A stretch of 64,000 nucleotides of DNA from Neomegalonema sp. (GTDB taxonomy: Bacteria > Pseudomonadota > Alphaproteobacteria > Rhodobacterales > Rhodobacteraceae). Below, piece by piece: positions 1-64,000 of the stretch. The notes beneath the pieces were generated by a model. That model was given only the letters and a program-made list of their open reading frames with translations, was not told the origin of the DNA and did no database searches. Position 1 is the first letter of the stretch, and every line of letters begins with the position of its first letter. The translations under genes and the position numbers were made by a program. The stretch is taken from NCBI GenBank assembly GCA_022760355.1, contig JALEGB010000044.1:1-64000 (forward strand), given 5' to 3'.

Positions 1-100
1 TCGCCGATCAAGTTGGATCGGCTCAAGGCTCTAACTCTTTGTTTTGTCGCGTGCTGTTCCCGCCAACCGGTATCCACTTGGTCGGCGCACGCTCTAATGC

Positions 101-133
101 AAAACGCCGCGCGCAAGGGCTGCGCGCGGCGTT
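101..133 (-). terminator. Rho-independent terminator of hemA
   Basis: A perfect 13-bp inverted repeat has arms AACGCCGCGCGCA (103-115) and TGCGCGCGGCGTT (121-133) around a 5-nt loop. On the minus strand it is followed by a short T run. It lies 30 nt past the hemA stop, so it most likely ends hemA transcription. Bases 1-100 show no convincing gene. Confidence 0.8.
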
Positions 134-162
134 CAATTCTGGCTTGCAATGCGGCGTCGATG

Positions 163-1401
163 TTATTGCGCTGCGATTTTGACAAACTTGTTATTGCCGA
201 GCGGGCAGCGGGCCCATAGCTCGCTGAGCGCCTGCACCAGCTTTGCGATATGTTCATCCGTGTGGACCGGCGAGGGGGTGATCCTAATCCGCTCCTCGCC
301 ACGGGGCACGGTCGGGTAGTTGATCGGCTGAACATAGACGCCATAACGCTCAAACAGCGCGTCGGTTACAGCCTTACAATGCACCGGATCGCCGACCATA
401 ACCGGCACGATATGGCTCGGGTTTTCCAGCACTGGCAGATCGGCGGCGATCAGCGCGTCCTTCACGGCGCGGGCGCGGGCTTGGTGCGCCGTCCGCTCCA
501 CCGAGCTTGCCTTCAAATGGCGAACGCTGGCGAGGGCGCCCGCCGCAACCGCCGGAGCTAAGGACGTCGTGAAGATGAAGCCTGGCGCGTAGGATCGGAC
601 CGCGTCACAGCATACTTTGCTGGCGGCGATGTAGCCGCCCATAACGCCGAAGCCCTTCGCCAGCGTGCCGTTGATCACATCAACCCGATCCATCACCCCA
701 TCGCGCTCGGCGATGCCGCCGCCGCGCGCGCCGTACAGCCCGACAGCATGCACTTCGTCGAGATAGGTGATTGCGCCGTATTTTTCCGCCAAGTCGCAGA
801 TCGCGCCGATTGGCGCGATATAGCCGTCCATGGAGTAGACGCTTTCGAACGCGATGATTTTCGGAGTTTCGCGCGGATACTGCGCCAGCTGCGCCTCCAG
901 CGCGTCGATGTCATTGTTCGGCCAGACATGCTTTGGGCCGCGACCGTTGCGGATGCCGGCGATCATTGAGGCGTGGTTCTTCGAGTCCGAAAAGATAACG
1001 GTCTCGGGCCCAAGCAGCTTGACCAGCGTTGAAATCGCGGCTTCGTTGGCGTTGAACGCCGAGGTAAACAGAAGCGCAGCCTCTTTATTATGAAGGTCTG
1101 CTAGTTCTTGCTCAAGCTCAACATGGTAATGGGTGGTGCCGGCAATGTTGCGCGTCCCGCCGGATCCGGCGCCAACACTGTCGATTGCTTCGTGCATCGC
1201 GGCCAAGACTTTTGGATGCTGGCCCATGCCGAGATAGTCGTTGGAGCACCAAACAACAACGTCACTGTTTTCTTCATCACCAAAGTGCTCGGCCGCGGGA
1301 AACGCGCCGCAACGCCGTTTCAAGTCGGCAAACACGCGATACCGGCCTTCACTATGCAGCTCGGAGATGCGTTGTTTTAGAACTTTATCGTAGGCGGTCA
1401 C
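163..1401 (-). CDS. hemA: 5-aminolevulinate synthase
   Basis: A 412-residue pyridoxal-phosphate enzyme that condenses glycine with succinyl-CoA to 5-aminolevulinate, the first committed step of haem and tetrapyrrole synthesis by the C4 (Shemin) route. The alpha-oxoamine synthase fold is clear throughout. Visible landmarks are [10 protein letters not shown] near residue 54, the glycine-rich [13 protein letters not shown], the PLP-contacting [10 protein letters not shown] and [10 protein letters not shown], and the PLP lysine in [13 protein letters not shown]. Length is normal for bacterial ALAS. The gene stands alone with its own terminator at 101-133. Because this route is largely confined to Alphaproteobacteria and mitochondria, the gene is also a taxonomic marker. 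Cytoplasmic. Confidence 0.96.
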
Positions 1402-1865
1402 GATTTGGCTTCCCTATCGATATTATGCAGCCGAAAAAAGCTACTGGAACCGCATATCGCGTTCAAGTGGTCTAGGCAGCGATGAACCGCCGCAAGGGGG
1501 GCGGGCGCGCACACGCGCACATTTAGACAAATGCCACATTGTCGTTACTCTCGCGTTGCCATTCGCCATAGGATCCGACGTGACGCCGCTGCGCGGTCAG
1601 CCGGGACAGGGCGCGCGTTTGGCGCGGAGGCGTCCCCGTCAGGCGGCTGGCGGAGGGAAGGGTGTGGGGCTGGTCCCAATATCCGCTGTCGAATGCGCGC
1701 GCCGCCACGGGCGCGTCCGCGGCAATCCGTCTCTGGCAATAACGTCGCCCTCCTGGCGCGTCTTTGCCAAGAAAAACCGCAAAGCGGTGGCATAACCGAG
1801 AATTATCGTTGATCTCGATGCGTTTGAAACGCCATCGCACGCATCGCATTGCTTGGAGTCTCTAA
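1402..1865. other. Intergenic region, no gene seen
   Basis: 464 bp between the divergent hemA and the secreted-protein gene. Short open frames exist on both strands but have no good ribosome sites and an Arg/Pro-rich shadow composition. The region presumably carries both promoters; I could not identify convincing boxes. Confidence 0.5.
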
Positions 1866-2483
1866 ATGCGCCCCGTTCTATCGCTCATCGGCTTAGTTGC
1901 TCTTGCGACGTTTTTCGGAGGAGGCGGCGCATCCGCGCGGACTTACTCGGGTGAGGCGTTCCTGGCCTCGGTGCAGAAGGGCAAAGTTTGGTGCGTGGAG
2001 TACCGTGCGAGCGACTCGACCTGCGCGTTCATCCTGAAGCGGCCTGTTTTGACCCTCTCCGCAGATGAGCCGGTCGTTGAAGCCGATGGCTATGCTCTGT
2101 TCAAAATGCGCGACGGGTCAGTGATTAAGATCATCCAGCGGTTTCGGTATTTCTCGCGTGGCGGTCGTGTGTGCGTCCATGGGCGGCAGGTGAAAGCCGC
2201 GGACGTCCAGCTTTATCAGCCCGCAACCAATGACGCCTATGAGACGGATGGCGACCGGCGAATTGCGCCCGAGAAGGAACGCGGCATGGTCGGCCTTTTG
2301 ATCGGGCTGTGGGGCGAGCATGAAACCGTTTGTTGGGGCTATCGTTTGGAGGAGCGCGATGGGGCTCTGCCTGGACCTGAAATTGCGATGACGCGTTATG
2401 ACGGCGCTGAAAAACCAAAGGACGCGTCATTTGGCGCCTTTTTCGAAACGAAATTTGGCCATAAGCTGCGTCTGCGCCCATAG
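1866..2483 (+). CDS. Secreted hypothetical protein, 205 aa
   Basis: The function is not recognised. The N-terminus is a typical signal peptide: MRPVLS, then a hydrophobic stretch, then a GASA-R cleavage region near residue 26, so export is likely. The mature part has scattered cysteines (in WCVEY, STCAF, RVCVHG, VCWGY) consistent with disulfides in the periplasm. GGAG in TTGGAGTC lies about 9 nt before the ATG. It is divergent from hemA and no partner gene is adjacent, so the context gives no clue to function. Codon usage resembles its neighbours. It is a real gene judging by the signal peptide and length. Confidence 0.75.
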   Translation: MRPVLSLIGLVALATFFGGGGASARTYSGEAFLASVQKGKVWCVEYRASDSTCAFILKRPVLTLSADEPVVEADGYALFKMRDGSVIKIIQRFRYFSRGGRVCVHGRQVKAADVQLYQPATNDAYETDGDRRIAPEKERGMVGLLIGLWGEHETVCWGYRLEERDGALPGPEIAMTRYDGAEKPKDASFGAFFETKFGHKLRLRP

Positions 2484-2988
2484 AGGAAACAATCTTTCAG
2501 CGTCATTTCTGGGCCCCTTTGCGGCGTTGCTGCTTGGGAATAATTCCCCAGAATGTTCGCATTTCGTCTCGACGCTTCAGAACAAATAAGGTACATGCAT
2601 GAGCGCTTCGCTGCCAGTGCGCTATGGGCGCCCGTTGCCGGCCTTGGTCTAATAAATCTAGTGCGGATTATATGGAAGATTCTTGCAAGCGCGCTCTATG
2701 TGTGGTGGAGTTGTCCCGCGATTTGAGCGAGGGATGTCCATATGTGGTGTCGCGGCGTCAGGATTGGCGGAATAGAGATTGTAATCAGCCGGTACGCGGA
2801 GGGATGCGCTGGCTGGCGACCTGTAGTGGAGAGCGGGGCGCTGCCGGAACTATATCTGTACTGGCGGCGATACGAGGTCGTTCTGTCGGCTTGGCGGCGA
2901 TGCGAGCGCGCGCTTGCGGCCCGCGCCGGGCTTGCGCAGCCCGAAGTCGCCGATATCGCGTCCAACTCGCGTCCGCAGGAGGCTCCAA
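2484..2988. other. Intergenic region with an uncertain open frame
   Basis: About 500 bp without a supported gene. A plus-strand frame from about 2742 reads fairly protein-like up to about 2960 but then runs out of frame into the MarR gene without a stop until 3257. It may be chance or a decayed gene. The final bases hold the good ribosome site AGGAGG (2977-2982) of the following gene. Confidence 0.4.
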
Positions 2989-3444
2989 ATGAACCATCTG
3001 ACTGCGAAAGAGAGGCGTGCGATTCGGCGGCTGTTGGCGGCGATACAAGAATACCGCAAGCTCGACCCGGATATGCAATTGCCTATGGCCGCGAGCCTAT
3101 TGATCGTCGCCTTGAAGGACGGGGTAAGCCGGACGGAGGTGATGGAGGATCTCAACGTGGCCGGCTCGACGGCGACGCGAAACCTCATGGGGCTCATGGC
3201 CGAAGGAAGGCTCGGGCGGCCAGGGCACGGGCTCGTGTCTCAGCGGGTCAATCCTGACGAGCGCCGCTGGCGCATGCATTCGCTGACGCCGGAGGGGCTC
3301 GAGGTCGTCCGGCGGCTTGCGGAGATCATTGAGCCGTCGGAAAGCGGGCGCCCGAAACCGTCGGACCGACGCGCGGTTGGGGCGGAGGATGGGGATCAGC
3401 CGCGCAAGATTGCAAAGCGGAAGGCGCCGCCTGGGGCGGAGTAA
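2989..3444 (+). CDS. MarR-like winged-helix transcriptional regulator
   Basis: A 151-residue protein with a MarR-type layout. It has an N-terminal helix, a winged helix with SRTEVMEDLNVAGSTATRNL as the recognition-helix region (about residues 48-67), and a wing ending in NPDERRWRMHSLTPEGLEVV, which matches the DRR.....LT..G signature of the family. The C-terminal 35 residues are charged and probably disordered. The start was chosen at 2989 because AGGAGG lies 6 nt upstream; the longer in-frame extension to 2914 has no such site. The ligand and target are unknown. A LysR-type regulator follows on the same strand, so the pair could control each other. Confidence 0.72.
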   Translation: MNHLTAKERRAIRRLLAAIQEYRKLDPDMQLPMAASLLIVALKDGVSRTEVMEDLNVAGSTATRNLMGLMAEGRLGRPGHGLVSQRVNPDERRWRMHSLTPEGLEVVRRLAEIIEPSESGRPKPSDRRAVGAEDGDQPRKIAKRKAPPGAE

Positions 3445-3584
3445 TTTCCGGGCGCGCGCCTGAGCGTAGAGGGCGTGGCGCGAACGCCGGTGGCCGGTGT
3501 TCAGAAAAAGTGATGCTATTGATCGCTGCATGATCGTAAGCTCTGAACATGAATGCTGCGAGGCGTGGGCCACAGGGGGCGGAA

Positions 3585-4511
3585 ATGTTCGGAGTGAGGG
3601 ACGCGGAGATCGTATCGCTTGTCGCGACGAGCGGTGGTTTTCGTGCGGCCGCAGTACGGCTAGGCCTCGCCCCGTCCGCGGTGTCCGCACGGATTGCGCA
3701 GGTGGAGCGCTCCCTTGGCGTGCAGCTTTTTGACCGCTCTCGGCAGGGGGCTCGATTAACGCCGGAGGGGCGCCGTTTTGTCGAGCAGTCGTCGCGCCTG
3801 ATCACGATGCGCGACGCCATTGCCGCCGAGGTCGCGTCTTTCTCCGGCCTGAGCGGGACGCTGCGGATCGGGGTCGCGGAAATTGTTGCCGACACATGGG
3901 TGGCGCAGCTTCTTCAACATCTCGTCGAACATGCGCCTCGCGTGCGGTTAGAGCTTACGGTCGAGAGCTCTGAAATGCTCGGACGCAGGCTGGCCGAACA
4001 TGCGCTCGATATTGCGGTGTTGCTGCGTCAATGGGCCCCTCGCGAGGCGGTCGCAACCGAGATTGCGGCTTTAAACATCGGTTGGTACGCGGCTCCTGAG
4101 TTGGTTCGGGGAATATCTGGATTTGCCGCATCGGGCGCTGCTGAGCTTGACGTTGAGGATGTCTCGGATCGCGCGATTATCACCTTTTCCAAGCAGACCC
4201 CGCCTGCGCGTGAGGTTGCTCAGATCTTCGCCAATTCGCGCCTGCCTCAGCCGATCATTCATGGCTCAAACACAGTCGCGACCATCATGCGTCTTGCGTG
4301 CGATGGTTTTGGCGTCGCCACACTGCCAGAGCCGATGGCCGAGCCCAGCTGCAAAGCGGGTCGGTTGACGCGGATTGATTTTGGTTCAGCCGCACGATTG
4401 TCCCCGCTTGCGTTCGATATGTGCCATCTTTCCCCGTCAATCACCCCATTCGCGGAGATCTTGCGCGCTGGGGCCCGCCAATTGCGCTCTGAACCGTCGA
4501 CCCTCGGTTGA
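3585..4511 (+). CDS. LysR-type transcriptional regulator
   Basis: A DNA-binding regulator of about 308 residues. The N-terminal helix-turn-helix is clear (AEIVSLVATSGGFRAAAVRL, then LAPSAVSARIAQVERSLGVQLFDRS), followed by a linker helix and a two-lobed effector domain (IGVAEIVADTWVAQLLQHL onwards). I prefer the start at 3585, where GGGGGCGGAA precedes ATG. An alternative ATG at 3549 would add 12 residues. Upstream, TGTTCAG at 3498-3504 is inverted as CTGAACA at 3543-3549, a possible autoregulatory site. No divergent target gene is present, which is unusual for LysR proteins. Trigger factor follows after 267 bp and is unlikely to be its target. Effector unknown. Confidence 0.85.
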   Translation: MFGVRDAEIVSLVATSGGFRAAAVRLGLAPSAVSARIAQVERSLGVQLFDRSRQGARLTPEGRRFVEQSSRLITMRDAIAAEVASFSGLSGTLRIGVAEIVADTWVAQLLQHLVEHAPRVRLELTVESSEMLGRRLAEHALDIAVLLRQWAPREAVATEIAALNIGWYAAPELVRGISGFAASGAAELDVEDVSDRAIITFSKQTPPAREVAQIFANSRLPQPIIHGSNTVATIMRLACDGFGVATLPEPMAEPSCKAGRLTRIDFGSAARLSPLAFDMCHLSPSITPFAEILRAGARQLRSEPSTLG

Positions 4512-4778
4512 CAAGGCGCCTGCAATCTGCGAGTCCGCCAATTGGAGCGGCCTCCCTATCGATTAGTCGACTGTTCTAGAAAAAGAGTTTTTTCCAGCTG
4601 TTTCGCGGCAACCGCATCCCGCGTTACTGCGAGAAACATGCGAAAAAACGAAAACTCTAGCGCTATTAAGGCATTCGATGCGAGGGCGGCGCAGTCGCGC
4701 CGTTCGGGCGGGGCGCAAGGTTTTTAGCCGGGAGCGCGGTTTAGCGGGCGCTTTCCCCCCAAGAAAAGTTTTGAGGCG

Positions 4779-6131
4779 ATGGAAGTTACGGAAACGAAAT
4801 CGGAAGGCTTGCAGCGCGCCTATACAGCGAAGGCGACCGCCGCCGAGATCGAAGCGAGAATTGACGCGAAGTTGGCGGAAGTCCAGCCGACCGCGCAGCT
4901 CAAAGGCTTCCGCAAGGGCAAAGTGCCGGTATCGCTGCTAAAGAAAATGTTCTCCAAAAGCATGCTTGGCGAAGCCATGCAGGAGATGGTGGACGAGACG
5001 GTCAGCGCCCATCTTGAGGCGGCCAAGCACCGCCCCGCACAGCGGCCAGACATCAAGATCGTGAACGAGTCTTTTGATGAAGGCGATGATCTGAACGTCG
5101 AATTTTCATATGAGCTGCTGCCCGATATTCCGGATGTGCCTTTCAGCGAGATCAAGCTGGAGCGCTTGGTCGTAAGCCCCGAAGAGGCGGATGTTGACAA
5201 GGCGCTGGAAAATTTGGCGGAGAACGCCAAAAGCTATGACGACGCGAAAGATGGTGAAGCAGAAAGCGGCGACCAGGTTGTCATCAACTTCGTCGGCCGT
5301 GTCGATGGTGAAGCGTTCGAAGGCGGCTCCGCTGACGATTTCCCGCTGGTGCTCGGGTCGAACCAATTCATTCCGGGGTTCGAAGATCAGCTGATCGGTG
5401 TTAAGGCCGGCGAAGAGCGTGATGTGAACGTAACTTTCCCTGAGAGTTACGGCGCGCCCAATCTCGCAGGCAAAGCTGCTGTTTTCAGCGTCACCGTCAA
5501 AGAAGTCCGGGCGCCTAAGAAGGCTGAGGTCGACGAGAGCTTGGCGGAGCGCTACGGCGCCGAAAGCCTCGACGCGATGAAGACCCAAATTCGCACCCAA
5601 ATCAGCAATGAATATAAGAGCGTTGCGCGCAGCCATCTGAAGCGCAAGCTGCTCGATGCGCTGAACGACAAGCTCACCTTCGAATTGCCTGAGACGATGG
5701 TTGAAAGCGAAGCGAAGCAAATTGCGCATCAGCTGTGGCATGATGAGCATCCGGAGGAGCAAGGGCACGATCATGGCGAGATCGAGATCACTGATGAGCA
5801 TCGTGATCTTGCGGGCCGTCGCGTGCGCTTGGGGCTGCTGTTCTCCGATGTTGGCGAGAAAGCCAAAATCGAAGTGGGCGAGGCTGAGATCAATCAAGCC
5901 GCTATGGCTCAGGCGCGCAACTATCCAGGGCGTGAGCAAGAGTTCCTGACCGCCGTTCAACGCAGCCCAGAGCTGCGCCAGCAGTTCGTCGCGCCGTTGT
6001 TTGAAGACAAAGTGGTGGACTACATCGCAGAGCTGGCAAGCGTTACCGAGAAGCAGGTTACTGCGGATGAGCTGCGCGCGGCGATGGCGGAGCTTGAAGA
6101 GGACGAAGACGGCAAGCCAGCGGACGCGTAA
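4779..6131 (+). CDS. tig: Trigger factor, ribosome-associated chaperone
   Basis: A 450-residue peptidyl-prolyl isomerase and chaperone that docks at the ribosome exit tunnel and shields nascent chains. The N-terminal ribosome-binding domain carries the docking signature LKGFRKGKVP at about residues 39-48. An FKBP-type domain spans about 150-240 (SGDQVVINFVGRVDGEAFEGG ... FIPGFEDQLIGVKAGEERDV). The C-terminal helical chaperone arms follow and end in an acidic tail. Length is usual for the family. It begins the tig-clpP-clpX-lon block, the standard order for protein quality control. A strong terminator follows at once, so clpP must have its own promoter. Cytoplasmic. Confidence 0.97.
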   Translation: MEVTETKSEGLQRAYTAKATAAEIEARIDAKLAEVQPTAQLKGFRKGKVPVSLLKKMFSKSMLGEAMQEMVDETVSAHLEAAKHRPAQRPDIKIVNESFDEGDDLNVEFSYELLPDIPDVPFSEIKLERLVVSPEEADVDKALENLAENAKSYDDAKDGEAESGDQVVINFVGRVDGEAFEGGSADDFPLVLGSNQFIPGFEDQLIGVKAGEERDVNVTFPESYGAPNLAGKAAVFSVTVKEVRAPKKAEVDESLAERYGAESLDAMKTQIRTQISNEYKSVARSHLKRKLLDALNDKLTFELPETMVESEAKQIAHQLWHDEHPEEQGHDHGEIEITDEHRDLAGRRVRLGLLFSDVGEKAKIEVGEAEINQAAMAQARNYPGREQEFLTAVQRSPELRQQFVAPLFEDKVVDYIAELASVTEKQVTADELRAAMAELEEDEDGKPADA

Positions 6132-6159
6132 GCGCCCGCGGTCAGCCGCGTTTGCGACG

Positions 6160-6194
6160 CCTCCGTTGCGCACCGGCGCAGCGGAGGTTTTTTT
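6160..6194 (+). terminator. Rho-independent terminator of tig
   Basis: A 12-bp stem (CCTCCGTTGCGC at 6160-6171, GCGCAGCGGAGG at 6176-6187, one G-T pair) with a 4-nt loop, followed by seven T at 6188-6194. It is 28 nt past the tig stop. Confidence 0.92.
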
Positions 6195-6482
6195 GTATGC
6201 GGCCCTGCGCCTGCGTCGCGCCCATATCGCGCGTATATTCCGACGCCTCTTTCATCTTCAGTTAAGAATATTATGTCGGAACTGATCCGCCGCTTGGCGA
6301 TGCGCGCAGTTGCGCGTGTGGCGTGCGGCGACGGCGTCCTTCTAAATCGCTGGCGGCAGCCTTTCAGAATGCGCGCGCCATACATAATTTGGAGCGGGTT
6401 GCGCAGTATGTTGTCGCGACCATCTTCAACGCCGCCTCGACCCCGGCGTGGCCTCCAGCTGACGAGGAGCTGAGCTGACTTT

Positions 6483-7145
6483 ATGACGAACCCTTTCCGC
6501 ACCCCATCGATTCCGACCCCGAATATGGACGCGGGTCACCAGCCGACTGGCTTTATTATTCCGACCGTCGTGGAAACCACCTCGCGCGGTACGATGGCGT
6601 ACGACATCTACTCGCGCCTGCTGAAAGAGCGGATCGTATTTGTCTCCGGGCCCATCCACGATGATATGGCGACCGTGATCGTGGCGCAGCTGCTGTTCCT
6701 CGAGGCAGAGAACCCCACCAAAGAGATCTCTCTCTATATCAACAGCCCTGGCGGCGTCGTGACCGCCGGCATGTCTATTTATGACACGATGCGCTATATC
6801 CGCCCGCCAGTGGCGACGCTTTGCATCGGCCAAGCGGCGTCGATGGGATCGCTGCTCCTGACCGCGGGTGAGCCGGGCATGCGCTACATCGTGCCGAACG
6901 CGCGCGTGATGGTGCACCAGCCATCTGGGGGCTTCCAGGGCCAAGCCTCGGATATCGAGCGCCACGCCAAAGAGATCATCGAGCTGAAAACCCGGTTGAA
7001 TCAAGTCTATGTTGAGCATACCGGCCGCTCGATGGAAGAAGTTGAGGCGGCGCTGGATCGCGATACCTTCATGACAGCGGAGCAGGCCAAAGAATGGGGC
7101 CTGGTGGATAAAATCGTCGACCGTCGCGAGGCGGCTGCAGAATAA
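6483..7145 (+). CDS. clpP: ATP-dependent Clp protease proteolytic subunit
   Basis: A 220-residue serine peptidase that forms the double-ring proteolytic chamber served by ClpX. The family signatures are complete: [32 protein letters not shown], the catalytic serine in [11 protein letters not shown], the catalytic histidine in [13 protein letters not shown], and a C-terminal region [19 protein letters not shown] that supplies the aspartate region. The N-terminal 30 residues are longer than in E. coli and are likely a propeptide or flexible loop. It lies 338 bp upstream of clpX in the same direction. Cytoplasmic. Confidence 0.97.
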
Positions 7146-7483
7146 AGTCCAATATCACGCGGGCTTGATTAACCAACATTGCGCAGCTGGTCACTCTCTG
7201 CGTCAATGTTTCGGCGCCTTCTTTGCTCCATGCTGAGCGCCAGACCCGATCGAGCGCGATCCGGGTTGCACGTTTCGGCGGAGCGGAAAAACTGCGTCGA
7301 AACGCCCGTCCGCGCTTGCGCTTTTCGAGCGCGCGTCCGAGGCTGGCGTTAGAGACAGGCGCCTCAGATCCGCAGAAGCGGGCCTGGGGCTTATATAAGA
7401 AGTCGGCCGCCAGTGGCGGCCCGCCTGACGCGGCGATCGAGGCTGCGCCGCGTCAAGGGCGATCGAGCGGTCGGGAGACAGAC
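7146..7483. other. clpP-clpX intergenic region
   Basis: 338 bp. The open frame of clpX extends upstream to 7223, but this extension is Arg-rich and has no similarity to ClpX N-termini, so I treat it as non-coding. The segment CTTATATAAG near 7390 could be part of a promoter. No terminator was seen after clpP, so readthrough into clpX is possible. Confidence 0.45.
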
Positions 7484-8755
7484 ATGGCCAAAACGAACGG
7501 CGGCGACAGTAAGAATATTCTCTATTGCTCTTTCTGCGGGAAGAGCCAGCATGAGGTTCGCAAGCTGATCGCAGGGCCGACCGTGTTCATCTGCGACGAA
7601 TGCGTCGAGTTGTGCATGGACATCATCCGCGAGGAGGCGAAGAACAATCTCGTCAAATCCGCGGATGGTGTGCCGACCCCCCACGAAATTTGCCGAGTTT
7701 TGGATGACTATGTGATTGGCCAGGCCGTCGCAAAGCGCGTCCTCTCGGTTGCGGTTCACAACCACTATAAGCGCCTTAATCACGCGCAGAGCTCCGGCGC
7801 TGATGTCGAGCTGGCGAAGTCGAACATCCTGCTGATCGGCCCGACAGGTTGCGGCAAAACGTTGCTCGCACAGACCCTGGCGCGCATCCTCGACGTGCCA
7901 TTCACGATGGCCGACGCAACGACCCTGACGGAAGCCGGTTATGTCGGCGAAGATGTTGAGAACATCATCCTCAAATTGCTGCAGGCGGCCGATTACAACG
8001 TCGAGCGGGCGCAGCGCGGGATCGTCTATATCGACGAAGTCGACAAGATCAGCCGTAAATCGGACAACCCCTCGATCACCCGCGACGTATCGGGCGAGGG
8101 CGTGCAGCAGGCGCTGCTGAAGATTATGGAAGGCACCGTCGCCTCCGTGCCGCCGCAAGGCGGGCGCAAGCATCCTCAGCAAGAGTTCCTACAGGTCGAC
8201 ACCACCAACATCCTGTTTATCTGTGGCGGCGCGTTCGCCGGGTTGGACAAAATCATCGCGCAGCGGGGCAAAGGCACCGCTATCGGCTTCGGCGCTGATG
8301 TGCGTGAGCCGGATGAGCGTCTGGCGGGCGAGCTGTTCGCAGAGCTCGAGCCGGAGGATCTGCTGAAATTCGGCTTGATCCCGGAATTTGTTGGCCGTCT
8401 GCCTGTGATTGCAACGCTGCGGGATCTTGATGAGGAGGCGCTGGTTCGCATTCTCTCCGAGCCGCGCAACGCGCTGACCAAACAGTATCAACGTCTGTTT
8501 GAGATGGAGGGCGTTGAGCTGGCGTTCACCGAGGAAGCCCTCAAAGCCATTGCGCAGAAGGCGATCGCCCGGAAAACGGGCGCGCGCGGCCTCCGCTCCA
8601 TTCTGGAATCGGTCCTGCTTGACGCGATGTTTGATCTGCCAGGGATGGAGAATATCAAGAAAGTGGTTGTCGACGACGAAGTGATCGAGGGCCGCAAAAA
8701 TCCGGTGTTTGTCTATGAGGACGCCGCGAAGAGCGAGGGCGCGCGGGCCGGCTAA
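7484..8755 (+). CDS. clpX: ClpX ATPase, unfoldase of ClpXP
   Basis: A 423-residue AAA+ unfoldase that recognises substrates and feeds them to ClpP. In order: an N-terminal zinc-binding domain with four cysteines (CSFCGKS ... CDECVELC), Walker A GPTGCGKT, the pore loop in AGYVGEDVE, Walker [11 protein letters not shown], the IGF loop region TAIGFGADV that contacts ClpP, and sensor motifs such as [10 protein letters not shown]. The start at 7484 gives the usual MAKxxG N-terminus, with GGGAGA about 6 nt upstream. Cytoplasmic. Confidence 0.98.
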
Positions 8756-8781
8756 GGCGGTGCTCGTATGATACGCCCAAA

Positions 8782-8802
8782 GGCGCGGCGACCGGCCGCG
8801 CC
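8782..8802 (+). terminator. Possible terminator after clpX
   Basis: An 8-bp GC-only hairpin (GGCGCGGC 8782-8789, GCCGCGCC 8795-8802) lies 26 nt past the clpX stop and is followed by a pyrimidine-rich tract rather than a true T run. It is a weak terminator or an RNA-stabilising stem. Confidence 0.4.
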
Positions 8803-9048
8803 TCCTTCCCCTCCTTTTCACAGCTATGCGAACGCGGAACGCGCCGATCGCGCCCTGTTTACCTTAGCGCTTGAAGTCTCCTTAGGAGCGCTCAGCGTAA
8901 GGTGGTCGGGCGGTCAACACGGCGAAGCGAAATCCGCTTGAAAGCTGAGCCAGCCAGCGCCACCTTACCCTATCAAGCCCCGTGGCGGCAGGGTGCGGCG
9001 CAACAGCGCGCAGCTTGTCGTCGACGCAAAAAGGCAATGGAGCGCTTA

Positions 9049-11457
9049 ATGAGCGATGAAATTTTGAACGCGGATCCGGCAACCTTGCCCGTACTGCCGC
9101 TGCGCGACATCGTCGTGTTCCCTCACATGATCGTGCCGCTGTTTGTAGGGCGCGAAAAGTCCGTTCGCGCTCTGGAAGCCGTGATGGAGGATGATCGCCA
9201 GATTCTCCTCGCCACACAGTTGGACGCCGGCGACGATGAGCCGACCGAGGAGGGAATCCATCCGGTTGGCGTAATTGCAAACGTCCTGCAGCTGCTTAAG
9301 CTGCCAGACGGCACCGTGAAGGTGTTGGTTGAAGGGGTTCGCCGCGCTCGCTTGCAAGGCTTCACTGAAGAAGATCGCTTCTTCGAGGCTGAAGCCGCCG
9401 CGTTGGAGGAGACCTATGGCGATCCTGCTGGTCTCGAAGCGCTGACCCGCGCCGTCGCGGCTGAGTTTGAGAAATATGTGAAGCTCAACAAGAGTGTTCC
9501 GCAAGAGGCGCTGGTTTCGGTCGGTCAGATCGAAGAAGCCTCCAAGCTGGCGGATACAATCGCCGGCCATCTCTCTGTGAAGATCGAGGAAAAGCAAAAA
9601 GTCCTCGAGATGGTCGATGTGAATGAGCGCCTTGAGCAGATCTTCGGCCTGATGAAGGGCGAGATCTCTGTTCTGCAAGTTGAGAAAAAGATCAAGCGGC
9701 GGGTCAAAAGCCAAATGGAGCGGACCCAGCGCGAGTATTATCTTAATGAGCAGATGAAAGCGATCCAGCGCGAGCTGGGCGAGGGCGATGACGGCCGTGA
9801 GGATGTCGCTGAGCTTGAGAAGAAGATCGCAGAGACCCAGCTGACGAAAGAAGCCCGGGCGAAGGCGGATGCGGAGCTGAAGAAGCTCAAGCAGATGGCG
9901 CCGATGTCAGCGGAAGCGACGGTGGTTCGCAACTATCTCGATTGGCTGCTCGGCATCCCTTGGAGTGAGAAGTCAGAGGTTAAGACGGATCTTGCTGAGG
10001 CCGAAGGCGTCCTCGACGCCGATCACTTTGGTCTGGAAAAGGTCAAAGAGCGGATCCTGGAGTTCCTCGCAGTACAGCAGCGCTCCGAGAAGATGAAGGG
10101 GCCGATCCTCTGCCTCGTCGGCCCTCCGGGCGTGGGCAAAACCTCGCTCGGCAAGTCGATTGCGAAAGCAACCGGGCGCGAGTTCATTCGGATCTCCCTG
10201 GGCGGCGTACGCGACGAGGCTGAAATCCGCGGCCACCGCCGCACCTATATCGGCTCTATGCCGGGTAAGGTCGTCCAGTCGCTTAAAAAGGCGTCGACGG
10301 TTAACCCGCTGATCCTGCTCGATGAGATCGACAAGATGGGCCATGATTTCCGCGGCGACCCGGCCTCGGCGCTGCTGGAAGTGTTGGATCCGGAGCAAAA
10401 TGGCGCGTTCAACGACCACTATCTCGAAGTGGATTACGATCTGAGCCAAGTGCTGTTCGTAACCACGGCGAACACGCTGAACATGCCGGGGCCGCTGATG
10501 GATCGGATGGAGCTGATCCGCCTGTCGGGCTACACTGAAGATGAGAAGGTCGAAATTGCGCGCCGGCACCTGCTGCCGAAGCAGCTTGAGGCGCATGGGC
10601 TGAAGCCTGAGGAGTTCGAGCTGACGGATGACGCGTTGATGGCGGCAATCCGGACCTACACGCGAGAAGCCGGTGTGCGGAACTTGGAGCGTGAGGTTGC
10701 CCGCCTGTGCCGGAAAGCCGTGACCAAGATCGTCAAGAAGGAGGCGACGAAAGTCGTCGTCGGGACGGATGATCTCGCGGATCTGCTCGGCGTGTCAAAG
10801 TTCAAGTTCGGCCTGGCGGAAGAGCGGGACGAGATCGGCGCGACGACCGGCTTGGCTTGGACTGAGGTCGGCGGCGACCTGTTGTCGATCGAGGCTGTAA
10901 AGCTGCCGGGCAAAGGCCGCATGAAAACCACCGGTAAGCTCGGCGACGTGATGAAAGAGTCGATCGAAGCTGCGGCGTCCTATGTGCGGGCGAATGCGCC
11001 GCGCCTTGGCGTCAAGCCGCCGGTCTTCGAGACGCTTGATATTCACGTCCACGTGCCGGAAGGCGCGACGCCGAAAGATGGTCCATCGGCCGGCGTAGCG
11101 ATGGTCACGTCGATTGTCTCAGTGCTGACAGAGATCCCGGTGCGCCGCGATGTGGCGATGACCGGCGAGGTCACATTGCGCGGCAATGTGCTGCCGATCG
11201 GCGGGCTGAAGGAAAAACTGTTGGCGGCGCTGCGCGGCGGCATCAAGCGGGTCTTGATCCCGAAGGAGAATGCGAAGGATCTGCGGGAGATCCCGGACAA
11301 TGTGAAAGAGGGGCTCGAAATTATTCCTGTCTCGACCGTGTCCGAGGTTCTGACGGTCGCTTTGGCCGGCACGCTGAAGCCAGTTGAGTGGGATCCAAAT
11401 GCGGAGCCGGTTGTGCCGACGCCTCAAGACGACGCAGGCGCATCGATCCGGCATTGA
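9049..11457 (+). CDS. lon: ATP-dependent protease Lon
   Basis: An 802-residue cytoplasmic protease that combines a substrate-binding domain ([26 protein letters not shown] at the N-terminus), an AAA+ domain with Walker [10 protein letters not shown] and Walker [12 protein letters not shown], and a C-terminal serine-lysine protease domain with the catalytic serine in [11 protein letters not shown] and the lysine in [10 protein letters not shown]. It degrades misfolded and regulatory proteins. I chose ATG 9049 (MSDEIL) because GGAG sits 6 nt before it; ATG 9037 is possible. CTTGAAG at 8870-8876 resembles a heat-shock sigma -35 box, but I see no clear -10. It is the last gene of the quality-control block. 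Confidence 0.97.
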
Positions 11458-11481
11458 GCCTCTTAGATATCGGCTGATGAG

Positions 11482-11511
11482 ACGCCTCGAGTTCACGCTC
11501 GGGGCGTTTTT
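11482..11511 (+). terminator. Rho-independent terminator of lon
   Basis: A 10-bp stem (ACGCCTCGAG 11482-11491, CTCGGGGCGT 11498-11507, one G-T pair) with a 6-nt loop and a run of five T ending at 11511, 25 nt past the lon stop. Confidence 0.88.
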
Positions 11512-11848
11512 ATGTGCGGAACATAGCGGCGATCGGCCATCGGACGGCGCAGCCCTGGCGCACCCCCTATGACGCGCACGGATGGGGCGCTGGTTGGGTT
11601 GGCGTCCGCAATCGTTTGATCTGAATTGCAAGTTTATCTGACTTTTCAGATGTCTGCGCGGGTTGGCGCGACGCGCCGTCGATGTGTCGCGGCGATTGCC
11701 GCCCTTGTGGGGCGCTGGCTGCGCGTGTAGTTCTGCGCGTGTGAATGGTCGGTGCGCCCCCCCGACCAAATGGATGCTGGTTGACCCGTTGAACGGGCGA
11801 CAAGGCGCTTGCGTTCCGGGCGCGTCTATATTAACTGGAGCGCTCGAT

Positions 11849-11924
11849 GGGTGGTTAGCTCAGCTGGAAGAGCATCTCGTTTACACCGAGAGGGTCGGGG
11901 GTTCGAGCCCCTCACCACCCACCA
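11849..11924 (+). tRNA. tRNA-Val (anticodon TAC)
   Basis: A 76-nt cloverleaf. The acceptor is GGGTGGT paired with ACCACCC, the D stem is GCTC/GAGC, and the anticodon stem TCTCG/CGAGA encloses loop TTTACAC with anticodon TAC. The T loop is GTTCGAG, the discriminator is A, and the CCA is encoded at 11922-11924. It stands alone between lon and the aap operon. Confidence 0.97.
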
Positions 11925-12257
11925 CCGACCCTTCGCGGGATCGGTCGGACGCGGCGTATCGTCGGTCCTTTACTGCGGACAAAGCGAGCGATGGCGCTGT
12001 GCGCCTGCGAGCCGAGCGCTTGATGTCTCTTCTCCGTCACCCAATTAAACATAGAGCGCGCTCATCGACGGATGGGCGGTGTGCGGATAGCTGACTGAAT
12101 GGCGGCTGTGTGCGGTCGGTTGGCTACGCCGTTTACGCCGCACGTGGTCGGCGCGAAAGGCTCGCGCCAGCCGGTTATGCGCTATGCGCAGCGGCATATG
12201 TGTTTTGGATGGCCCGCCGCCTCGCCCCCAGCAGAGGCAGCGGAGCGGCGTCCGTGA
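11925..12257. other. Intergenic region after tRNA-Val
   Basis: 333 bp between tRNA-Val and the 3' end of aapP. CCGACC at 11925-11930 pairs with GGTCGG at 11943-11948 and may end tRNA transcription. I found no integrase, no repeated tRNA 3' end and no gene, so there is no sign of an island inserted here. Confidence 0.4.
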
Positions 12258-12998
12258 TCAGTGGCGGATGATCTGCTCCAAGAACATCTGCGTGCGATCC
12301 ATCTGCGGATTGCTGAAGAACTGTTCGGGCACATTTTCTTCTACAATCTCACCGCCATCCATGAAAACAACCCGGTCCGCGACTGAACGGGCGAAGCCCA
12401 TCTCGTGGGTCACGCAGACCATCGTCATGCCGGTTTCAGCGAGGTTGACCATCGTTTCCAGCACTTCAGAGATCATCTCCGGATCGAGCGCGGATGTCGG
12501 CTCATCGAACAGCATGATCTTCGGTTCCATGCACAATGAACGCGCAATCGCGACTCGCTGTTGCTGACCGCCCGATAATTGTCCCGGGTATTTGAGCGCC
12601 TGATCAGCAATCTTGACCCGTTCCAAATATCGCATGGCGGCTTCTTCCGCTTCTTTCTGCGGCACCTTGCGGATCCATTGCGGGGCGATTGTACAATTCT
12701 CCAGGACGGTCAAGTGCGGGAACAGGTTGAAGTGCTGAAAGCACATGCCGACTTCGGCGCGCACTTTGTCGATACTCTTAAGATCATCGCTCAGTTCGAT
12801 GCCGTCGACGATAATGTCGCCGCTTTGGTGCTCCTCCAACCGGTTGACGCAGCGGATCATTGTCGATTTGCCGGAGCCGGACGGGCCGCAGACGACGATC
12901 TTCTCGCCCACTTTAACTTCCATGTTGATGTTCTTCAGAACATGGAACTTCCCGTACCATTTATTCATGTTGCGGATAATAATCGCGAGATCAGACAT
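12258..12998 (-). CDS. aapP: General L-amino acid ABC transporter, ATP-binding protein
   Basis: A 246-residue cytoplasmic ATPase that powers amino-acid uptake by AapQM. The motifs are complete: Walker [10 protein letters not shown] near residue 38, Q-loop [13 protein letters not shown], signature LSGGQQQR, Walker [14 protein letters not shown] and the H-loop VTHEMGF. Length is usual for polar amino-acid ABC ATPases. It is the last gene of the minus-strand operon aapJ-aapQ-aapM-aapP. Its first base overlaps the last base of aapM, which suggests translational coupling. Confidence 0.95.
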
Positions 12999-14119
12999 CA
13001 GTCTTTATGCTCCCTATTCAGCTTCCGCTCAATTGACTGGCTGTAACGCGACATGCCGTAGCAGCACATGAAGAAGATCAGCGCCGAGAAAATGTAAGTT
13101 TCATAGTCGAAGCCTTTCCATTCAGTCGAGCGACTGACGGTCTGGGCCATTCTAAACACATCCAGGAGCCCGACGATGCCAACGAGCGTCGTGTCTTTGA
13201 ACAGAGCGATGAAAGTGTTGACGATTGCCGGGATCGAGACCTTCAGGGCCTGCGGCAATACGATGAGGCCCATCGTGTGATGATACTTGAACCCGAGCGA
13301 GTCGGCGGCCTCGAACTGTCCCTTGGGGATCGACGCCAAACCGCCGCGAATGGCCTCGGCAGTGTAGGCGGATTGGAACAGCGTAATCGCCACCAGCGCC
13401 CGTGCAACTTTATCCACCTCAATCTCCGACGGCAGAAACAGGGGAAGGAGGTTGGAGGCCATAAAGAGGATGGTGATCAGCGGGTTCGCGCGCCAGAACT
13501 CGATGAAGGTGATTGAGAGCCATTGGACCACGGGCAGGCTGGACCGACGTCCGAGCGCGAGAACAATGCCCAGTGGAAACGCCAGCACAATGCCGCCGAC
13601 CGCCAGGATCAGGGTGAGCATAAAGCCGCCCCACTGGCTGGTTGCAGCGACTTTCAGGCCGAACATGCCGCCATGGATCAGCCCATAGGTCAGCACCGGG
13701 AAGACAATGAGGGCGAAGCCGCCGAGATACAACCGGTATTCGCCAGGCAGAGTTTCCGACAGCAACAGATAGGCGATGACAACGAACAGAGCGAAGATAA
13801 CCAGCGGCCGCCAGATCTCCTCCGGGTTGGCGCCGTAGAAGCGGCCGAGCATCACTTGCCAAAAGCGCACACGCAGGGCGGCCCAGCAGGCGCCGTCAGG
13901 GTTCGCGTCGCAGCCGGTGCGATCTGTTCCGGTCCATGTTGCGTCCAGGATGGCCCAGTTGAGGGCGAATGGGACGATGGACCAGATCACATACACGCTC
14001 AGCAGCGTCATGACGATGCTGAAGGGCGAGTTAAAGAAATTGCGCTTCAGCCACTGAATAGCCGGCGTCGAGCTGTTCGGCGGCGGTGATGGCGGGGTGG
14101 GTACGAATACTTTCGCCAT
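12998..14119 (-). CDS. aapM: General L-amino acid ABC transporter, permease AapM
   Basis: A 373-residue inner-membrane permease, one half of the AapQM channel. An N-terminal hydrophobic region with extra helices (about residues 35-170) is followed by the HisM-type permease core with the cytoplasmic coupling motif [22 protein letters not shown] (EAA motif) and the ending [18 protein letters not shown] typical of AapM. It begins 2 nt after aapQ ends and overlaps aapP by 1 nt, so the three are one transcript. Confidence 0.93.
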
Positions 14120-14120
14120 G

Positions 14121-15311
14121 CTATCGCTCCACCAATTGTGTGCTGCGGTTGTAAATGTTGATCAGCAACGAGGTGAGCAAGCTAATTACTGTAAACACAC
14201 CCATCGTCATTGCAATAATCACGATTGCTTGGCCGGTTTGGTTCAGCGTGATACCCATGAACAGGTTCACAATGTCATCATATCCAATTGCGACGGCCAG
14301 TGATGAGTTCTTGATCAGATTCAAATACTGGCTGATCGTGGGGGGGATGATGACGCGAAGCGCTTGCGGAATCTGGATCAGCTTCATCGAAAGTGAGTGG
14401 CGGAAGCCCAAGGACATCGCCGCTTCTCGCTGACCCTTGCCCACCGAAAGAATGCCGGCGCGCACATTTTCCGCAATAAAGGCGCCCGTGTAGCACACAA
14501 GTGCAATCCATAGCGAAAACAGTGGGACTGGGACGGTAAAGCCGCCCGTAAATCGGAAGCGTGATTGCTGCGGCATGCTCACATCCGTTGCGCTTTGGAC
14601 AATTGCAAAGGACAGCAGCAGGAAGCCGATGAAGATCAGCACCGAGATCCAAAAGACCGGCAGGGGTTTTGCCGTCTCATAGAATCGTTTCTTCGCCCAG
14701 CGCCTGAAGAGGATGATTGATATGATCGCCAGGGTCAGGCCCCCCAGAATGACCAAGCGGGCCCAATTCTCCGAAACAGATATAATCGGCGTGAAGATGC
14801 CTTTGTTCGTGATGAACAGAGTGCCGAATATATCAATCGCGTTGGAGACCGATGGAAGGCTGGGTAGGATGACGACAAAGTTCCAGAAAAACACCTGCAA
14901 CAACAGTGGGACGTTTCGGAACAGCTCGACGAATATTGATGCGAAAGTTTTCACGAACCAGTTATCGGAGAGCCGAGCGACGCCAACAGCAAATCCGACA
15001 ACAGTGGCGCCTATTAAGCCCGCAATGCCGACGAGCAATGTGTTTTGTATTCCAATTACAAATACTTCCCAGTATTTACTGGTTCCAAGCTCGAAGTCCC
15101 AAAATGGATGAAAGCCGACTTTGAAGCTTGCTTCCGAGAATAGGAACCAAGTGTTCATCTCCATTCGTCGTTGCGCCATATTGTAGGACGCGTTGCTGAT
15201 TAGATACCAAATAAATAGTCCAACGCCGACGAGCGCCAGTATTTGCAGCGCAATACCAATCTTTCGGCGATCGTTATACCAGGCGCCGCCTTTGCCGCTG
15301 GCCATACACAC
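14121..15311 (-). CDS. aapQ: General L-amino acid ABC transporter, permease AapQ
   Basis: A 396-residue inner-membrane permease, partner of AapM. It has an N-terminal membrane helix (IALQILALVGVGLFIWYLI), the AapQ region SFKVGFHPFWDFELGTSKYWEVFVIGIQNT..., and the coupling motif ENVRAGILSVGKGQREAAMSLG. The long insert between early and late helices is usual for Aap/Bzt permeases. It follows aapJ after 74 bp containing a hairpin, an arrangement that often lowers permease output relative to the binding protein. Confidence 0.93.
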   Translation of the reverse strand: MCMASGKGGAWYNDRRKIGIALQILALVGVGLFIWYLISNASYNMAQRRMEMNTWFLFSEASFKVGFHPFWDFELGTSKYWEVFVIGIQNTLLVGIAGLIGATVVGFAVGVARLSDNWFVKTFASIFVELFRNVPLLLQVFFWNFVVILPSLPSVSNAIDIFGTLFITNKGIFTPIISVSENWARLVILGGLTLAIISIILFRRWAKKRFYETAKPLPVFWISVLIFIGFLLLSFAIVQSATDVSMPQQSRFRFTGGFTVPVPLFSLWIALVCYTGAFIAENVRAGILSVGKGQREAAMSLGFRHSLSMKLIQIPQALRVIIPPTISQYLNLIKNSSLAVAIGYDDIVNLFMGITLNQTGQAIVIIAMTMGVFTVISLLTSLLINIYNRSTQLVER

Positions 15312-15323
15312 CCCCAGTTGAAA

Positions 15324-15352
15324 GGGCGTGGCCAGATGTGCCGACCACGCCC
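15324..15352 (-). terminator. Hairpin between aapJ and aapQ
   Basis: An 8-bp inverted repeat (GGGCGTGG 15324-15331, CCACGCCC 15345-15352) lies in the 74-bp aapJ-aapQ gap. On the minus strand it is followed by only a short T run, so it is more likely an attenuator or mRNA-stabilising stem than a full terminator. Confidence 0.55.
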
Positions 15353-15385
15353 AGTGTTTATGATGCAGTGAAAGTCACGCGCCGA

Positions 15386-16399
15386 TTAGAATGGCGGCGC
15401 GTAGAGGATGCCGCCTTTGGTCCAAAGAGCGTTCAGCGTGCCTTCGCGCGCCAAGCCGAGCGGCACGAGGTGGCGGGTGTAGGACTCGCCGTAACTGCCG
15501 ACCTGCTTGATGATTTGCATCGCCCAATCCTTCGAAAGGCCCAGGCTTTTGCCGGTGTCGCCTTCGAGGCCGAGCATCAGACGGATCTGAAACTCCTCAG
15601 TGGTCTTCGCGATCTCATCAACGTTCTTCGAGGTAACGCCCAGCTCGTCCGCGTTGATCATCGCAAACAGCGACCAACGAACGATGTTCGCCCAAGCGTC
15701 GTCGCCTTGGCGAACGACAGGGCCGAGCGGCTCCTTGGAAATGGTTTCTGGCAGAACCATTGCGCTTTCAGGATCTTTCAGATCCGAGCGGATCGCAGCA
15801 AGCTGCGACTTGTCCGAGGTCAGAACGTCGCAAGCGCCGCTTTCGAAGCCTTCGCGGGTCTGAACCGAGGTGTCGTAGGAAACCGGCGTATAGTCCATTT
15901 TCTTGGCGCGGAAGTAAGCGGCCAAGTTACGCTCGGTCGTGGTGCCCGACTGAATGCAGATTGTCGCGCCGCTCAGCTCGAGCGCCGACTTAACGCCGAT
16001 CGCCTTCTTAACCAGGAAGCCCTGACCGTCGATGTAGTTGTAATAAGTGAAATCAACACCAAGCGAAGCGTCGCGACGCAGGGTGTGGGTGGTGTTGCGC
16101 GACAGCATGTCGATTTCGCCGGCCGAAAGCGCGGTGAAGCGCTCTTTAGCGGTCAGCGAGATGAACTCGACTTTGCTCGCGTCGCCAAATACGGCGGCGG
16201 CGACGGCGTAGCAGACGTCCGCGTCAATGCCTTGCATCTTGCCCTTATCGTCTGGCGCGGAAAAGCCAGCCAGACCGCCGTCGACGCCACAGCGCACAAC
16301 GCCGCGCTTTTTAACGTCAGCCAGCGTATCCGCGCTGGCTGCGCTGGCGAAGCCAACAGCCATTGCGACGGATAGCGCAAGAATTCCCAACTTCTTCAT
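15386..16399 (-). CDS. aapJ: General L-amino acid ABC transporter, periplasmic binding protein
   Basis: A 337-residue exported solute-binding protein. A signal peptide (MKKLGILALSVAMAVGFASAASA, cleavage near residue 23) precedes the mature start DTLADVKKRGVVRCGVDGGLAGFS, the hallmark of AapJ/BztA. The family-3 binding-protein core follows (GIDADVCYAVAAAVFGD, RDASLGVDFTYYNYIDGQGFLVKK). It delivers amino acids to AapQM. First gene of the operon; a 349-bp region separates it from a divergent LysR-type regulator and contains candidate operator sites. Confidence 0.95.
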   Translation of the reverse strand: MKKLGILALSVAMAVGFASAASADTLADVKKRGVVRCGVDGGLAGFSAPDDKGKMQGIDADVCYAVAAAVFGDASKVEFISLTAKERFTALSAGEIDMLSRNTTHTLRRDASLGVDFTYYNYIDGQGFLVKKAIGVKSALELSGATICIQSGTTTERNLAAYFRAKKMDYTPVSYDTSVQTREGFESGACDVLTSDKSQLAAIRSDLKDPESAMVLPETISKEPLGPVVRQGDDAWANIVRWSLFAMINADELGVTSKNVDEIAKTTEEFQIRLMLGLEGDTGKSLGLSKDWAMQIIKQVGSYGESYTRHLVPLGLAREGTLNALWTKGGILYAPPF

Positions 16400-16530
16400 T
16401 CGGCACGCTCCTTGTCAGTCGGTGCGCCCCGCATCGATTTCGCGGGGCTGGGTCGCGACTTATTTCGCAACCGTGAACAGAGGCTAGTTCGCCCCTATCA
16501 GCGTGCAAGCGAGGATTTCTGGCGTTTTCT

Positions 16531-16545
16531 ATTAGCGAAACTAAT
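16531..16545. promoter_or_regulatory. Candidate LysR/GcvA-type operator
   Basis: ATTAG (16531-16535), a 5-nt spacer, then CTAAT (16541-16545): a perfect inverted repeat that also fits the LysR T-N11-A rule (T16532, A16544). CTAAT is the core reported for GcvA sites. It lies in the 349-bp space between aapJ and the GcvA-like regulator gene. Inference from position and symmetry only. Confidence 0.45.
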
Positions 16546-16698
16546 GCACAAGCCATCGAAATGCGGATAATTGCAGAACTTAAGCGGTTTTTGCCTCCAG
16601 CGGCCGCACCAACGCGAATTTTATCCATATTGGGCGGTTCAAAGTCGTCGTCGCGTCAATTGGTAGGGGGTGGAGTCGTCTGGTGCGGAATATAGGAC

Positions 16699-16729
16699 AA
16701 TTCATCAGCAGCATTGCGATAATTCATCA
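16699..16729. promoter_or_regulatory. Direct repeat AATTCATCA upstream of the LysR gene
   Basis: AATTCATCA occurs at 16699-16707 and again at 16721-16729, exactly 22 bp apart (about two helical turns). A further CTAAT follows just before the regulator start. The spacing suits a protein bound on one DNA face, possibly autoregulation. Confidence 0.35.
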
Positions 16730-16748
16730 CTGCAGCTAATGTTTTTCC

Positions 16749-17663
16749 ATGTTGGATTCGTCGAACCTTGCGGACCTTTGGTTCTTTCGCGCCGCTGCGA
16801 CGCATGAGAGCTTTTCTAAAGCCGCGGCAGAGCTGCACATCACCCAGGGCGCCGTAAGCCAGAGAATTCGAAATCTCGAGGCGCGTCTGGGTGTTGTGCT
16901 GTTTGAACGCGTTGGGAGACGGGTGCTGCTGACAAACGCCGGTCGCCGTCTGCTGCGCGTTAGCGGCGAAGCGTTCGAAACGATTGATCAGGAGCTTCGT
17001 TCAATCCTGCGGGAGCAACAGAGCGGACGCTTGACCCTCAGCTGCATCCCGTCCTTCGCGATGGACTGGCTGATCCCGCGACTGGATGATTGGTATCGAG
17101 ACCCCAGCCGGCCGCGCATTCGGATTATCGCCGAGCTCAATTTGATCACGCGCGAATCGATGATCAATGATGGCGTCGATATCGCCATCCGATTTGATCC
17201 CTATGACTATCCCGACTTGGTTGTGCAGAATTTGTTGGAGGAGACGCTATGCCCGGTGTGCGCGCCGACGCATCCTCTGCCGGCGAATGAGGGCGATTTT
17301 GAGCGGTTCTTGCGGGACGCCAATCTCATCCATGACGCGCAAGCCTGGGAAGGCGCGCCCCCTTCCACCGAGTGGGAAACGTGGCTGCGCGTCGCAGGGT
17401 TCGGTCATATCTCCCACGACAGGGGCGATTTTTTCAATTTGAACCACGTGGCGACGCGCGCGGCCGTTCATGGTCAGGGCGTCGCGATCGGCCGCAGCCT
17501 GCTGGTGCGCGACCATCTCAAAAAAGGCGAGCTGGTGCAGCCAATCGACTCGTCGATCAAGAGCCGGGGCATGTACCGGCTGATTACACTGCTCAGCCCT
17601 ACCGCCAACTCGGACATCAGCCTCTTTATTCACTGGCTGACGCAAAAACTCGACGACGAATAA
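16749..17663 (+). CDS. LysR-type regulator, GcvA-like
   Basis: A 304-residue DNA-binding protein. The N-terminal helix-turn-helix reads FFRAAATHESFSKAAAELHI, then TQGAVSQRIRNLEARLGVVLFERVGRRVLLT. The effector domain starts near residue 95 (GRLTLSCIPSFAMDWLIPRLDDW) and continues with VDIAIRFDPYDYPDLVV, a pattern usual for the GcvA/AmpR branch. Divergent from aapJ, so the simplest reading is a local regulator of amino-acid uptake, but this is inference. The effector may be an amino acid. A short sequence repeated near 47.1 kb begins just after its stop. Confidence 0.85.
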   Translation: MLDSSNLADLWFFRAAATHESFSKAAAELHITQGAVSQRIRNLEARLGVVLFERVGRRVLLTNAGRRLLRVSGEAFETIDQELRSILREQQSGRLTLSCIPSFAMDWLIPRLDDWYRDPSRPRIRIIAELNLITRESMINDGVDIAIRFDPYDYPDLVVQNLLEETLCPVCAPTHPLPANEGDFERFLRDANLIHDAQAWEGAPPSTEWETWLRVAGFGHISHDRGDFFNLNHVATRAAVHGQGVAIGRSLLVRDHLKKGELVQPIDSSIKSRGMYRLITLLSPTANSDISLFIHWLTQKLDDE

Positions 17664-17670
17664 GCTGCTG

Positions 17671-17692
17671 GGGCTAGGGTGCGAACTCTTAA
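17671..17692. repeat. Copy 1 of an 18-bp dispersed repeat
   Basis: GGGCTAGGGTGCGAACTC at 17671-17688 followed by TTAA is identical over 18 bp to 47084-47101, which is followed by CTAA. Both copies sit at the 3' end of a plus-strand gene. Confidence 0.6.
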
Positions 17693-17703
17693 ATCCGACG
17701 GCG

Positions 17704-18117
17704 TCAGGCGGTGAACACCTGTTCCATGTCGGCGAAGCCCTTAACTTCGATCGGGTTGCCGCTTGGATCATAGAAGAACATCGTCCACTGTTCGCCGGGT
17801 TGTCCTTCAAAACGGACGGTCGGGGGCAGGACGAAGTCGATCCCCTCCTTCGTCAGCTTCTCGGCGAGCGCGCGCCAATCCTCCAGCTGCAGCACCACGC
17901 CAAGATGAGGCATCGGCACCATATGATCGCCGACTTTGCCGGTCGCCGAGGTTTTGAACGGTTCGCCCAGATGCAGCGAGATCTGATGGCCAAAGAAAGA
18001 GAAGTCGACCCAAGTTTCGGTGGAGCGCCCTTCCTCGCCGCCAAGGACCCGGCCGTAGAAGTCTCGCGCAGCGGCGAGATCTGAGACATTATAGGCAAGA
18101 TGGAAGGGGGTGAGCAT
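17704..18117 (-). CDS. Glyoxalase/bleomycin-resistance (VOC) family protein
   Basis: A 137-residue vicinal-oxygen-chelate fold protein, probably a metal-dependent lyase or dioxygenase. The paired beta-alpha-beta modules are visible: PFHLAYNVSDLAAARDFYGRVLGGEEG (first module, candidate metal His5), LGVVLQLEDWRALAEKLTKEGIDF (second module), and the end motif MFFYDPSGNPIEVKGF with a glutamate in the usual metal-ligand position. The substrate cannot be deduced. It is convergent with the LysR gene and divergent from argS. Cytoplasmic. Confidence 0.82.
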   Translation of the reverse strand: MLTPFHLAYNVSDLAAARDFYGRVLGGEEGRSTETWVDFSFFGHQISLHLGEPFKTSATGKVGDHMVPMPHLGVVLQLEDWRALAEKLTKEGIDFVLPPTVRFEGQPGEQWTMFFYDPSGNPIEVKGFADMEQVFTA

Positions 18118-18292
18118 GTTCTCAAAGTCCTTGTCGATATGGGCTCTCCATCATGAAGCGCGCCGCGTTGCGGCGTTCAAGAGCTGTTTGCGTGGCGGCG
18201 CGTCATTCGTTGTTGCGTTCAACAGTGGTCGACTCTGGCGCCCTGGTTCCTATATCTCGGCCGCTGAGTAGGAGTAAGGAGCCGCAACCGCT

Positions 18293-20050
18293 ATGAACCT
18301 GTTCGCCGAGATCGAAGCGCGCGTAAACGCTGCGCTCGACGCCATGACTGAAGCTGGCGATCTGCCCGAGGGCCTGCCGCGCAACGGCGTCTCGGTGGAG
18401 CCTCCGCGTGATCCGGCCCATGGCGACATGGCGACCAACGCGGCGATGGCGCTGGCCAAGCCAGCCAAGCAGAAGCCGCGCGATGTCGCAGAAAAGCTGG
18501 CGGCGCAGCTGCGCGAAGCGCCGGAGATCGAAAGCGCTGAAATTGCGGGCCCCGGTTTTATCAATCTGCGCCTGGATCCGGCCGCATGGCGGCGGGTGGT
18601 CAAGGCCGCGCTGCAGGCGGGCGCCGCGTTCGGTCGCCCTGATTTGCCAGCGGATGAGCGGCTGAAGATCAACATTGAGTATGTTTCGGCCAACCCGACC
18701 GGACCGCTTCATGTCGGCCACACTCGCGGGGCTGTGTTCGGAGACGCGCTGGCGCGTTTGTTGGATTTCGTCGGGCATGACGTCACGAAAGAATATTACA
18801 TCAATGATGGCGGCGCGCAGGTCGATGTTCTGGCTCGGTCCAGCTATCTGCGCTACCGCGAGGCGCATGGCGAAGCCATTGAGATTCCGGAAGGGCTGTA
18901 TCCGGGCGACTATCTGAAGCCGGTCGGCGCGGCGCTGAAGGAAAAGTTTGGCGATACGTTGCTTGAGGCGCCTGAGGATGAGTGGCTGGCGACGGTGCGG
19001 GAGGCCGCCACGGACGCGATGATGGACCTGATCCGGGAGGATCTGGCGGCGCTTGGCGTGGAGATGGACGTCTATTTCTCCGAGAAGTCGCTCTATGGCG
19101 GCGGTCGGATCGAGGCGGCCTTGGCCAGCCTCGAAGAGAAGGGGCTGATCTATGAGGGCGTGCTGGAGCCGCCCAAGGGCAAGACGCCGGAGGATTGGGA
19201 GCCGCGGGAGCAGACGCTGTTTCGCTCAACCGATTATGGCGATGATGTCGATCGGCCGGTGAAGAAGTCTGACGGCTCCTGGACGTATTTTGCGCCGGAT
19301 ATCGCCTATCACTATGACAAGGTTGAGCGCGGCTTTGATGAGCTGGTCGATATTTTCGGCGCGGATCATGGCGGCTATGTGAAACGGATGACTGCGGCCG
19401 TCGCGGCGCTGTCCAACAATCGGGTCGCGCTGGAGATCAAGCTGTGTCAGCTGGTGAAGCTGTTTAAGAACGGCATGCCGTTCACCATGTCCAAGCGCGC
19501 CGGCACCTTTGTGACGCTGCGGGACGTGTTGGCGGAAGTTGGGCCGGACGTGACCCGCTTCGTTATGCTGACCCGGAAGAATGACGCGCCGTTGGATTTC
19601 GATTTCGCCAAAGCGCTTGAGCAGTCCAAAGATAACCCGGTTTATTATGTGCAGTATGCGCACGCTCGGATTTGTTCCGCCATGCGTGAGGCGGCGCGGG
19701 TGCTGGGCGAGGAGGCGGTGACGCCAGAGGCTTTGGCGGCAGCGCCGTTGGAGCGGCTGGACGCCGAGCCGCAATGGGCGTTGGCGAAGAAAACGGCTGA
19801 GTGGCCGCGGTTGCTGCTATCGGCGGCGAAAGCGCGCGAGCCGCATCGGATTGCGTTCTATCTTTACGATTTGGCCACCAGTTTCCACGCTCATTACAAC
19901 GAAGGTTACGAGAACCCTGCTTTGCGATTCGTGCAGGAGGCGGATCGCGAGGGCAGCCAGGCGCGACTGGCGCTCGCATGCGCCGCTCGCGCGGCGATTG
20001 CGGCGGGGCTGGGCGTGCTTGGGGTGACCCCGGTGGAAGAAATGCGCTAA
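18293..20050 (+). CDS. argS: Arginyl-tRNA synthetase
   Basis: A 585-residue class I aminoacyl-tRNA synthetase that charges tRNA-Arg. The N-terminal additional domain (about 1-110) is followed by [18 protein letters not shown] with the HIGH-type motif HVGH, then the Rossmann core ([32 protein letters not shown]), the MSK loop in [18 protein letters not shown], and a C-terminal DALR anticodon-binding domain ([16 protein letters not shown] to VTPVEEM). Length is normal. It leads the conserved alphaproteobacterial series argS-SPOR-nagZ-scpA-scpB. Cytoplasmic. Confidence 0.97.
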
Positions 20051-20107
20051 CGTCTCCGCCAGACGCGCGTCCGGCGACTGTGCGCCAGGAGACAGCTGGA
20101 GTAGAAA

Positions 20108-21157
20108 ATGGCCTATTCGACGGGATGGGACGATCCCCAAGACGCGCCTGAGCCACGGTCGCGCGGATTGGCGGACATGGTGAAGACGGCCCTTTGGGCG
20201 GCGGCGGGCCTTGGCGCCATCGTGATCGCTGTCATGGGCGCATACTCGCTCGGCGTTCGTGATGCGGAGCATGTGGTTGCGATGAAGGGCGCCGTATGGC
20301 GCAGCAAGCCGGCGGATCCAGGCGGATCGCCTGTTCCTGGCGCGGAAAGCCCAGCCTACAGCGCGCTGGGCCCTGCGGCGGTTGACCCTGCGACGGGCTT
20401 GCGCAAGTCCGGCGCGCCGGAACGCCCGACCGCCGCGGATGCGGCCGCCGCCAAGGATCGCGTGGCGCTTGCGGACGCGCCGCCGGTTGAGAAAAAATCC
20501 TTCCTCGATTTGGTGAGCAAAGCGGTCGAAACGCCGGAAGCCTCCACCCGCCGGCGTACGGTGGAGCTGGCGCCAGCGAAGCCTCGTGAGAGCGCCGCGG
20601 TGAAGATCGGGCCGGAGCGCGAGGATCTGCCGCCAAACGCTGGGCCAGGATCGCCCCCGACCCCGCCCGCGACCGCCGCCTATCGCCGCCCTGGCTCTGC
20701 GCCCGCCGACACGCCGCCTGAGGCTGAGGCGGCCGCGCTGGATGAACGCGCGCTGACGCCTCCGGGCCGTTCGATGGCGCCAAAGCCGGTCGAAACCGCC
20801 GCGGCGGCTCCGAAGCCGGCGACGCCGCCAAAGCCGGTTGAGATCGCCCCAGCGGCGCGAAAAGTTGAGACGACGGCGACTGCGCCCGTTCGCCGCCGCC
20901 CCGCGGGGCCTGCGATGTTCCAGGTTCAGCTCGCTGCGTTGGACAGCGTTGACGCAGTTGAGAAGCGCTGGAGCTCGATTAAGAAGCGGCACTCGGACAT
21001 TCTCGGCGGCCATAAGCTGGATATTCAGCCCTTCAACGTCGACAAGCTCCGCTTGTACCGCCTTCGCGTCGGCAACTTCACCAGCCGGGCTGAGGCGAGC
21101 GAACTGTGCAAGGCCTTGAGCTCGCGCGGCGTGGACTGCTTTCCGACGACGCGATAA
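20108..21157 (+). CDS. SPOR-domain membrane protein
   Basis: A 349-residue inner-membrane protein with one N-terminal transmembrane helix (about residues 24-42), a long Pro/Ala-rich periplasmic linker with little predicted structure, and a C-terminal SPOR domain from about residue 270 (MFQVQLAALDSVDAVEKRW ... YRLRVGNFTSRAEASELCKALSSRGVDCF). SPOR domains bind peptidoglycan stripped of stem peptides at the division septum, so a role in cell division or wall remodelling is likely. It sits 57 bp after argS and upstream of nagZ, a peptidoglycan-recycling enzyme, in an order seen in many alphaproteobacteria. Confidence 0.88.
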   Translation: MAYSTGWDDPQDAPEPRSRGLADMVKTALWAAAGLGAIVIAVMGAYSLGVRDAEHVVAMKGAVWRSKPADPGGSPVPGAESPAYSALGPAAVDPATGLRKSGAPERPTAADAAAAKDRVALADAPPVEKKSFLDLVSKAVETPEASTRRRTVELAPAKPRESAAVKIGPEREDLPPNAGPGSPPTPPATAAYRRPGSAPADTPPEAEAAALDERALTPPGRSMAPKPVETAAAAPKPATPPKPVEIAPAARKVETTATAPVRRRPAGPAMFQVQLAALDSVDAVEKRWSSIKKRHSDILGGHKLDIQPFNVDKLRLYRLRVGNFTSRAEASELCKALSSRGVDCFPTTR

Positions 21158-21302
21158 TCTCCTTGTGAAGGCGTGTTGAGCCAGCAGGCTCAACCGCAAC
21201 GCATCCGGCCCGTCCGGCGTTGCGGCGCGCATTGGCCATGGAGGTCGCGTCGTTGCGCTGATGGGCGCATCTATGCGCTTCTGACGCGACGAGGATGCGA
21301 GT

Positions 21303-22442
21303 TTGAACGACAATGGCATGGGCGAGCCCCCGCACAATGGGACGCAAGCCGGCGCGGCGCGCCAAGCGCCCTACGAGACAGCGCCTTCCGGTTCCCGCGC
21401 GGCGATCGTCGGCGTTTCCGGCGCGGCGCTCAGCGCCAGCGAAGCTGACTTCCTAAGCGATGCGAAGCCATGGGGCGCAATCCTCTTTGCCCGCAATATT
21501 GTCTCGCCGGACCAGGTGAAAGCGCTGGTCCACGAAATTCGCGCGGCTCTGGGGTGGCGGGCGCCAATTCTTATTGACCAGGAGGGCGGCCGGGTCGCTC
21601 GGTTGCGCGGACCTCATTGGCGCGAGTGGCCTGCGGTCGGCGATTGGTGCGTCGCGGCGGATCAGGGCGCATTGTCCGAGCAACAGCTGTGGGAGGCGCT
21701 CTGGCTGCGGTATCGGCTGATCGCGGCTGAATTGCTGGAGCTGGGGATCGATGTCGACTGCGCGCCGCTGCTGGATCTTCGGCTGCCTGGCGCGCATGAC
21801 GTGATTGGCGATCGCGCGCTGGGGGCGACCGCGGCGACCGTGGCGGCGCGCGCTGCGGCGATTGCGGAAGGGTTGCACGCAGGCGGCGTTCTTTCGGTTG
21901 TAAAGCACATCCCCGGCCATGGCCGGGCGGACTTAGACAGCCATGCGGCGACGCCGCGCATAGACGCCAGCTGGGCTGAGCTTTCGCAGACGGATTTCGC
22001 CGCCTTCGCCGCGCTGGCGGATCTGCCGCTGGGCATGACGGCGCACGTTATTTACGAAGCGGTGGACCCAGGCCAGATTGCGACGACGTCCGCGAAAGTT
22101 ATTCAAGATGTGGTGCGCGAAGAGATTGGGTTCGACGGTTTGTTGATGACGGACGATTTGTCGATGGGCGCAATGGCGGGCGGCTTTTCCGAACGCGCCG
22201 CCGACGCGCTGGCCGCAGGGTGTGACATTGTGCTCCACTGCAATGGCGATCTGGCGGAGATGCAGGAGGCGATGCGCGGCGTCGGCCTGTTGCAGGGCGA
22301 CGCGCGCCGCCGGGCGGACGCGGCGATGCGGGCGCGACTGTCTCCGGAGCCCTTCGACGTTGCGGAGGCTTTGGCCCGCTTGGATGCGCTGGCGCCGCCG
22401 GGCTGGCGAGGGGCGTTGAGCACGGAAGGAGCCGACGCATGA
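21303..22442 (+). CDS. nagZ: Beta-N-acetylhexosaminidase (NagZ family)
   Basis: A 379-residue glycoside hydrolase family 3 enzyme that removes N-acetylglucosamine from muropeptides during peptidoglycan recycling. Characteristic strings are ILIDQEGGRVARL, the catalytic-loop motif VVKHIPGHGRADLDSH (His and Asp of the general-acid dyad), and GLLMTDDLSMGAMAGG with the catalytic nucleophile aspartate. The first codon is TTG at 21303 or ATG at 21318; the ribosome-site-like GAGGATG is nearer to the TTG. Its stop overlaps the scpA start (ATGA), which suggests coupling. Cytoplasmic. Confidence 0.93.
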   Translation: MNDNGMGEPPHNGTQAGAARQAPYETAPSGSRAAIVGVSGAALSASEADFLSDAKPWGAILFARNIVSPDQVKALVHEIRAALGWRAPILIDQEGGRVARLRGPHWREWPAVGDWCVAADQGALSEQQLWEALWLRYRLIAAELLELGIDVDCAPLLDLRLPGAHDVIGDRALGATAATVAARAAAIAEGLHAGGVLSVVKHIPGHGRADLDSHAATPRIDASWAELSQTDFAAFAALADLPLGMTAHVIYEAVDPGQIATTSAKVIQDVVREEIGFDGLLMTDDLSMGAMAGGFSERAADALAAGCDIVLHCNGDLAEMQEAMRGVGLLQGDARRRADAAMRARLSPEPFDVAEALARLDALAPPGWRGALSTEGADA

Positions 22443-23377
22443 GCGCCGACGACGAAAAAGGGGGCGCGCCGCGGCCGGCCGACGGGGCGCAAAGCGCTGA
22501 TGGTCAGCAGGGGCTATTCGAAACGGCGGAGCGTGAAGAGCCGTTGATGCTGTCGCTCGACGGTTTCGAGGGGCCGCTCCATATGCTCCTCGAGTTGGCG
22601 CTGAAGCAAAAGGTGGATCTTCGCAAGATCGCGATGCTGCCGCTGGCGGAGCAGTATTTGTCCTTCATTCGCGAGGCGCGCCGATTGCGGCTGGATATTG
22701 CTGGCGATTATTTGGTGACGGCGGCCTATCTCGCCTACATGAAGTCGCGAATGCTGCTGCCCAAAATCGCTGAAGAGGATGACGAGCCGAGCGGCGAGGA
22801 GCTGGCGGCGCATCTGGCGTTTCAGCTGGAGCGGCTGCATGGCATGCGTCGGGCTGCCGATGATATTTTTGGCCGTGAACAGCTGGGAAGAGACTTCTTC
22901 ATTCGTGGCGAGCCCGAGAAGCGGCGCATTGCGACCCGGGTCGAATGGATCGCGACACAGCATGATTTGCTGATGGCCTATTCGCGCCAAGCCAGTAAAA
23001 AGAGCTTCCAGCCGCTGCATCTGGATCGTCGAGCGGTAATCGCAATCGACGAGGCGTTGGTGCGTTTGCGCAAGGCGCTTGGATCGCAAATGGAATGGGA
23101 AGAGCTGTACAGCTACTTGGCTCCGGAATGGCGAGACGCTGATCACGCCCGATCCGCCGTCGCCAGCACCTTCGCCGCGACTCTGGAGTTGGCTAAGCTA
23201 GGGCGCGTATTTCTGCGTCAGGATGAACATTTTGCGCCGCTGATGGTGATGCCGCGAGAGGAGGGCGATCGCGCCCGCGCTGCGTCGACTGAGGAGGCTG
23301 CGGGCGATAGCGCTGAGGATGCGACCGCAAAGCGGATCGAGGCGGCGCGTCGGACGAGACGAGGAAGCGCAGCATGA
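22439..23377 (+). CDS. scpA: Segregation and condensation protein A
   Basis: A 312-residue kleisin that bridges the two SMC heads and, with ScpB, forms the bacterial condensin. After a disordered 35-residue start comes the conserved N-terminal helical region LDGFEGPLHMLLELALKQKVDLRKI, then AGDYLVTAAYLAYMKSRMLLPK, a variable linker, and a C-terminal winged helix (VVASTFAATLELAKLGRVFLRQDEHFAPLMV). It overlaps nagZ upstream and scpB downstream by 4 nt each. Cytoplasmic, nucleoid-associated. No smc gene is in the window. Confidence 0.94.
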   Translation: MSADDEKGGAPRPADGAQSADGQQGLFETAEREEPLMLSLDGFEGPLHMLLELALKQKVDLRKIAMLPLAEQYLSFIREARRLRLDIAGDYLVTAAYLAYMKSRMLLPKIAEEDDEPSGEELAAHLAFQLERLHGMRRAADDIFGREQLGRDFFIRGEPEKRRIATRVEWIATQHDLLMAYSRQASKKSFQPLHLDRRAVIAIDEALVRLRKALGSQMEWEELYSYLAPEWRDADHARSAVASTFAATLELAKLGRVFLRQDEHFAPLMVMPREEGDRARAASTEEAAGDSAEDATAKRIEAARRTRRGSAA

Positions 23378-24273
23378 TCCGATTTCCCTTTCCACGCGCG
23401 CGGCGGGACGCGGAGGAGGCGGACGCGCCCGCCATCGGCGATGGCGGGCAAGAGACGCCGAAGGCGGAGGCGCCCGTAGACGCCGCAGCTGAGTCTGCGC
23501 CCGCCGAGGCTCCGGCGGCGGAGCCGTCGGTCCACGTCGCGAATGAGGCGGCGCGCCGGATCGCCGAGGCTGTCGAAAGCGAACGTGCGGAGGAAGGCGC
23601 CGCGGCGCCCGTTGACCGTATGGGCGACGGCGCAATCGATATGGAAGAGCAGGAGCGAATGGTCGAAGCCATGCTGTTCGCTTCGGATCAACCGCTGTCG
23701 ACGGCGGAGCTGGCGAGCCGAATGCCGATCGGGTGCGACGCCGCGGTGGCGGTGCGCCGGTTGGAGGAGCGGTATAAGGATCGCGGGGTGACGCTGGCGC
23801 GGGTGGCCGGGAAATGGGCGTTTCGCACCGCGTCTGATCTGGCGTATTTGCTGGTGGGCGAGGCGGTGGAGCAGCGAAAACTGTCGCGCGCAGCGATCGA
23901 GACGCTGGCGATCATCGCCTATCATCAACCGACGACGCGGGCTGAAATCGAAGAGATTCGGCAAGTTGGCGTGTCGAAGGGAACGATCGATCTGTTGATG
24001 GAGCTGGAGTGGATCAAACTCGGGCGCCGCCGTCAGACGCCGGGACGACCGGTCACCTTTGTCACTACTGAGAAGTTTCTTGAGCATTTCGGCTTCGAAA
24101 CGCTGCGCGACTTGCCGCGGCTGGAGGAGTTGCGTCAGGCGGGGCTGTTGGACAGCCGTCCGCCCGTTGGCTTTACGCCGCCGGAAAGCGACGAGGCGGC
24201 GGAGATCGACGAGTGGGCCGACGAGGATGATGATGAGCGAGATCGTCGTGATGAGCAGGACTTGCTCGTTTAG
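23374..24273 (+). CDS. scpB: Segregation and condensation protein B
   Basis: A 299-residue partner of ScpA. A variable acidic/Ala-rich N-terminal extension of about 90 residues precedes two winged helices (EEQERMVEAMLFASDQPLSTAELA; SRAAIETLAIIAYHQPTTRAEIEEIRQVGVSKGTIDLLMELEWIKLGRR) and ends in an acidic tail (EWADEDDDERDRRDEQ). The family strings AIIAYHQP and TTEKFLEHFGFETLRDLP are plain. The N-terminal extension is longer than in the usual 180-240 residue homologues; an internal ATG at 23641 would give a shorter protein. In many alphaproteobacteria tatABC follow, but here they do not. Confidence 0.93.
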   Translation: MIRFPFPRARRDAEEADAPAIGDGGQETPKAEAPVDAAAESAPAEAPAAEPSVHVANEAARRIAEAVESERAEEGAAAPVDRMGDGAIDMEEQERMVEAMLFASDQPLSTAELASRMPIGCDAAVAVRRLEERYKDRGVTLARVAGKWAFRTASDLAYLLVGEAVEQRKLSRAAIETLAIIAYHQPTTRAEIEEIRQVGVSKGTIDLLMELEWIKLGRRRQTPGRPVTFVTTEKFLEHFGFETLRDLPRLEELRQAGLLDSRPPVGFTPPESDEAAEIDEWADEDDDERDRRDEQDLLV

Positions 24274-24294
24274 CTCTGCAGGGAAGGGGCTGTG

Positions 24295-25071
24295 ATGTTC
24301 GGAATGTCGTTCTCGCGCCGCTCGGCGGCTGTGTTGGGGCTGTTGGCGTGCGCCCTTTCGACGTTCAAAGCGCCTGACGCGATGGTTGGGACCGCTGCGC
24401 ATGCGGCGGAGTATGCGCCGAGTTGCCTGGACCTGTTTGAGCGCGGCTACCGCGCCGCGCCGGCCCAAGCGGCGGCCTGCGAAAAAGCGATGGTGACGGC
24501 TTGGGGCGCAGGCGACCTGCGGATGATTGAGGTTTATACGCGCATCGCGGCTGAGATCGCCGGGGTTCCAAAGCGAGCGCCTGAGGCGATCCCGCTACGG
24601 GCCAAGGCGGAGGCCCTGGCCCTGCGGTTGCATGGGCCCGACCATATCGAGACGGCCAAGATGTCGCTCGCTTACGTACAGACGCTGATCCTGGCGGGGC
24701 GTTGTGATGGGTTGGATCCGAGCGTTCGCGAGAGGCTGGATCGCGCCCGGAAGGGGTTTGTGGGGCTGCCGGCGTCCGAGCGGCGGGAGGATGGGATCCG
24801 CAGAGTGGCCGCGGCGTATGGCGATGCAAAGATCTATGCGCCGGCCGCCGATCTGTTGCCGCTCTTGGGCGATGCAATGACTGGAACGGATTGGCGATTG
24901 GTTGCTGAGTGGCGCAAAAAAGCGGGCGATGTGACTGGGGCTGAGGCGGCGCTCCGGGCAGGCGTAAAGGTGTCGAAAGCGCCGATCGTTCGCGCGCGCC
25001 TGATCCATTTGCTGAAGAAATCCTTGTTCGAGCGCGGGGATTTCGAGGCGTTAAGCCGTATGCCAAAGTAG
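24295..25071 (+). CDS. Secreted hypothetical protein with TPR-like helices
   Basis: The function is not recognised. About 258 residues with an N-terminal signal peptide (arginine pair, hydrophobic run LGLLACALSTF, then an AHAAE cleavage region near residue 37), so it is probably periplasmic. The body is a chain of amphipathic helices (PLRAKAEALALRLHGPDHIETAKMSLAYVQTLILAGRC) that look like tetratricopeptide repeats, with cysteines at about 44, 59 and 143. The start is ATG 24295 or the GTG one codon earlier, both served by GGGAAGGGG. It sits 21 bp after scpB and may be co-transcribed, in the place where tat genes stand in relatives. Confidence 0.7.
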   Translation: MFGMSFSRRSAAVLGLLACALSTFKAPDAMVGTAAHAAEYAPSCLDLFERGYRAAPAQAAACEKAMVTAWGAGDLRMIEVYTRIAAEIAGVPKRAPEAIPLRAKAEALALRLHGPDHIETAKMSLAYVQTLILAGRCDGLDPSVRERLDRARKGFVGLPASERREDGIRRVAAAYGDAKIYAPAADLLPLLGDAMTGTDWRLVAEWRKKAGDVTGAEAALRAGVKVSKAPIVRARLIHLLKKSLFERGDFEALSRMPK

Positions 25072-25419
25072 CGTGGCGGCCCAGCTGGCGGTCTGACGCT
25101 TGGTTGCGCGCCCGTCTGGCGGCGCGTGCGTCGATATCCAGCCCAAGAGAGGCCCCGTCGCGACACTAGGGGGCATGCGTCGCAACGGGGCGCTGCGGCC
25201 TGCGCGAGGGATGCAGGTTCGCAACACCAACATGGTCTATTTCTGCGCGATGTTAAAGAGCGCTTGCTGACCTAACGCGCAAAAAAAAACGGAGGGTCTA
25301 TTCGCCTACGCGAAAAACAGCGTTCAGCGATCCTATTTTCGCCACCAGCTCTGGTTAAACGAACCTTGCTTCGCCATGTAACTGGCCGTGAAGCGTGAGA
25401 GCGTGGAAAGGAACGTGCT
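25072..25419. other. Intergenic region, no gene seen
   Basis: 348 bp. An A-run at about 25281-25289 precedes the next gene's promoter region. No convincing open frame, RNA or repeat was found. Confidence 0.4.
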
Positions 25420-25632
25420 ATGTCTCGCGAAGATGACGATGGCGCCATACTTGGCCCTATCCTGCTTGTTATCGCGGTAATCTTTGGCATCGGCATCTAC
25501 AACGAAGTGAAGAGCGCTTTCGGCCCGGCGGCTGAAAAGGACGAATATCGGGTCGCCGCCGAATATGCGAAGCGTGCGAGCGAGGACCTTGAGCGCGCTG
25601 AGAAGGATGCGGCAACCGTCGCTGACAAGTAA
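25420..25632 (+). CDS. Small single-pass membrane protein, 70 aa
   Basis: The function is not recognised. The protein has a short acidic start (MSREDDD), one transmembrane helix (about residues 9-27, ILGPILLVIAVIFGIGIY), then a charged amphipathic helix with heptad-like spacing (AAEYAKRASEDLERAEKDA) that could form a coiled coil. GAAAGG lies upstream of the ATG. A stem follows at 25673-25709, so it is probably a single-gene transcript rather than part of the ParA operon. Small proteins of this shape often associate with larger membrane complexes, but no partner is evident. Confidence 0.65.
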   Translation: MSREDDDGAILGPILLVIAVIFGIGIYNEVKSAFGPAAEKDEYRVAAEYAKRASEDLERAEKDAATVADK

Positions 25633-25672
25633 GTTTGCAGCTGATGCAATGCAGCTGCCGCGCGCGCCATCA

Positions 25673-25709
25673 GGGCCGGGCGGTCGCCTGATTTGACCGC
25701 TGCCGGCCC
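25673..25709 (+). terminator. Stem-loop, possible terminator
   Basis: GGGCCGGGCGGTC (25673-25685) pairs with GACCGCTGCCGGCCC (25695-25709), with small bulges, around a 9-nt loop. A pyrimidine-rich tract follows but no clean T run. A second, smaller repeat (GCAGCT 25637-25642, AGCTGC 25653-25658) lies between it and the gene. Confidence 0.45.
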
Positions 25710-25915
25710 AGCCGCGCCTTTCTCCTCGCCCCTCTGATCGAAAACTCCCATATCTCAGTCGGTTAGTCGTGTTCTTTTTGAGGGGCGACGCCACAAAGAC
25801 TCGATGCGTCGCAGTTGAATAAATTTCGCTTCTTGACATCAAGCAAGACTAGACCTGCGCCTATTTGGGCGGCTACTAAGGGTCTTCTACTAACTGGAGG
25901 AGGATGACATAGATC

Positions 25916-26845
25916 GTGAGTAGGATCGTTTCCTTCATCAATATGAAGGGTGGTGTCGGTAAGACAACCTCCTCAGTCACTTTGGCTGAAACCTGCGCAG
26001 CCGAGTTTGGCTGGCGCGTGCTGCTTTTGGATCTCGATGCGCAGGCGAGCGCATCCTACGCCCTCTGCGGTTCGGACCGGTACGAGGATGCGGTGCGTCG
26101 AGAGCGGACATTGGCGGCGTATTTCGACCGCATTGCGGATGGGCGGCGACCGGAGCCTCTGTCGGAGTATCGCACGCCGGCGGTCGCGGGCGAAGGCGCG
26201 GATCCGATGATTGACGTCATTTGCGCTGAGCCCTCGCTGCGATATGCGGAGCGGGCGCTGATCGAGCATTATCACACGCTGCGTGTTCGCCGCGGCGCGG
26301 TGTCTAAGTCAGGACCGGAGGGGCAGACGCGGCGAATTTTGCGCGAAAGCCTGGATCGCGTCCGCAAAAGTTACGATCTCATTGTCATCGACTGTCCGCC
26401 AGGCATCTCGATTTTCGCCGAAGCAGGCGTCAGCTGCTCAGATTTGATCGTGATGCCGACCATTCCGGACTATCTTTCGACCTTGGGCCTGAAAGAACTC
26501 AACCGCCGTTTCCTGCGGCAGCTGCGGCGGGACGGAAATCTGTTAGGCCGCACAGCAATATTGCCCACCAAAGTGCGGGCGAACGACAAGACGCATAACC
26601 GTTTCTTAACCGAACTTGACACATTGGTGCGAGACGGAGTGATCGAGGCGTCCTTTTTAACGACAATGATTGCGCAGGACGCCAGTATTGCGCGCGCGCT
26701 GGAGCCGGAGCATTTAGGGCTGGCGTTTCAAAAGAAGTACGCCAAAGCCCGCGCCGATTTGGTTGAGTTTGCGCGCGAGGTGCGGTCGTTGTTGGAAGAG
26801 ACGACAAATGTCGAAGGCGAACGGCGGCGCTCGGACGCCGCGTGA
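25916..26845 (+). CDS. ParA/MinD-type ATPase, orphan
   Basis: A 309-residue cytoplasmic P-loop ATPase of the ParA family. It has a deviant Walker A KGGVGKTT (residues 11-18), switch I region LLLDLDAQASAS (37-46) and Walker B DLIVIDCPPG (154-163). It is longer than chromosomal ParA because of an insert at about 60-140. It begins with GTG, 12 nt after GGAGGAGG; a two-codon frame ATG-ACA-TAG (25904-25912) lies between ribosome site and start. The next gene overlaps it by 38 nt. No parB is present, so I infer spatial positioning or regulation of an unknown cargo rather than chromosome partition. The chromosomal parAB is expected elsewhere. Confidence 0.85.
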   Translation: MSRIVSFINMKGGVGKTTSSVTLAETCAAEFGWRVLLLDLDAQASASYALCGSDRYEDAVRRERTLAAYFDRIADGRRPEPLSEYRTPAVAGEGADPMIDVICAEPSLRYAERALIEHYHTLRVRRGAVSKSGPEGQTRRILRESLDRVRKSYDLIVIDCPPGISIFAEAGVSCSDLIVMPTIPDYLSTLGLKELNRRFLRQLRRDGNLLGRTAILPTKVRANDKTHNRFLTELDTLVRDGVIEASFLTTMIAQDASIARALEPEHLGLAFQKKYAKARADLVEFAREVRSLLEETTNVEGERRRSDAA

Positions 26846-27176
26846 TTTTTTTGAACCGCTTTTCGAGGTGGTTCTTGAGGAAATGGACCGCAACCCGGAG
26901 TTCGCAGCCCGGGTCGCTGAGCGCATTGGCGGCGCGGTGACGCTTAAACTTGAGGGCGTCCGCCGCAAGCCGGCGGCCGTGCCGTCCGCGCTTGCTGAGC
27001 TGGATCTGCAGGCGGAAATGGCCGAGCATGGTCAAATCCGCTTGCGAGAGAAGCTGGGGCGCTTCAAAAATGCGGAGCTCGGCGCATTGGTCCGGGCGCG
27101 AAAATGGTCGGATGCGCCCGTTTCCAAAATGAACAAAGGCCAGCTGCTGAACGCGATTGTTCGCGCGGTAAAGTAG
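26808..27176 (+). CDS. Small basic protein coupled to the ParA-type ATPase
   Basis: The family is not recognised. A 122-residue soluble protein, strongly helical and basic. Its first 38 nt overlap the end of the ATPase gene in another frame, and GGAAG precedes its ATG, a layout that implies coupled translation and a functional pair. Residues about 88-122 (KNAELGALVRARKWSDAPVSKMNKGQLLNAIVRAVK is the region) resemble the helix-extended-helix of SAP or Rho-N domains, which bind nucleic acid; this is inference by eye. It could play the part of a ParB-like partner or cargo adaptor for the ATPase. Confidence 0.68.
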   Translation: MSKANGGARTPRDFFEPLFEVVLEEMDRNPEFAARVAERIGGAVTLKLEGVRRKPAAVPSALAELDLQAEMAEHGQIRLREKLGRFKNAELGALVRARKWSDAPVSKMNKGQLLNAIVRAVK

Positions 27177-27539
27177 CTGTAGCGTCGCGGCGCTGGCGGT
27201 CTCGCATCGGCCAACATGTTCGCACTCGCACAGGGCGATCTTGCCTGTCGGGACGCAGCCTTGGGGCGAGTCCTGGTGACGGGACGGTCGCGGCGATTCG
27301 GCCGTCATTTGCCTCGCGGTTCGCTATTGAAATCGATGTTAGTTGAGAAAATGAGCGCACCCACTGGGCGGAATGATGCAAATTTGGTCATTTGTGCATT
27401 TTAAACGTTAATGTGTTCGCCAATCGGGCGCCTTCTGCGCAGAAAGGCTTGATAAATAGAATTTAAGTGATGCAGTGTGCAGTGCAGCGGGGTGGGGGCT
27501 CGCATTTTTGAAGGCTGATTTGGTTTGGGGGGAGGCGGC
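27177..27539. other. Intergenic region before the 310-aa gene
   Basis: 363 bp with lower GC near 27350-27480. It includes AT-rich tracts suited to a promoter and the near-repeat GCAGTGTGCAGTGCAG around 27474. No gene or terminator was recognised. The ribosome site GGGGGGAGG sits just before the next ATG. Confidence 0.4.
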
Positions 27540-28472
27540 ATGACCTCGATACCGCTCCTTCTGGCGCAGTTGGATGCGTTGCAGGAGGATCTTTCCGAAG
27601 TAAAGCCATTTGAAATGGTGGCTTTGACGGAGTTTGGCATTGTCTCAGGTTATGCCCCGACTTACGCGGGCCTGCGGGTTGATGCGATCGAGACGCTGGG
27701 TATTTGCGTAAGGTATTTCCCGGAGCTGCCGATAGACATCGCTTCTGTCGCCGAGATCACGCCGCAACAGCACGTGAATGAAGGGCGGCTTACAGCGGAA
27801 CTCCAACGTCTGATTGATATCGTGCGTCAAACCCACGCCGCGCTGACGGAGCTTACGCCGATTGCGGCTCAACGTTTGGCGGCGGTTGATGCGAATGACC
27901 GTCGGCGCTTTGCCGAGCTGCTGTCGCGCAGCGGTATCAAGGTCGCGCCGCGTAAAGGGGGGGGCGCGTCTGGCGGCGACAATGGCGAAAGTCTGCTCAA
28001 GCTTGCGCGCGATCAGCTTTCCGCGCCCTCCGAAGACGAAGAGCCCGCCCGCTTCAACACCCAGAAAATTTTCATTTCCAGCCGGTTCTCATTCCGATTG
28101 GGCCACCAGATCGCCGATGTGCTTTCCGACGCGGGCTATGATCCCGTGCTTCCGCGCAGCAACGATGCGACGACCGTGATGGACAAATGCTCCGGCGGCG
28201 TTTTCAGCCTGATGTCGGATGGCGCATCGCCGGTGGAGAGCGCGCCGCCCGTGCGCCCGATCGTGTTCGAAGTCGCGTCGGCGCCGGATCGCCTGCGGCA
28301 GAAGATGTTGCTGGTTGGCCGCGAAGCGACGGTTCATAAGATGCCGCCGCCGCTGAGCGAGATGCCGTTCTTTGGGTTGAAGAACGAAGTTATGGATGAA
28401 ACCGAGATGGCGCGGTTCGCCGCCGTGACATCGCTGCCTTCCTGGCGCTCGCACAACAAGAGTTTGAACTAA
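27540..28472 (+). CDS. Hypothetical protein, possible C-terminal TIR-like/nucleotide-binding domain
   Basis: A 310-residue soluble protein not recognised as a whole. The start at ATG 27540 follows a strong GGAGG; a TTG five codons upstream is less likely. Residues 1-130 are helical with coiled-coil character. Residues 131-172 are a Gly- and acid-rich linker. Residues 174-300 alternate strand and helix: QKIFISS, ADVLSDAGYDPVLPR, VMDKCSGGVFSLMSDG, RPIVFEVASAPDRLRQKMLLVGRE, MPFF. This order resembles the predicted nucleotide-binding TIR-like proteins (K-V-F-I..., L..LGYEP, RPNVIFELG, RV.LL), but key residues are only partly matched. It lies downstream of the ParA-type pair, possibly under its own promoter. 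Confidence 0.6.
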   Translation: MTSIPLLLAQLDALQEDLSEVKPFEMVALTEFGIVSGYAPTYAGLRVDAIETLGICVRYFPELPIDIASVAEITPQQHVNEGRLTAELQRLIDIVRQTHAALTELTPIAAQRLAAVDANDRRRFAELLSRSGIKVAPRKGGGASGGDNGESLLKLARDQLSAPSEDEEPARFNTQKIFISSRFSFRLGHQIADVLSDAGYDPVLPRSNDATTVMDKCSGGVFSLMSDGASPVESAPPVRPIVFEVASAPDRLRQKMLLVGREATVHKMPPPLSEMPFFGLKNEVMDETEMARFAAVTSLPSWRSHNKSLN

Positions 28473-28676
28473 AGGACGGCGCTCTCGCGATTGTTGGAGC
28501 GGTTGCGCATGCGCCCGTCGATCTGGGCCGCATCCGACTTTAATTAGCCCTAGGGGTGGGGTGTAACTGTCTGATCTAGATCGAGTATTACACGCGCGAT
28601 CCTGGGGCGTGGGCGGCTTCCAGGCGGCGACGGCGACCTTATCTTGCCGCCCAAGGCTTGGAAAAGGATAGCTGCA

Positions 28677-30053
28677 ATGAACTTCGACTTCCCGCTGAGC
28701 GCCGTCGACATCACGATGCTTGGCGTGATCAATGTCGGGGTATTTATTTCTGCGGTGCTTGTTTTGCTGATGCAGCCGGGCTTTATGCTATTCGAGGCCG
28801 GCACTGTTTCCCGTAAAAATGTTCTGAATAATATCTTCAAAAATATCGTCGATCTTTCCGTCGGCGGGATCGTTTTTTGGTTGATTGGTTGGCAGACTTT
28901 GTCCGGACAGGGGCCCATTATTGGCTATCTGCAGGAATTCGGGCTGACGCGGGAGCCGCCGAAGGCCGCAACGCTCACTGCTGTGGATGCGCTTTTATTT
29001 CTGTTCAATTTTGGATTTGTGTCCGCATCGGCAACGATTTGCAGCGGCGCGGTCACGGGCCGAATTTCACCATATGTATATGTGGTGTTCGCCGCAGTTT
29101 ATGTCGCCGTTATCTACCCTGTGCTTGGGTTTATATTTTGGCATCCGGCCAGCGCGCTGTACGGCGTTTTCCATGATTTCGCCGGGGCGATGATTGTTCA
29201 TGGCGCCGGAGCGGCGGCGGGACTGGCGGGCGCGATCCTGTTACGGCCTCGTATCGGTTTTAATGGCTACGACCCTGTGGGCGTTGGGCGCGAGACGATG
29301 TTCCGGCTGACCGTATCGCACGCGCCTCACAACATGCCTCTGGCGGCGTTGGGCATGTTTTTGCTGTGGCTCGGCTGGTTTGGGTTCAACGCCGGAACAT
29401 TGCTTGCTGGCGGCGTTGAAGCAGCCGTTGGCGCGTCCTTCGCGGTGCAGGAGGCGCGCATTGGCGAGCTGTTTTCAAGCTTTGGCCAGATCGCTGTGAA
29501 TACAGCGATTGCGCCATGCGCAGCTGTGGTTGCGACCGTTGTCGTCCAGAGCATGTTGAGAGAGCCGCTAAATATGATGACGTTGCTTAACAGCGTCATC
29601 GCCGGGCTTGTCGGGGTGACGGCGGGCGCGGACATTATGCCCGTCGCTGGGGCGGCGCTCGTCGGCGTTGTCGCCGCGATCGCCTACCGGGTGACGGCGC
29701 GTTCGCTCGTGCGCCTCTCAATCGACGACCCAGTATCCGTTGTCGCCGCACATGGCGTTGCGGGCGTTATCGCTGCGGTGGCGGCGGGGTTGGCGAAGCC
29801 GGACGATACAGCGACATGGCTTTCGCAGCTGATTTTCGCCTCGGCGATTTTTGGCGGGGTATTCGTCGTGTCGTTGGTTGCGTTCAAGCTCGCTGATTTG
29901 TTGTGCCGTGTTGTCGCGATGATTTTCGGCGCCGCGCCCCTGAACCACATTTGGTCCGTTGGCTATATGCGCGTGCATCATGAAACTGAGATCGTCGGGC
30001 TCGATGAGGAGCTGCATGGGCAGGACGGCTATAATTTTCGCGATCGCGGGTAG
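28677..30053 (+). CDS. amt: Ammonium transporter, Amt/AmtB family
   Basis: A 458-residue inner-membrane ammonium channel with about eleven hydrophobic helices. The family residues are in place: DFAG (Asp168), the twin-histidine pair His175 (IVHGAGA) and His359 (AAHGVAG), NFGFVSASATICSGAVTGR (about 111-129), and HNMPLAALGMFLLWLGWFGFNAG (218-240). The start at ATG 28677 follows AAGGA; a TTG 11 codons upstream is unlikely. There is no adjacent glnK/PII gene, which usually accompanies amtB, so this may be a second, non-PII-linked copy. The cytoplasmic tail is about 30 residues. Confidence 0.92.
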   Translation: MNFDFPLSAVDITMLGVINVGVFISAVLVLLMQPGFMLFEAGTVSRKNVLNNIFKNIVDLSVGGIVFWLIGWQTLSGQGPIIGYLQEFGLTREPPKAATLTAVDALLFLFNFGFVSASATICSGAVTGRISPYVYVVFAAVYVAVIYPVLGFIFWHPASALYGVFHDFAGAMIVHGAGAAAGLAGAILLRPRIGFNGYDPVGVGRETMFRLTVSHAPHNMPLAALGMFLLWLGWFGFNAGTLLAGGVEAAVGASFAVQEARIGELFSSFGQIAVNTAIAPCAAVVATVVVQSMLREPLNMMTLLNSVIAGLVGVTAGADIMPVAGAALVGVVAAIAYRVTARSLVRLSIDDPVSVVAAHGVAGVIAAVAAGLAKPDDTATWLSQLIFASAIFGGVFVVSLVAFKLADLLCRVVAMIFGAAPLNHIWSVGYMRVHHETEIVGLDEELHGQDGYNFRDRG

Positions 30054-30141
30054 CGTGCGCGTCCGACCGGTGGGATGATTGCTGCGCAAATCGCTGACAT
30101 GATCAGTTCATCGCGATTCTCCAGCGGAGCGGGGGGGCGGA

Positions 30142-31215
30142 ATGTTCAATATGCCGAGACAAGGCGTCAGGCTGGCGGCGGCTGTTGCGATTTATGGCTG
30201 CGCCGCGGCGGCTAACGCCCAGATCGGTCCTTCGATCTCTCCGGCCGACTATTTTCGCTTGGCCGCCGTATTCGGCGCCGATGATCGACGCGCGAAACCA
30301 GAGTGGACGCGGCGAGAGACGCGGCTCATGCGCGCGATTGTCGAAGTTGTTCGGACGGCGGATATGCGCAGGTCCGGCGGCACTGGTTTTTTCCTTCATG
30401 ATTGTCAGACGATTGTAACGGCCGCTCATGTTTATCATGCGCCGGGCCGGCGGCGTTTTCGCAGCCCGGAGCGGGCAGGGCTGGGTTTTTACGACTTCAC
30501 GTCGCAATCGGCGTTTCGGATCAATGGCCGCCGAGTGCGCCATATTCGTTCGCTGGCGGAGTACCGTAAGCCCGCGCCGGATGAGGTGATCATCTATCTG
30601 CCGGACTGGACGCGGGATGATTTTGGCCGCGCTCGCCATCGTTCGCCGCGGCGTGGCGGGCGGATTGGCGAGGATCATCGCGATTTCGCCATTATCAAAT
30701 TCGGCTCGCCGGTCGAGAGCTGCGCGGCCTCCAGTCCTATTCGACTGCGGCCCTATTCGCCGCGAGCCATGGTCGCTTGCGCGCGCGCATCAGGGCGCTT
30801 GTCGATGGGGGCTTTTCATGGCGATCTGAGCGGCTCCAGTTGGCAACCGGCCGTCCAGCGCCGCTGCAGCTATGTCAAGGTTGCGCGTCGGTTCCGTTTT
30901 CCATTGGGTACGGACCGCGCGCAGATGTTTGGGCATGATTGCGATACCCATTGCGGCTCGTCTGGCGCGCCAATTCTATGTCGAATGGAGGGTGAGCGAG
31001 AGCCGTTTCTCGTGGCGATGAACACGCAGGAACTGTTGCCGCGCTCAGTGCGTGTGCGCCCAGGGGATTGCCGAACCCGCCGGCCGCACAGGGTCCGATC
31101 GTCTGCGGCGGCGAAAACGCCAAATCTTGGCATTCGCGTGGGCTGTGATACGGCGCTTGGCCGGGCAATTAATACGATGATTCCGCAGGCGAAGTTCTGC
31201 CCCCGCGCGCGGTGA
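30142..31215 (+). CDS. Secreted trypsin-like serine protease
   Basis: A 357-residue exported protein. A signal peptide covers about residues 1-26 (cleavage after AANA). The chymotrypsin-fold triad is visible: His96 in IVTAAHV, Asp181 in RDFAIIKF, and Ser274 in HCGSSGAPIL. Several cysteine pairs (88, 194, 213, 242, 267, 271, 280) suggest disulfides. The length and the variant GSSGAP rather than GNSGGP are seen in bacterial S1-type proteases. A second ATG at 30151 would give three residues fewer. The substrate is unknown; possible roles are nutrient release or envelope processing. It lies convergent to the GGDEF/EAL gene, with a palindromic element between them. Confidence 0.82.
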   Translation: MFNMPRQGVRLAAAVAIYGCAAAANAQIGPSISPADYFRLAAVFGADDRRAKPEWTRRETRLMRAIVEVVRTADMRRSGGTGFFLHDCQTIVTAAHVYHAPGRRRFRSPERAGLGFYDFTSQSAFRINGRRVRHIRSLAEYRKPAPDEVIIYLPDWTRDDFGRARHRSPRRGGRIGEDHRDFAIIKFGSPVESCAASSPIRLRPYSPRAMVACARASGRLSMGAFHGDLSGSSWQPAVQRRCSYVKVARRFRFPLGTDRAQMFGHDCDTHCGSSGAPILCRMEGEREPFLVAMNTQELLPRSVRVRPGDCRTRRPHRVRSSAAAKTPNLGIRVGCDTALGRAINTMIPQAKFCPRAR

Positions 31216-31241
31216 CGCCGGCCAGATTTATGAGTTTACGG

Positions 31242-31350
31242 CCTAGAGCGATTTGAAGTTAGATGGACCCATCTAACGGCTCGAAAATCGCGACGAAACA
31301 GAGGTTTAGAGCTTGTTGATGGTTCCGTGAATCATAAAACAAGCTCTAGG
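31242..31350. repeat. Palindromic interspersed element, copy A
   Basis: A 109-bp element bounded by CCTAGAGC (31242-31249) and its exact inverse GCTCTAGG (31343-31350). Inside are nested stems: GCGATTT (31248-31254) with AAATCGC (31285-31291), enclosing GTTAGATGG/CCATCTAAC (31258-31266, 31269-31277); then TAGAGCTTGTT (31307-31317) with AACAAGCTCTA (31338-31348). Copy B at 33722 has the same architecture. It may also end transcription of the two convergent genes. No transposase is nearby. Confidence 0.8.
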
Positions 31351-33586
31351 CGGTGAGTTTTGCGATGGCGCGCGGCTGGCGTTCGTTTAGGAAGTCCATC
31401 AGCTGCTCAACCGGAATCGGCCGGGAGTAATGGTAGCCTTGCGCAGTGGCGCAGCCCATTTCGCGCAAGGCGCGCACTGTGTTTTCGCACTCCACGCCCT
31501 CTGCCACGACTTCCATATCCAACCCGCGGCCAAGATGCACAATTGATCCTGCAATCGCCTTTGCTGCACGGTCATCCAACAGATTTTGGATAAACGAGCA
31601 ATCTATTTTGATAATATCGATGCGGTGATTGAGGAGGTGGGCCAATGATGCGAAGCCTGTTCCAAAGTCATCAAAGGATATCGTGACGCCCATTTCGCGT
31701 AGATTGGAGATATTTTCTTGAACTTTCTGCTTGGAGCGCGAGAGGAGGCAGCGTTCAGTAATCTCAATCTCGATTTGGCTCATGCGAATATTTCTTGCCC
31801 GCGCTTGCTCCTGCAGCCACTCAGGGAAGCGCGCGTCGCGCATCTGCGCTTCGGCGACGTTGCAGGCGATCCTCCCGAATTCGAGGCCCTTGTCTACCAG
31901 CATCTGCGCGTCGGCAAGTGCGCGCACCATAATCCGTTCCGAGATACGGGTGCTGTAAACCGGGTCTTCGAGCGCGTCGATAAAATGTGCGGGCGGTAGG
32001 ATTGTCCCGTCGCTCTTACGCCAGCGCGCCAGCGCTTCAAGCCCCACAACAGTTTCATCGTCAAGCGCGATTTTTGGTTGATAAAACGGGACAATCTCGT
32101 TTGCGGCCAGCGCTTCGTCGATACCGAGCAAGGTGCTGCTGCGTCGAGAGCTTTCATCGCTCAGCTCGCGCGTGAACTGCACAGCGCAGTTGCGGCCCCG
32201 TTTCTTCGCTTCGAACACTGCGAGATCGGAGCGGCGCAATGCGGTCGGGAAATCGGCTTCCTTATCGGTTGCATCACAATAGCCGATCGAGAAAGTCACC
32301 GGGTTCGCGAATTGTGAAAGGCGTCGGTTGTCGATCGCGGCGCAGCGCAACTTCTCCGCCAGCGCTTCGGCGCCGTTTGAGCCCACGCGGACGGCCGCCA
32401 GGACTAGAAATTCGTCGCCGCCGAGCCGAGCCAGAATATCGTCATCTCGAATTTGCGCCCTGAGCAGCCGGGCGACTTCGACGAGGACCTGGTCGCCAGC
32501 CTCGTGACCCGCGGTGTCATTGACGAACTTAAAGTTATCCAGATCAATTGTCAGCGCGATCAGCTGCTCTTGGCTTGGGTCGATAAAGCGTTTCTTTTTC
32601 AGATATGTGAGCGGTAGAAATCGACGATTGTATGCGCCGGTCAACGTGTCCAGCATCGCAATCTTGGAAATTTTGCTCCGGCTCTCAAACAGTTCGGTTA
32701 CGTCTTGAACGCAGCCATTGAGTTGACGCGCGGCGCCTGCGCGGCTGGGGCGGCCGGTCACGCGGACCCAGCGGGCGCTGTTTTCGTCACTGTGTTTTAG
32801 CGGCAGATGCATGTCGATCGGCTCGCCCTTCTCGGCGGCGCCGTTTAGGCGTTCCAGGAAATTCTGGCGGGCGCTGTCCATGAACTGGGCGGAGAACTCG
32901 TCCTCGGTGATCATGGGCCCAATGTCGGTATCGAATATGGTCTGTAGGGAGTCTGAGATTGCGAATTTATTCGTCACCAGATCACGAGACCAAAAGCCGA
33001 TTTTCGCAACCCGCGCGGCCAGCTCCATGCTCAGCTGGGTTTTTTCGAGCGCGGCGTTGGAGCGCTCAAGCTTGTCGGTCTGCTCATAAATCTCCAGCGA
33101 CGCGCGTTGTTGCGCGAGCAGGCTTTCATGCAAACGAATGCTTTCAACGGCGAGGTTAGCCAGAGTGATCAAAGTATTACGTTCGCTGTCACTTATAATA
33201 CGCGGCTCTTCGTCGGCGATGAAAATGGTGCCGATCACTTCGTCTCGCGCCGTCATAATTGGGGCGCCGGCATAGAACGACCAGTCCTTGAAGAAAGGCT
33301 CCAAATCGATCCCGTCGTCGCGCAGCTCGTGGAGATCTTCGATGGCGACGAGATCGCAGGTCTCGAGGACCCGCTCACAGCAGGCGCCTTGGCGAGGGGT
33401 TGAGCGGACGGATAAGCCGACGCTGGAGTAGAACCAGCGTGTATTTTTATCGATTACGGTAATAGCGGCCGCTTGTGTCGCGCATAGAGAAGCGGCCATT
33501 TCGACAAGGCTAAAAAATGTGCCGGCTCCGCTGGCTCCAGCGATCTCAAGCTCTTCGATCTTCCGCAGCCGCTTTGCCTCGGACAT
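31346..33586 (-). CDS. GAF-PAS-GGDEF-EAL cyclic-di-GMP enzyme
   Basis: A 746-residue signalling protein. In order: a GAF sensor (about 15-150), a PAS-like region (about 190-300), a GGDEF domain with the intact signature GGDEF (389-393) and the inhibitory site RDDD (380-383) exactly five residues upstream, and an EAL domain with EAL (517-519), DDFGTG (639-644) and AEGVE (695-699). Both synthesis and degradation of cyclic-di-GMP are therefore chemically possible. No membrane helices are seen, so it is cytosolic. GAF and PAS inputs point to regulation by a small ligand or redox state. Its TAG stop is formed by the terminal repeat of element A, and element B lies 136 bp upstream of its start. Confidence 0.93.
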   Translation of the reverse strand: MSEAKRLRKIEELEIAGASGAGTFFSLVEMAASLCATQAAAITVIDKNTRWFYSSVGLSVRSTPRQGACCERVLETCDLVAIEDLHELRDDGIDLEPFFKDWSFYAGAPIMTARDEVIGTIFIADEEPRIISDSERNTLITLANLAVESIRLHESLLAQQRASLEIYEQTDKLERSNAALEKTQLSMELAARVAKIGFWSRDLVTNKFAISDSLQTIFDTDIGPMITEDEFSAQFMDSARQNFLERLNGAAEKGEPIDMHLPLKHSDENSARWVRVTGRPSRAGAARQLNGCVQDVTELFESRSKISKIAMLDTLTGAYNRRFLPLTYLKKKRFIDPSQEQLIALTIDLDNFKFVNDTAGHEAGDQVLVEVARLLRAQIRDDDILARLGGDEFLVLAAVRVGSNGAEALAEKLRCAAIDNRRLSQFANPVTFSIGYCDATDKEADFPTALRRSDLAVFEAKKRGRNCAVQFTRELSDESSRRSSTLLGIDEALAANEIVPFYQPKIALDDETVVGLEALARWRKSDGTILPPAHFIDALEDPVYSTRISERIMVRALADAQMLVDKGLEFGRIACNVAEAQMRDARFPEWLQEQARARNIRMSQIEIEITERCLLSRSKQKVQENISNLREMGVTISFDDFGTGFASLAHLLNHRIDIIKIDCSFIQNLLDDRAAKAIAGSIVHLGRGLDMEVVAEGVECENTVRALREMGCATAQGYHYSRPIPVEQLMDFLNERQPRAIAKLTA

Positions 33587-33721
33587 GGAACCCTTCCCGC
33601 GTCACATTCCCTCGATTTATTTGAGAGAGGGTAACAAGCATCCGCTGAAGGAAAGTTGCACATATGAGGATAATAATTCGATTTTTATCAAAAAACTGGC
33701 GGATGCGGATTTAACTACGCG

Positions 33722-33827
33722 CCTAGAGTGACTTAAAATCGAATGCGCGCATTCGATGACAGGGAAGTCGCGACCACTCGAAGAGGTAGAGCATTTTATG
33801 ACCGGAATTGTTTCAACAATGCTCTAG
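33722..33827. repeat. Palindromic interspersed element, copy B
   Basis: A 106-bp relative of the element at 31242. It starts CCTAGAGTGACTT (33722-33734), pairs with AAGTCGC (33765-33771), and encloses the perfect palindrome ATCGAATGCGCGCATTCGAT (33738-33757). A second stem is TAGAGCATT (33787-33795) with AATGCTCTA (33818-33826). TCGCGAC and AGAGGT are shared with copy A, while stem bases differ in a compensatory way (GATTT/AAATC versus GACTT/AAGTC). Confidence 0.78.
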
Positions 33828-33885
33828 ATATCGAAGTTAATTGATCTTTTCTAAATTGATCTCCGGGGAAACAGCCGGTGGCGCC

Positions 33886-34350
33886 CTAGTTTGAGGCCGC
33901 CTCTTCCTGCATGACTGCGGCGACCAGCTGATAAGCGGCGCCCCATCCTTGCTCCGTTTCATCGTCCCATGATGGCCCAAGATGTTCGCGCAACGCCATC
34001 AGCAGCGCCGCGCCGACCGCGTCATAGTGCGCTGGCTCCGCGCCATAGCTCTTATGCCGAACCCCGAGCGCGCGGATCTGATCGACAATTTCGTCGACAT
34101 TGCTCAGCCCCGAGACGACATAAGAGAGCGTGCCGACCAATTTGGCTTGTTGCGCGCTCAGGTCATCGGGGAACAGCGCGCGCACATGCGGTTGGGCTTT
34201 GAACAGCGTTTGATAAAAATCAGCAACCAGGCGGTCTACTTTTGGCGCGATCAGCAAAAAGCTCCGCTGCACGGCGGCAATATGCATATGGCTTAGCCGT
34301 GGGGATGCGTTCGACTGCGCTGCTGCTTCGTGCATGTTGGGCCTCAACAA
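33886..34350 (-). CDS. Bacterial haemoglobin-like globin
   Basis: A 154-residue single-domain globin of the Vitreoscilla haemoglobin / flavohaemoglobin type. Landmarks: helix B with DFYQTLF (Tyr46 in the B10 position), HVRALFPDD at the C/E corner, the proximal histidine His99 in GVRHKSYGAEPAHYDAVG, and the G/H helices ALLMALREHLGPSW...GWGAAY. There is no FAD/NAD reductase domain and no reductase gene beside it. Probable roles are oxygen handling or NO detoxification. The first residues up to about 18 are extra compared with the family, so a later start is possible. It is divergent from the formate dehydrogenase gene, with 167 bp between them. Confidence 0.88.
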   Translation of the reverse strand: MLRPNMHEAAAQSNASPRLSHMHIAAVQRSFLLIAPKVDRLVADFYQTLFKAQPHVRALFPDDLSAQQAKLVGTLSYVVSGLSNVDEIVDQIRALGVRHKSYGAEPAHYDAVGAALLMALREHLGPSWDDETEQGWGAAYQLVAAVMQEEAASN

Positions 34351-34517
34351 AACTTCGGGAGAGCAGGTTGGGAAGAGAACGTTTCGGGTTTGTCAACCGA
34401 ACGCAAATTGTCGCCCGATGTCACGGGTGACCTCGCGGAAACGCGTGCGTTTTTTGCATAATAATGCATAAATAGGCGACGTCGGTTGGAACCTGACGCG
34501 TGAAAGGGAGAAGAGCG

Positions 34518-37361
34518 ATGGCGGAAGATCTATGTCGAGAGGCGGTAACTTTTACGCTCGACGACCGGGAGGTTGAGGCTGCGCCCGGCGAGACGATCTG
34601 GGAAATCGCGACACGCTTGGGCGCGGAGATCCCGCATTTGTGCCACTCGGCCCAGCCCGGTTATGCGCCGGATGGGAATTGCCGCGCCTGTATGGTGGAA
34701 ATCGAGGGCGAGCGGACGCTCGCGGCGTCTTGTATCCGCCGCCCGGTCCCCGGAATGGTCGTCAAAACGCAGTCTGAGCGCGCCAGCCGCGCGCGGCGCG
34801 GGGTGTTGGAGCTCTTGCTCGCAGATCAACCCGAGCGGACGCAGGCTCATGACGCGTCTTCGGAGTTCTGGCGATGGGCGGATCAGGCCGCGTTGACCGA
34901 AAGCCGTTTTCCGCGCCGATCCTCTGACACACCGTTGCTGGATGACTCTCATGTGGCGATGCGGGTGAATCTGGACGCTTGTATTCACTGCAATCTTTGT
35001 GTCCGTGCGTGCCGAGACGTCCAGGCGAACGATGTGATCGGGATGGCCGGGCGCGGCTTTGAAGCCTCGATCATATTCGATCAAGCGGATCCAATGGGGG
35101 CGTCCACCTGCGTCGCCTGCGGCGAATGTGTTCAAGCCTGCCCGACAGGCGCGCTTACGCCAGCGACGATGGTCGATGCGGACCAGCGCGGCGACAGCGC
35201 GGATTTCGAGCGTGAGGTGCGCAGCGTGTGCCCCTATTGCGGGGTCGGATGCCAGCTCAGTTTTAAACTCAAGCCGGATCCACAGGGCGTCGATCGGATT
35301 TTGCGGGTCGATGGCGTTGATGGCCCGGCAAATGAGCAGCGGCTGTGCGTGAAGGGGCGGTTCGGGTTCGACTATATCGCCCATCCGCATCGGCTGACTC
35401 AGCCATTGATCCGAAAAGAAGGGGCGCCCAAGGGGCTCGACGTCGATCCGGCGAATCCCTTTACCCATTTTCGGCCTGCGACCTGGGATGAAGCGCTGGA
35501 CGCGGCGGCGAGCGGTCTTGCGCAGCTGGCGGACGGGTCCGACGGTCGTGCGATCGCTGGTTTCGGATCGGCCAAATGTTCGAATGAAGAAGCCTACCTG
35601 TTTCAGAAACTGATCCGGCAGCGCTTCGGTCACAACAATGTCGACCACTGCACGCGTCTTTGTCATGCGTCGTCTGTCGCCGCGCTGATGGAAGGGGTGG
35701 GATCCGGGGCGGTGACGGCGACGTTCAACGAGATTGAGAACGCGGAAGTCGCCATCGTGATCGGCTCGAACCCGATGGAGAACCATCCGGTCGCCGCGAC
35801 GTATTTCAAACAGTTCGCGAAACGCGGCGGCAAGCTGATTGTTATGGATCCAAGGCGCCATGGGCTCAGCCGCTATGCGCATGAGATGGTTCAGTTCCGC
35901 GCAGGCGCGGATGTGGCGATGCTCAACGCGATTCTTCACACCATCGTCGAAGAAGGGCTGACGGACCAAGACTATATCGCCAAGCACACATCCAACTACG
36001 ATGCGATGCGGACGCATCTGGCGGCGTTTGCGCCGGAAGACATGGCGGAATTGTGCGGGGTTGAGGCGGAGCGTTTGCGCGCCATCGCCCGAACGTTCGC
36101 GACGTCGAAAGCGTCGATGATTTTCTGGGGCATGGGCGTCAGCCAGCACACGCACGGCACGGACAATGCGCGCTGCTTGATTGCGCTGGCCTTGATGACC
36201 GGCCATGTCGGTCGGCCGGGCACAGGCCTGCACCCGCTTCGGGGGCAGAACAATGTGCAGGGCGCATCGGACGCCGGACTGATTCCAATGGTGCTGCCGG
36301 ACTATCGCAGCGTGACCGACGCGGCCGCGCGGGCGAAGTTCAGCGCGCTTTGGGGATTCGAGATCGACCCGCAGCCCGGCTATACGGTTGTGGAGATCCT
36401 TGAGCGCATCTTGGACGGCGATGTGCGCGGCATGTACATTCTCGGCGAAAATCCGGCCATGTCCGATCCAGATCTGAGTCACGCGCGGGAGGCGTTGGCA
36501 AAGCTTGAGCACTTGGTTGTGCAGGACATTTTTCTGACCGAAACTGCGATGTTTGCAGATGTGGTGCTGCCGGCGAGCGCGTGGCCCGAGAAGAACGGTA
36601 CGGTCACCAATACGAACCGCCAGGTGCAAATGGGGCGCAAGGCCTTGGAGGCGCCGGGACAGGCGCGGGAGGATTGGCGGATCACGACCGACTTGGCGCG
36701 GCGGCTGGGCTTGGACTGGGACTATGAGCATCCGCGTGACGTGTTTGCGGAAATGACGCGCGCCATGCCCTCCTTGGATAATATCAGCTGGGACCGATTG
36801 GAGCGCGAGAACGCAGTTGGATACCCGTCGCTCTCTCCGGATGATCCGGGGCAGCCGGTCGTGTTCGGCGACCGTTTTCCGCGCGAAGGGGGCAAGGCTT
36901 GGTTTGCGCCGGCGCAGATTTTGCCCCCTGCGGAGGCGCCGGACGCTGAGTACCCGATGGTGCTCACCACAGGGCGACAACTTGAGCATTGGCATACGGG
37001 AACGATGACACGTCGTGCGTCCACGCTTGATTCGTTGGAGCCGGAACCGACCGCAGCGCTCCATCCTGAAACCTTGGCGCGGCTAAATGTGGCCCCTGGC
37101 GAGTTCTTAATGATTAAGACGAGGCGGGGAACCGTGACCTTAAAGGCTCGAGAAGATCGAGCGGTCGCCCAAGATATGGTGTTTATACCATTCGCGTATA
37201 CTGAGGCGCCCGCAAACATGTTGACGAACCCCGCCTTGGATCCTTACGGCAAGATTCCTGAATTCAAGTTTGCGGCTTGCTCTGCGCATAAAGCCGACAA
37301 ATTTGCAGTCGACAACGGGACGGGTGAGGGCGCAACTGACGATCGGGCGAGCGCGAGTTAG
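34518..37361 (+). CDS. Molybdenum-dependent formate dehydrogenase, alpha subunit
   Basis: A 947-residue enzyme oxidising formate to CO2. In order: an N-terminal [2Fe-2S] ferredoxin domain (Cys42, 55, 58, 72), two 4Fe-4S motifs (CIHCNLCVRAC from 155; CVACGECVQAC from 198), a further cluster motif CPYCGVGC (238-245), and the bis-MGD catalytic domain with Mo-ligand Cys382 followed by His383 (RLCHASS), then the C-terminal molybdopterin-binding barrel. The His/Cys cluster motif between the 2Fe-2S domain and residue 150, known in FdsA, is missing. No fdsB, fdsG or fdhD gene is adjacent, so the electron acceptor is unclear. The start at 34518 follows GGGAGAAG; a GTG six codons upstream is possible. 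Confidence 0.9.
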   Translation: MAEDLCREAVTFTLDDREVEAAPGETIWEIATRLGAEIPHLCHSAQPGYAPDGNCRACMVEIEGERTLAASCIRRPVPGMVVKTQSERASRARRGVLELLLADQPERTQAHDASSEFWRWADQAALTESRFPRRSSDTPLLDDSHVAMRVNLDACIHCNLCVRACRDVQANDVIGMAGRGFEASIIFDQADPMGASTCVACGECVQACPTGALTPATMVDADQRGDSADFEREVRSVCPYCGVGCQLSFKLKPDPQGVDRILRVDGVDGPANEQRLCVKGRFGFDYIAHPHRLTQPLIRKEGAPKGLDVDPANPFTHFRPATWDEALDAAASGLAQLADGSDGRAIAGFGSAKCSNEEAYLFQKLIRQRFGHNNVDHCTRLCHASSVAALMEGVGSGAVTATFNEIENAEVAIVIGSNPMENHPVAATYFKQFAKRGGKLIVMDPRRHGLSRYAHEMVQFRAGADVAMLNAILHTIVEEGLTDQDYIAKHTSNYDAMRTHLAAFAPEDMAELCGVEAERLRAIARTFATSKASMIFWGMGVSQHTHGTDNARCLIALALMTGHVGRPGTGLHPLRGQNNVQGASDAGLIPMVLPDYRSVTDAAARAKFSALWGFEIDPQPGYTVVEILERILDGDVRGMYILGENPAMSDPDLSHAREALAKLEHLVVQDIFLTETAMFADVVLPASAWPEKNGTVTNTNRQVQMGRKALEAPGQAREDWRITTDLARRLGLDWDYEHPRDVFAEMTRAMPSLDNISWDRLERENAVGYPSLSPDDPGQPVVFGDRFPREGGKAWFAPAQILPPAEAPDAEYPMVLTTGRQLEHWHTGTMTRRASTLDSLEPEPTAALHPETLARLNVAPGEFLMIKTRRGTVTLKAREDRAVAQDMVFIPFAYTEAPANMLTNPALDPYGKIPEFKFAACSAHKADKFAVDNGTGEGATDDRASAS

Positions 37362-37414
37362 ACGCGGTCGCCAGCATCCGGTCAGCGCCCCAAGGCAGCT
37401 CAAGGGCTAGGCGC

Positions 37415-37957
37415 ATGGATCAGCTAAAATTGCCGGGCGGCGTAACCGAACTCGAAGAATGGCTGCATCGCTCGGGCGGCCGTACAGGACGGATCATGGG
37501 TGTGCGCCGCGCGCGTTGGGAAGATTGGAGCATCATTCACCGCCTGGCGCTCAGCAACTACTCGCCCTTTCAGGGCGAGCTGCACCATCTCTCCCGCGTA
37601 TGCGATGGGCAGTTCGATCTGCGCGCCGCCGCGGACGACGCGCCGGTCGCAACGTTGTTCGCCAATATGCTCTTCTGTGATTTGGAGGATGAGGCGGACG
37701 ACGTGGTCGACCGTTTCTTCGCCGTCGTCGATCATTCCCTGCGTCGCCGCTCGGCCCTCGGTCGTCGGCGCTGGCTGGCGGTCGAGTTGGCGGTTGAAGA
37801 CTCCGATCTTGATCCGGAAGAATGTCGCGCTGCGCTGGAGGCGGACCCGAGAACGCCGACACTGGCTTGGTTTGACTATTGCGCGGTGTTCCTACAAGGC
37901 GCGGAAGCAGCGCTGATTGACGGCGGCGATTTGCGGCCGGCCGGGGCGCTTCACTAG
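37415..37957 (+). CDS. Hypothetical protein downstream of formate dehydrogenase
   Basis: A 180-residue soluble protein that I do not recognise. It is tryptophan- and acid-rich (RRARWEDWSIIHRLALSNYSPFQGELHHLSRVCDGQ is the most distinctive region, about 32-67), with an Arg-rich patch SLRRRSALGRRRW near 108 and an acidic end. Cys63, 88, 139 and 153 are scattered and form no iron-sulfur motif. It follows the dehydrogenase by 53 bp on the same strand, so an accessory or maturation role is plausible but unproven. It is much longer than FdsD and not similar to FdhD. Confidence 0.65.
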   Translation: MDQLKLPGGVTELEEWLHRSGGRTGRIMGVRRARWEDWSIIHRLALSNYSPFQGELHHLSRVCDGQFDLRAAADDAPVATLFANMLFCDLEDEADDVVDRFFAVVDHSLRRRSALGRRRWLAVELAVEDSDLDPEECRAALEADPRTPTLAWFDYCAVFLQGAEAALIDGGDLRPAGALH

Positions 37958-38693
37958 CAGCCACACGGCGATAGCTAAAATTTTTCGAACTTTTTTCAGA
38001 GGGGTGAAATGCGGCTTCGCGCTGCGGCCGTCGTTCTTTTTGCATTGCCGAAATAAGGCTGGCCGCGCATCGCGGGGAGTGTTGAGTCGCTGCTGCTGAA
38101 TTCGATGCAAAAAACCCTGTTGGAAGGATTTCGAACCTCGGCGATGCGTCGCGTTCATGCGGCGACGCTTTGCAACGAGGGAATATACCCTGAGAGATGG
38201 GATGCGCCGCGGCCGTTTCGTGCTCGCGGCTTGTGCGCCGCGTGGCGGCCTGGGGCGCAGCGCCGTGTCTCTCGCATTGTGACAAAGCTGCGGCCGACCC
38301 TAGGGCTCACGGGACCGGCGTAGCGGGACGCGCTTTTGTTCGCCAGACGGGGGCTGTCGGCTCCAAGCCTTATCGTAAGGCCGCCCACTGCTTCTCGGCC
38401 GGGGCTCTTAGACGCGTGGGCGCCCGCATCGACAAATCGTCATTCACGCTCGGCCCGCAAACCGGGCGGGCGCGCGGAGCCAAGTTGAACGCGACGCCAT
38501 GGCTGTTCCGCCAAACGCGCAGATGGAGAAGCGGCGCTGGGAAACGCGTCGCAGCGTGGGCGTCGATTCAATCAAAAAAACTGCAACCATTTCGCGGGCT
38601 CCTTCGACGGATTGATTGAGTGCGAGATGAACAGCATCCGCGCGGTTGAATGAAGTGACCACCACAAACAAATCGCCGATCAGGAGCAATGCA
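37958..38693. other. Long intergenic region without a supported gene
   Basis: 736 bp. Plus-strand frames exist (for example 38197-38619) but are rich in Arg, Ala and Gly with no ribosome site and no recognisable fold. AT-rich runs near 37977-37995 and 38576-38582 may hold promoter elements. No RNA gene was recognised. This is the longest gene-free stretch here and may hide an unrecognised RNA. Confidence 0.4.
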
Positions 38694-39443
38694 ATGTTGA
38701 GCAAATTCTCGAAAGTCGCAGCCGCCGCCATTGTCACAATCAGTGCCATCGGAGTTAGTGCAACTGCGTCTGCAAGTGGCGTGAACCTGACTAAAACCGT
38801 ACCATATGCTGCGAAATACGGCTGGACGATTACTAAAAACTACACCAGTTCACGCGGATGGTGTGTGGCGCGCGCCCAATACCAAGGCAAGGAATGGCTG
38901 TCGCTGATCGTCTCCCAGAAGGGTTGGACGCTGCGCGTGAGCCGTCCGGGCTGGGACACGATTAAGCAGGGGGGCCGCTATGACGTCGTGCTGCGTACCG
39001 ATCGCGGCTGGGCTGTCGATTATCGCGCTTGGGGCTATCGAGGCGCGTATGGCGCGCGCGGCGGCCTGCGGATGAAGATCTTCCCACGCGTTATCACCGC
39101 CATGGGGTCGGCGCAGTATTTCTATCTGACCCAGACCGACGGCAAGGTCATCACCGCGTTGGATTTGACCGGCAGCAGCTGGACCATCGGCGCGCTGCGC
39201 CGCTGTAAGGCTGATCTGGCGCGGACGGGCGGCTACGCAGGCGTCGCGCCGGTGGTGATCAAGAAGGAAGTCGACGTCGCCGTGAAGCCGAAGGCCATCA
39301 AGCCGCTGACCGGCGCGACGGCGAAGGTTGTTGCGCCGGTTAAAGCGAAGGCCGTCGATGCGCCTGCGCCGGCGAGCCTGGACTTCGCGCCAAGCGAGCT
39401 GGAAGTGGCGCCGAAAGCGGGTGAGATCGTCAATCTCCGCTAG
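38694..39443 (+). CDS. Secreted hypothetical protein with Pro/Lys/Ala tail
   Basis: A 249-residue exported protein of unknown function. The signal peptide covers about residues 1-27 (MLSKFSK, hydrophobic AAAAIVTISAIGV, cleavage near ATASA). The start at 38694 follows AGGAG; a longer frame from 38646 lacks a site. The mature core (about 30-165) is Trp- and Tyr-rich (GWTITKNYTSSRGWCVARAQYQG; RGWAVDYRAWGYRGAYGARGG) with predicted beta structure. Residues 180-249 are a low-complexity Ala/Lys/Pro/Val segment, perhaps a wall-spanning linker. A clear terminator follows. Confidence 0.75.
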   Translation: MLSKFSKVAAAAIVTISAIGVSATASASGVNLTKTVPYAAKYGWTITKNYTSSRGWCVARAQYQGKEWLSLIVSQKGWTLRVSRPGWDTIKQGGRYDVVLRTDRGWAVDYRAWGYRGAYGARGGLRMKIFPRVITAMGSAQYFYLTQTDGKVITALDLTGSSWTIGALRRCKADLARTGGYAGVAPVVIKKEVDVAVKPKAIKPLTGATAKVVAPVKAKAVDAPAPASLDFAPSELEVAPKAGEIVNLR

Positions 39444-39473
39444 AACCGAACATCTGACTGCTTCTCCCTCCGG

Positions 39474-39507
39474 CCCAGCGTGTTCCGTCGATCACGCTGG
39501 GTTTTTT
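39474..39507 (+). terminator. Rho-independent terminator
   Basis: A 9-bp perfect stem (CCCAGCGTG 39474-39482, CACGCTGGG 39493-39501) with a 10-nt loop and six T, 30 nt past the stop of the secreted protein gene. Confidence 0.92.
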
Positions 39508-39784
39508 GCGTGCTGATCGGCGGATGGCGGAGCGTCGCCCAGCGGGAGGGCGCAGCGGTTGCGGCCATGGATCGGTTCCGTTTTGCATTGCGGCGCCAAT
39601 CGGTAGACAATCGGGGGACTGGCGTCGATTCAGACGTTTCGATGGTTCGAGGCCGCGCGCGCCGCGCCGCGTATGTTTACTTTTTGTTAACGAGCCGGCG
39701 CTGGACTGAAAGAGGATCGAGGCGAACATATGTATGGGAGCGTTGATAAAGACTGCGCTTAAGGTGCTGACGGAGAAAGCGACG

Positions 39785-40519
39785 ATGACTGAGCAGAGCA
39801 GACTTGACCGCTATGCGGCCGCGTTCGGCCCCGCGATGGGCCCGTCCCTTTCCGCTGCCAACAGCGCAGCGGCGGAGGCTCCTGATGACGGGCACGAATA
39901 TACGCGAAATGAGCGTGTCGCCGATGCGATCGTGCATATCGTCAGCATTGTGTTTGGCATTGCCGGGGTGAGCGCGCTTCTGACGTTGTCGGCGATTTAC
40001 AATGACGCGGCGACGATCGCGAGCATCGCGATCTATGGCGTGGGCTTGATCACGGTGTTTATCACCTCCGCAGCCTATCACATGATTGACGCTCCGGAAT
40101 GGAAGAACACGCTGCGCCGGCTGGATCATGCGGCGATCTTTATCAAGATTGCCGGCTCCTACACGCCCTTCGCGGTTGTCAGCATTGGCGGCGGCTGGGG
40201 CGTGCTGCTGCTGAGCGTGGTGTGGGCGATCGCGGTGATCGGCGCGCCGCTGAAGCTGTTTGCGCCGGACAAAATTGAGCGCGTGACCATCGCCCTCTAT
40301 TTGCTGCAGGGGTGGATGCTGCTGTTCGCCATCGGGCCGCTGAAACTTTCGACCGCCGCTTTGACGCTGATCTTGATCGGCGGCGGGCTCTACACGATCG
40401 GGGTGATCTTCCATCTTTGGCGGAACCTGCCGTTCCACAACGCGATTTGGCATGTTTTTGTCCTCGCCGGCTCCTGCTGCATGTATGCGGCGGTCCTTGC
40501 AGGCATCACACTCGCCTGA
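39785..40519 (+). CDS. Hemolysin III (HlyIII/PAQR) family membrane protein
   Basis: A 244-residue integral membrane protein with seven predicted helices after a short soluble N-terminus. It belongs to the HlyIII/YqfA group, related to adiponectin receptors. Diagnostic strings: NERVADAIVHIVSIVFGIAG, the S-x3-H site in SAAYHMIDAP, LRRLDHAAIFIKIAGSYTPF, and the late HxxxH in FHNAIWHVFVLAGS, which together form the candidate metal site. The true activity in bacteria is not established. The start at 39785 follows GGAG; ATG 39734 would add 17 residues. Transcribed alone. Confidence 0.88.
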   Translation: MTEQSRLDRYAAAFGPAMGPSLSAANSAAAEAPDDGHEYTRNERVADAIVHIVSIVFGIAGVSALLTLSAIYNDAATIASIAIYGVGLITVFITSAAYHMIDAPEWKNTLRRLDHAAIFIKIAGSYTPFAVVSIGGGWGVLLLSVVWAIAVIGAPLKLFAPDKIERVTIALYLLQGWMLLFAIGPLKLSTAALTLILIGGGLYTIGVIFHLWRNLPFHNAIWHVFVLAGSCCMYAAVLAGITLA

Positions 40520-40752
40520 CGCGTGTCAGTTTGCGCGGCGCGTTCTTGTTTTGAGGTCTTTCGCGCCGCGCCATAGCGCCTTATGAAGCTTCGCGCCGAG
40601 GAGTTGTTCGCGGAGGGTTGATCGACCCTGGCGAAATTCCGAGGCGTAAGTCGTTGCGCGAGCCTTCTGTGGAGCGGCGTCGGTCGATCCACATCGCGCT
40701 CCGGGGGGCGCCGCCACGCGGCGCGACGTGAAGATTCAAGGGAGGCCGTTCT

Positions 40753-41511
40753 ATGAGCCGCTCACTGCCACTCGCCGCGCTGCGCGCTGCATCGTCCGCC
40801 ATCATCGCACTGATCGCGATGATGTCCGCTTCCGTTGCGGTTGCTCAAGATCGCACGGCGGCCAAGCAATGTGGCGATCTTTCGCTGCCGCCGAAAACCG
40901 TCGCCGCAGCATGCCGCAAGGTTGCTGACGACGCCAAGCAGCCGGTTGGCGAGCGCGCCGCCGCCGCATTCCGCGCCGGCGCTGCGTATCTGAAGCTGAA
41001 GTCTTACGCGTTGGCTGAAGATTCCTACTCGGCCGCCATCAAGCTCGACGCGAAGCTGGCCGACGCCTATGCCGGTCGCGCATCGGCGCGTGAGGAGCTG
41101 AAGAAGACCGCAGAGGCGGAAGCCGACCACAATATGGCGGTATCGCTGAAGCCAACGGACGCGCGCACGATTTATAATCGTGGTGTTTTCTATTTCCGGT
41201 CGGACAAAGAAAAGCAGGCGCGGAACGACTTCTACAAGGCGATTGAGCTGGACCCGAAAGCGGGCTGGCCGCGCGTCTATCTGGGCGCAATTGACGATCT
41301 GAAGGGCAAGGATGATTTGGCGCTGGGCGAATATGAAGCCGCTTTCCGCCTCGATCCTTCGATCCTGTCGCAGTTCCAATTGTCGCTGGAGAGCCAGGGC
41401 TACAAGGCCGGCGTTCCAGGCAAATACACCGATGAAATGCGCAAGAGCCTCATCGAGTGCATGAAAAAGAACTGCGTGATTGGCAAGCGCAGCGATCGGA
41501 AGAAAAAGTAA
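40753..41511 (+). CDS. Secreted tetratricopeptide-repeat protein
   Basis: A 252-residue exported protein with a signal peptide (about residues 1-33, cleavage near SVAVAQ). GGAGG lies 7 nt before the ATG. After a CGDLSLPPKTVAAAC segment with two cysteines, tandem TPR units follow: AAAFRAGAAYLKLKSYALAEDSYSAAIKLDAKLADAYAGRASA..., KPTDARTIYNRGVFYFRSDKEKQARNDFYKAIELDPKAGWPRVYLG..., and a third to about 210. TPRs mediate protein contacts; the partner is unknown. It ends in a basic tail (KRSDRKKK). Confidence 0.82.
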   Translation: MSRSLPLAALRAASSAIIALIAMMSASVAVAQDRTAAKQCGDLSLPPKTVAAACRKVADDAKQPVGERAAAAFRAGAAYLKLKSYALAEDSYSAAIKLDAKLADAYAGRASAREELKKTAEAEADHNMAVSLKPTDARTIYNRGVFYFRSDKEKQARNDFYKAIELDPKAGWPRVYLGAIDDLKGKDDLALGEYEAAFRLDPSILSQFQLSLESQGYKAGVPGKYTDEMRKSLIECMKKNCVIGKRSDRKKK

Positions 41512-41515
41512 GTCG

Positions 41516-41540
41516 GCGCGCCGGGGGTCGGCGCGCTTTT
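41516..41540 (+). terminator. Rho-independent terminator
   Basis: GCGCGCC (41516-41522) pairs with GGCGCGC (41530-41536), 7-nt loop, then four T. It starts 5 nt after the TPR gene stop and sits before the convergent MOSC gene. Confidence 0.7.
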
Positions 41541-41564
41541 ACGTGATGAAACGGGCGTTGCTGG

Positions 41565-42173
41565 TCATCCAGCTGCGCCCTTTGTTTTTTGCGCCGGTGC
41601 GTAAATGCGCTGCGGCGGGATGTGGAGGCGGCAGGCCTCGCCCACGCCCAACGCGCCCGTCTTCTCGACCCAGGCGACGACGCCGCGACGGTCGCGCGCA
41701 TGTTTCGGGAAGGCGGCGCCAAGGCCCGGCCAGTGGGCGTCAATCGCGTCGCCTGCGTGGCGGCAAGGATTGTTTTGCATGTCGACCACCAGCGAAACCC
41801 CGCCGTCGAACACCAACCGGGACGAGGGGGGGAGATGGGTCAACTCCGGGATCCCGCGCAGGGAGAGGCTGGCGCCGATCCAGCCTGGATGCAGCGGCGC
41901 CTCTGCGCCCATATCCGCAGCAACGCCGGCCAGCTCCTCTTCGGAGACGATCGACACTTGGCGCGCATTCTTGATTTCGACGCCTCGCGCATATTGCAGC
42001 TTTACCCGGCTGCAGGCGGGCCGGGTCAAGCCGCTATGCGCATCTCCTTCAAAGCCGGCATAGGTCGCTTCGACGCGATCGCGTGATTCGGTCTCGAGCC
42101 CACGGCGGCGGTCCGGGTTGACGCCAAGGAAGACGGCCTCGCCGTAGATTTCGGTTGGTGACAGGATCGGCAT
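41565..42173 (-). CDS. MOSC-domain protein
   Basis: A 202-residue soluble protein with a MOSC (molybdenum cofactor sulfurase C-terminal) fold. The region AEAPLHPGWIGASLSLRGIPELTHLPPSSRLVFDGG precedes the conserved cysteine in MQNNPCRHAGDAI and the ending RGVVAWVEKTGALGVGEACRLHIP. MOSC domains bind the molybdenum cofactor or carry sulfur, so a role with molybdoenzymes fits the nearby molybdenum-dependent formate dehydrogenase, although the genes are 4 kb apart. It is divergent from fhs, with 164 bp between them. Confidence 0.85.
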   Translation of the reverse strand: MPILSPTEIYGEAVFLGVNPDRRRGLETESRDRVEATYAGFEGDAHSGLTRPACSRVKLQYARGVEIKNARQVSIVSEEELAGVAADMGAEAPLHPGWIGASLSLRGIPELTHLPPSSRLVFDGGVSLVVDMQNNPCRHAGDAIDAHWPGLGAAFPKHARDRRGVVAWVEKTGALGVGEACRLHIPPQRIYAPAQKTKGAAG

Positions 42174-42337
42174 TGCGGGTCCTCTAATTGCTCAGCCGCC
42201 CATTCAAAGCGCGGCGTCGTTTCCGTCGGCCGAGCGGTCGCCCGCAGTGGCGGCGTATGGCGGCGAACAGGCGATCCTGATCCCCAAAAGCGGAACATAG
42301 GCGCTCAGCGTCAAACATATCAGGGAGGTTCGCGAGA

Positions 42338-44008
42338 ATGTTGGCCGACATTGAAATTGCACGCCGGGCGAAGGCGCGGCCGATCGGCGAGATTGGCGAA
42401 CGCCTCGGCGTCGACGCCGCGGCGCTATTGCCCTTTGGTCCTGACAAGGCGAAAATCTCAGCTGATTTCATTGCCGGGCTCCAGGATCGGCCGGACGGCC
42501 GGCTGGTGCTGGTTACGGCGATTAACCCCACGCCAGCGGGCGAGGGGAAAACGACAACCACGGTTGGCCTTGGCGACGGCCTGAACGCCATTGGGAAAAA
42601 GGCGGCGATCTGTCTACGCGAGCCCAGCTTGGGGCCCTGTTTCGGCATGAAAGGCGGCGCCGCTGGCGGCGGGTACGCGCAGGTCGTGCCGATGGAGGAC
42701 ATCAACCTTCATTTCACCGGCGACTTTCACGCGATCACCAGCGCGCATAATCTGCTGGCGGCGATGATCGACAATCACCTGTATTGGGGCAACAAGCTGG
42801 AGATTGACAGCCGCCGGGTTGCGTGGCGGCGGGTTGTCGACATGAATGATCGGGCGCTGCGTCAGGTCACAGCCAGCCTGGGCGGGGTGGCGAATGGGTT
42901 CCCGCGTGAGACCGGGTTCGACATCACCGTCGCCTCCGAGATCATGGCCATTCTTTGCCTGGCGGAGGATCTGGCGGACTTGCAGGCGCGGCTGGGGCGG
43001 ATCGTGGTCGGATATCGGCGCGATCGAACGCCGGTCACCTGTCGCGATCTAAAGGCGGACGGCGCGATGACTGTGCTGCTGAAGCAGGCGATGGCGCCCA
43101 ATCTGGTTCAGACGCTGGAGAACAATCCAGCGCTGATCCATGGCGGTCCGTTCGCGAACATCGCGCATGGCTGCAACTCCGTCATTGCAACGAAAACGGC
43201 GCTGAAGCTCGCGGACTATGTTGTCACTGAAGCGGGGTTTGGCGCGGACCTTGGCGCAGAAAAGTTTTTTGACATCAAGTGCCGCGCCGCGGGGCTGAAG
43301 CCTGCCGCCGCCGTAGTGGTGGCGACGGTGCGCGCGCTTAAAATGAATGGGGGCGTTGCGCGGGGCGAGCTTGGCGCGGAGAATGTGGCGGCGTTGCGCA
43401 AGGGCTGCGTGAATCTGGGGCGGCACATCGAGAATGTGAAGCAATTCGGCGTACCGCCTCTGGTGGCGATTAACCGGTTTGTGAGCGATACGGAGGCTGA
43501 GATCGCCGCGGTGCAGGAGTTTGTCGCGGCGCAGGGGTCTGAAGCGTTTGTCTGCGACCATTGGGCGAAAGGCTCGGCGGGGATCACAGCGCTGGCGGAG
43601 CGGGTTGCGGAGGTCGCGGATCAGGGGCATGCCCAGTACGCCCCGCTTTACCCTGCGGAGATGGGGCTGTTTGAGAAGATCGAAACGATCGCCAAGCGGA
43701 TCTATCGGGCGAATGAAGTGCTCGCCGACAGCAAGATTCGGGATCAGCTGCGGGCTTGGGAACAGGCGGGCTATCGTGAGTTGCCCATCTGTATTGCGAA
43801 AACGCAGTACAGCTTTTCGACCGATCCGAGCCTTCTGGGTGCGCCGGAGGGGCATGGCGTGCCGGTTCGCGAAGTGCGTCTTGCGGCGGGCGCTGGTTTC
43901 ATTGTCGCGATCTGCGGTGAGATCATGACGATGCCTGGCCTGCCCAGCGCGCCAAGCGCGGAGGCGATTGGGCTCGGGGACGATGGCGAAATCATCGGGC
44001 TGTTTTAG
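42338..44008 (+). CDS. fhs: Formate-tetrahydrofolate ligase
   Basis: A 556-residue cytoplasmic enzyme that joins formate to tetrahydrofolate using ATP, giving 10-formyl-tetrahydrofolate. Signature sequences are the P-loop [19 protein letters not shown] (about 69-87), [40 protein letters not shown], and the C-terminal [17 protein letters not shown]. Length is as expected. A GGGAGG ribosome site lies 10 nt before the ATG. Together with the formate dehydrogenase it gives the cell two fates for formate: oxidation, or assimilation into one-carbon metabolism. Transcribed alone. Confidence 0.97.
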
Positions 44009-44028
44009 CGGTCGACCAGGCTTGCCTT

Positions 44029-44054
44029 CTGAGGAGCGTTTGCGCGCTCCTCAG
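44029..44054. terminator. Hairpin between convergent fhs and outer-membrane gene
   Basis: A perfect 10-bp stem (CTGAGGAGCG 44029-44038, CGCTCCTCAG 44045-44054) with a 6-nt loop lies 20 nt past both converging genes. T runs are weak on both sides, but its place suggests bidirectional termination. Confidence 0.6.
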
Positions 44055-44075
44055 CCGTCGGGGGGAGGAGAGCGA

Positions 44076-45101
44076 TCAATCGACCACGTCGGATGTGTAC
44101 CCGGTCGCCCGGAACGGCGCGAGCGGCAGGTCCAGCGCAACGCCGCGCCGGTGCGATTCCTTCAGCGTCAATCCGTCCTCCGCGCCGAGGCGGAGGCTCA
44201 GGCCAAGCATAACGAAATGCTCCGTCGCTTTGTCTGGATCCGTATCATCGATCTTCACGGCGCTGGCGGAGTAGCGCGCGAACATGTCGATCCCATCGGC
44301 AAAGCCGCGATGGCGCACCGTTGCGCCCCAGCCCCAAAAGGTTAGATCGCCGGTGACGCTGTCCCGTTCCTCACCTTCGCCATAGAGAAACTCCGCGCCG
44401 AAAACGGTGTTCTCAGTTAAGTAGAAGGAGCCGGCCAAGCGGCCAAACTTTGCGTCGGAAAGGACTTCGGTGTCGTTCTCCGACGATTTGAAGAAGCCGA
44501 ACTGACCATACAGCGTGAAATCGCCGAGGAAGGCTTGCGCTTCGGCGCCGACGATATAGCCGGTTTCAGATTTGTTGTAGTCGTCGGTGCCCTTGGGCGC
44601 GATGGGCTTGAAGCCGCTGGTATGGACCATGATTTTTCCGGCCCCTGCGAAGGCGCCGAGCAGCCAGGCGTCATCCCGCCAGTTCAAATGGCCGCCGATC
44701 AGGCCGGCGCCGCCATATTCATGGGCGCCGAACGGGTTGAACGCCGCATAGCCCAGATTGGCTTCGCCGCCGATATCCAGCTGGAGCGCGAAGCCGCCGC
44801 CAAGGGCGAGGTTGGCGCGGGCGAGGCCGGCGATCCGGGCGATGTTCTTCTCCAGACGATCCGAGCTGGCGCTCACTGTGTTGGTGTTGACGCCGCCAAA
44901 GCTGAGATCAAGGACGAACTCGGTAAGAACGGCGGGCTTGGCGATGGCGGGCGCTTCGATTGGCGCTTTTGCGGCGGCCGGGCAGTCGGCGTATGTCAGC
45001 GCGCCCTTATCGAAGCACTTCTTTGGCGGCGTTTCGGCGCCGCTCCCATGTGCGGCGGCGAGCGCAACCAGCATCGCCGTAACTCCAACTACCTTGCGCA
45101 C
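44076..45101 (-). CDS. Putative outer-membrane beta-barrel protein
   Basis: A 341-residue exported protein. I choose the GTG at 45101 because GGGAGAGGAG lies 7 nt upstream and a signal peptide follows at once (RKVVGVTAMLVALAAAHGSGA, cleavage near residue 22). After a Pro/Ala linker with two cysteines, the rest alternates polar and hydrophobic residues with Gly and aromatic girdles (LALGGGFALQLDIGGEANLGY, AWLLGAFAGAGKIMVH, FTLYGQFGFFKSS, TVFGAEFLYGEGEE, FVMLGLSLRLG), the pattern of an outer-membrane barrel of about 12 strands. It lacks a terminal Phe. The substrate or role is unknown; the family is not recognised. Confidence 0.7.
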   Translation of the reverse strand: MRKVVGVTAMLVALAAAHGSGAETPPKKCFDKGALTYADCPAAAKAPIEAPAIAKPAVLTEFVLDLSFGGVNTNTVSASSDRLEKNIARIAGLARANLALGGGFALQLDIGGEANLGYAAFNPFGAHEYGGAGLIGGHLNWRDDAWLLGAFAGAGKIMVHTSGFKPIAPKGTDDYNKSETGYIVGAEAQAFLGDFTLYGQFGFFKSSENDTEVLSDAKFGRLAGSFYLTENTVFGAEFLYGEGEERDSVTGDLTFWGWGATVRHRGFADGIDMFARYSASAVKIDDTDPDKATEHFVMLGLSLRLGAEDGLTLKESHRRGVALDLPLAPFRATGYTSDVVD

Positions 45102-45301
45102 TGATCGCTCCTCTCCCTGTTGAGCCTTGACGTCGATAGCCTGGCGGAGGGGCGCAGGTTGAAGACGCGGGAGAGGGGCGACCCAATTTGGTATGGCGTG
45201 TGGCGGTCTTGAGACAGGATTTTTTCCCATTTCCTGGTCTATTTGGCGCCATGATCAGGTTAAGCGCGCCTCGCCGCCGCCGCGTCGCCGCCGAGCGGAT
45301 G

Positions 45302-46357
45302 CTACTTCTTCGGTCCTGCGAGGGGGATCGGCTCCGGACCGGCTTCCAGGATCCGAAACACGCCGTTGCTGATCTCCAGAAGGCCGACGAAGCCGCCATC
45401 CTTCGCCGCATGTTTAAGCAGCGCGTCAGCGCTTTCTTGCGCAAGCGCGCCGGAGGACACGAGCGCCTTCAAAGCTGGTTGCGCCGCTTTCGAGCTGACT
45501 TTGAGCGTCGCTTTGATCTCTGCTCCGCGCAGCTCCAGATCACCAGCGACGTCAATCACGCCTTTCTTACCGTCGGCGGCGGTGAAAATCGCTCGGGCGC
45601 GTTCAATTGTGATCGACCGTAGGGCCGGCGGCGGCGCGTCGGCGCGGACCGCCTTGGCGAAGAGCGCGATTCCATCCGCCGCGACGCTGAGTTTGGCGCC
45701 TTCGCGCAGTTCCAAATCGTCGAAACGGAAATAGGCGCGGCGCGCCCAGCCCTTGCCGGCGAATTTCGCCTGCGTCGCCTTTTGCGGCTCACGGAAGAAC
45801 AGTTCGATCCGCGCCGCATTGCGACGAGGGGACAGCGCGTCAGCCGGTGAAAGGTCCAGCACCGGATTTTTCATCGTTAGCGCCACGCGGTGAACCGCGC
45901 CCTCAAGCAGGCGGAGGCTGCCGATCATCAACGCGTCCAGCCGCAATTCGCCCAGCGGAGACTTCACGAAATGGGGGCCGACGCCCGCGAGTTGCATAAG
46001 GGAGGCGCGATAAACCAACCGCCGTAATTCTAAGCGCTCGGCGGACCAGCTTATGCCGAGCGCTTCGCTTTCCAGCCGCGGCGCCTCGATCAGCAGATTG
46101 ACGCGTGTCGGCGCGCCCGTGACATCGACCGACCCAAAGCTGAATTTGAGGCCAGACTTTTCGAATCGCGCCGCGGCCTCGGTCGGGGCTTTCATCACTT
46201 TACGCTGCTCAATCCGCTGCCAGACAAACATGCCGGCGACAATCAGGATCAGAACGAGCGCAAAGCTGAGCGCGGCGAAGCCCATCGGCCGGGCTTTTGC
46301 GCGCCGAGAGCTCTGAGGCGCCGCAGCGCCGTCTGAAGGCATGGAGTCTTTTGTCAT
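45302..46357 (-). CDS. DUF2125-like membrane-anchored protein
   Basis: A 351-residue protein with one N-terminal transmembrane helix (FAALSFALVLILIVAGMFVW, about residues 27-46) and a large periplasmic domain. The opening after the helix (EAAARFEKSGLKFSFGSVDVTGAPTRVNLLIEAPRLES) matches what I recall of DUF2125 proteins of alphaproteobacteria, whose repetitive beta structure is thought to be a lipid- or envelope-related scaffold; that assignment is from memory. Start ATG 46357 is preferred to the upstream 46450. It is divergent from chaC, with only 19 bp between starts, so the two promoters must overlap the opposite gene. Confidence 0.65.
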   Translation of the reverse strand: MTKDSMPSDGAAAPQSSRRAKARPMGFAALSFALVLILIVAGMFVWQRIEQRKVMKAPTEAAARFEKSGLKFSFGSVDVTGAPTRVNLLIEAPRLESEALGISWSAERLELRRLVYRASLMQLAGVGPHFVKSPLGELRLDALMIGSLRLLEGAVHRVALTMKNPVLDLSPADALSPRRNAARIELFFREPQKATQAKFAGKGWARRAYFRFDDLELREGAKLSVAADGIALFAKAVRADAPPPALRSITIERARAIFTAADGKKGVIDVAGDLELRGAEIKATLKVSSKAAQPALKALVSSGALAQESADALLKHAAKDGGFVGLLEISNGVFRILEAGPEPIPLAGPKK

Positions 46358-46376
46358 GTGCGGTATCATCCCCGTC

Positions 46377-47090
46377 ATGAGCGAGAATTCCAGAACTGAT
46401 GCGGCGTCTGGCGCCGCTTCGTCGCTGAGCGACGCCGAACAGGAACGCAAGCCGGATTTTACCGCCTTGCTGGATGAAAAGCCCGGGCGGGGCCTGCCGG
46501 ATGCGGAGGCGCTTGATCCGGATGGCGGTTTTTGGGTGTTCGGCTACGGGTCGCTGTTGTGGCGTCCGGGGGTCACCTATGATGCGCGGCGCGAGGTGGC
46601 GCTGGACGGCTATGAGCGGGCGTTTTGCCTGTGGTCCGTTCGCTATCGCGGCACGCCCGAGTCGCCGGGGTTGGTGCTGGGCGTGCGGCCGCGGCAAGGC
46701 GTCTCCACACGCGGCGCAGCGTTCCATGTGCCGGCCGAGCACGCCGCCGAAGGGCGGGCCCATCTGCTGGAGCGGGAGATGATCACCGGCGCCTATCATG
46801 AGCGGCGCAAGAGTGTGCGCTGTCTCGACGCGGCGGGGCGGGATACGGGGGAGACCCTGACGGCCATCACCTATTTGATGAATGTCGAGAGCCCGCAATA
46901 TACCGGGATCATGAGCTTGGAGCGGCAAGCGGAGATCATCGCGCACAGCGTGGGAAAGCGTGGTGCGAACAGCGATTATCTGTTCAACACAACCGAGCAT
47001 TTCCGCGAGGCTGGGCTGGTCGGCGAAGATGTGGACCATCTGTATGAGTTGGAGGAGCTGGTGCGGCGGCGCCAGCGGGGAGAGGGCTAG
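46377..47090 (+). CDS. chaC: Gamma-glutamylcyclotransferase, ChaC family
   Basis: A 237-residue cytoplasmic enzyme that cleaves glutathione into 5-oxoproline and cysteinyl-glycine. The substrate-binding loop VFGYGSLLWRPG is near residue 55, and the catalytic glutamate is probably in LEREMITGAYHERRK (about 136-150). The family ending TTEHFREAGLVGEDVDHLYELEELV is clear. Start 46377 is preferred; an ATG at 46341 would overlap the divergent gene. The last codons (GEG-stop) lie inside the 18-bp repeat also seen near 17.7 kb. Confidence 0.9.
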   Translation: MSENSRTDAASGAASSLSDAEQERKPDFTALLDEKPGRGLPDAEALDPDGGFWVFGYGSLLWRPGVTYDARREVALDGYERAFCLWSVRYRGTPESPGLVLGVRPRQGVSTRGAAFHVPAEHAAEGRAHLLEREMITGAYHERRKSVRCLDAAGRDTGETLTAITYLMNVESPQYTGIMSLERQAEIIAHSVGKRGANSDYLFNTTEHFREAGLVGEDVDHLYELEELVRRRQRGEG

Positions 47091-47105
47091 GGTGCGAACT
47101 CCTAA
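47084..47105. repeat. Copy 2 of an 18-bp dispersed repeat
   Basis: GGGCTAGGGTGCGAACTC (47084-47101) is identical to 17671-17688. Here it includes the chaC stop codon TAG. Confidence 0.6.
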
Positions 47106-47250
47106 CGCCTCATTGACATGCTTGCCGATCAGCTTTGGAACTTGAAGCGTCGGCGCTATTTCGCTATGTAACGTGCCTGCTTGTGGTTGCTGACCCGAGC
47201 AGGCATTGCCTAGCAGGCGTGGTTTCTTTGTGAAATCAGTCCGTTAGGGT

Positions 47251-47324
47251 GCGGGTATAGCTTAATGGTAAAGCCCCTGCCTTCCAAGCAGGCTATGTCG
47301 GTTCGATTCCGTCTACCCGCTCCA
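47251..47324 (+). tRNA. tRNA-Gly (anticodon TCC)
   Basis: A 74-nt cloverleaf. Acceptor GCGGGTA pairs with TACCCGC, anticodon stem CCTGC/GCAGG encloses CTTCCAA with anticodon TCC, the T loop is GTTCGATTCC-type, the discriminator is T and the CCA is encoded at 47322-47324. It stands alone. Confidence 0.97.
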
Positions 47325-47497
47325 ACTCCCCTCAATTGAACTTTGATTGCGTCATCGACGCGTCTCCGGCTGTATTCCCCCGGTTGGGTTACCCCCTTAC
47401 GGGTGGCTGGTTATTTGTCTCGGTTAAGAACAGTTTGCCCTCATTGGCGGCCTGATTGCGTATCTCTCACGGCGCCAAGCACTTGGAGGGTAGTATT

Positions 47498-47809
47498 ATG
47501 AAAGTTATCAAGAAGGCGGTCGTCGCCTCCTTGCTGGTTACCGGCATGTCGATTGGCGTTGTTGGCGTTTCTGCTGGCGAGGCCAAGGCGCAAGTTTGTA
47601 AGATTACTTACGTTATCAGCGGTGTCGGCCGAAGCACAAAGCAAAGCACCGCCAAGAAACGGGCGCGCATCAAATGGCGGATCAAGGCGCGGTTGCTGCA
47701 TGGAACGCGCTATGATGGGTGGGAAGACGCGATCAATCGCTCCTATTCCTGCTCCAAAAAGTGGGGCGTCTGGCGTTGCCGCGCGCGCGGTAAGCCTTGT
47801 CGCTCATAG
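47498..47809 (+). CDS. Small secreted cationic Cys-containing protein
   Basis: A 103-residue exported protein, start chosen at 47498 after GGAGG. The signal peptide is about residues 1-31 (MKVIKKA, hydrophobic core, cleavage near AKAQ). The mature part is very basic, with four cysteines (VCKITYV; SYSCSKKWGVWRCRARGKPC) and the strings GRSTKQSTAKKRARIKWRIKAR and GTRYDGWEDAINRSYSC. It shares layout with the gene at 51057: serine/threonine-rich SK-ST-A run, Arg helix, then C...W.C.ARxxC. Function unknown; charge suits binding to nucleic acid, membrane or wall polymers. Confidence 0.75.
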   Translation: MKVIKKAVVASLLVTGMSIGVVGVSAGEAKAQVCKITYVISGVGRSTKQSTAKKRARIKWRIKARLLHGTRYDGWEDAINRSYSCSKKWGVWRCRARGKPCRS

Positions 47810-47920
47810 CAGTGCGGGCGCCCTTGCGCTGATGGATGAGAAGATGAGCGGCGGCCGCGCGTTGCGTTGCGCCGCTCGTTCGGTCACGGTAAGGGCGCTG
47901 TGAGATCGACAGAGGCGAGT

Positions 47921-48541
47921 ATGAAGCGTTTCCTAATCCTGGACGACCATGCGCTGTTTGCCGGCGGACTGGAGCTGCTGTTGCAGGAGATCGATGAGGA
48001 AGCGTCAATTTGCTGCTTCTCGACCGCGCCGGCCCTGCTCGAGGCGATTGGAGCGGGACAACCAACGCCTGATCTCATTATCTCCGACTATTACGTGCCT
48101 GGCTCCGAGCCAGGGGAAACAATTGCGGCGATTGTCGCTGCGGCGCCAGGCGCGCCGCTGATGGTTGTTTCAGGTTCGGTGTCCACCACCGACAAGGAGG
48201 CCGCGCTCGCGGCCGGCGCCCATGTTTTTGTTCCCAAGCATGCGCCGCCGGAGACGTTGTTGGAGACGATCCGGAAGCTGCTTGATGGCGGCGTTGATGT
48301 TGAGCTGGATGAGATGCCGCCGGCGCCGGCCCTGGCGGCGTTGGAGCAGCTGCGGCTGACGCAGCGCCAGCTCGATATCCTCACGCTGATCGCCGCGGGG
48401 GACTCCAACAAACAGATCGCGCGCCGGTTGGATGTATCGCCGGAGACGGTGAAGACTCACCTCAAGGTGATTTTCGGCAAGCTGAAAGTGTCAAACCGCA
48501 TCGAGGCGATCGACTTCATGCGGCGCAACGGGGTGATTTGA
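47921..48541 (+). CDS. NarL/LuxR-type response regulator
   Basis: A 206-residue two-component regulator. The receiver domain has the acidic pair DD (8-9), phospho-acceptor Asp56 in LIISDYYVPG, Ser in MVVSGS and Lys in VFVPKHAP. The LuxR helix-turn-helix follows (LTQRQLDILTLIAAGDSNKQIARRLDVSPETVKTHLKVIFGKLKVSNRIEAIDF). The start at 47921 follows GAGGCGAG. Its 3' end overlaps the converging histidine kinase gene by 51 bp. The two are probably partners, although they cannot share a transcript. Cytoplasmic. Confidence 0.92.
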   Translation: MKRFLILDDHALFAGGLELLLQEIDEEASICCFSTAPALLEAIGAGQPTPDLIISDYYVPGSEPGETIAAIVAAAPGAPLMVVSGSVSTTDKEAALAAGAHVFVPKHAPPETLLETIRKLLDGGVDVELDEMPPAPALAALEQLRLTQRQLDILTLIAAGDSNKQIARRLDVSPETVKTHLKVIFGKLKVSNRIEAIDFMRRNGVI

Positions 48542-50389
48542 AGGGGCGATTTGGTGCTGTAGCGCGCGAATCAGCGCCGGGCGCGCGATCGGTTTCGGCA
48601 CAAAATCCGCGCCATACAGGTGCGCGGCGCCGCGCACCTGCGGATCGTCCAGCCGGCTCATGACGATCGCGCGTTGAGGGCCATGGGCGCTGAGGCGTTT
48701 GAGGACGTCCGTGGCGGTGAAGTTATCGTCGAGGTGGAAGTCAATCATCAGCAGGTCTGCTGATAGCGGTCCTTCGACGCCGACTTGGCGAATTTTCGCG
48801 CGGTCGGTGATGACGGAGACCTCGAACTGAAGCGCGGCGAGATGCGCGCGAGCGGTCTCCGCCGCTTCCGGATCGTCATCCACCACCAGCGCTGAAAGCC
48901 CGGCCTCAATCTTTTGCGGCGCGTTTGCGTTTGCGGCGGCGCGCAGGCGCATGCCGAAAACGGATCCATGTCCGGGGCGGCTTTGCGCAATGATCTCGCT
49001 TTGGATCGCTTGCGCGATATTGCGGACGATGGACAGGCCGATGCCGAGATTGCCCGTGTTGGAGGCCGGCGCGTCGCCACGGGCGCGCTCCTCAAAGATC
49101 TTCGGCAATTTCTCGGGCTGAACGCCAGCGCCCGTGTCTACGACCACGACGTCGATCACGCCGCCTGGCCTCCGTCTTGCGCCGAGCAGGACGCCCCCTT
49201 CGCTGGTGTATTGGATGGCGTTTTGCACAAAGTTGCGCAGCGCGCGCTCCAGCAAGTCCGCGTCGGTTACACAGCTCGCGCTGGTCGGCGCAACCCGTAG
49301 GAACAGGCCTTTCTCTTCGGCGGTGGGCGCAGCTTCGGCGGCGAGCGCCTCCAAGATGGGTTGGATCGGCGCGGGCCGCATTTGCGGGGTTGGCAGCCTA
49401 TCCGTGATCCAGGCGACCTGGGCGACGCTGTCGATGATTCGGTTGGCTGAGGAAAGGCAGTTCTGCGCCGCGTCATGGACGGTTGTTTTGTCCGTTTTAG
49501 CGGGACGCAAGCGGCGCAGAAACAGTCTGAGGGCGCCGAGCGGTTGGCGAAGATCATGGGCGACGGAGGTCAGAAAGAATTCGCGGAAATTCGCCTCACG
49601 CAGGGCGCGCGCGGAGCTGAGCCGCTCTTGCGCCAAAGCGCGCTCAAGGGCTGTGCGCGTCGATTCGAGCGCGATGTTCAGCGTTGCTTCGCGCAGATGC
49701 TGCACATGGATCGCGTAGCCCACGCCGACCGTCATGACAAAGCTCATCGCCAACGAGCTGGCGTGCAGGTGCCAGTTCGGCGGCTGGAAGAAGAAGAGAA
49801 AGATAAAGGTGGGCAGGAACACGAACAGCCGCCCGATCACCAGGACTTTGACGAGCTTTGCGGACAGGGTCGCCGTGAGCAATCCGGCCATCGCGATGAG
49901 GAGCACCAGCGCGTCGGAGCGTTCGAGCACCGGCAGCGCGCCGGCCTCCGCCGGGGCGGGGGAGGCTGCGGAGGATTGGGGGGTCAGCAGCTCCGGCGTG
50001 TTGGCGTAGATCGCGTAGAAGAACAGGAGCAGCGATACGCCCCAGGCGGCCGAAAGAATAATGTCTGAAAATGCAAGCAGCCAGTAGGTCGTGCGTGGGC
50101 CGAGCCGGCTGGACGCGCCGCCGCTATTCGACAGCACGATCCAGACAATTGCGGCGATCAGCGCGCCGCACATATGGATGATCAGAAAATACAGCGATTC
50201 GATGCGGCCATAGCCCAGCGCGAGCAGCAACACGCCAAAGAAAATCGCGGCGTTGACGCTGACCAGGTGCATAATCCAGCCGTCGCGCACGGCGGAGTTG
50301 AGCAACGCTGAACGCACGGCGGCAGGGTCCGCGGCTTGGGAGAGGGAGAGAATATTGGTCCCTTGGTGCGGGCTGTTGTCGGTGGCCAT
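48491..50389 (-). CDS. Hybrid sensor histidine kinase with C-terminal receiver
   Basis: A 632-residue inner-membrane kinase. About six transmembrane helices cover residues 35-215 (such as AAIFFGVLLLALGYG, YFLIIHMCGALIAAIVWIVL, IILSAAWGVSLLLFFYAI, LFVFLPTFIFLFFF). The phospho-acceptor H-box reads SVAHDLRQPLGAL, the N-box NAIQYTSEGG, the G-boxes VVDTGAGV and GNLGIGLSIV, and a receiver domain at the end has its Asp in LLMIDFHLDD. There is no Hpt domain. The sensor input is unknown and has no obvious periplasmic domain. The start at 50389 is likely; 50425 would add 12 residues. It overlaps the response regulator tail to tail. Confidence 0.9.
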   Translation of the reverse strand: MATDNSPHQGTNILSLSQAADPAAVRSALLNSAVRDGWIMHLVSVNAAIFFGVLLLALGYGRIESLYFLIIHMCGALIAAIVWIVLSNSGGASSRLGPRTTYWLLAFSDIILSAAWGVSLLLFFYAIYANTPELLTPQSSAASPAPAEAGALPVLERSDALVLLIAMAGLLTATLSAKLVKVLVIGRLFVFLPTFIFLFFFQPPNWHLHASSLAMSFVMTVGVGYAIHVQHLREATLNIALESTRTALERALAQERLSSARALREANFREFFLTSVAHDLRQPLGALRLFLRRLRPAKTDKTTVHDAAQNCLSSANRIIDSVAQVAWITDRLPTPQMRPAPIQPILEALAAEAAPTAEEKGLFLRVAPTSASCVTDADLLERALRNFVQNAIQYTSEGGVLLGARRRPGGVIDVVVVDTGAGVQPEKLPKIFEERARGDAPASNTGNLGIGLSIVRNIAQAIQSEIIAQSRPGHGSVFGMRLRAAANANAPQKIEAGLSALVVDDDPEAAETARAHLAALQFEVSVITDRAKIRQVGVEGPLSADLLMIDFHLDDNFTATDVLKRLSAHGPQRAIVMSRLDDPQVRGAAHLYGADFVPKPIARPALIRALQHQIAPSNHPVAPHEVDRLDAV

Positions 50390-50501
50390 ATCGCTTCGCG
50401 TCTCCTCGCGCTGGAGTTTCGCCATGTCGCGCAGGCGATCAGGCTTCGCGATGAGGCGTCGCGATGCAAGATAAGCGTCAGTTGGTTATGCGCAGGCTTG
50501 G

Positions 50502-51014
50502 TTAATTCTCAGCTCGTGTGGCGCGCGTCCAGGCGCGCATTCCGAAATGCTTGTGGTAAACCGCGCAGAAGATCGTGACATAGACGGGGAGCAGGACGGC
50601 GGATCGGGCGATGCGGATGTAGGCGGTCAACGCCCAGTAGTAGCTGTCTTCTTCCTCGCCTTCGATGTCAGTGAATTTGATCAGGATAGAGTCGGCGTCA
50701 AACACTGCGATGATTGCGAGGGAAAGCAAAGTCGCCGGGGCGAAAATCGCGACAGCCCCCAGCATGTATTGGGGTAAGGTGCGCAGCCCCATCCGCCATA
50801 ACAGCGGCACCAGCAAACTGGAAAATGTGAAGGCCGCGACTCCGGTCAGGAAAGCGTCCTTCCAGGGGTGGATTGGAATCTCGATCGCACGGAGGCAGGT
50901 GTCGACAAGCAGCGCAGCGAGCATTGTTGCGAGCGCGCTGGCGGCGTGGGCCGCCAGATAGGGCGCCAGCACATTGCGGCGACGTGTTGTAGGCTTGACG
51001 CCCGACGGCCCCAT
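50502..51014 (-). CDS. Four-helix integral membrane protein, unknown function
   Basis: A 170-residue membrane protein not recognised. It has about four hydrophobic helices: LAAHAASALATMLAALLVDTC, FLTGVAAFTFSSLLVPLLW, MLGAVAIFAPATLLSLAIIAVF and SAVLLPVYVTIFCAVYH, with a charged acidic loop (KFTDIEGEEEDSYY) before the last. It lies directly upstream of the hybrid kinase on the same strand (112 bp), so it could be co-expressed and act as a sensory partner. Confidence 0.68.
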   Translation of the reverse strand: MGPSGVKPTTRRRNVLAPYLAAHAASALATMLAALLVDTCLRAIEIPIHPWKDAFLTGVAAFTFSSLLVPLLWRMGLRTLPQYMLGAVAIFAPATLLSLAIIAVFDADSILIKFTDIEGEEEDSYYWALTAYIRIARSAVLLPVYVTIFCAVYHKHFGMRAWTRATRAEN

Positions 51015-51056
51015 ATCGACGGTCCTTTTATGCGTCCAGATGGGCGGCGCGACAGA

Positions 51057-51422
51057 CTATCGGCATCGCGCCCGCGCCGTACACGCCCACAGCCAGCCGC
51101 GTTTGCAGCGGATTGAAACATGCGTCCGCGTTGAGCAGCCGCGGCTGCGCAGCGCGCGAAACAGCTTCAAGCGGGCGTTGCGCACTGCTGTCGACTTTGA
51201 CGTTGCGCTCCCGGTTGCGGCTACGACGCCGCCGGAGCCATAGGCTTGGGCGCTGTCTGTAGGCGCGGCGATGATCGACGCGACGGCGAGTGCGGCGACG
51301 GCGGCGATTGAAGGGACGCTGGGCGCTATTCGGCCAGCGCGCCTTTCCTTGCGCGGCGCCGCATTGCCTGTGTCCGTGCGCGGCGCCGCCTTGCCCGTGG
51401 GCTTGGCAACGAATCTCATCAA
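51057..51422 (-). CDS. Small secreted cationic Cys-containing protein, second copy
   Basis: A 121-residue exported protein with an Arg/Lys-rich start, a hydrophobic segment (SIAAVAALAVASIIAA, about residues 38-53) and cleavage near SAQA. The mature part has AATGSATSKSTAVRNARLKLFRALRSRGC, then RCKRGWLWACTARARC with four cysteines in all. The match to the gene at 47498 is in layout and spacing (SK-ST-A, Arg helix, C...W.C.ARxxC) rather than close identity. The long N-terminal segment is odd; a later start is possible. Unknown function. Confidence 0.62.
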   Translation of the reverse strand: MMRFVAKPTGKAAPRTDTGNAAPRKERRAGRIAPSVPSIAAVAALAVASIIAAPTDSAQAYGSGGVVAATGSATSKSTAVRNARLKLFRALRSRGCSTRTHVSIRCKRGWLWACTARARCR

Positions 51423-51763
51423 ATCCCCAAAATGTCCGGTGCGCAGCGAGTTGCGCGTTCTGCTCCTGGGAACTTAAATGACCTCTGGCGCATCTCTGAA
51501 CAATCCCCAGCTTGGGGGGCTGCGACGGCATTTGCGCGCGCTTGCAGGCGCCTGGGACATGCGTTGGGCCCGCAGCCCTTGATTGCGGCAGGCCGCGGCG
51601 ATAATCTATTAGGCGTGTGGGAAAGGAACGGGTCGCTTCGCTGGGGTGTTTCATTGACGCATTTGCGTCAAAGAGTACTGGACTATTGAGCCAGGGAGCG
51701 CTTTAGCGTATGCGGCATGAACGACGGAGCGGTTGGCCAGAAAGGCGCGGCTGATTTCGTTAC
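51423..51763. promoter_or_regulatory. Intergenic region with an 18-bp palindrome
   Basis: 341 bp between the secreted-protein gene and tRNA-Trp. TTGACGCATTTGCGTCAA (51654-51671) is an 8-bp perfect inverted repeat with a 2-nt spacer, a typical operator shape, and includes a TTGACG -35-like box. No good -10 lies at 16-18 bp. The rest shows no gene. Confidence 0.45.
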
Positions 51764-51839
51764 AGGGGTATAGCTCAGTTGGTAGAGCATCGGTCTCCAA
51801 AACCGAGGGTCGCGGGTTCGAGTCCTGCTGCCCCTGCCA
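51764..51839 (+). tRNA. tRNA-Trp (anticodon CCA)
   Basis: A 76-nt cloverleaf. Acceptor AGGGGTA pairs with TGCCCCT, D stem GCTC/GAGC, anticodon CCA in loop CTCCAAA between TCGGT and ACCGA, T loop GTTCGAGTCC, discriminator G, CCA at 51837-51839. It stands 118 bp before secE, the usual tRNA-Trp/secE/nusG order. Confidence 0.97.
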
Positions 51840-51957
51840 TTTTCCACAATGGCTGCGGCGCGAAGCGTCGCTGAAGAAGAAGCTCGAGCGTTGCGTTCGA
51901 GTGAGCGGACGGCGTGCTGTTCGACGCGCCTGAGTTGTTGAAGAATGAGAGGAACGC

Positions 51958-52149
51958 ATGGCCAAAATTTCCCCGGCGGCTTTCGTGTCGCAGGTGCGCG
52001 CTGAGGCCTCTAAAGTCGTTTGGCCGACCCGCAAGGAGACGGTGCTGACGACGATCATGGTGCTGATTCTCTCGTCGATCGCGGCGATCTTTTTCTTCAT
52101 GATTGATATTCTCTTGAACTACGGGCGGTCTCTTCTCGGCATGGGGTAG
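51958..52149 (+). CDS. secE: Preprotein translocase subunit SecE
   Basis: A 63-residue inner-membrane protein of the SecYEG channel. The amphipathic start FVSQVRAEASKVVWPTRKETVLTTIMV is diagnostic, followed by one transmembrane helix (ILSSIAAIFFFMIDILL). GAGAGGAACGC precedes the ATG. It is the short single-helix form. It opens the secE-nusG-ribosomal protein-rpoBC block. Confidence 0.95.
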   Translation: MAKISPAAFVSQVRAEASKVVWPTRKETVLTTIMVLILSSIAAIFFFMIDILLNYGRSLLGMG

Positions 52150-52298
52150 TTCTCCGGCGCGTGCGCTGGTTGGCCAAGTCGGAACCCTTGCGCTAATTGG
52201 CGCAATTGCGTATAGATCAAACAAAGTGCGCGCGGCTGGGCCGCGCGTCTTTTGTTTTTGGGACCGCCTGCGGTCAGCTCTTATTCCGGGTCTTTGCA

Positions 52299-52835
52299 AT
52301 GTCCAAGCGGTGGTACGCCGTCAGCGTCCTGTCGAATTTCGAGAAGAAGGTCGAAGAGGCTATCAAGGACGGCGTTGCTCAAAATGCGCTTGAAGACGTG
52401 ATTGTTCAGGTCGTGGTGCCGACAGAGACGGTGCCGGAAATGCGTCGCGGCAAGAAGGTGATGGCGGAGCGGCGGTTTATGCCGGGCTATGTGCTTGTTC
52501 ACGCCGATCTGACGGATCGGGCCTATCACCTGATCAAGGATACGCGCAATGTGATCGGTTTCCTGGGTCCCCAGGGAAAACCCGCGCCAATGCGCGACGA
52601 TGAGGTTGCGCGGATGCTCAATCAGGCCGAGGAGTCGGCTGAGCGGGTTATGCCGGAAATCTCGTTTGAGATTGGCGAAACGGTAACTGTAACCGATGGG
52701 CCGTTTGAGACCTTCACCGGTCTGGTGGAAGAGGTCGATGTTGAAAATGCGCGGCTTAAGGTGACCGTCTCGATTTTTGGCCGGGAAACCCCGGTCGATT
52801 TGGAATACACGCAGGTTCAGAAGGGCGAAGCCTGA
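52299..52835 (+). CDS. nusG: Transcription antitermination factor NusG
   Basis: A 178-residue cytoplasmic factor that binds RNA polymerase and links it to the ribosome and Rho. The NGN domain begins SKRWYAVSVLSNFEKKVEEAI and includes RRFMPGYVLVHADLTDRAYHLIKDTRNVIGFLG. The KOW domain is near residues 125-155 (FEIGETVTVTDGPFETFTGLVEEVD). The start at 52299 is the family start; the upstream frame is not conserved-looking. Confidence 0.96.
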   Translation: MSKRWYAVSVLSNFEKKVEEAIKDGVAQNALEDVIVQVVVPTETVPEMRRGKKVMAERRFMPGYVLVHADLTDRAYHLIKDTRNVIGFLGPQGKPAPMRDDEVARMLNQAEESAERVMPEISFEIGETVTVTDGPFETFTGLVEEVDVENARLKVTVSIFGRETPVDLEYTQVQKGEA

Positions 52836-53029
52836 GGGCGGCGCTGTGAAGTTGTGATGTAGGCCTTCAAAGCCGCTGAGGCTTTGGGGGCGTTCGTCGC
52901 GGGAGGCGAGAGTGTTTGGGCGTTCGCGTCCAAGGGCTCGGACCGCACCGCTCACTTTGCTCCAGATCTAGGAGCGGACGATCCTGCGCCGGCGAGTATG
53001 GGTGGCGTTCAGGGGCGATGGAGGCCGTA

Positions 53030-53458
53030 ATGGCGAAGAAAGTTGTTGGGCAGCTGAAGCTGCAAGTGCCGGCGGGCAAAGCGAACCCGTCGCCGCCGAT
53101 CGGGCCTGCGCTCGGTCAGCGCGGCATCAACATCATGGAATTCTGCAAAGCGTTTAACGCCAAGAGCCAGGAGATGGAGCCGGGGGCGCCTTGCCCGACG
53201 ATCATCACCTACTACGCGGACAAGTCTTTCACCTTTGAAATTAAGACGCCGCCCGCATCTTACTTCTTGAAGAAGGCGGCGAAGCTGAAGTCGGGAAGTC
53301 AAACGCCAGGCCGCGGCACGGCAGGGTCCGTCACCGTCGCACAGCTGCGTGAGATTGCTGAAGCGAAGATGAAAGATTTGAACGCGAACGACGTCGATGC
53401 GGCCATGAAGATCATCATGGGCTCCGCGCGGTCGATGGGCATCGAGGTGAAAGGCTAA
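53030..53458 (+). CDS. rplK: Ribosomal protein L11
   Basis: A 142-residue 50S protein at the GTPase-associated centre, binding 23S rRNA helices 43-44. Signatures are [35 protein letters not shown] and the ending [19 protein letters not shown] lies 5 nt before the ATG. Immediately followed by rplA (3-nt gap). Confidence 0.98.
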
Positions 53459-53461
53459 ATC

Positions 53462-54157
53462 ATGTCGAAGCCAGGAAAACGCATCCGCGCCATCCGCGAA
53501 GCCGTTGGTGAAACGGCTCTGGTCTCGGTCGAAGAGGCGGTAAAGCTCGTTAAGCAGCACGCTACTGCGAAGTTTGACGAGACAATCGAGATTTCGATGA
53601 ATCTAGGCGTTGATCCGCGCCATGCGGACCAAATGGTGCGCGGCGTCGTCAGCCTGCCAAGCGGCACCGGCAAAAGCGTGCGCGTCGCCGTGTTCGCCCG
53701 CGGTCCGAAGGCGGATGAGGCGAAAGAGGCCGGCGCAGATATCGTTGGCGCTGAAGATCTGATGGAGACCGTCCAGGGCGGCACAATCGATTTTGACCGT
53801 TGCATCGCCACGCCTGACATGATGCCGATCGTCGGCCGTCTGGGTAAGGTGCTTGGTCCGCGCGGCCTGATGCCGAACCCAAAAGTCGGCACGGTGACGA
53901 TGGACGTCAAAAAAGCGGTTGAGGACGCGAAGGGCGGCCAGGTCCAGTTCCGCGTTGAGAAGGCTGGCATCATCCATGCGGGTGTTGGCAAGGCGAGCTT
54001 CTCCGAGGAAGCGCTGAGCAAGAACGTCCTCGCATTCATCGATGCGGTGACTAAAGCGAAGCCGAGCGGCGCAAAGGGTGCATATGTCAAGAAAGTATCG
54101 CTTTCTTCGACGATGGGGCCGGGAATTTCGCTCGACATTTCTTCGGTTGCGTCGTAA
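53462..54157 (+). CDS. rplA: Ribosomal protein L1
   Basis: A 231-residue 50S stalk protein. [39 protein letters not shown] and [22 protein letters not shown] are diagnostic. In bacteria L1 represses translation of the L11-L1 mRNA by binding its leader, so self-control of rplKA is expected; the leader site itself was not identified here. Confidence 0.98.
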
Positions 54158-54171
54158 ATAGCCACCGAATC

Positions 54172-54196
54172 GGCGCGCTGGTTTCAGCGCGCCTTT
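54172..54196 (+). terminator. Stem-loop after rplA
   Basis: A perfect 9-bp stem (GGCGCGCTG 54172-54180, CAGCGCGCC 54185-54193) with 4-nt loop GTTT and three T, 14 nt past the rplA stop. It is a terminator or an RNA-processing stem between the rplKA and rplJL transcripts. Confidence 0.7.
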
Positions 54197-54575
54197 AGCA
54201 GTTTCTTGCTCCGCTTTGTCGGGGTGAGGAGCCGGGAATATAGATCCAGCATCTGATCCCGTTTTGAGATGCGAGCGCGCAGATCGTCGATCGGCGCTTA
54301 ATTCGGTCGGAGCGCCGGTCGAGTTCGCACAGGCGGGGGACGTCGCGGAGTTCCGGCGGAAGATCCAGCGCGCATTTGCGTTGCTGCTTGATCAGCCCGC
54401 ATACGCTTCACGCTCCCCATGCTTTGAGAGACGCGCCTCCGGGCGAGCCGTTGTCGGTCTTATTTGGCCGTCGTCGGTTCCGGTGGCGTTCGATCGCGGC
54501 CTCCCTTGTGGCGGTCGCGTTGGGCGAGCCGCGCCATCCCTGGGGGCGGTGCGGATTTGAAATTGGGAGCGAGTT
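54197..54575 (+). promoter_or_regulatory. rplJ leader region
   Basis: 379 bp upstream of rplJ without a convincing gene. In other bacteria this leader folds into an L10(L12)-binding structure for autoregulation, and a similar role is likely here by position. I did not identify the kink-turn motif. Confidence 0.45.
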
Positions 54576-55127
54576 ATGGACAGAGCCCAAAAAGCCCAAG
54601 CCGTCGAAGATCTCGGCCGGATTGTCGAAGACTCCGGTGTGATCATTGTCGCGCATTACGCCACCATGTCCGTTCCGGAACTGGAGGCGTTGCGCGGTAA
54701 AATGCGTGAGCAGCAGGCAACCTTCAAAGTGGCGAAAAACCGCCTGATGAAGATTGCGCTCGAAGGCAAGCCGGAAGCGGCGGCTGCTGATCTGTTCAAG
54801 GGACAGACCGGCATCGCCTTTTCGAAAGATCCGGTTGCTGCGGCCAAGGTGACGACTGCATACGCCAAGGAGAACGATAAATTCGTGATCCTGGGCGGCG
54901 CGCTGGGGGGGCAGTTTCTGACCCCGGACGCGGTCAAGGCGTTGGCCGACATGCCGTCGATCGAAGAGCTGCGCGCAAGGCTGCTCGGGGCGTTCAAGGC
55001 GCCGCTCGCCAAGATGGCGGGCGTGGCCAAAGCGCCTCCGCAGAAGATGGCGGGCGTCGCCAAAGCTGTTCCGGGCAAGCTGCTCGGCGTGCTGAAGGCG
55101 TACGAAGCGAAACTGAACGAAGGCTAA
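54576..55127 (+). CDS. rplJ: Ribosomal protein L10, with extended repeat tail
   Basis: A 183-residue protein that anchors L12 dimers at the base of the 50S stalk. The N-terminal domain ([27 protein letters not shown], then [17 protein letters not shown]) is typical. The C-terminal helix is made of four 11-residue units: [11 protein letters not shown] (136-146), [11 protein letters not shown] (147-157), [11 protein letters not shown] (158-168), [11 protein letters not shown] (169-179). Units two and three are near identical in DNA as well, 33 bp apart (55011 and 55044), so a recent tandem duplication is likely. Such units bind L12 dimers. Confidence 0.96.
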
Positions 55128-55209
55128 TCCGGCGCAGCGATCGGGGGGCGTTGAAACGAGCCCCGGACCGATCGTGGGGGCGTCGCATGGAATATCTGGA
55201 GCGAGTAAA

Positions 55210-55608
55210 ATGGCTGATCTCGAGAAAATTGCTGAAGAGCTGTCGAACCTGACCGTCCTGGAAATCTCCGAGCTGGCGAAAATGCTCGAAGACAAATGGG
55301 GCGTTGAAGCTGCAACCGGCGGCGGCGGCATGATGATGCCAATGGCGATGCCTGGCGCAGCGGCTGCTGGCGACGCTGGCGCGCCTGCGGAAGAGAAGAC
55401 CGAGTTTGACGTTATCCTGGTTGCGGCCGGCGATAAGAAAATCAACGTCATTAAAGAGGTTCGCGCCATCACCGGCCTGGGCCTGAAAGAAGCAAAAGAG
55501 CTGGTTGAGGCTGGCGGCAAGGCTGTCAAAGAGGGCGCGCCTAAGGCTGAAGCCGAAGAGATCCAGAAGAAACTGGAAGACGTGGGCGCGAAAGTCGAGC
55601 TCAAGTAA
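55210..55608 (+). CDS. rplL: Ribosomal protein L7/L12
   Basis: A 132-residue stalk protein that recruits translation factors. N-terminal dimerisation helix ([32 protein letters not shown]), a flexible Ala/Met/Gly hinge, and the conserved C-terminal domain ([38 protein letters not shown]). Start at 55210 with GGAG upstream. A strong terminator follows 34 nt later. Confidence 0.98.
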
Positions 55609-55642
55609 GCCGATTCGTTTCATTGAAACGAGCGCTAAGAGG

Positions 55643-55674
55643 CGCGCGGTCCTTGCTGGGGCCGCGCGTTTTTT
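55643..55674 (+). terminator. Terminator or attenuator between rplL and rpoB
   Basis: CGCGCGG (55643-55649) pairs with CCGCGCG (55662-55668), extended by CC/GG pairs across one mismatch, with six T at 55669-55674. In many bacteria partial termination here sets the ratio of L12 to RNA polymerase. Confidence 0.88.
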
Positions 55675-55991
55675 GTTGTCAAGTTTGCTTCGAGGTCGGA
55701 TTACGGGCCGGGCCGCGTCGGACAATCACAAAAATGTGATCGATTGTTTCAGAAAAACAGGTTGAAAAATGCGCCAAAGGTCTGCTTGGGGGCTTCACAA
55801 TTCGTAGAAGCCTTGTTAGTTAGTGCGGGTGACACGGATTTACCAGAAATTCGAATAAGGCGGCAAACGCTGTGGTCCTTTGAGGAGGGGATCGCGGCGC
55901 ATTTTTGCGTTTCCAAAGTTGGCGGCTTTACTGCGTGCGGAAGGCGACTGCGCGCATATCTTTGGCGACGCTTAGAAAGGCGGGCTTCCAC
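55675..55991. other. rplL-rpoB intergenic region
   Basis: 317 bp. The rpoB frame extends upstream to 55905 but without family similarity. AT-rich stretches at about 55725-55770 could hold an rpoB promoter. No gene seen. Confidence 0.4.
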
Positions 55992-58900
55992 ATGGCGCAA
56001 CTCTTTGCCGGACGCAAGCGCATCCGGAAATTCTTCGGCAAGATCCGCGAAGTCGCGGAGATGCCGAACCTCATCGAGGTTCAGAAGCGCTCCTACGATC
56101 TGTTCTTGCGGTCGGGCGACGCGGCGACCCCGATGGATGACGAGGGCATTCAGGGCGTCTTTCAATCGGTCTTTCCGATTAAAGATTTCAACGAGACGGC
56201 CGTTCTCGAGTTTGTGCGCTACGAGCTGGAAGCGCCAAAATTCGACGTTGACGAATGTCAGCAGCGGGATCTGACCTATGCGGCGCCGTTGAAGGTGACC
56301 TTGCGTCTGATCGTGTTTGAGGTTGACGAGGAAACTGGCGCGAAGTCGGTCAAAGACATCAAAGAACAAGATGTCTATATGGGCGACATGCCGCTGATGA
56401 CGTTGAACGGCACATTTATTGTTAACGGCACCGAGCGGGTGATCGTTAGCCAGATGCACCGCTCGCCGGGTGTTTTCTTCGACCACGACAAGGGCAAGAC
56501 CCATTCGTCCGGCAAGCTGCTGTTCGGCGGCCGGGTAATTCCCTATCGTGGATCGTGGCTCGATTTCGAATTTGACGCCAAAGATATTCTGTACACCCGG
56601 ATTGACCGGCGGCGGAAGCTGCCGGCGACGACATTGCTGTATGCGCTGGGGTTGGATCAGGAAGGCGTCTGTGACTTCTTCTATGATAAAATCATCTACA
56701 CGCGTGACGGCGACGGCTGGGTGACGGATTTCAACGTCGAGCGGCTCGCGGGCACTAAGCCTGATTTCGATATCGTCGACGCTGAAAGCGGCGAGGTCGT
56801 TGCGGAGGCTGGTAAGAAGCTGACGCCGCGGAAGTTGCGCCAGATCGCGGAGTCCGGCGTTTCACGGGTGAAGCTGCCAGACATTGCGGTGATCGGGAAG
56901 TATTCGGCGCGCGACATTATCGACGAGTCGAACGGCCATATCCACGTGGAAGCCGGTGATGAGTTGACCGATGAGCTGGTTCAGCTGCTGCTGGATCAAG
57001 GCGAGACGGACATCGCTGTTCTGGATATCGACGGCCAGAATGTCGGCCCTTATCTGCGCAACACCCTTGCGGTGGACAAGAATGTCGGGCGCGATCAAGC
57101 GCTGATGGACATTTACCGCGTGATGCGTCCAGGCGAGCCGCCAACCCCTGAAGCGGCGGACGCGCTGTTCCAAACGCTGTTCTTCGACAGCGAGCGCTAT
57201 GATCTTTCCGCGGTTGGCCGCGTGAAGATGAATATGCGGTTCGACGGCAAGCGGGGCTTTACGCCGGCGGAAGACACGCATCGCACGCTGCGCAAAGAAG
57301 ACATTCTCGCGGTTGTCGGTGAAATGCTCGACCTGCGCGACGGTCGTGGCGACATTGACGATATTGACCACCTTGGCAACCGGCGCGTTCGCTCGGTCGG
57401 CGAGCTGATGGAAAACCAATATCGCGTCGGTTTGCTGCGGATGGAGCGGGCGATCAAGGAGCGGATGGGCTCGGTCGAGATCGACACGGTTATGCCGCAG
57501 GACTTGATCAACGCGAAGCCGGCTGCGGCGGCGGTGCGCGAGTTCTTCGGAAGCTCGCAGCTCAGCCAGTTTATGGACCAAACCAACCCGTTGTCCGAGG
57601 TGACGCACAAACGTCGCCTGTCTGCGCTTGGCCCTGGCGGTCTGACCCGAGAGCGCGCGGGCTTTGAGGTTCGCGACGTTCACCCGACTCACTACGGGCG
57701 CATGTGCCCGATTGAAACGCCTGAAGGTCCGAACATTGGTCTGATCAACTCGTTGGCGAGTTTTGCGCGGGTGAATCGGTACGGGTTCATTGAGGCGCCA
57801 TATCGTCGGGTTGAGGATGGCCAGGTCACGGATGAGGTCGTGTACCTTTCCGCGCTTGAGGAGCAGCGGCATACGATCGCGCAGGCCAACGCGCGCCTGA
57901 CGCCTGAGGGCGGCTTTCAGAACGAACTCGTCGCGACCCGGAAGGCCGGTGAATTTATGCTGGCCCCGCGGGAGACGGTGACGCTGATCGACGTTTCGCC
58001 AAAGCAGCTCGTATCCGTCGCGGCGTCATTGATCCCGTTCCTGGAAAATGACGATGCGAACCGGGCGCTGATGGGCTCGAACATGCAGCGTCAGGCTGTG
58101 CCATTGCTGAAGGCCGAAGCGCCGTATGTCGGCACTGGTATTGAAAGCAAGGTGGCGCGGGACTCCGGCGCGGCGATCACCGCTCGACGGGGCGGGGTCA
58201 TCGATCAGGTTGACGCAATGCGGATCGTTGTGCGCGTAACCGATGAGATGGAGCCGGGCGATCCGGGCGTGGACATCTATCGCCTGCGGAAGTTCCAGCG
58301 TTCGAACCAAAACACCTGCATCAACCAACGCCCGCTGGTTAACGTTGGCGATCAGGTCGGCGCCGGCGATGTGATTGCCGACGGTCCGTCCACTGATCTG
58401 GGCGAGCTGGCGCTGGGCAAGAACATCCTCGTGGCCTTCATGCCTTGGCAGGGCTACAACTTCGAAGATTCGATCCTGATTTCGGAGCGTATCGTTAAGG
58501 ACGACGTGTTCACATCGGTTCATATCGAGGAATACGAGGTCTCCGCGCGGGACACGAAGCTGGGTCCCGAAGAGATCACCCGCGATATTCCAAATGTTGG
58601 CGAGGACGCCCTGCGCAACCTCGACGAGGCGGGCATCGTCTATATTGGCGCTGAGGTCGGTCCGGGCGATATCCTGGTTGGCAAGATTACGCCGAAGGGC
58701 GAAAGCCCGATGACGCCGGAGGAAAAACTCCTGCGCGCCATCTTCGGCGAGAAAGCGTCCGATGTGCGCGACACGTCGCTGCGCATGCCGCCGGGCGGCT
58801 TTGGCACGATCGTCGAAGTGCGCGTCTTTAACCGCCATGGCGTGGATAAAGACGAACGCGCGATGCAGATCGAGCAGGAAGAGATCGAACGCCTCGCGCG

Positions 58901-60113
58901 CGACCGTGAGGATGAGGTCACCATTCTCGATCGGAACATTTTCGCGCGTTTGCGGAAGTTCCTCGAAGGGCTCGACGCGGTGAAAGGGCCGCGCGGCGTC
59001 CGCGCCGGGCAGACCTTGGATGCTGAGACCTTGGCGTCGCTGCCGGATCACGATCTGTGGAAGATCGTCCTCTCCTCGGACGAGCAGATGTCCGAGATCG
59101 AAGAGCTGCAGCATCAGTACGAAGCGGCCAAGCGGAAGCTGGATCAGCGCTTCGAGGACAAGGTGGAGAAAGTCCGCCGCGGCGATGATCTGCCGCCTGG
59201 CGTTATGAAATCCGTCAAAGTCTTTATCGCGGTGAAGCGGAAGCTGCAGCCAGGCGATAAGATGGCCGGACGCCACGGCAACAAAGGCGTCATCAGCCGC
59301 GTGGTGCCGGAAGAGGACATGCCGTTCCTTGAGGATGGGACGCCGGTTGATATCGTGCTCAACCCGCTTGGCGTGCCAAGCCGGATGAATGTCGGTCAGA
59401 TCCTGGAGACGCACCTGGGTTGGGCGGCTTCGGGGCTCGGCAAAATCGTTGGCCGGTCGTTGGACGAGTATCGCCACCGCGGCGACCTTACGCCTGTTCG
59501 TGAGGCGATGCGGACAGTCTATGGCGATGATGTCTACGACGCCGCCGCCGCCGATATGGATGATCGGGAGCTGCTGGAGGCGGCCGAGAATGTTCGCCGC
59601 GGCGTCCCCTTCGCGACGCCTGTCTTTGACGGCGCCAAAGAGCCGGATATCGATGAGCTGCTGCTGCGCGCAGGCTTCGACGAAACCGCCCAGTCGAAGG
59701 TCTATGACGGCCGCACCGGGGATCAGTTCACCCGGCCAGTCACCGTCGGCTACAAGTACCTGCTGAAGCTGCACCATCTGGTGGATGACAAGATCCACGC
59801 GCGGTCGACCGGCCCATACTCGCTGGTTACGCAGCAGCCTCTGGGCGGTAAGGCCCAGTTTGGCGGTCAGCGGTTCGGCGAGATGGAGGTTTGGGCCCTT
59901 GAAGCGTATGGCGCCGCCTACACGCTGCAAGAAATGCTCACCGTCAAATCGGACGATGTCGCCGGCCGGACGAAGGTCTACGAATCCATCGTCAAAGGCG
60001 AAGATAATTTCGAAGCCGGCGTGCCGGAATCCTTCAACGTTCTCGTTAAGGAGATCCGCTCGCTCGGCCTCAATGTCGAACTTCTCGACAGCGATGAAGG
60101 CGACGACGCCTGA
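55992..60113 (+). CDS. rpoB: RNA polymerase beta subunit
   Basis: A 1373-residue core subunit of RNA polymerase. Signatures along the chain: [13 protein letters not shown] at the start, the rifampicin-pocket region [40 protein letters not shown] with the ancestral residues in place, [41 protein letters not shown], and the C-terminal [27 protein letters not shown] and [32 protein letters not shown]. Length is normal for alphaproteobacteria. GAAAGG precedes the ATG. rpoC follows after 179 bp. Confidence 0.98.
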
Positions 60114-60292
60114 CGCAAACGCGCATGGACGCCGAGGGAGAGCCCGCCCTTGGCGTTCGTAAAAGTAAGCCGGTCGGCTTGTCTGGGTTCACGGAATGAG
60201 AAGGCGAACGCCCCGCCGCCGTAGTCCCAAGCCGACTGTCGCAGAATCGCGCCGCTCGCCCCGGCGCGCGATAGTTTGGAGCCCGCCCGCCC

Positions 60293-64000
<3,708 letters not shown>

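Follow-up and report, generated by a model that had tools for sequence, protein, structure and literature searches.

A gene for a ParA-type ATPase and the gene for a small basic protein directly downstream of it form a conserved unit in distant proteobacteria, in which the two are adjacent and usually overlap. The pair lies in a window of 64,000 nucleotides of Neomegalonema sp. DNA (the whole stretch that was analyzed) and was found at 12 distinct loci in all, a total in which two Methylocystis plasmids are counted as one. These loci are on alphaproteobacterial and betaproteobacterial chromosomes, megaplasmids, conjugative Methylocystis plasmids, and islands, and one of them is a further copy in the genome of the window. 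The ParA-partner arrangement is known; the partner family is undescribed in the libraries and literature searched. No description of the pair was found there either, including under SAP-domain ParA partners and orphan ParA proteins with a small partner, which agrees with the view in the preliminary description that no described system has this make-up. We hold with moderate confidence that the two genes are a self-contained ParA-partner module with a DNA cargo, carried on accessory DNA, and that the gene that follows them is a bystander. More tentatively, it is possible that the pair represents an undescribed ParA class, one that mobile DNA has spread among proteobacteria and that works without a classical parS array. 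In such a system a small SAP-like protein would take the place of ParB as the partner that binds DNA and stimulates the ATPase.

ParA-type ATPases position other components within bacterial cells. Many of them are termed orphans, with partners that are unknown and too diverse to recognize (PMC10241942). One orphan ParA group now gains a defined partner family that has a conserved motif and an end predicted to bind DNA; relatives add a palindromic promoter site. An orphan ParA thus becomes a testable two-protein system, which would add a type of partner beyond ParB and the ribbon-helix-helix proteins.

The three open reading frames of the locus were confirmed as previously placed, with the same coordinates, the 38-nt overlap, and the linker in the 310-aa protein. 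The features, all on the plus strand, are the following:

25896..25903, plus strand: GGAGGAGG, a ribosome-binding-site-like sequence 5' of the parA GTG start, read from the sequence
25916..26845, plus strand: ParA-type deviant Walker A ATPase (P0001), 309 aa, GTG start, no N-terminal helix-turn-helix (HTH), no partner ParB
25946..25969, plus strand: deviant Walker A motif KGGVGKTT with signature Lys11 and with Lys16, invariant across the ParA homologues aligned
26808..27176, plus strand: small basic partner (P0002), 122 aa, ATG start, pI 10.1, overlapping parA by 38 nt
26892..26906, plus strand: NPEFA (family motif NPxF), at the predicted turn of the partner N-terminal helical hairpin, with Asn29 and Pro30 invariant in an 8-member alignment
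26973..27173, plus strand: partner C-terminal helical domain, residues 56-122, SAP-like predicted fold
27540..28472, plus strand: 310-aa protein (P0003), ATG start, a separate dispersed family outside the module

The deviant Walker A motif with its signature lysine and the ParA-family profile matches place the window ATPase in the ParA/MinD deviant Walker A family. All of its motifs are intact (KGGVGKTT, DLDAQ, and DCPP), and it matched Pfam AAA_31 (E 1.5e-28) and CbiA (E 5.8e-15) as well as the ParA-like partition protein phrog_164 of PHROGs (E 7.6e-42). Its scores were below the cut-offs of two curated models for plasmid-partition ParA/RepA equivalogs, NF041546 (76.5 versus 180 bits) and TIGR03453 (70.8 versus 348 bits). 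The exact start of parA is uncertain because an in-frame ATG-ACA-TAG (25904-25912) precedes the GTG by 12 nt, between it and the ribosome-binding-like site; translation may stop early there and then reinitiate. The ATPase domain is nonetheless complete. The C-terminus of the protein (NVEGERRRSDAA) has no MinD-like amphipathic membrane-targeting tail, which makes a nucleoid-type ParA more likely than a membrane-targeted one. A promoter scan at the window pair gave no sigma-70-type match. PADLOC matches of ParA proteins to PDC-M28B and MTase_I fall in generic Walker A or HTH regions and were dropped as evidence of defense.

The small partner had no match in Pfam, NCBIfam, or PHROGs, and only a marginal HORMA match in PADLOC. 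An AlphaFold2 model built from a six-sequence alignment (mean pLDDT 80) is all-helical, without strand. In this model NPEFA lies at the turn of a hairpin made of helices 11-28 and 30-40, and a linker leads to a C-terminal domain that begins at about residue 56. The partner end had been described as SAP- or Rho-N-like. Structural realignment of residues 56-122 with the T4 endonuclease VII C-terminus, DEK, and Ku70 SAP gave Z values of 4.5-5.4 over 50-60 residues, although rows for RFC subunits show that middling helical matches also arise in the structural comparison of this protein. Several of the named viral structural matches were SAP, Rho-N, or HeH/LEM proteins. These comparisons support, but do not prove, a SAP-like C-terminal domain for which DNA binding is predicted. 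The predicted arrangement of the last 65 residues is like that of SAP, Rho-N, and HeH/LEM domains; unlike those domains, the partner has no significant sequence match. SAP was absent from its Pfam matches up to E 10 and E 5, Foldseek with the model returned no significant E value, and a sequence search of solved structures with the partner profile gave chance matches only. No SAP-type domain serving as a ParA adaptor was reported in the literature searched.

The partner is rare. In a same-family sample of 295 genomes, each from a genus, it was found in only two besides the window genome (G008 and G217; 3/295). Both of these partners are 46-50% identical to that of the window, and each directly follows a ParA with 64-67% identity to that of the window. 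The existence of such syntenic homologues in two other genera indicates that P0001 and P0002 are not chance open reading frames. The overlapping pair is kept in loci L004/L015 and L005/L014. Among the sub-threshold matches to a profile of three partners, only two (L016 and L034) were directly downstream of a ParA; most of the others had no ParA in the stretch fetched and were taken as chance. The L016 pair (G565) belongs to another alphaproteobacterial family. Searches starting from it located pairs on two conjugative Methylocystis plasmids, the R. leguminosarum megaplasmid pRL1, and Caballeronia pNK81; further pairs were found in G887 and on three IMG/VR contigs. There was no match in tblastn searches of plasmids with P0002 and P0006 or of phages with P0004, and scans of viral contigs, a first one with A1 and one with the G887 partner, found nothing. 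A DNA similarity between contig C81 and the window was set aside as chance, with an unrelated large open reading frame.

The partner gene is directly 3' of parA in 12/12 loci, with a spacing of -56 to +127 nt overall and of -56 to +1 nt in 11/12. The 38-nt overlap of the window is accompanied by overlaps of 4-56 nt at seven more loci, a 1-nt gap at three, and a 127-nt gap at one. As far as computation goes, this conserved partnership at 12 loci bears out the proposal that the small basic protein is the adaptor of the ParA. Comparison of the partner subgroups with hhalign united them (E 1.2e-8, 1.3e-7, 4.1e-9, and 7.1e-12), and by these profile alignments the partners of all subgroups are one homologous family missing from the libraries searched. 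The ParA tree, in which support is weak outside the closest group, and the partner tree contain the same three subgroups: a window-like group, a group of the C119 and G887 pairs, and a group of HTH-bearing ParA proteins that includes Caballeronia. Such agreement is expected if both genes were inherited together. When open reading frames within 6.5 kb of the 12 loci were compared all against all, no common family was found beyond the pair itself, with few exceptions: two upstream genes common to the two close relatives, one of them glutathione-S-transferase-like; a few weak matches; and a GGDEF/EAL-type match of Caballeronia to the window that is incidental.

The Methylocystis plasmids with the pair are conjugative and carry a type IV secretion system and a relaxase. 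Some of the contigs that carry the pair are integrase-flanked, and at several chromosomal loci of the pair no mobile element is visible. The Methylocystis plasmids also carry repAB of their own (repABC). Therefore, they do not need the pair for partition, and the pair was ruled out as their sole partition system.

The preliminary description also noted that the ATPase lacks parB, and this point stood. No ParB (PF02195) was found near the pair, and the genome has a single PF02195 match, which adjoins the chromosomal gidB-parA locus on contig C121. Around the window pair there was no iteron or centromere-like array, and direct and inverted repeats were limited to weak two-copy matches. The relatives likewise have no ParB nearby. 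Some of them carry, beside parA, an inverted repeat that resembles an operator or parS, and a partition-like role is therefore likelier than the preliminary description allowed. This 41-bp inverted repeat, CTGTGAACGNNGTAAACA-N5-TGTTTACNNCGTTCACAG and variants, precedes parA at 6/6 loci with an HTH-bearing ParA:

L057, 1335-1375: 41-bp inverted repeat
L041, 4899-4939: 41-bp inverted repeat
L058, 4898-4938: 41-bp inverted repeat
L016, 2853-2893, minus strand: 41-bp inverted repeat
L059, 1644-1684: 41-bp inverted repeat
L038, 7904-7945: 41-bp inverted repeat

The repeat is roughly 10-50 nt upstream of parA; at several loci it is just downstream of a TTGAC box, and at several it overlaps the likely promoter region. 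Its sites scored 24-32 of 32, versus at most 21 elsewhere in the scanned sequences or in shuffles, a background maximum that excludes overlapping re-registrations of the same sites. It occurred once across three loci covering the 80-kb Methylocystis plasmid. ParA proteins of the window subgroup have no HTH, and the loci of this subgroup lack the 41-bp site. On the simplest reading, by analogy with type Ia systems, the repeat is probably an operator for the ParA HTH. Alternatively, it may be a single-site centromere.

Type I plasmid partition systems (ParA/ParB-parS and ParF/ParG) resemble the pair in having an ATPase and an adjacent small partner in one operon, in plasmid carriage, and, for the HTH-bearing relatives, in a palindromic site at the promoter. 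However, the pair has no ParB or CTPase domain, its partner is neither a ParB nor a predicted ribbon-helix-helix protein, there is no centromere array by the window copy, and the carrier plasmids have their own RepAB.

In ParA/MinD systems ATP-bound ParA resides on the nucleoid and is released by its partner (PMC9178275, PMC10241942), and it is by analogy with these systems that we propose nucleoid binding and partner release for the window pair. ATP-bound ParA dimers would coat the nucleoid, and the N-terminal hairpin of the partner, with its NPxF motif, would touch ParA and trigger ATP hydrolysis. The SAP-like C-terminal domain, the proposed DNA grip, would hold the cargo, which for that reason is most likely DNA. 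The partner would thus perform the job of ParB or another centromere-binding protein without being one. In the HTH-bearing relatives, the repeat over the parA promoter might be bound by the HTH, giving autoregulation, or by the partner, as a single-site centromere. The likely benefit would be that accessory DNA with the pair is stably inherited or positioned, and the mobile, sporadic distribution of the pair suits a module that helps accessory DNA to persist or be positioned. The repABC genes on the Methylocystis plasmid and the lack of centromere-like repeats at the window copy argue against a simple partition role. Further points against the proposed module are the modest SAP match (Z about 5, a nonsignificant Foldseek E value, and no Pfam SAP match), the single occurrence of the 41-bp repeat on the 80-kb plasmid, the chromosomal loci without a visible mobile element, and the ParA tree, in which support is weak outside the closest group and a ParA with a different partner (L037) falls among the pair ParA proteins.

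Among arrangements studied by experiment, ParA-Shi of ICEclc comes closest: there, ParA and Shi, a small protein whose gene overlaps parA, arrest growth (PMC6812849). As in the pair described here, a small gene follows parA and overlaps it, by 17 bp in the case of shi, the genes are carried on mobile DNA, and the small protein is distinct from ParB; Shi acts only with ParA (PMC6812849). By analogy, the pair could function like ParA-Shi in growth arrest despite the different kind of small protein, delaying chromosome segregation or division during transfer of mobile DNA, a role consistent with its presence on conjugative plasmids and integrase-flanked contigs. We regard such growth or division modulation as rather unlikely. 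Shi is HicA-like and about 86 aa long, with parB downstream and alpA upstream, whereas the partners are 117-158 aa across the 12 loci, predicted to be all-helical, and SAP-like at their end, and HicA was absent from the Pfam matches of the partner family. Neither an upstream alpA nor a downstream parB was present in the pair neighborhoods examined, and several copies are on plain chromosomes. Orphan chromosomal ParA proteins with diverse adaptors often position protein cargos (PMC10241942, PMC9178275), and PpfA-TlpT, McdA-McdB, and ParC-ParP share with the pair a ParB-less ParA and a dedicated small adaptor. The isolation of some chromosomal copies would fit an adaptor to an unlinked protein assembly. 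Unlike the pair, however, such systems usually adjoin the genes for their cargo, and no neighbor is common to the 12 loci; sporadic presence in the family and plasmid carriage fit poorly with a core cell structure, and the partner end looks DNA-binding. Positioning of a protein cargo is therefore unlikely.

A chromosomal ParA can also act against plasmids: ParI of Pseudomonas putida, an orphan ParA on a genomic island, destabilizes IncP-7 plasmids (PMC9178275). A pair of this kind, in which the small protein helps the ATPase, would poison the partition of plasmids that enter the cell, and relatives adjoin an apparent type III restriction-modification operon and a PLD/helicase-like gene. Interference is decidedly unlikely given that the pair is also found on plasmids beside their own repABC and that PADLOC matches are weak, falling in generic ATPase or HTH regions of the ParA proteins or, for the partner, on the marginal HORMA match. 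The proposal that the 310-aa protein is an effector or cargo in a three-gene system was favored by the adjacency and common orientation of the genes in the window. It did not survive comparison with the other loci and is now extremely improbable, because genes 1 and 2 stay linked in other genomes but gene 3 does not. The third gene is separated from the partner gene by 363 nt and is missing beside all 11 other pairs.

Thus, in keeping with the two-gene module that we favor, the 310-aa gene is, on comparative sequence evidence, a bystander of the pair. Its product, which has a Gly/Ser/Lys-rich linker near residues 139-150, had no match in Pfam, NCBIfam, PHROGs, or PADLOC, and an AlphaFold2 model of it alone (pLDDT 34) was set aside. 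The open reading frame is not due to chance because the genome of the window holds two paralogues of it, on C40 and on C125, and G008 holds one homologue; in the stretches read, no ParA adjoins any of these three. No homologue turned up in the remaining genomes sampled from the taxonomic family and order, and a viral-contig scan with a P0003 homologue found nothing. One paralogue (L008) matched TIR_2 at E 0.0013, below the gathering score (19.6 versus 28 bits); P0003 itself had no match to it. The members of this rare, dispersed family (window 27540-28472; L008 1465-2310; L010 1141-1926; L007 1120-1995), three of them in the window's genome, have a conserved helical N-terminal half and a weakly TIR-like C-terminal half, which is degenerate in the L010 copy.

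Several individual loci have features of their own. The second pair in the window's genome (L034 1336-2833; G000:C119:5330-6827) is divergent, with a 157-aa partner and the 127-nt gap. The two Methylocystis plasmids (L038 and L039; NZ_AP027146.1 and NZ_AP027145.1) are from one strain of Methylocystis iwaonis and have a common 18.4-kb region with the same gene content, in which multiubiquitin/E2/ThiF-type genes and a Fic protein are near the pair. At L058 the apparent type III restriction-modification operon occupies 186-4737, with the pair directly downstream. In the pair ParA at L045 587-1480, an arginine replaces the Walker A signature lysine (RRGGVGKTT). An orphan ParA at L037 474-2070 (G008:C324; MTGGVGKTT) falls among the pair ParA proteins in the tree and is followed by a different overlapping gene, the product of which is 239 aa long, has no Pfam match, and seems to hold an internal repeat.
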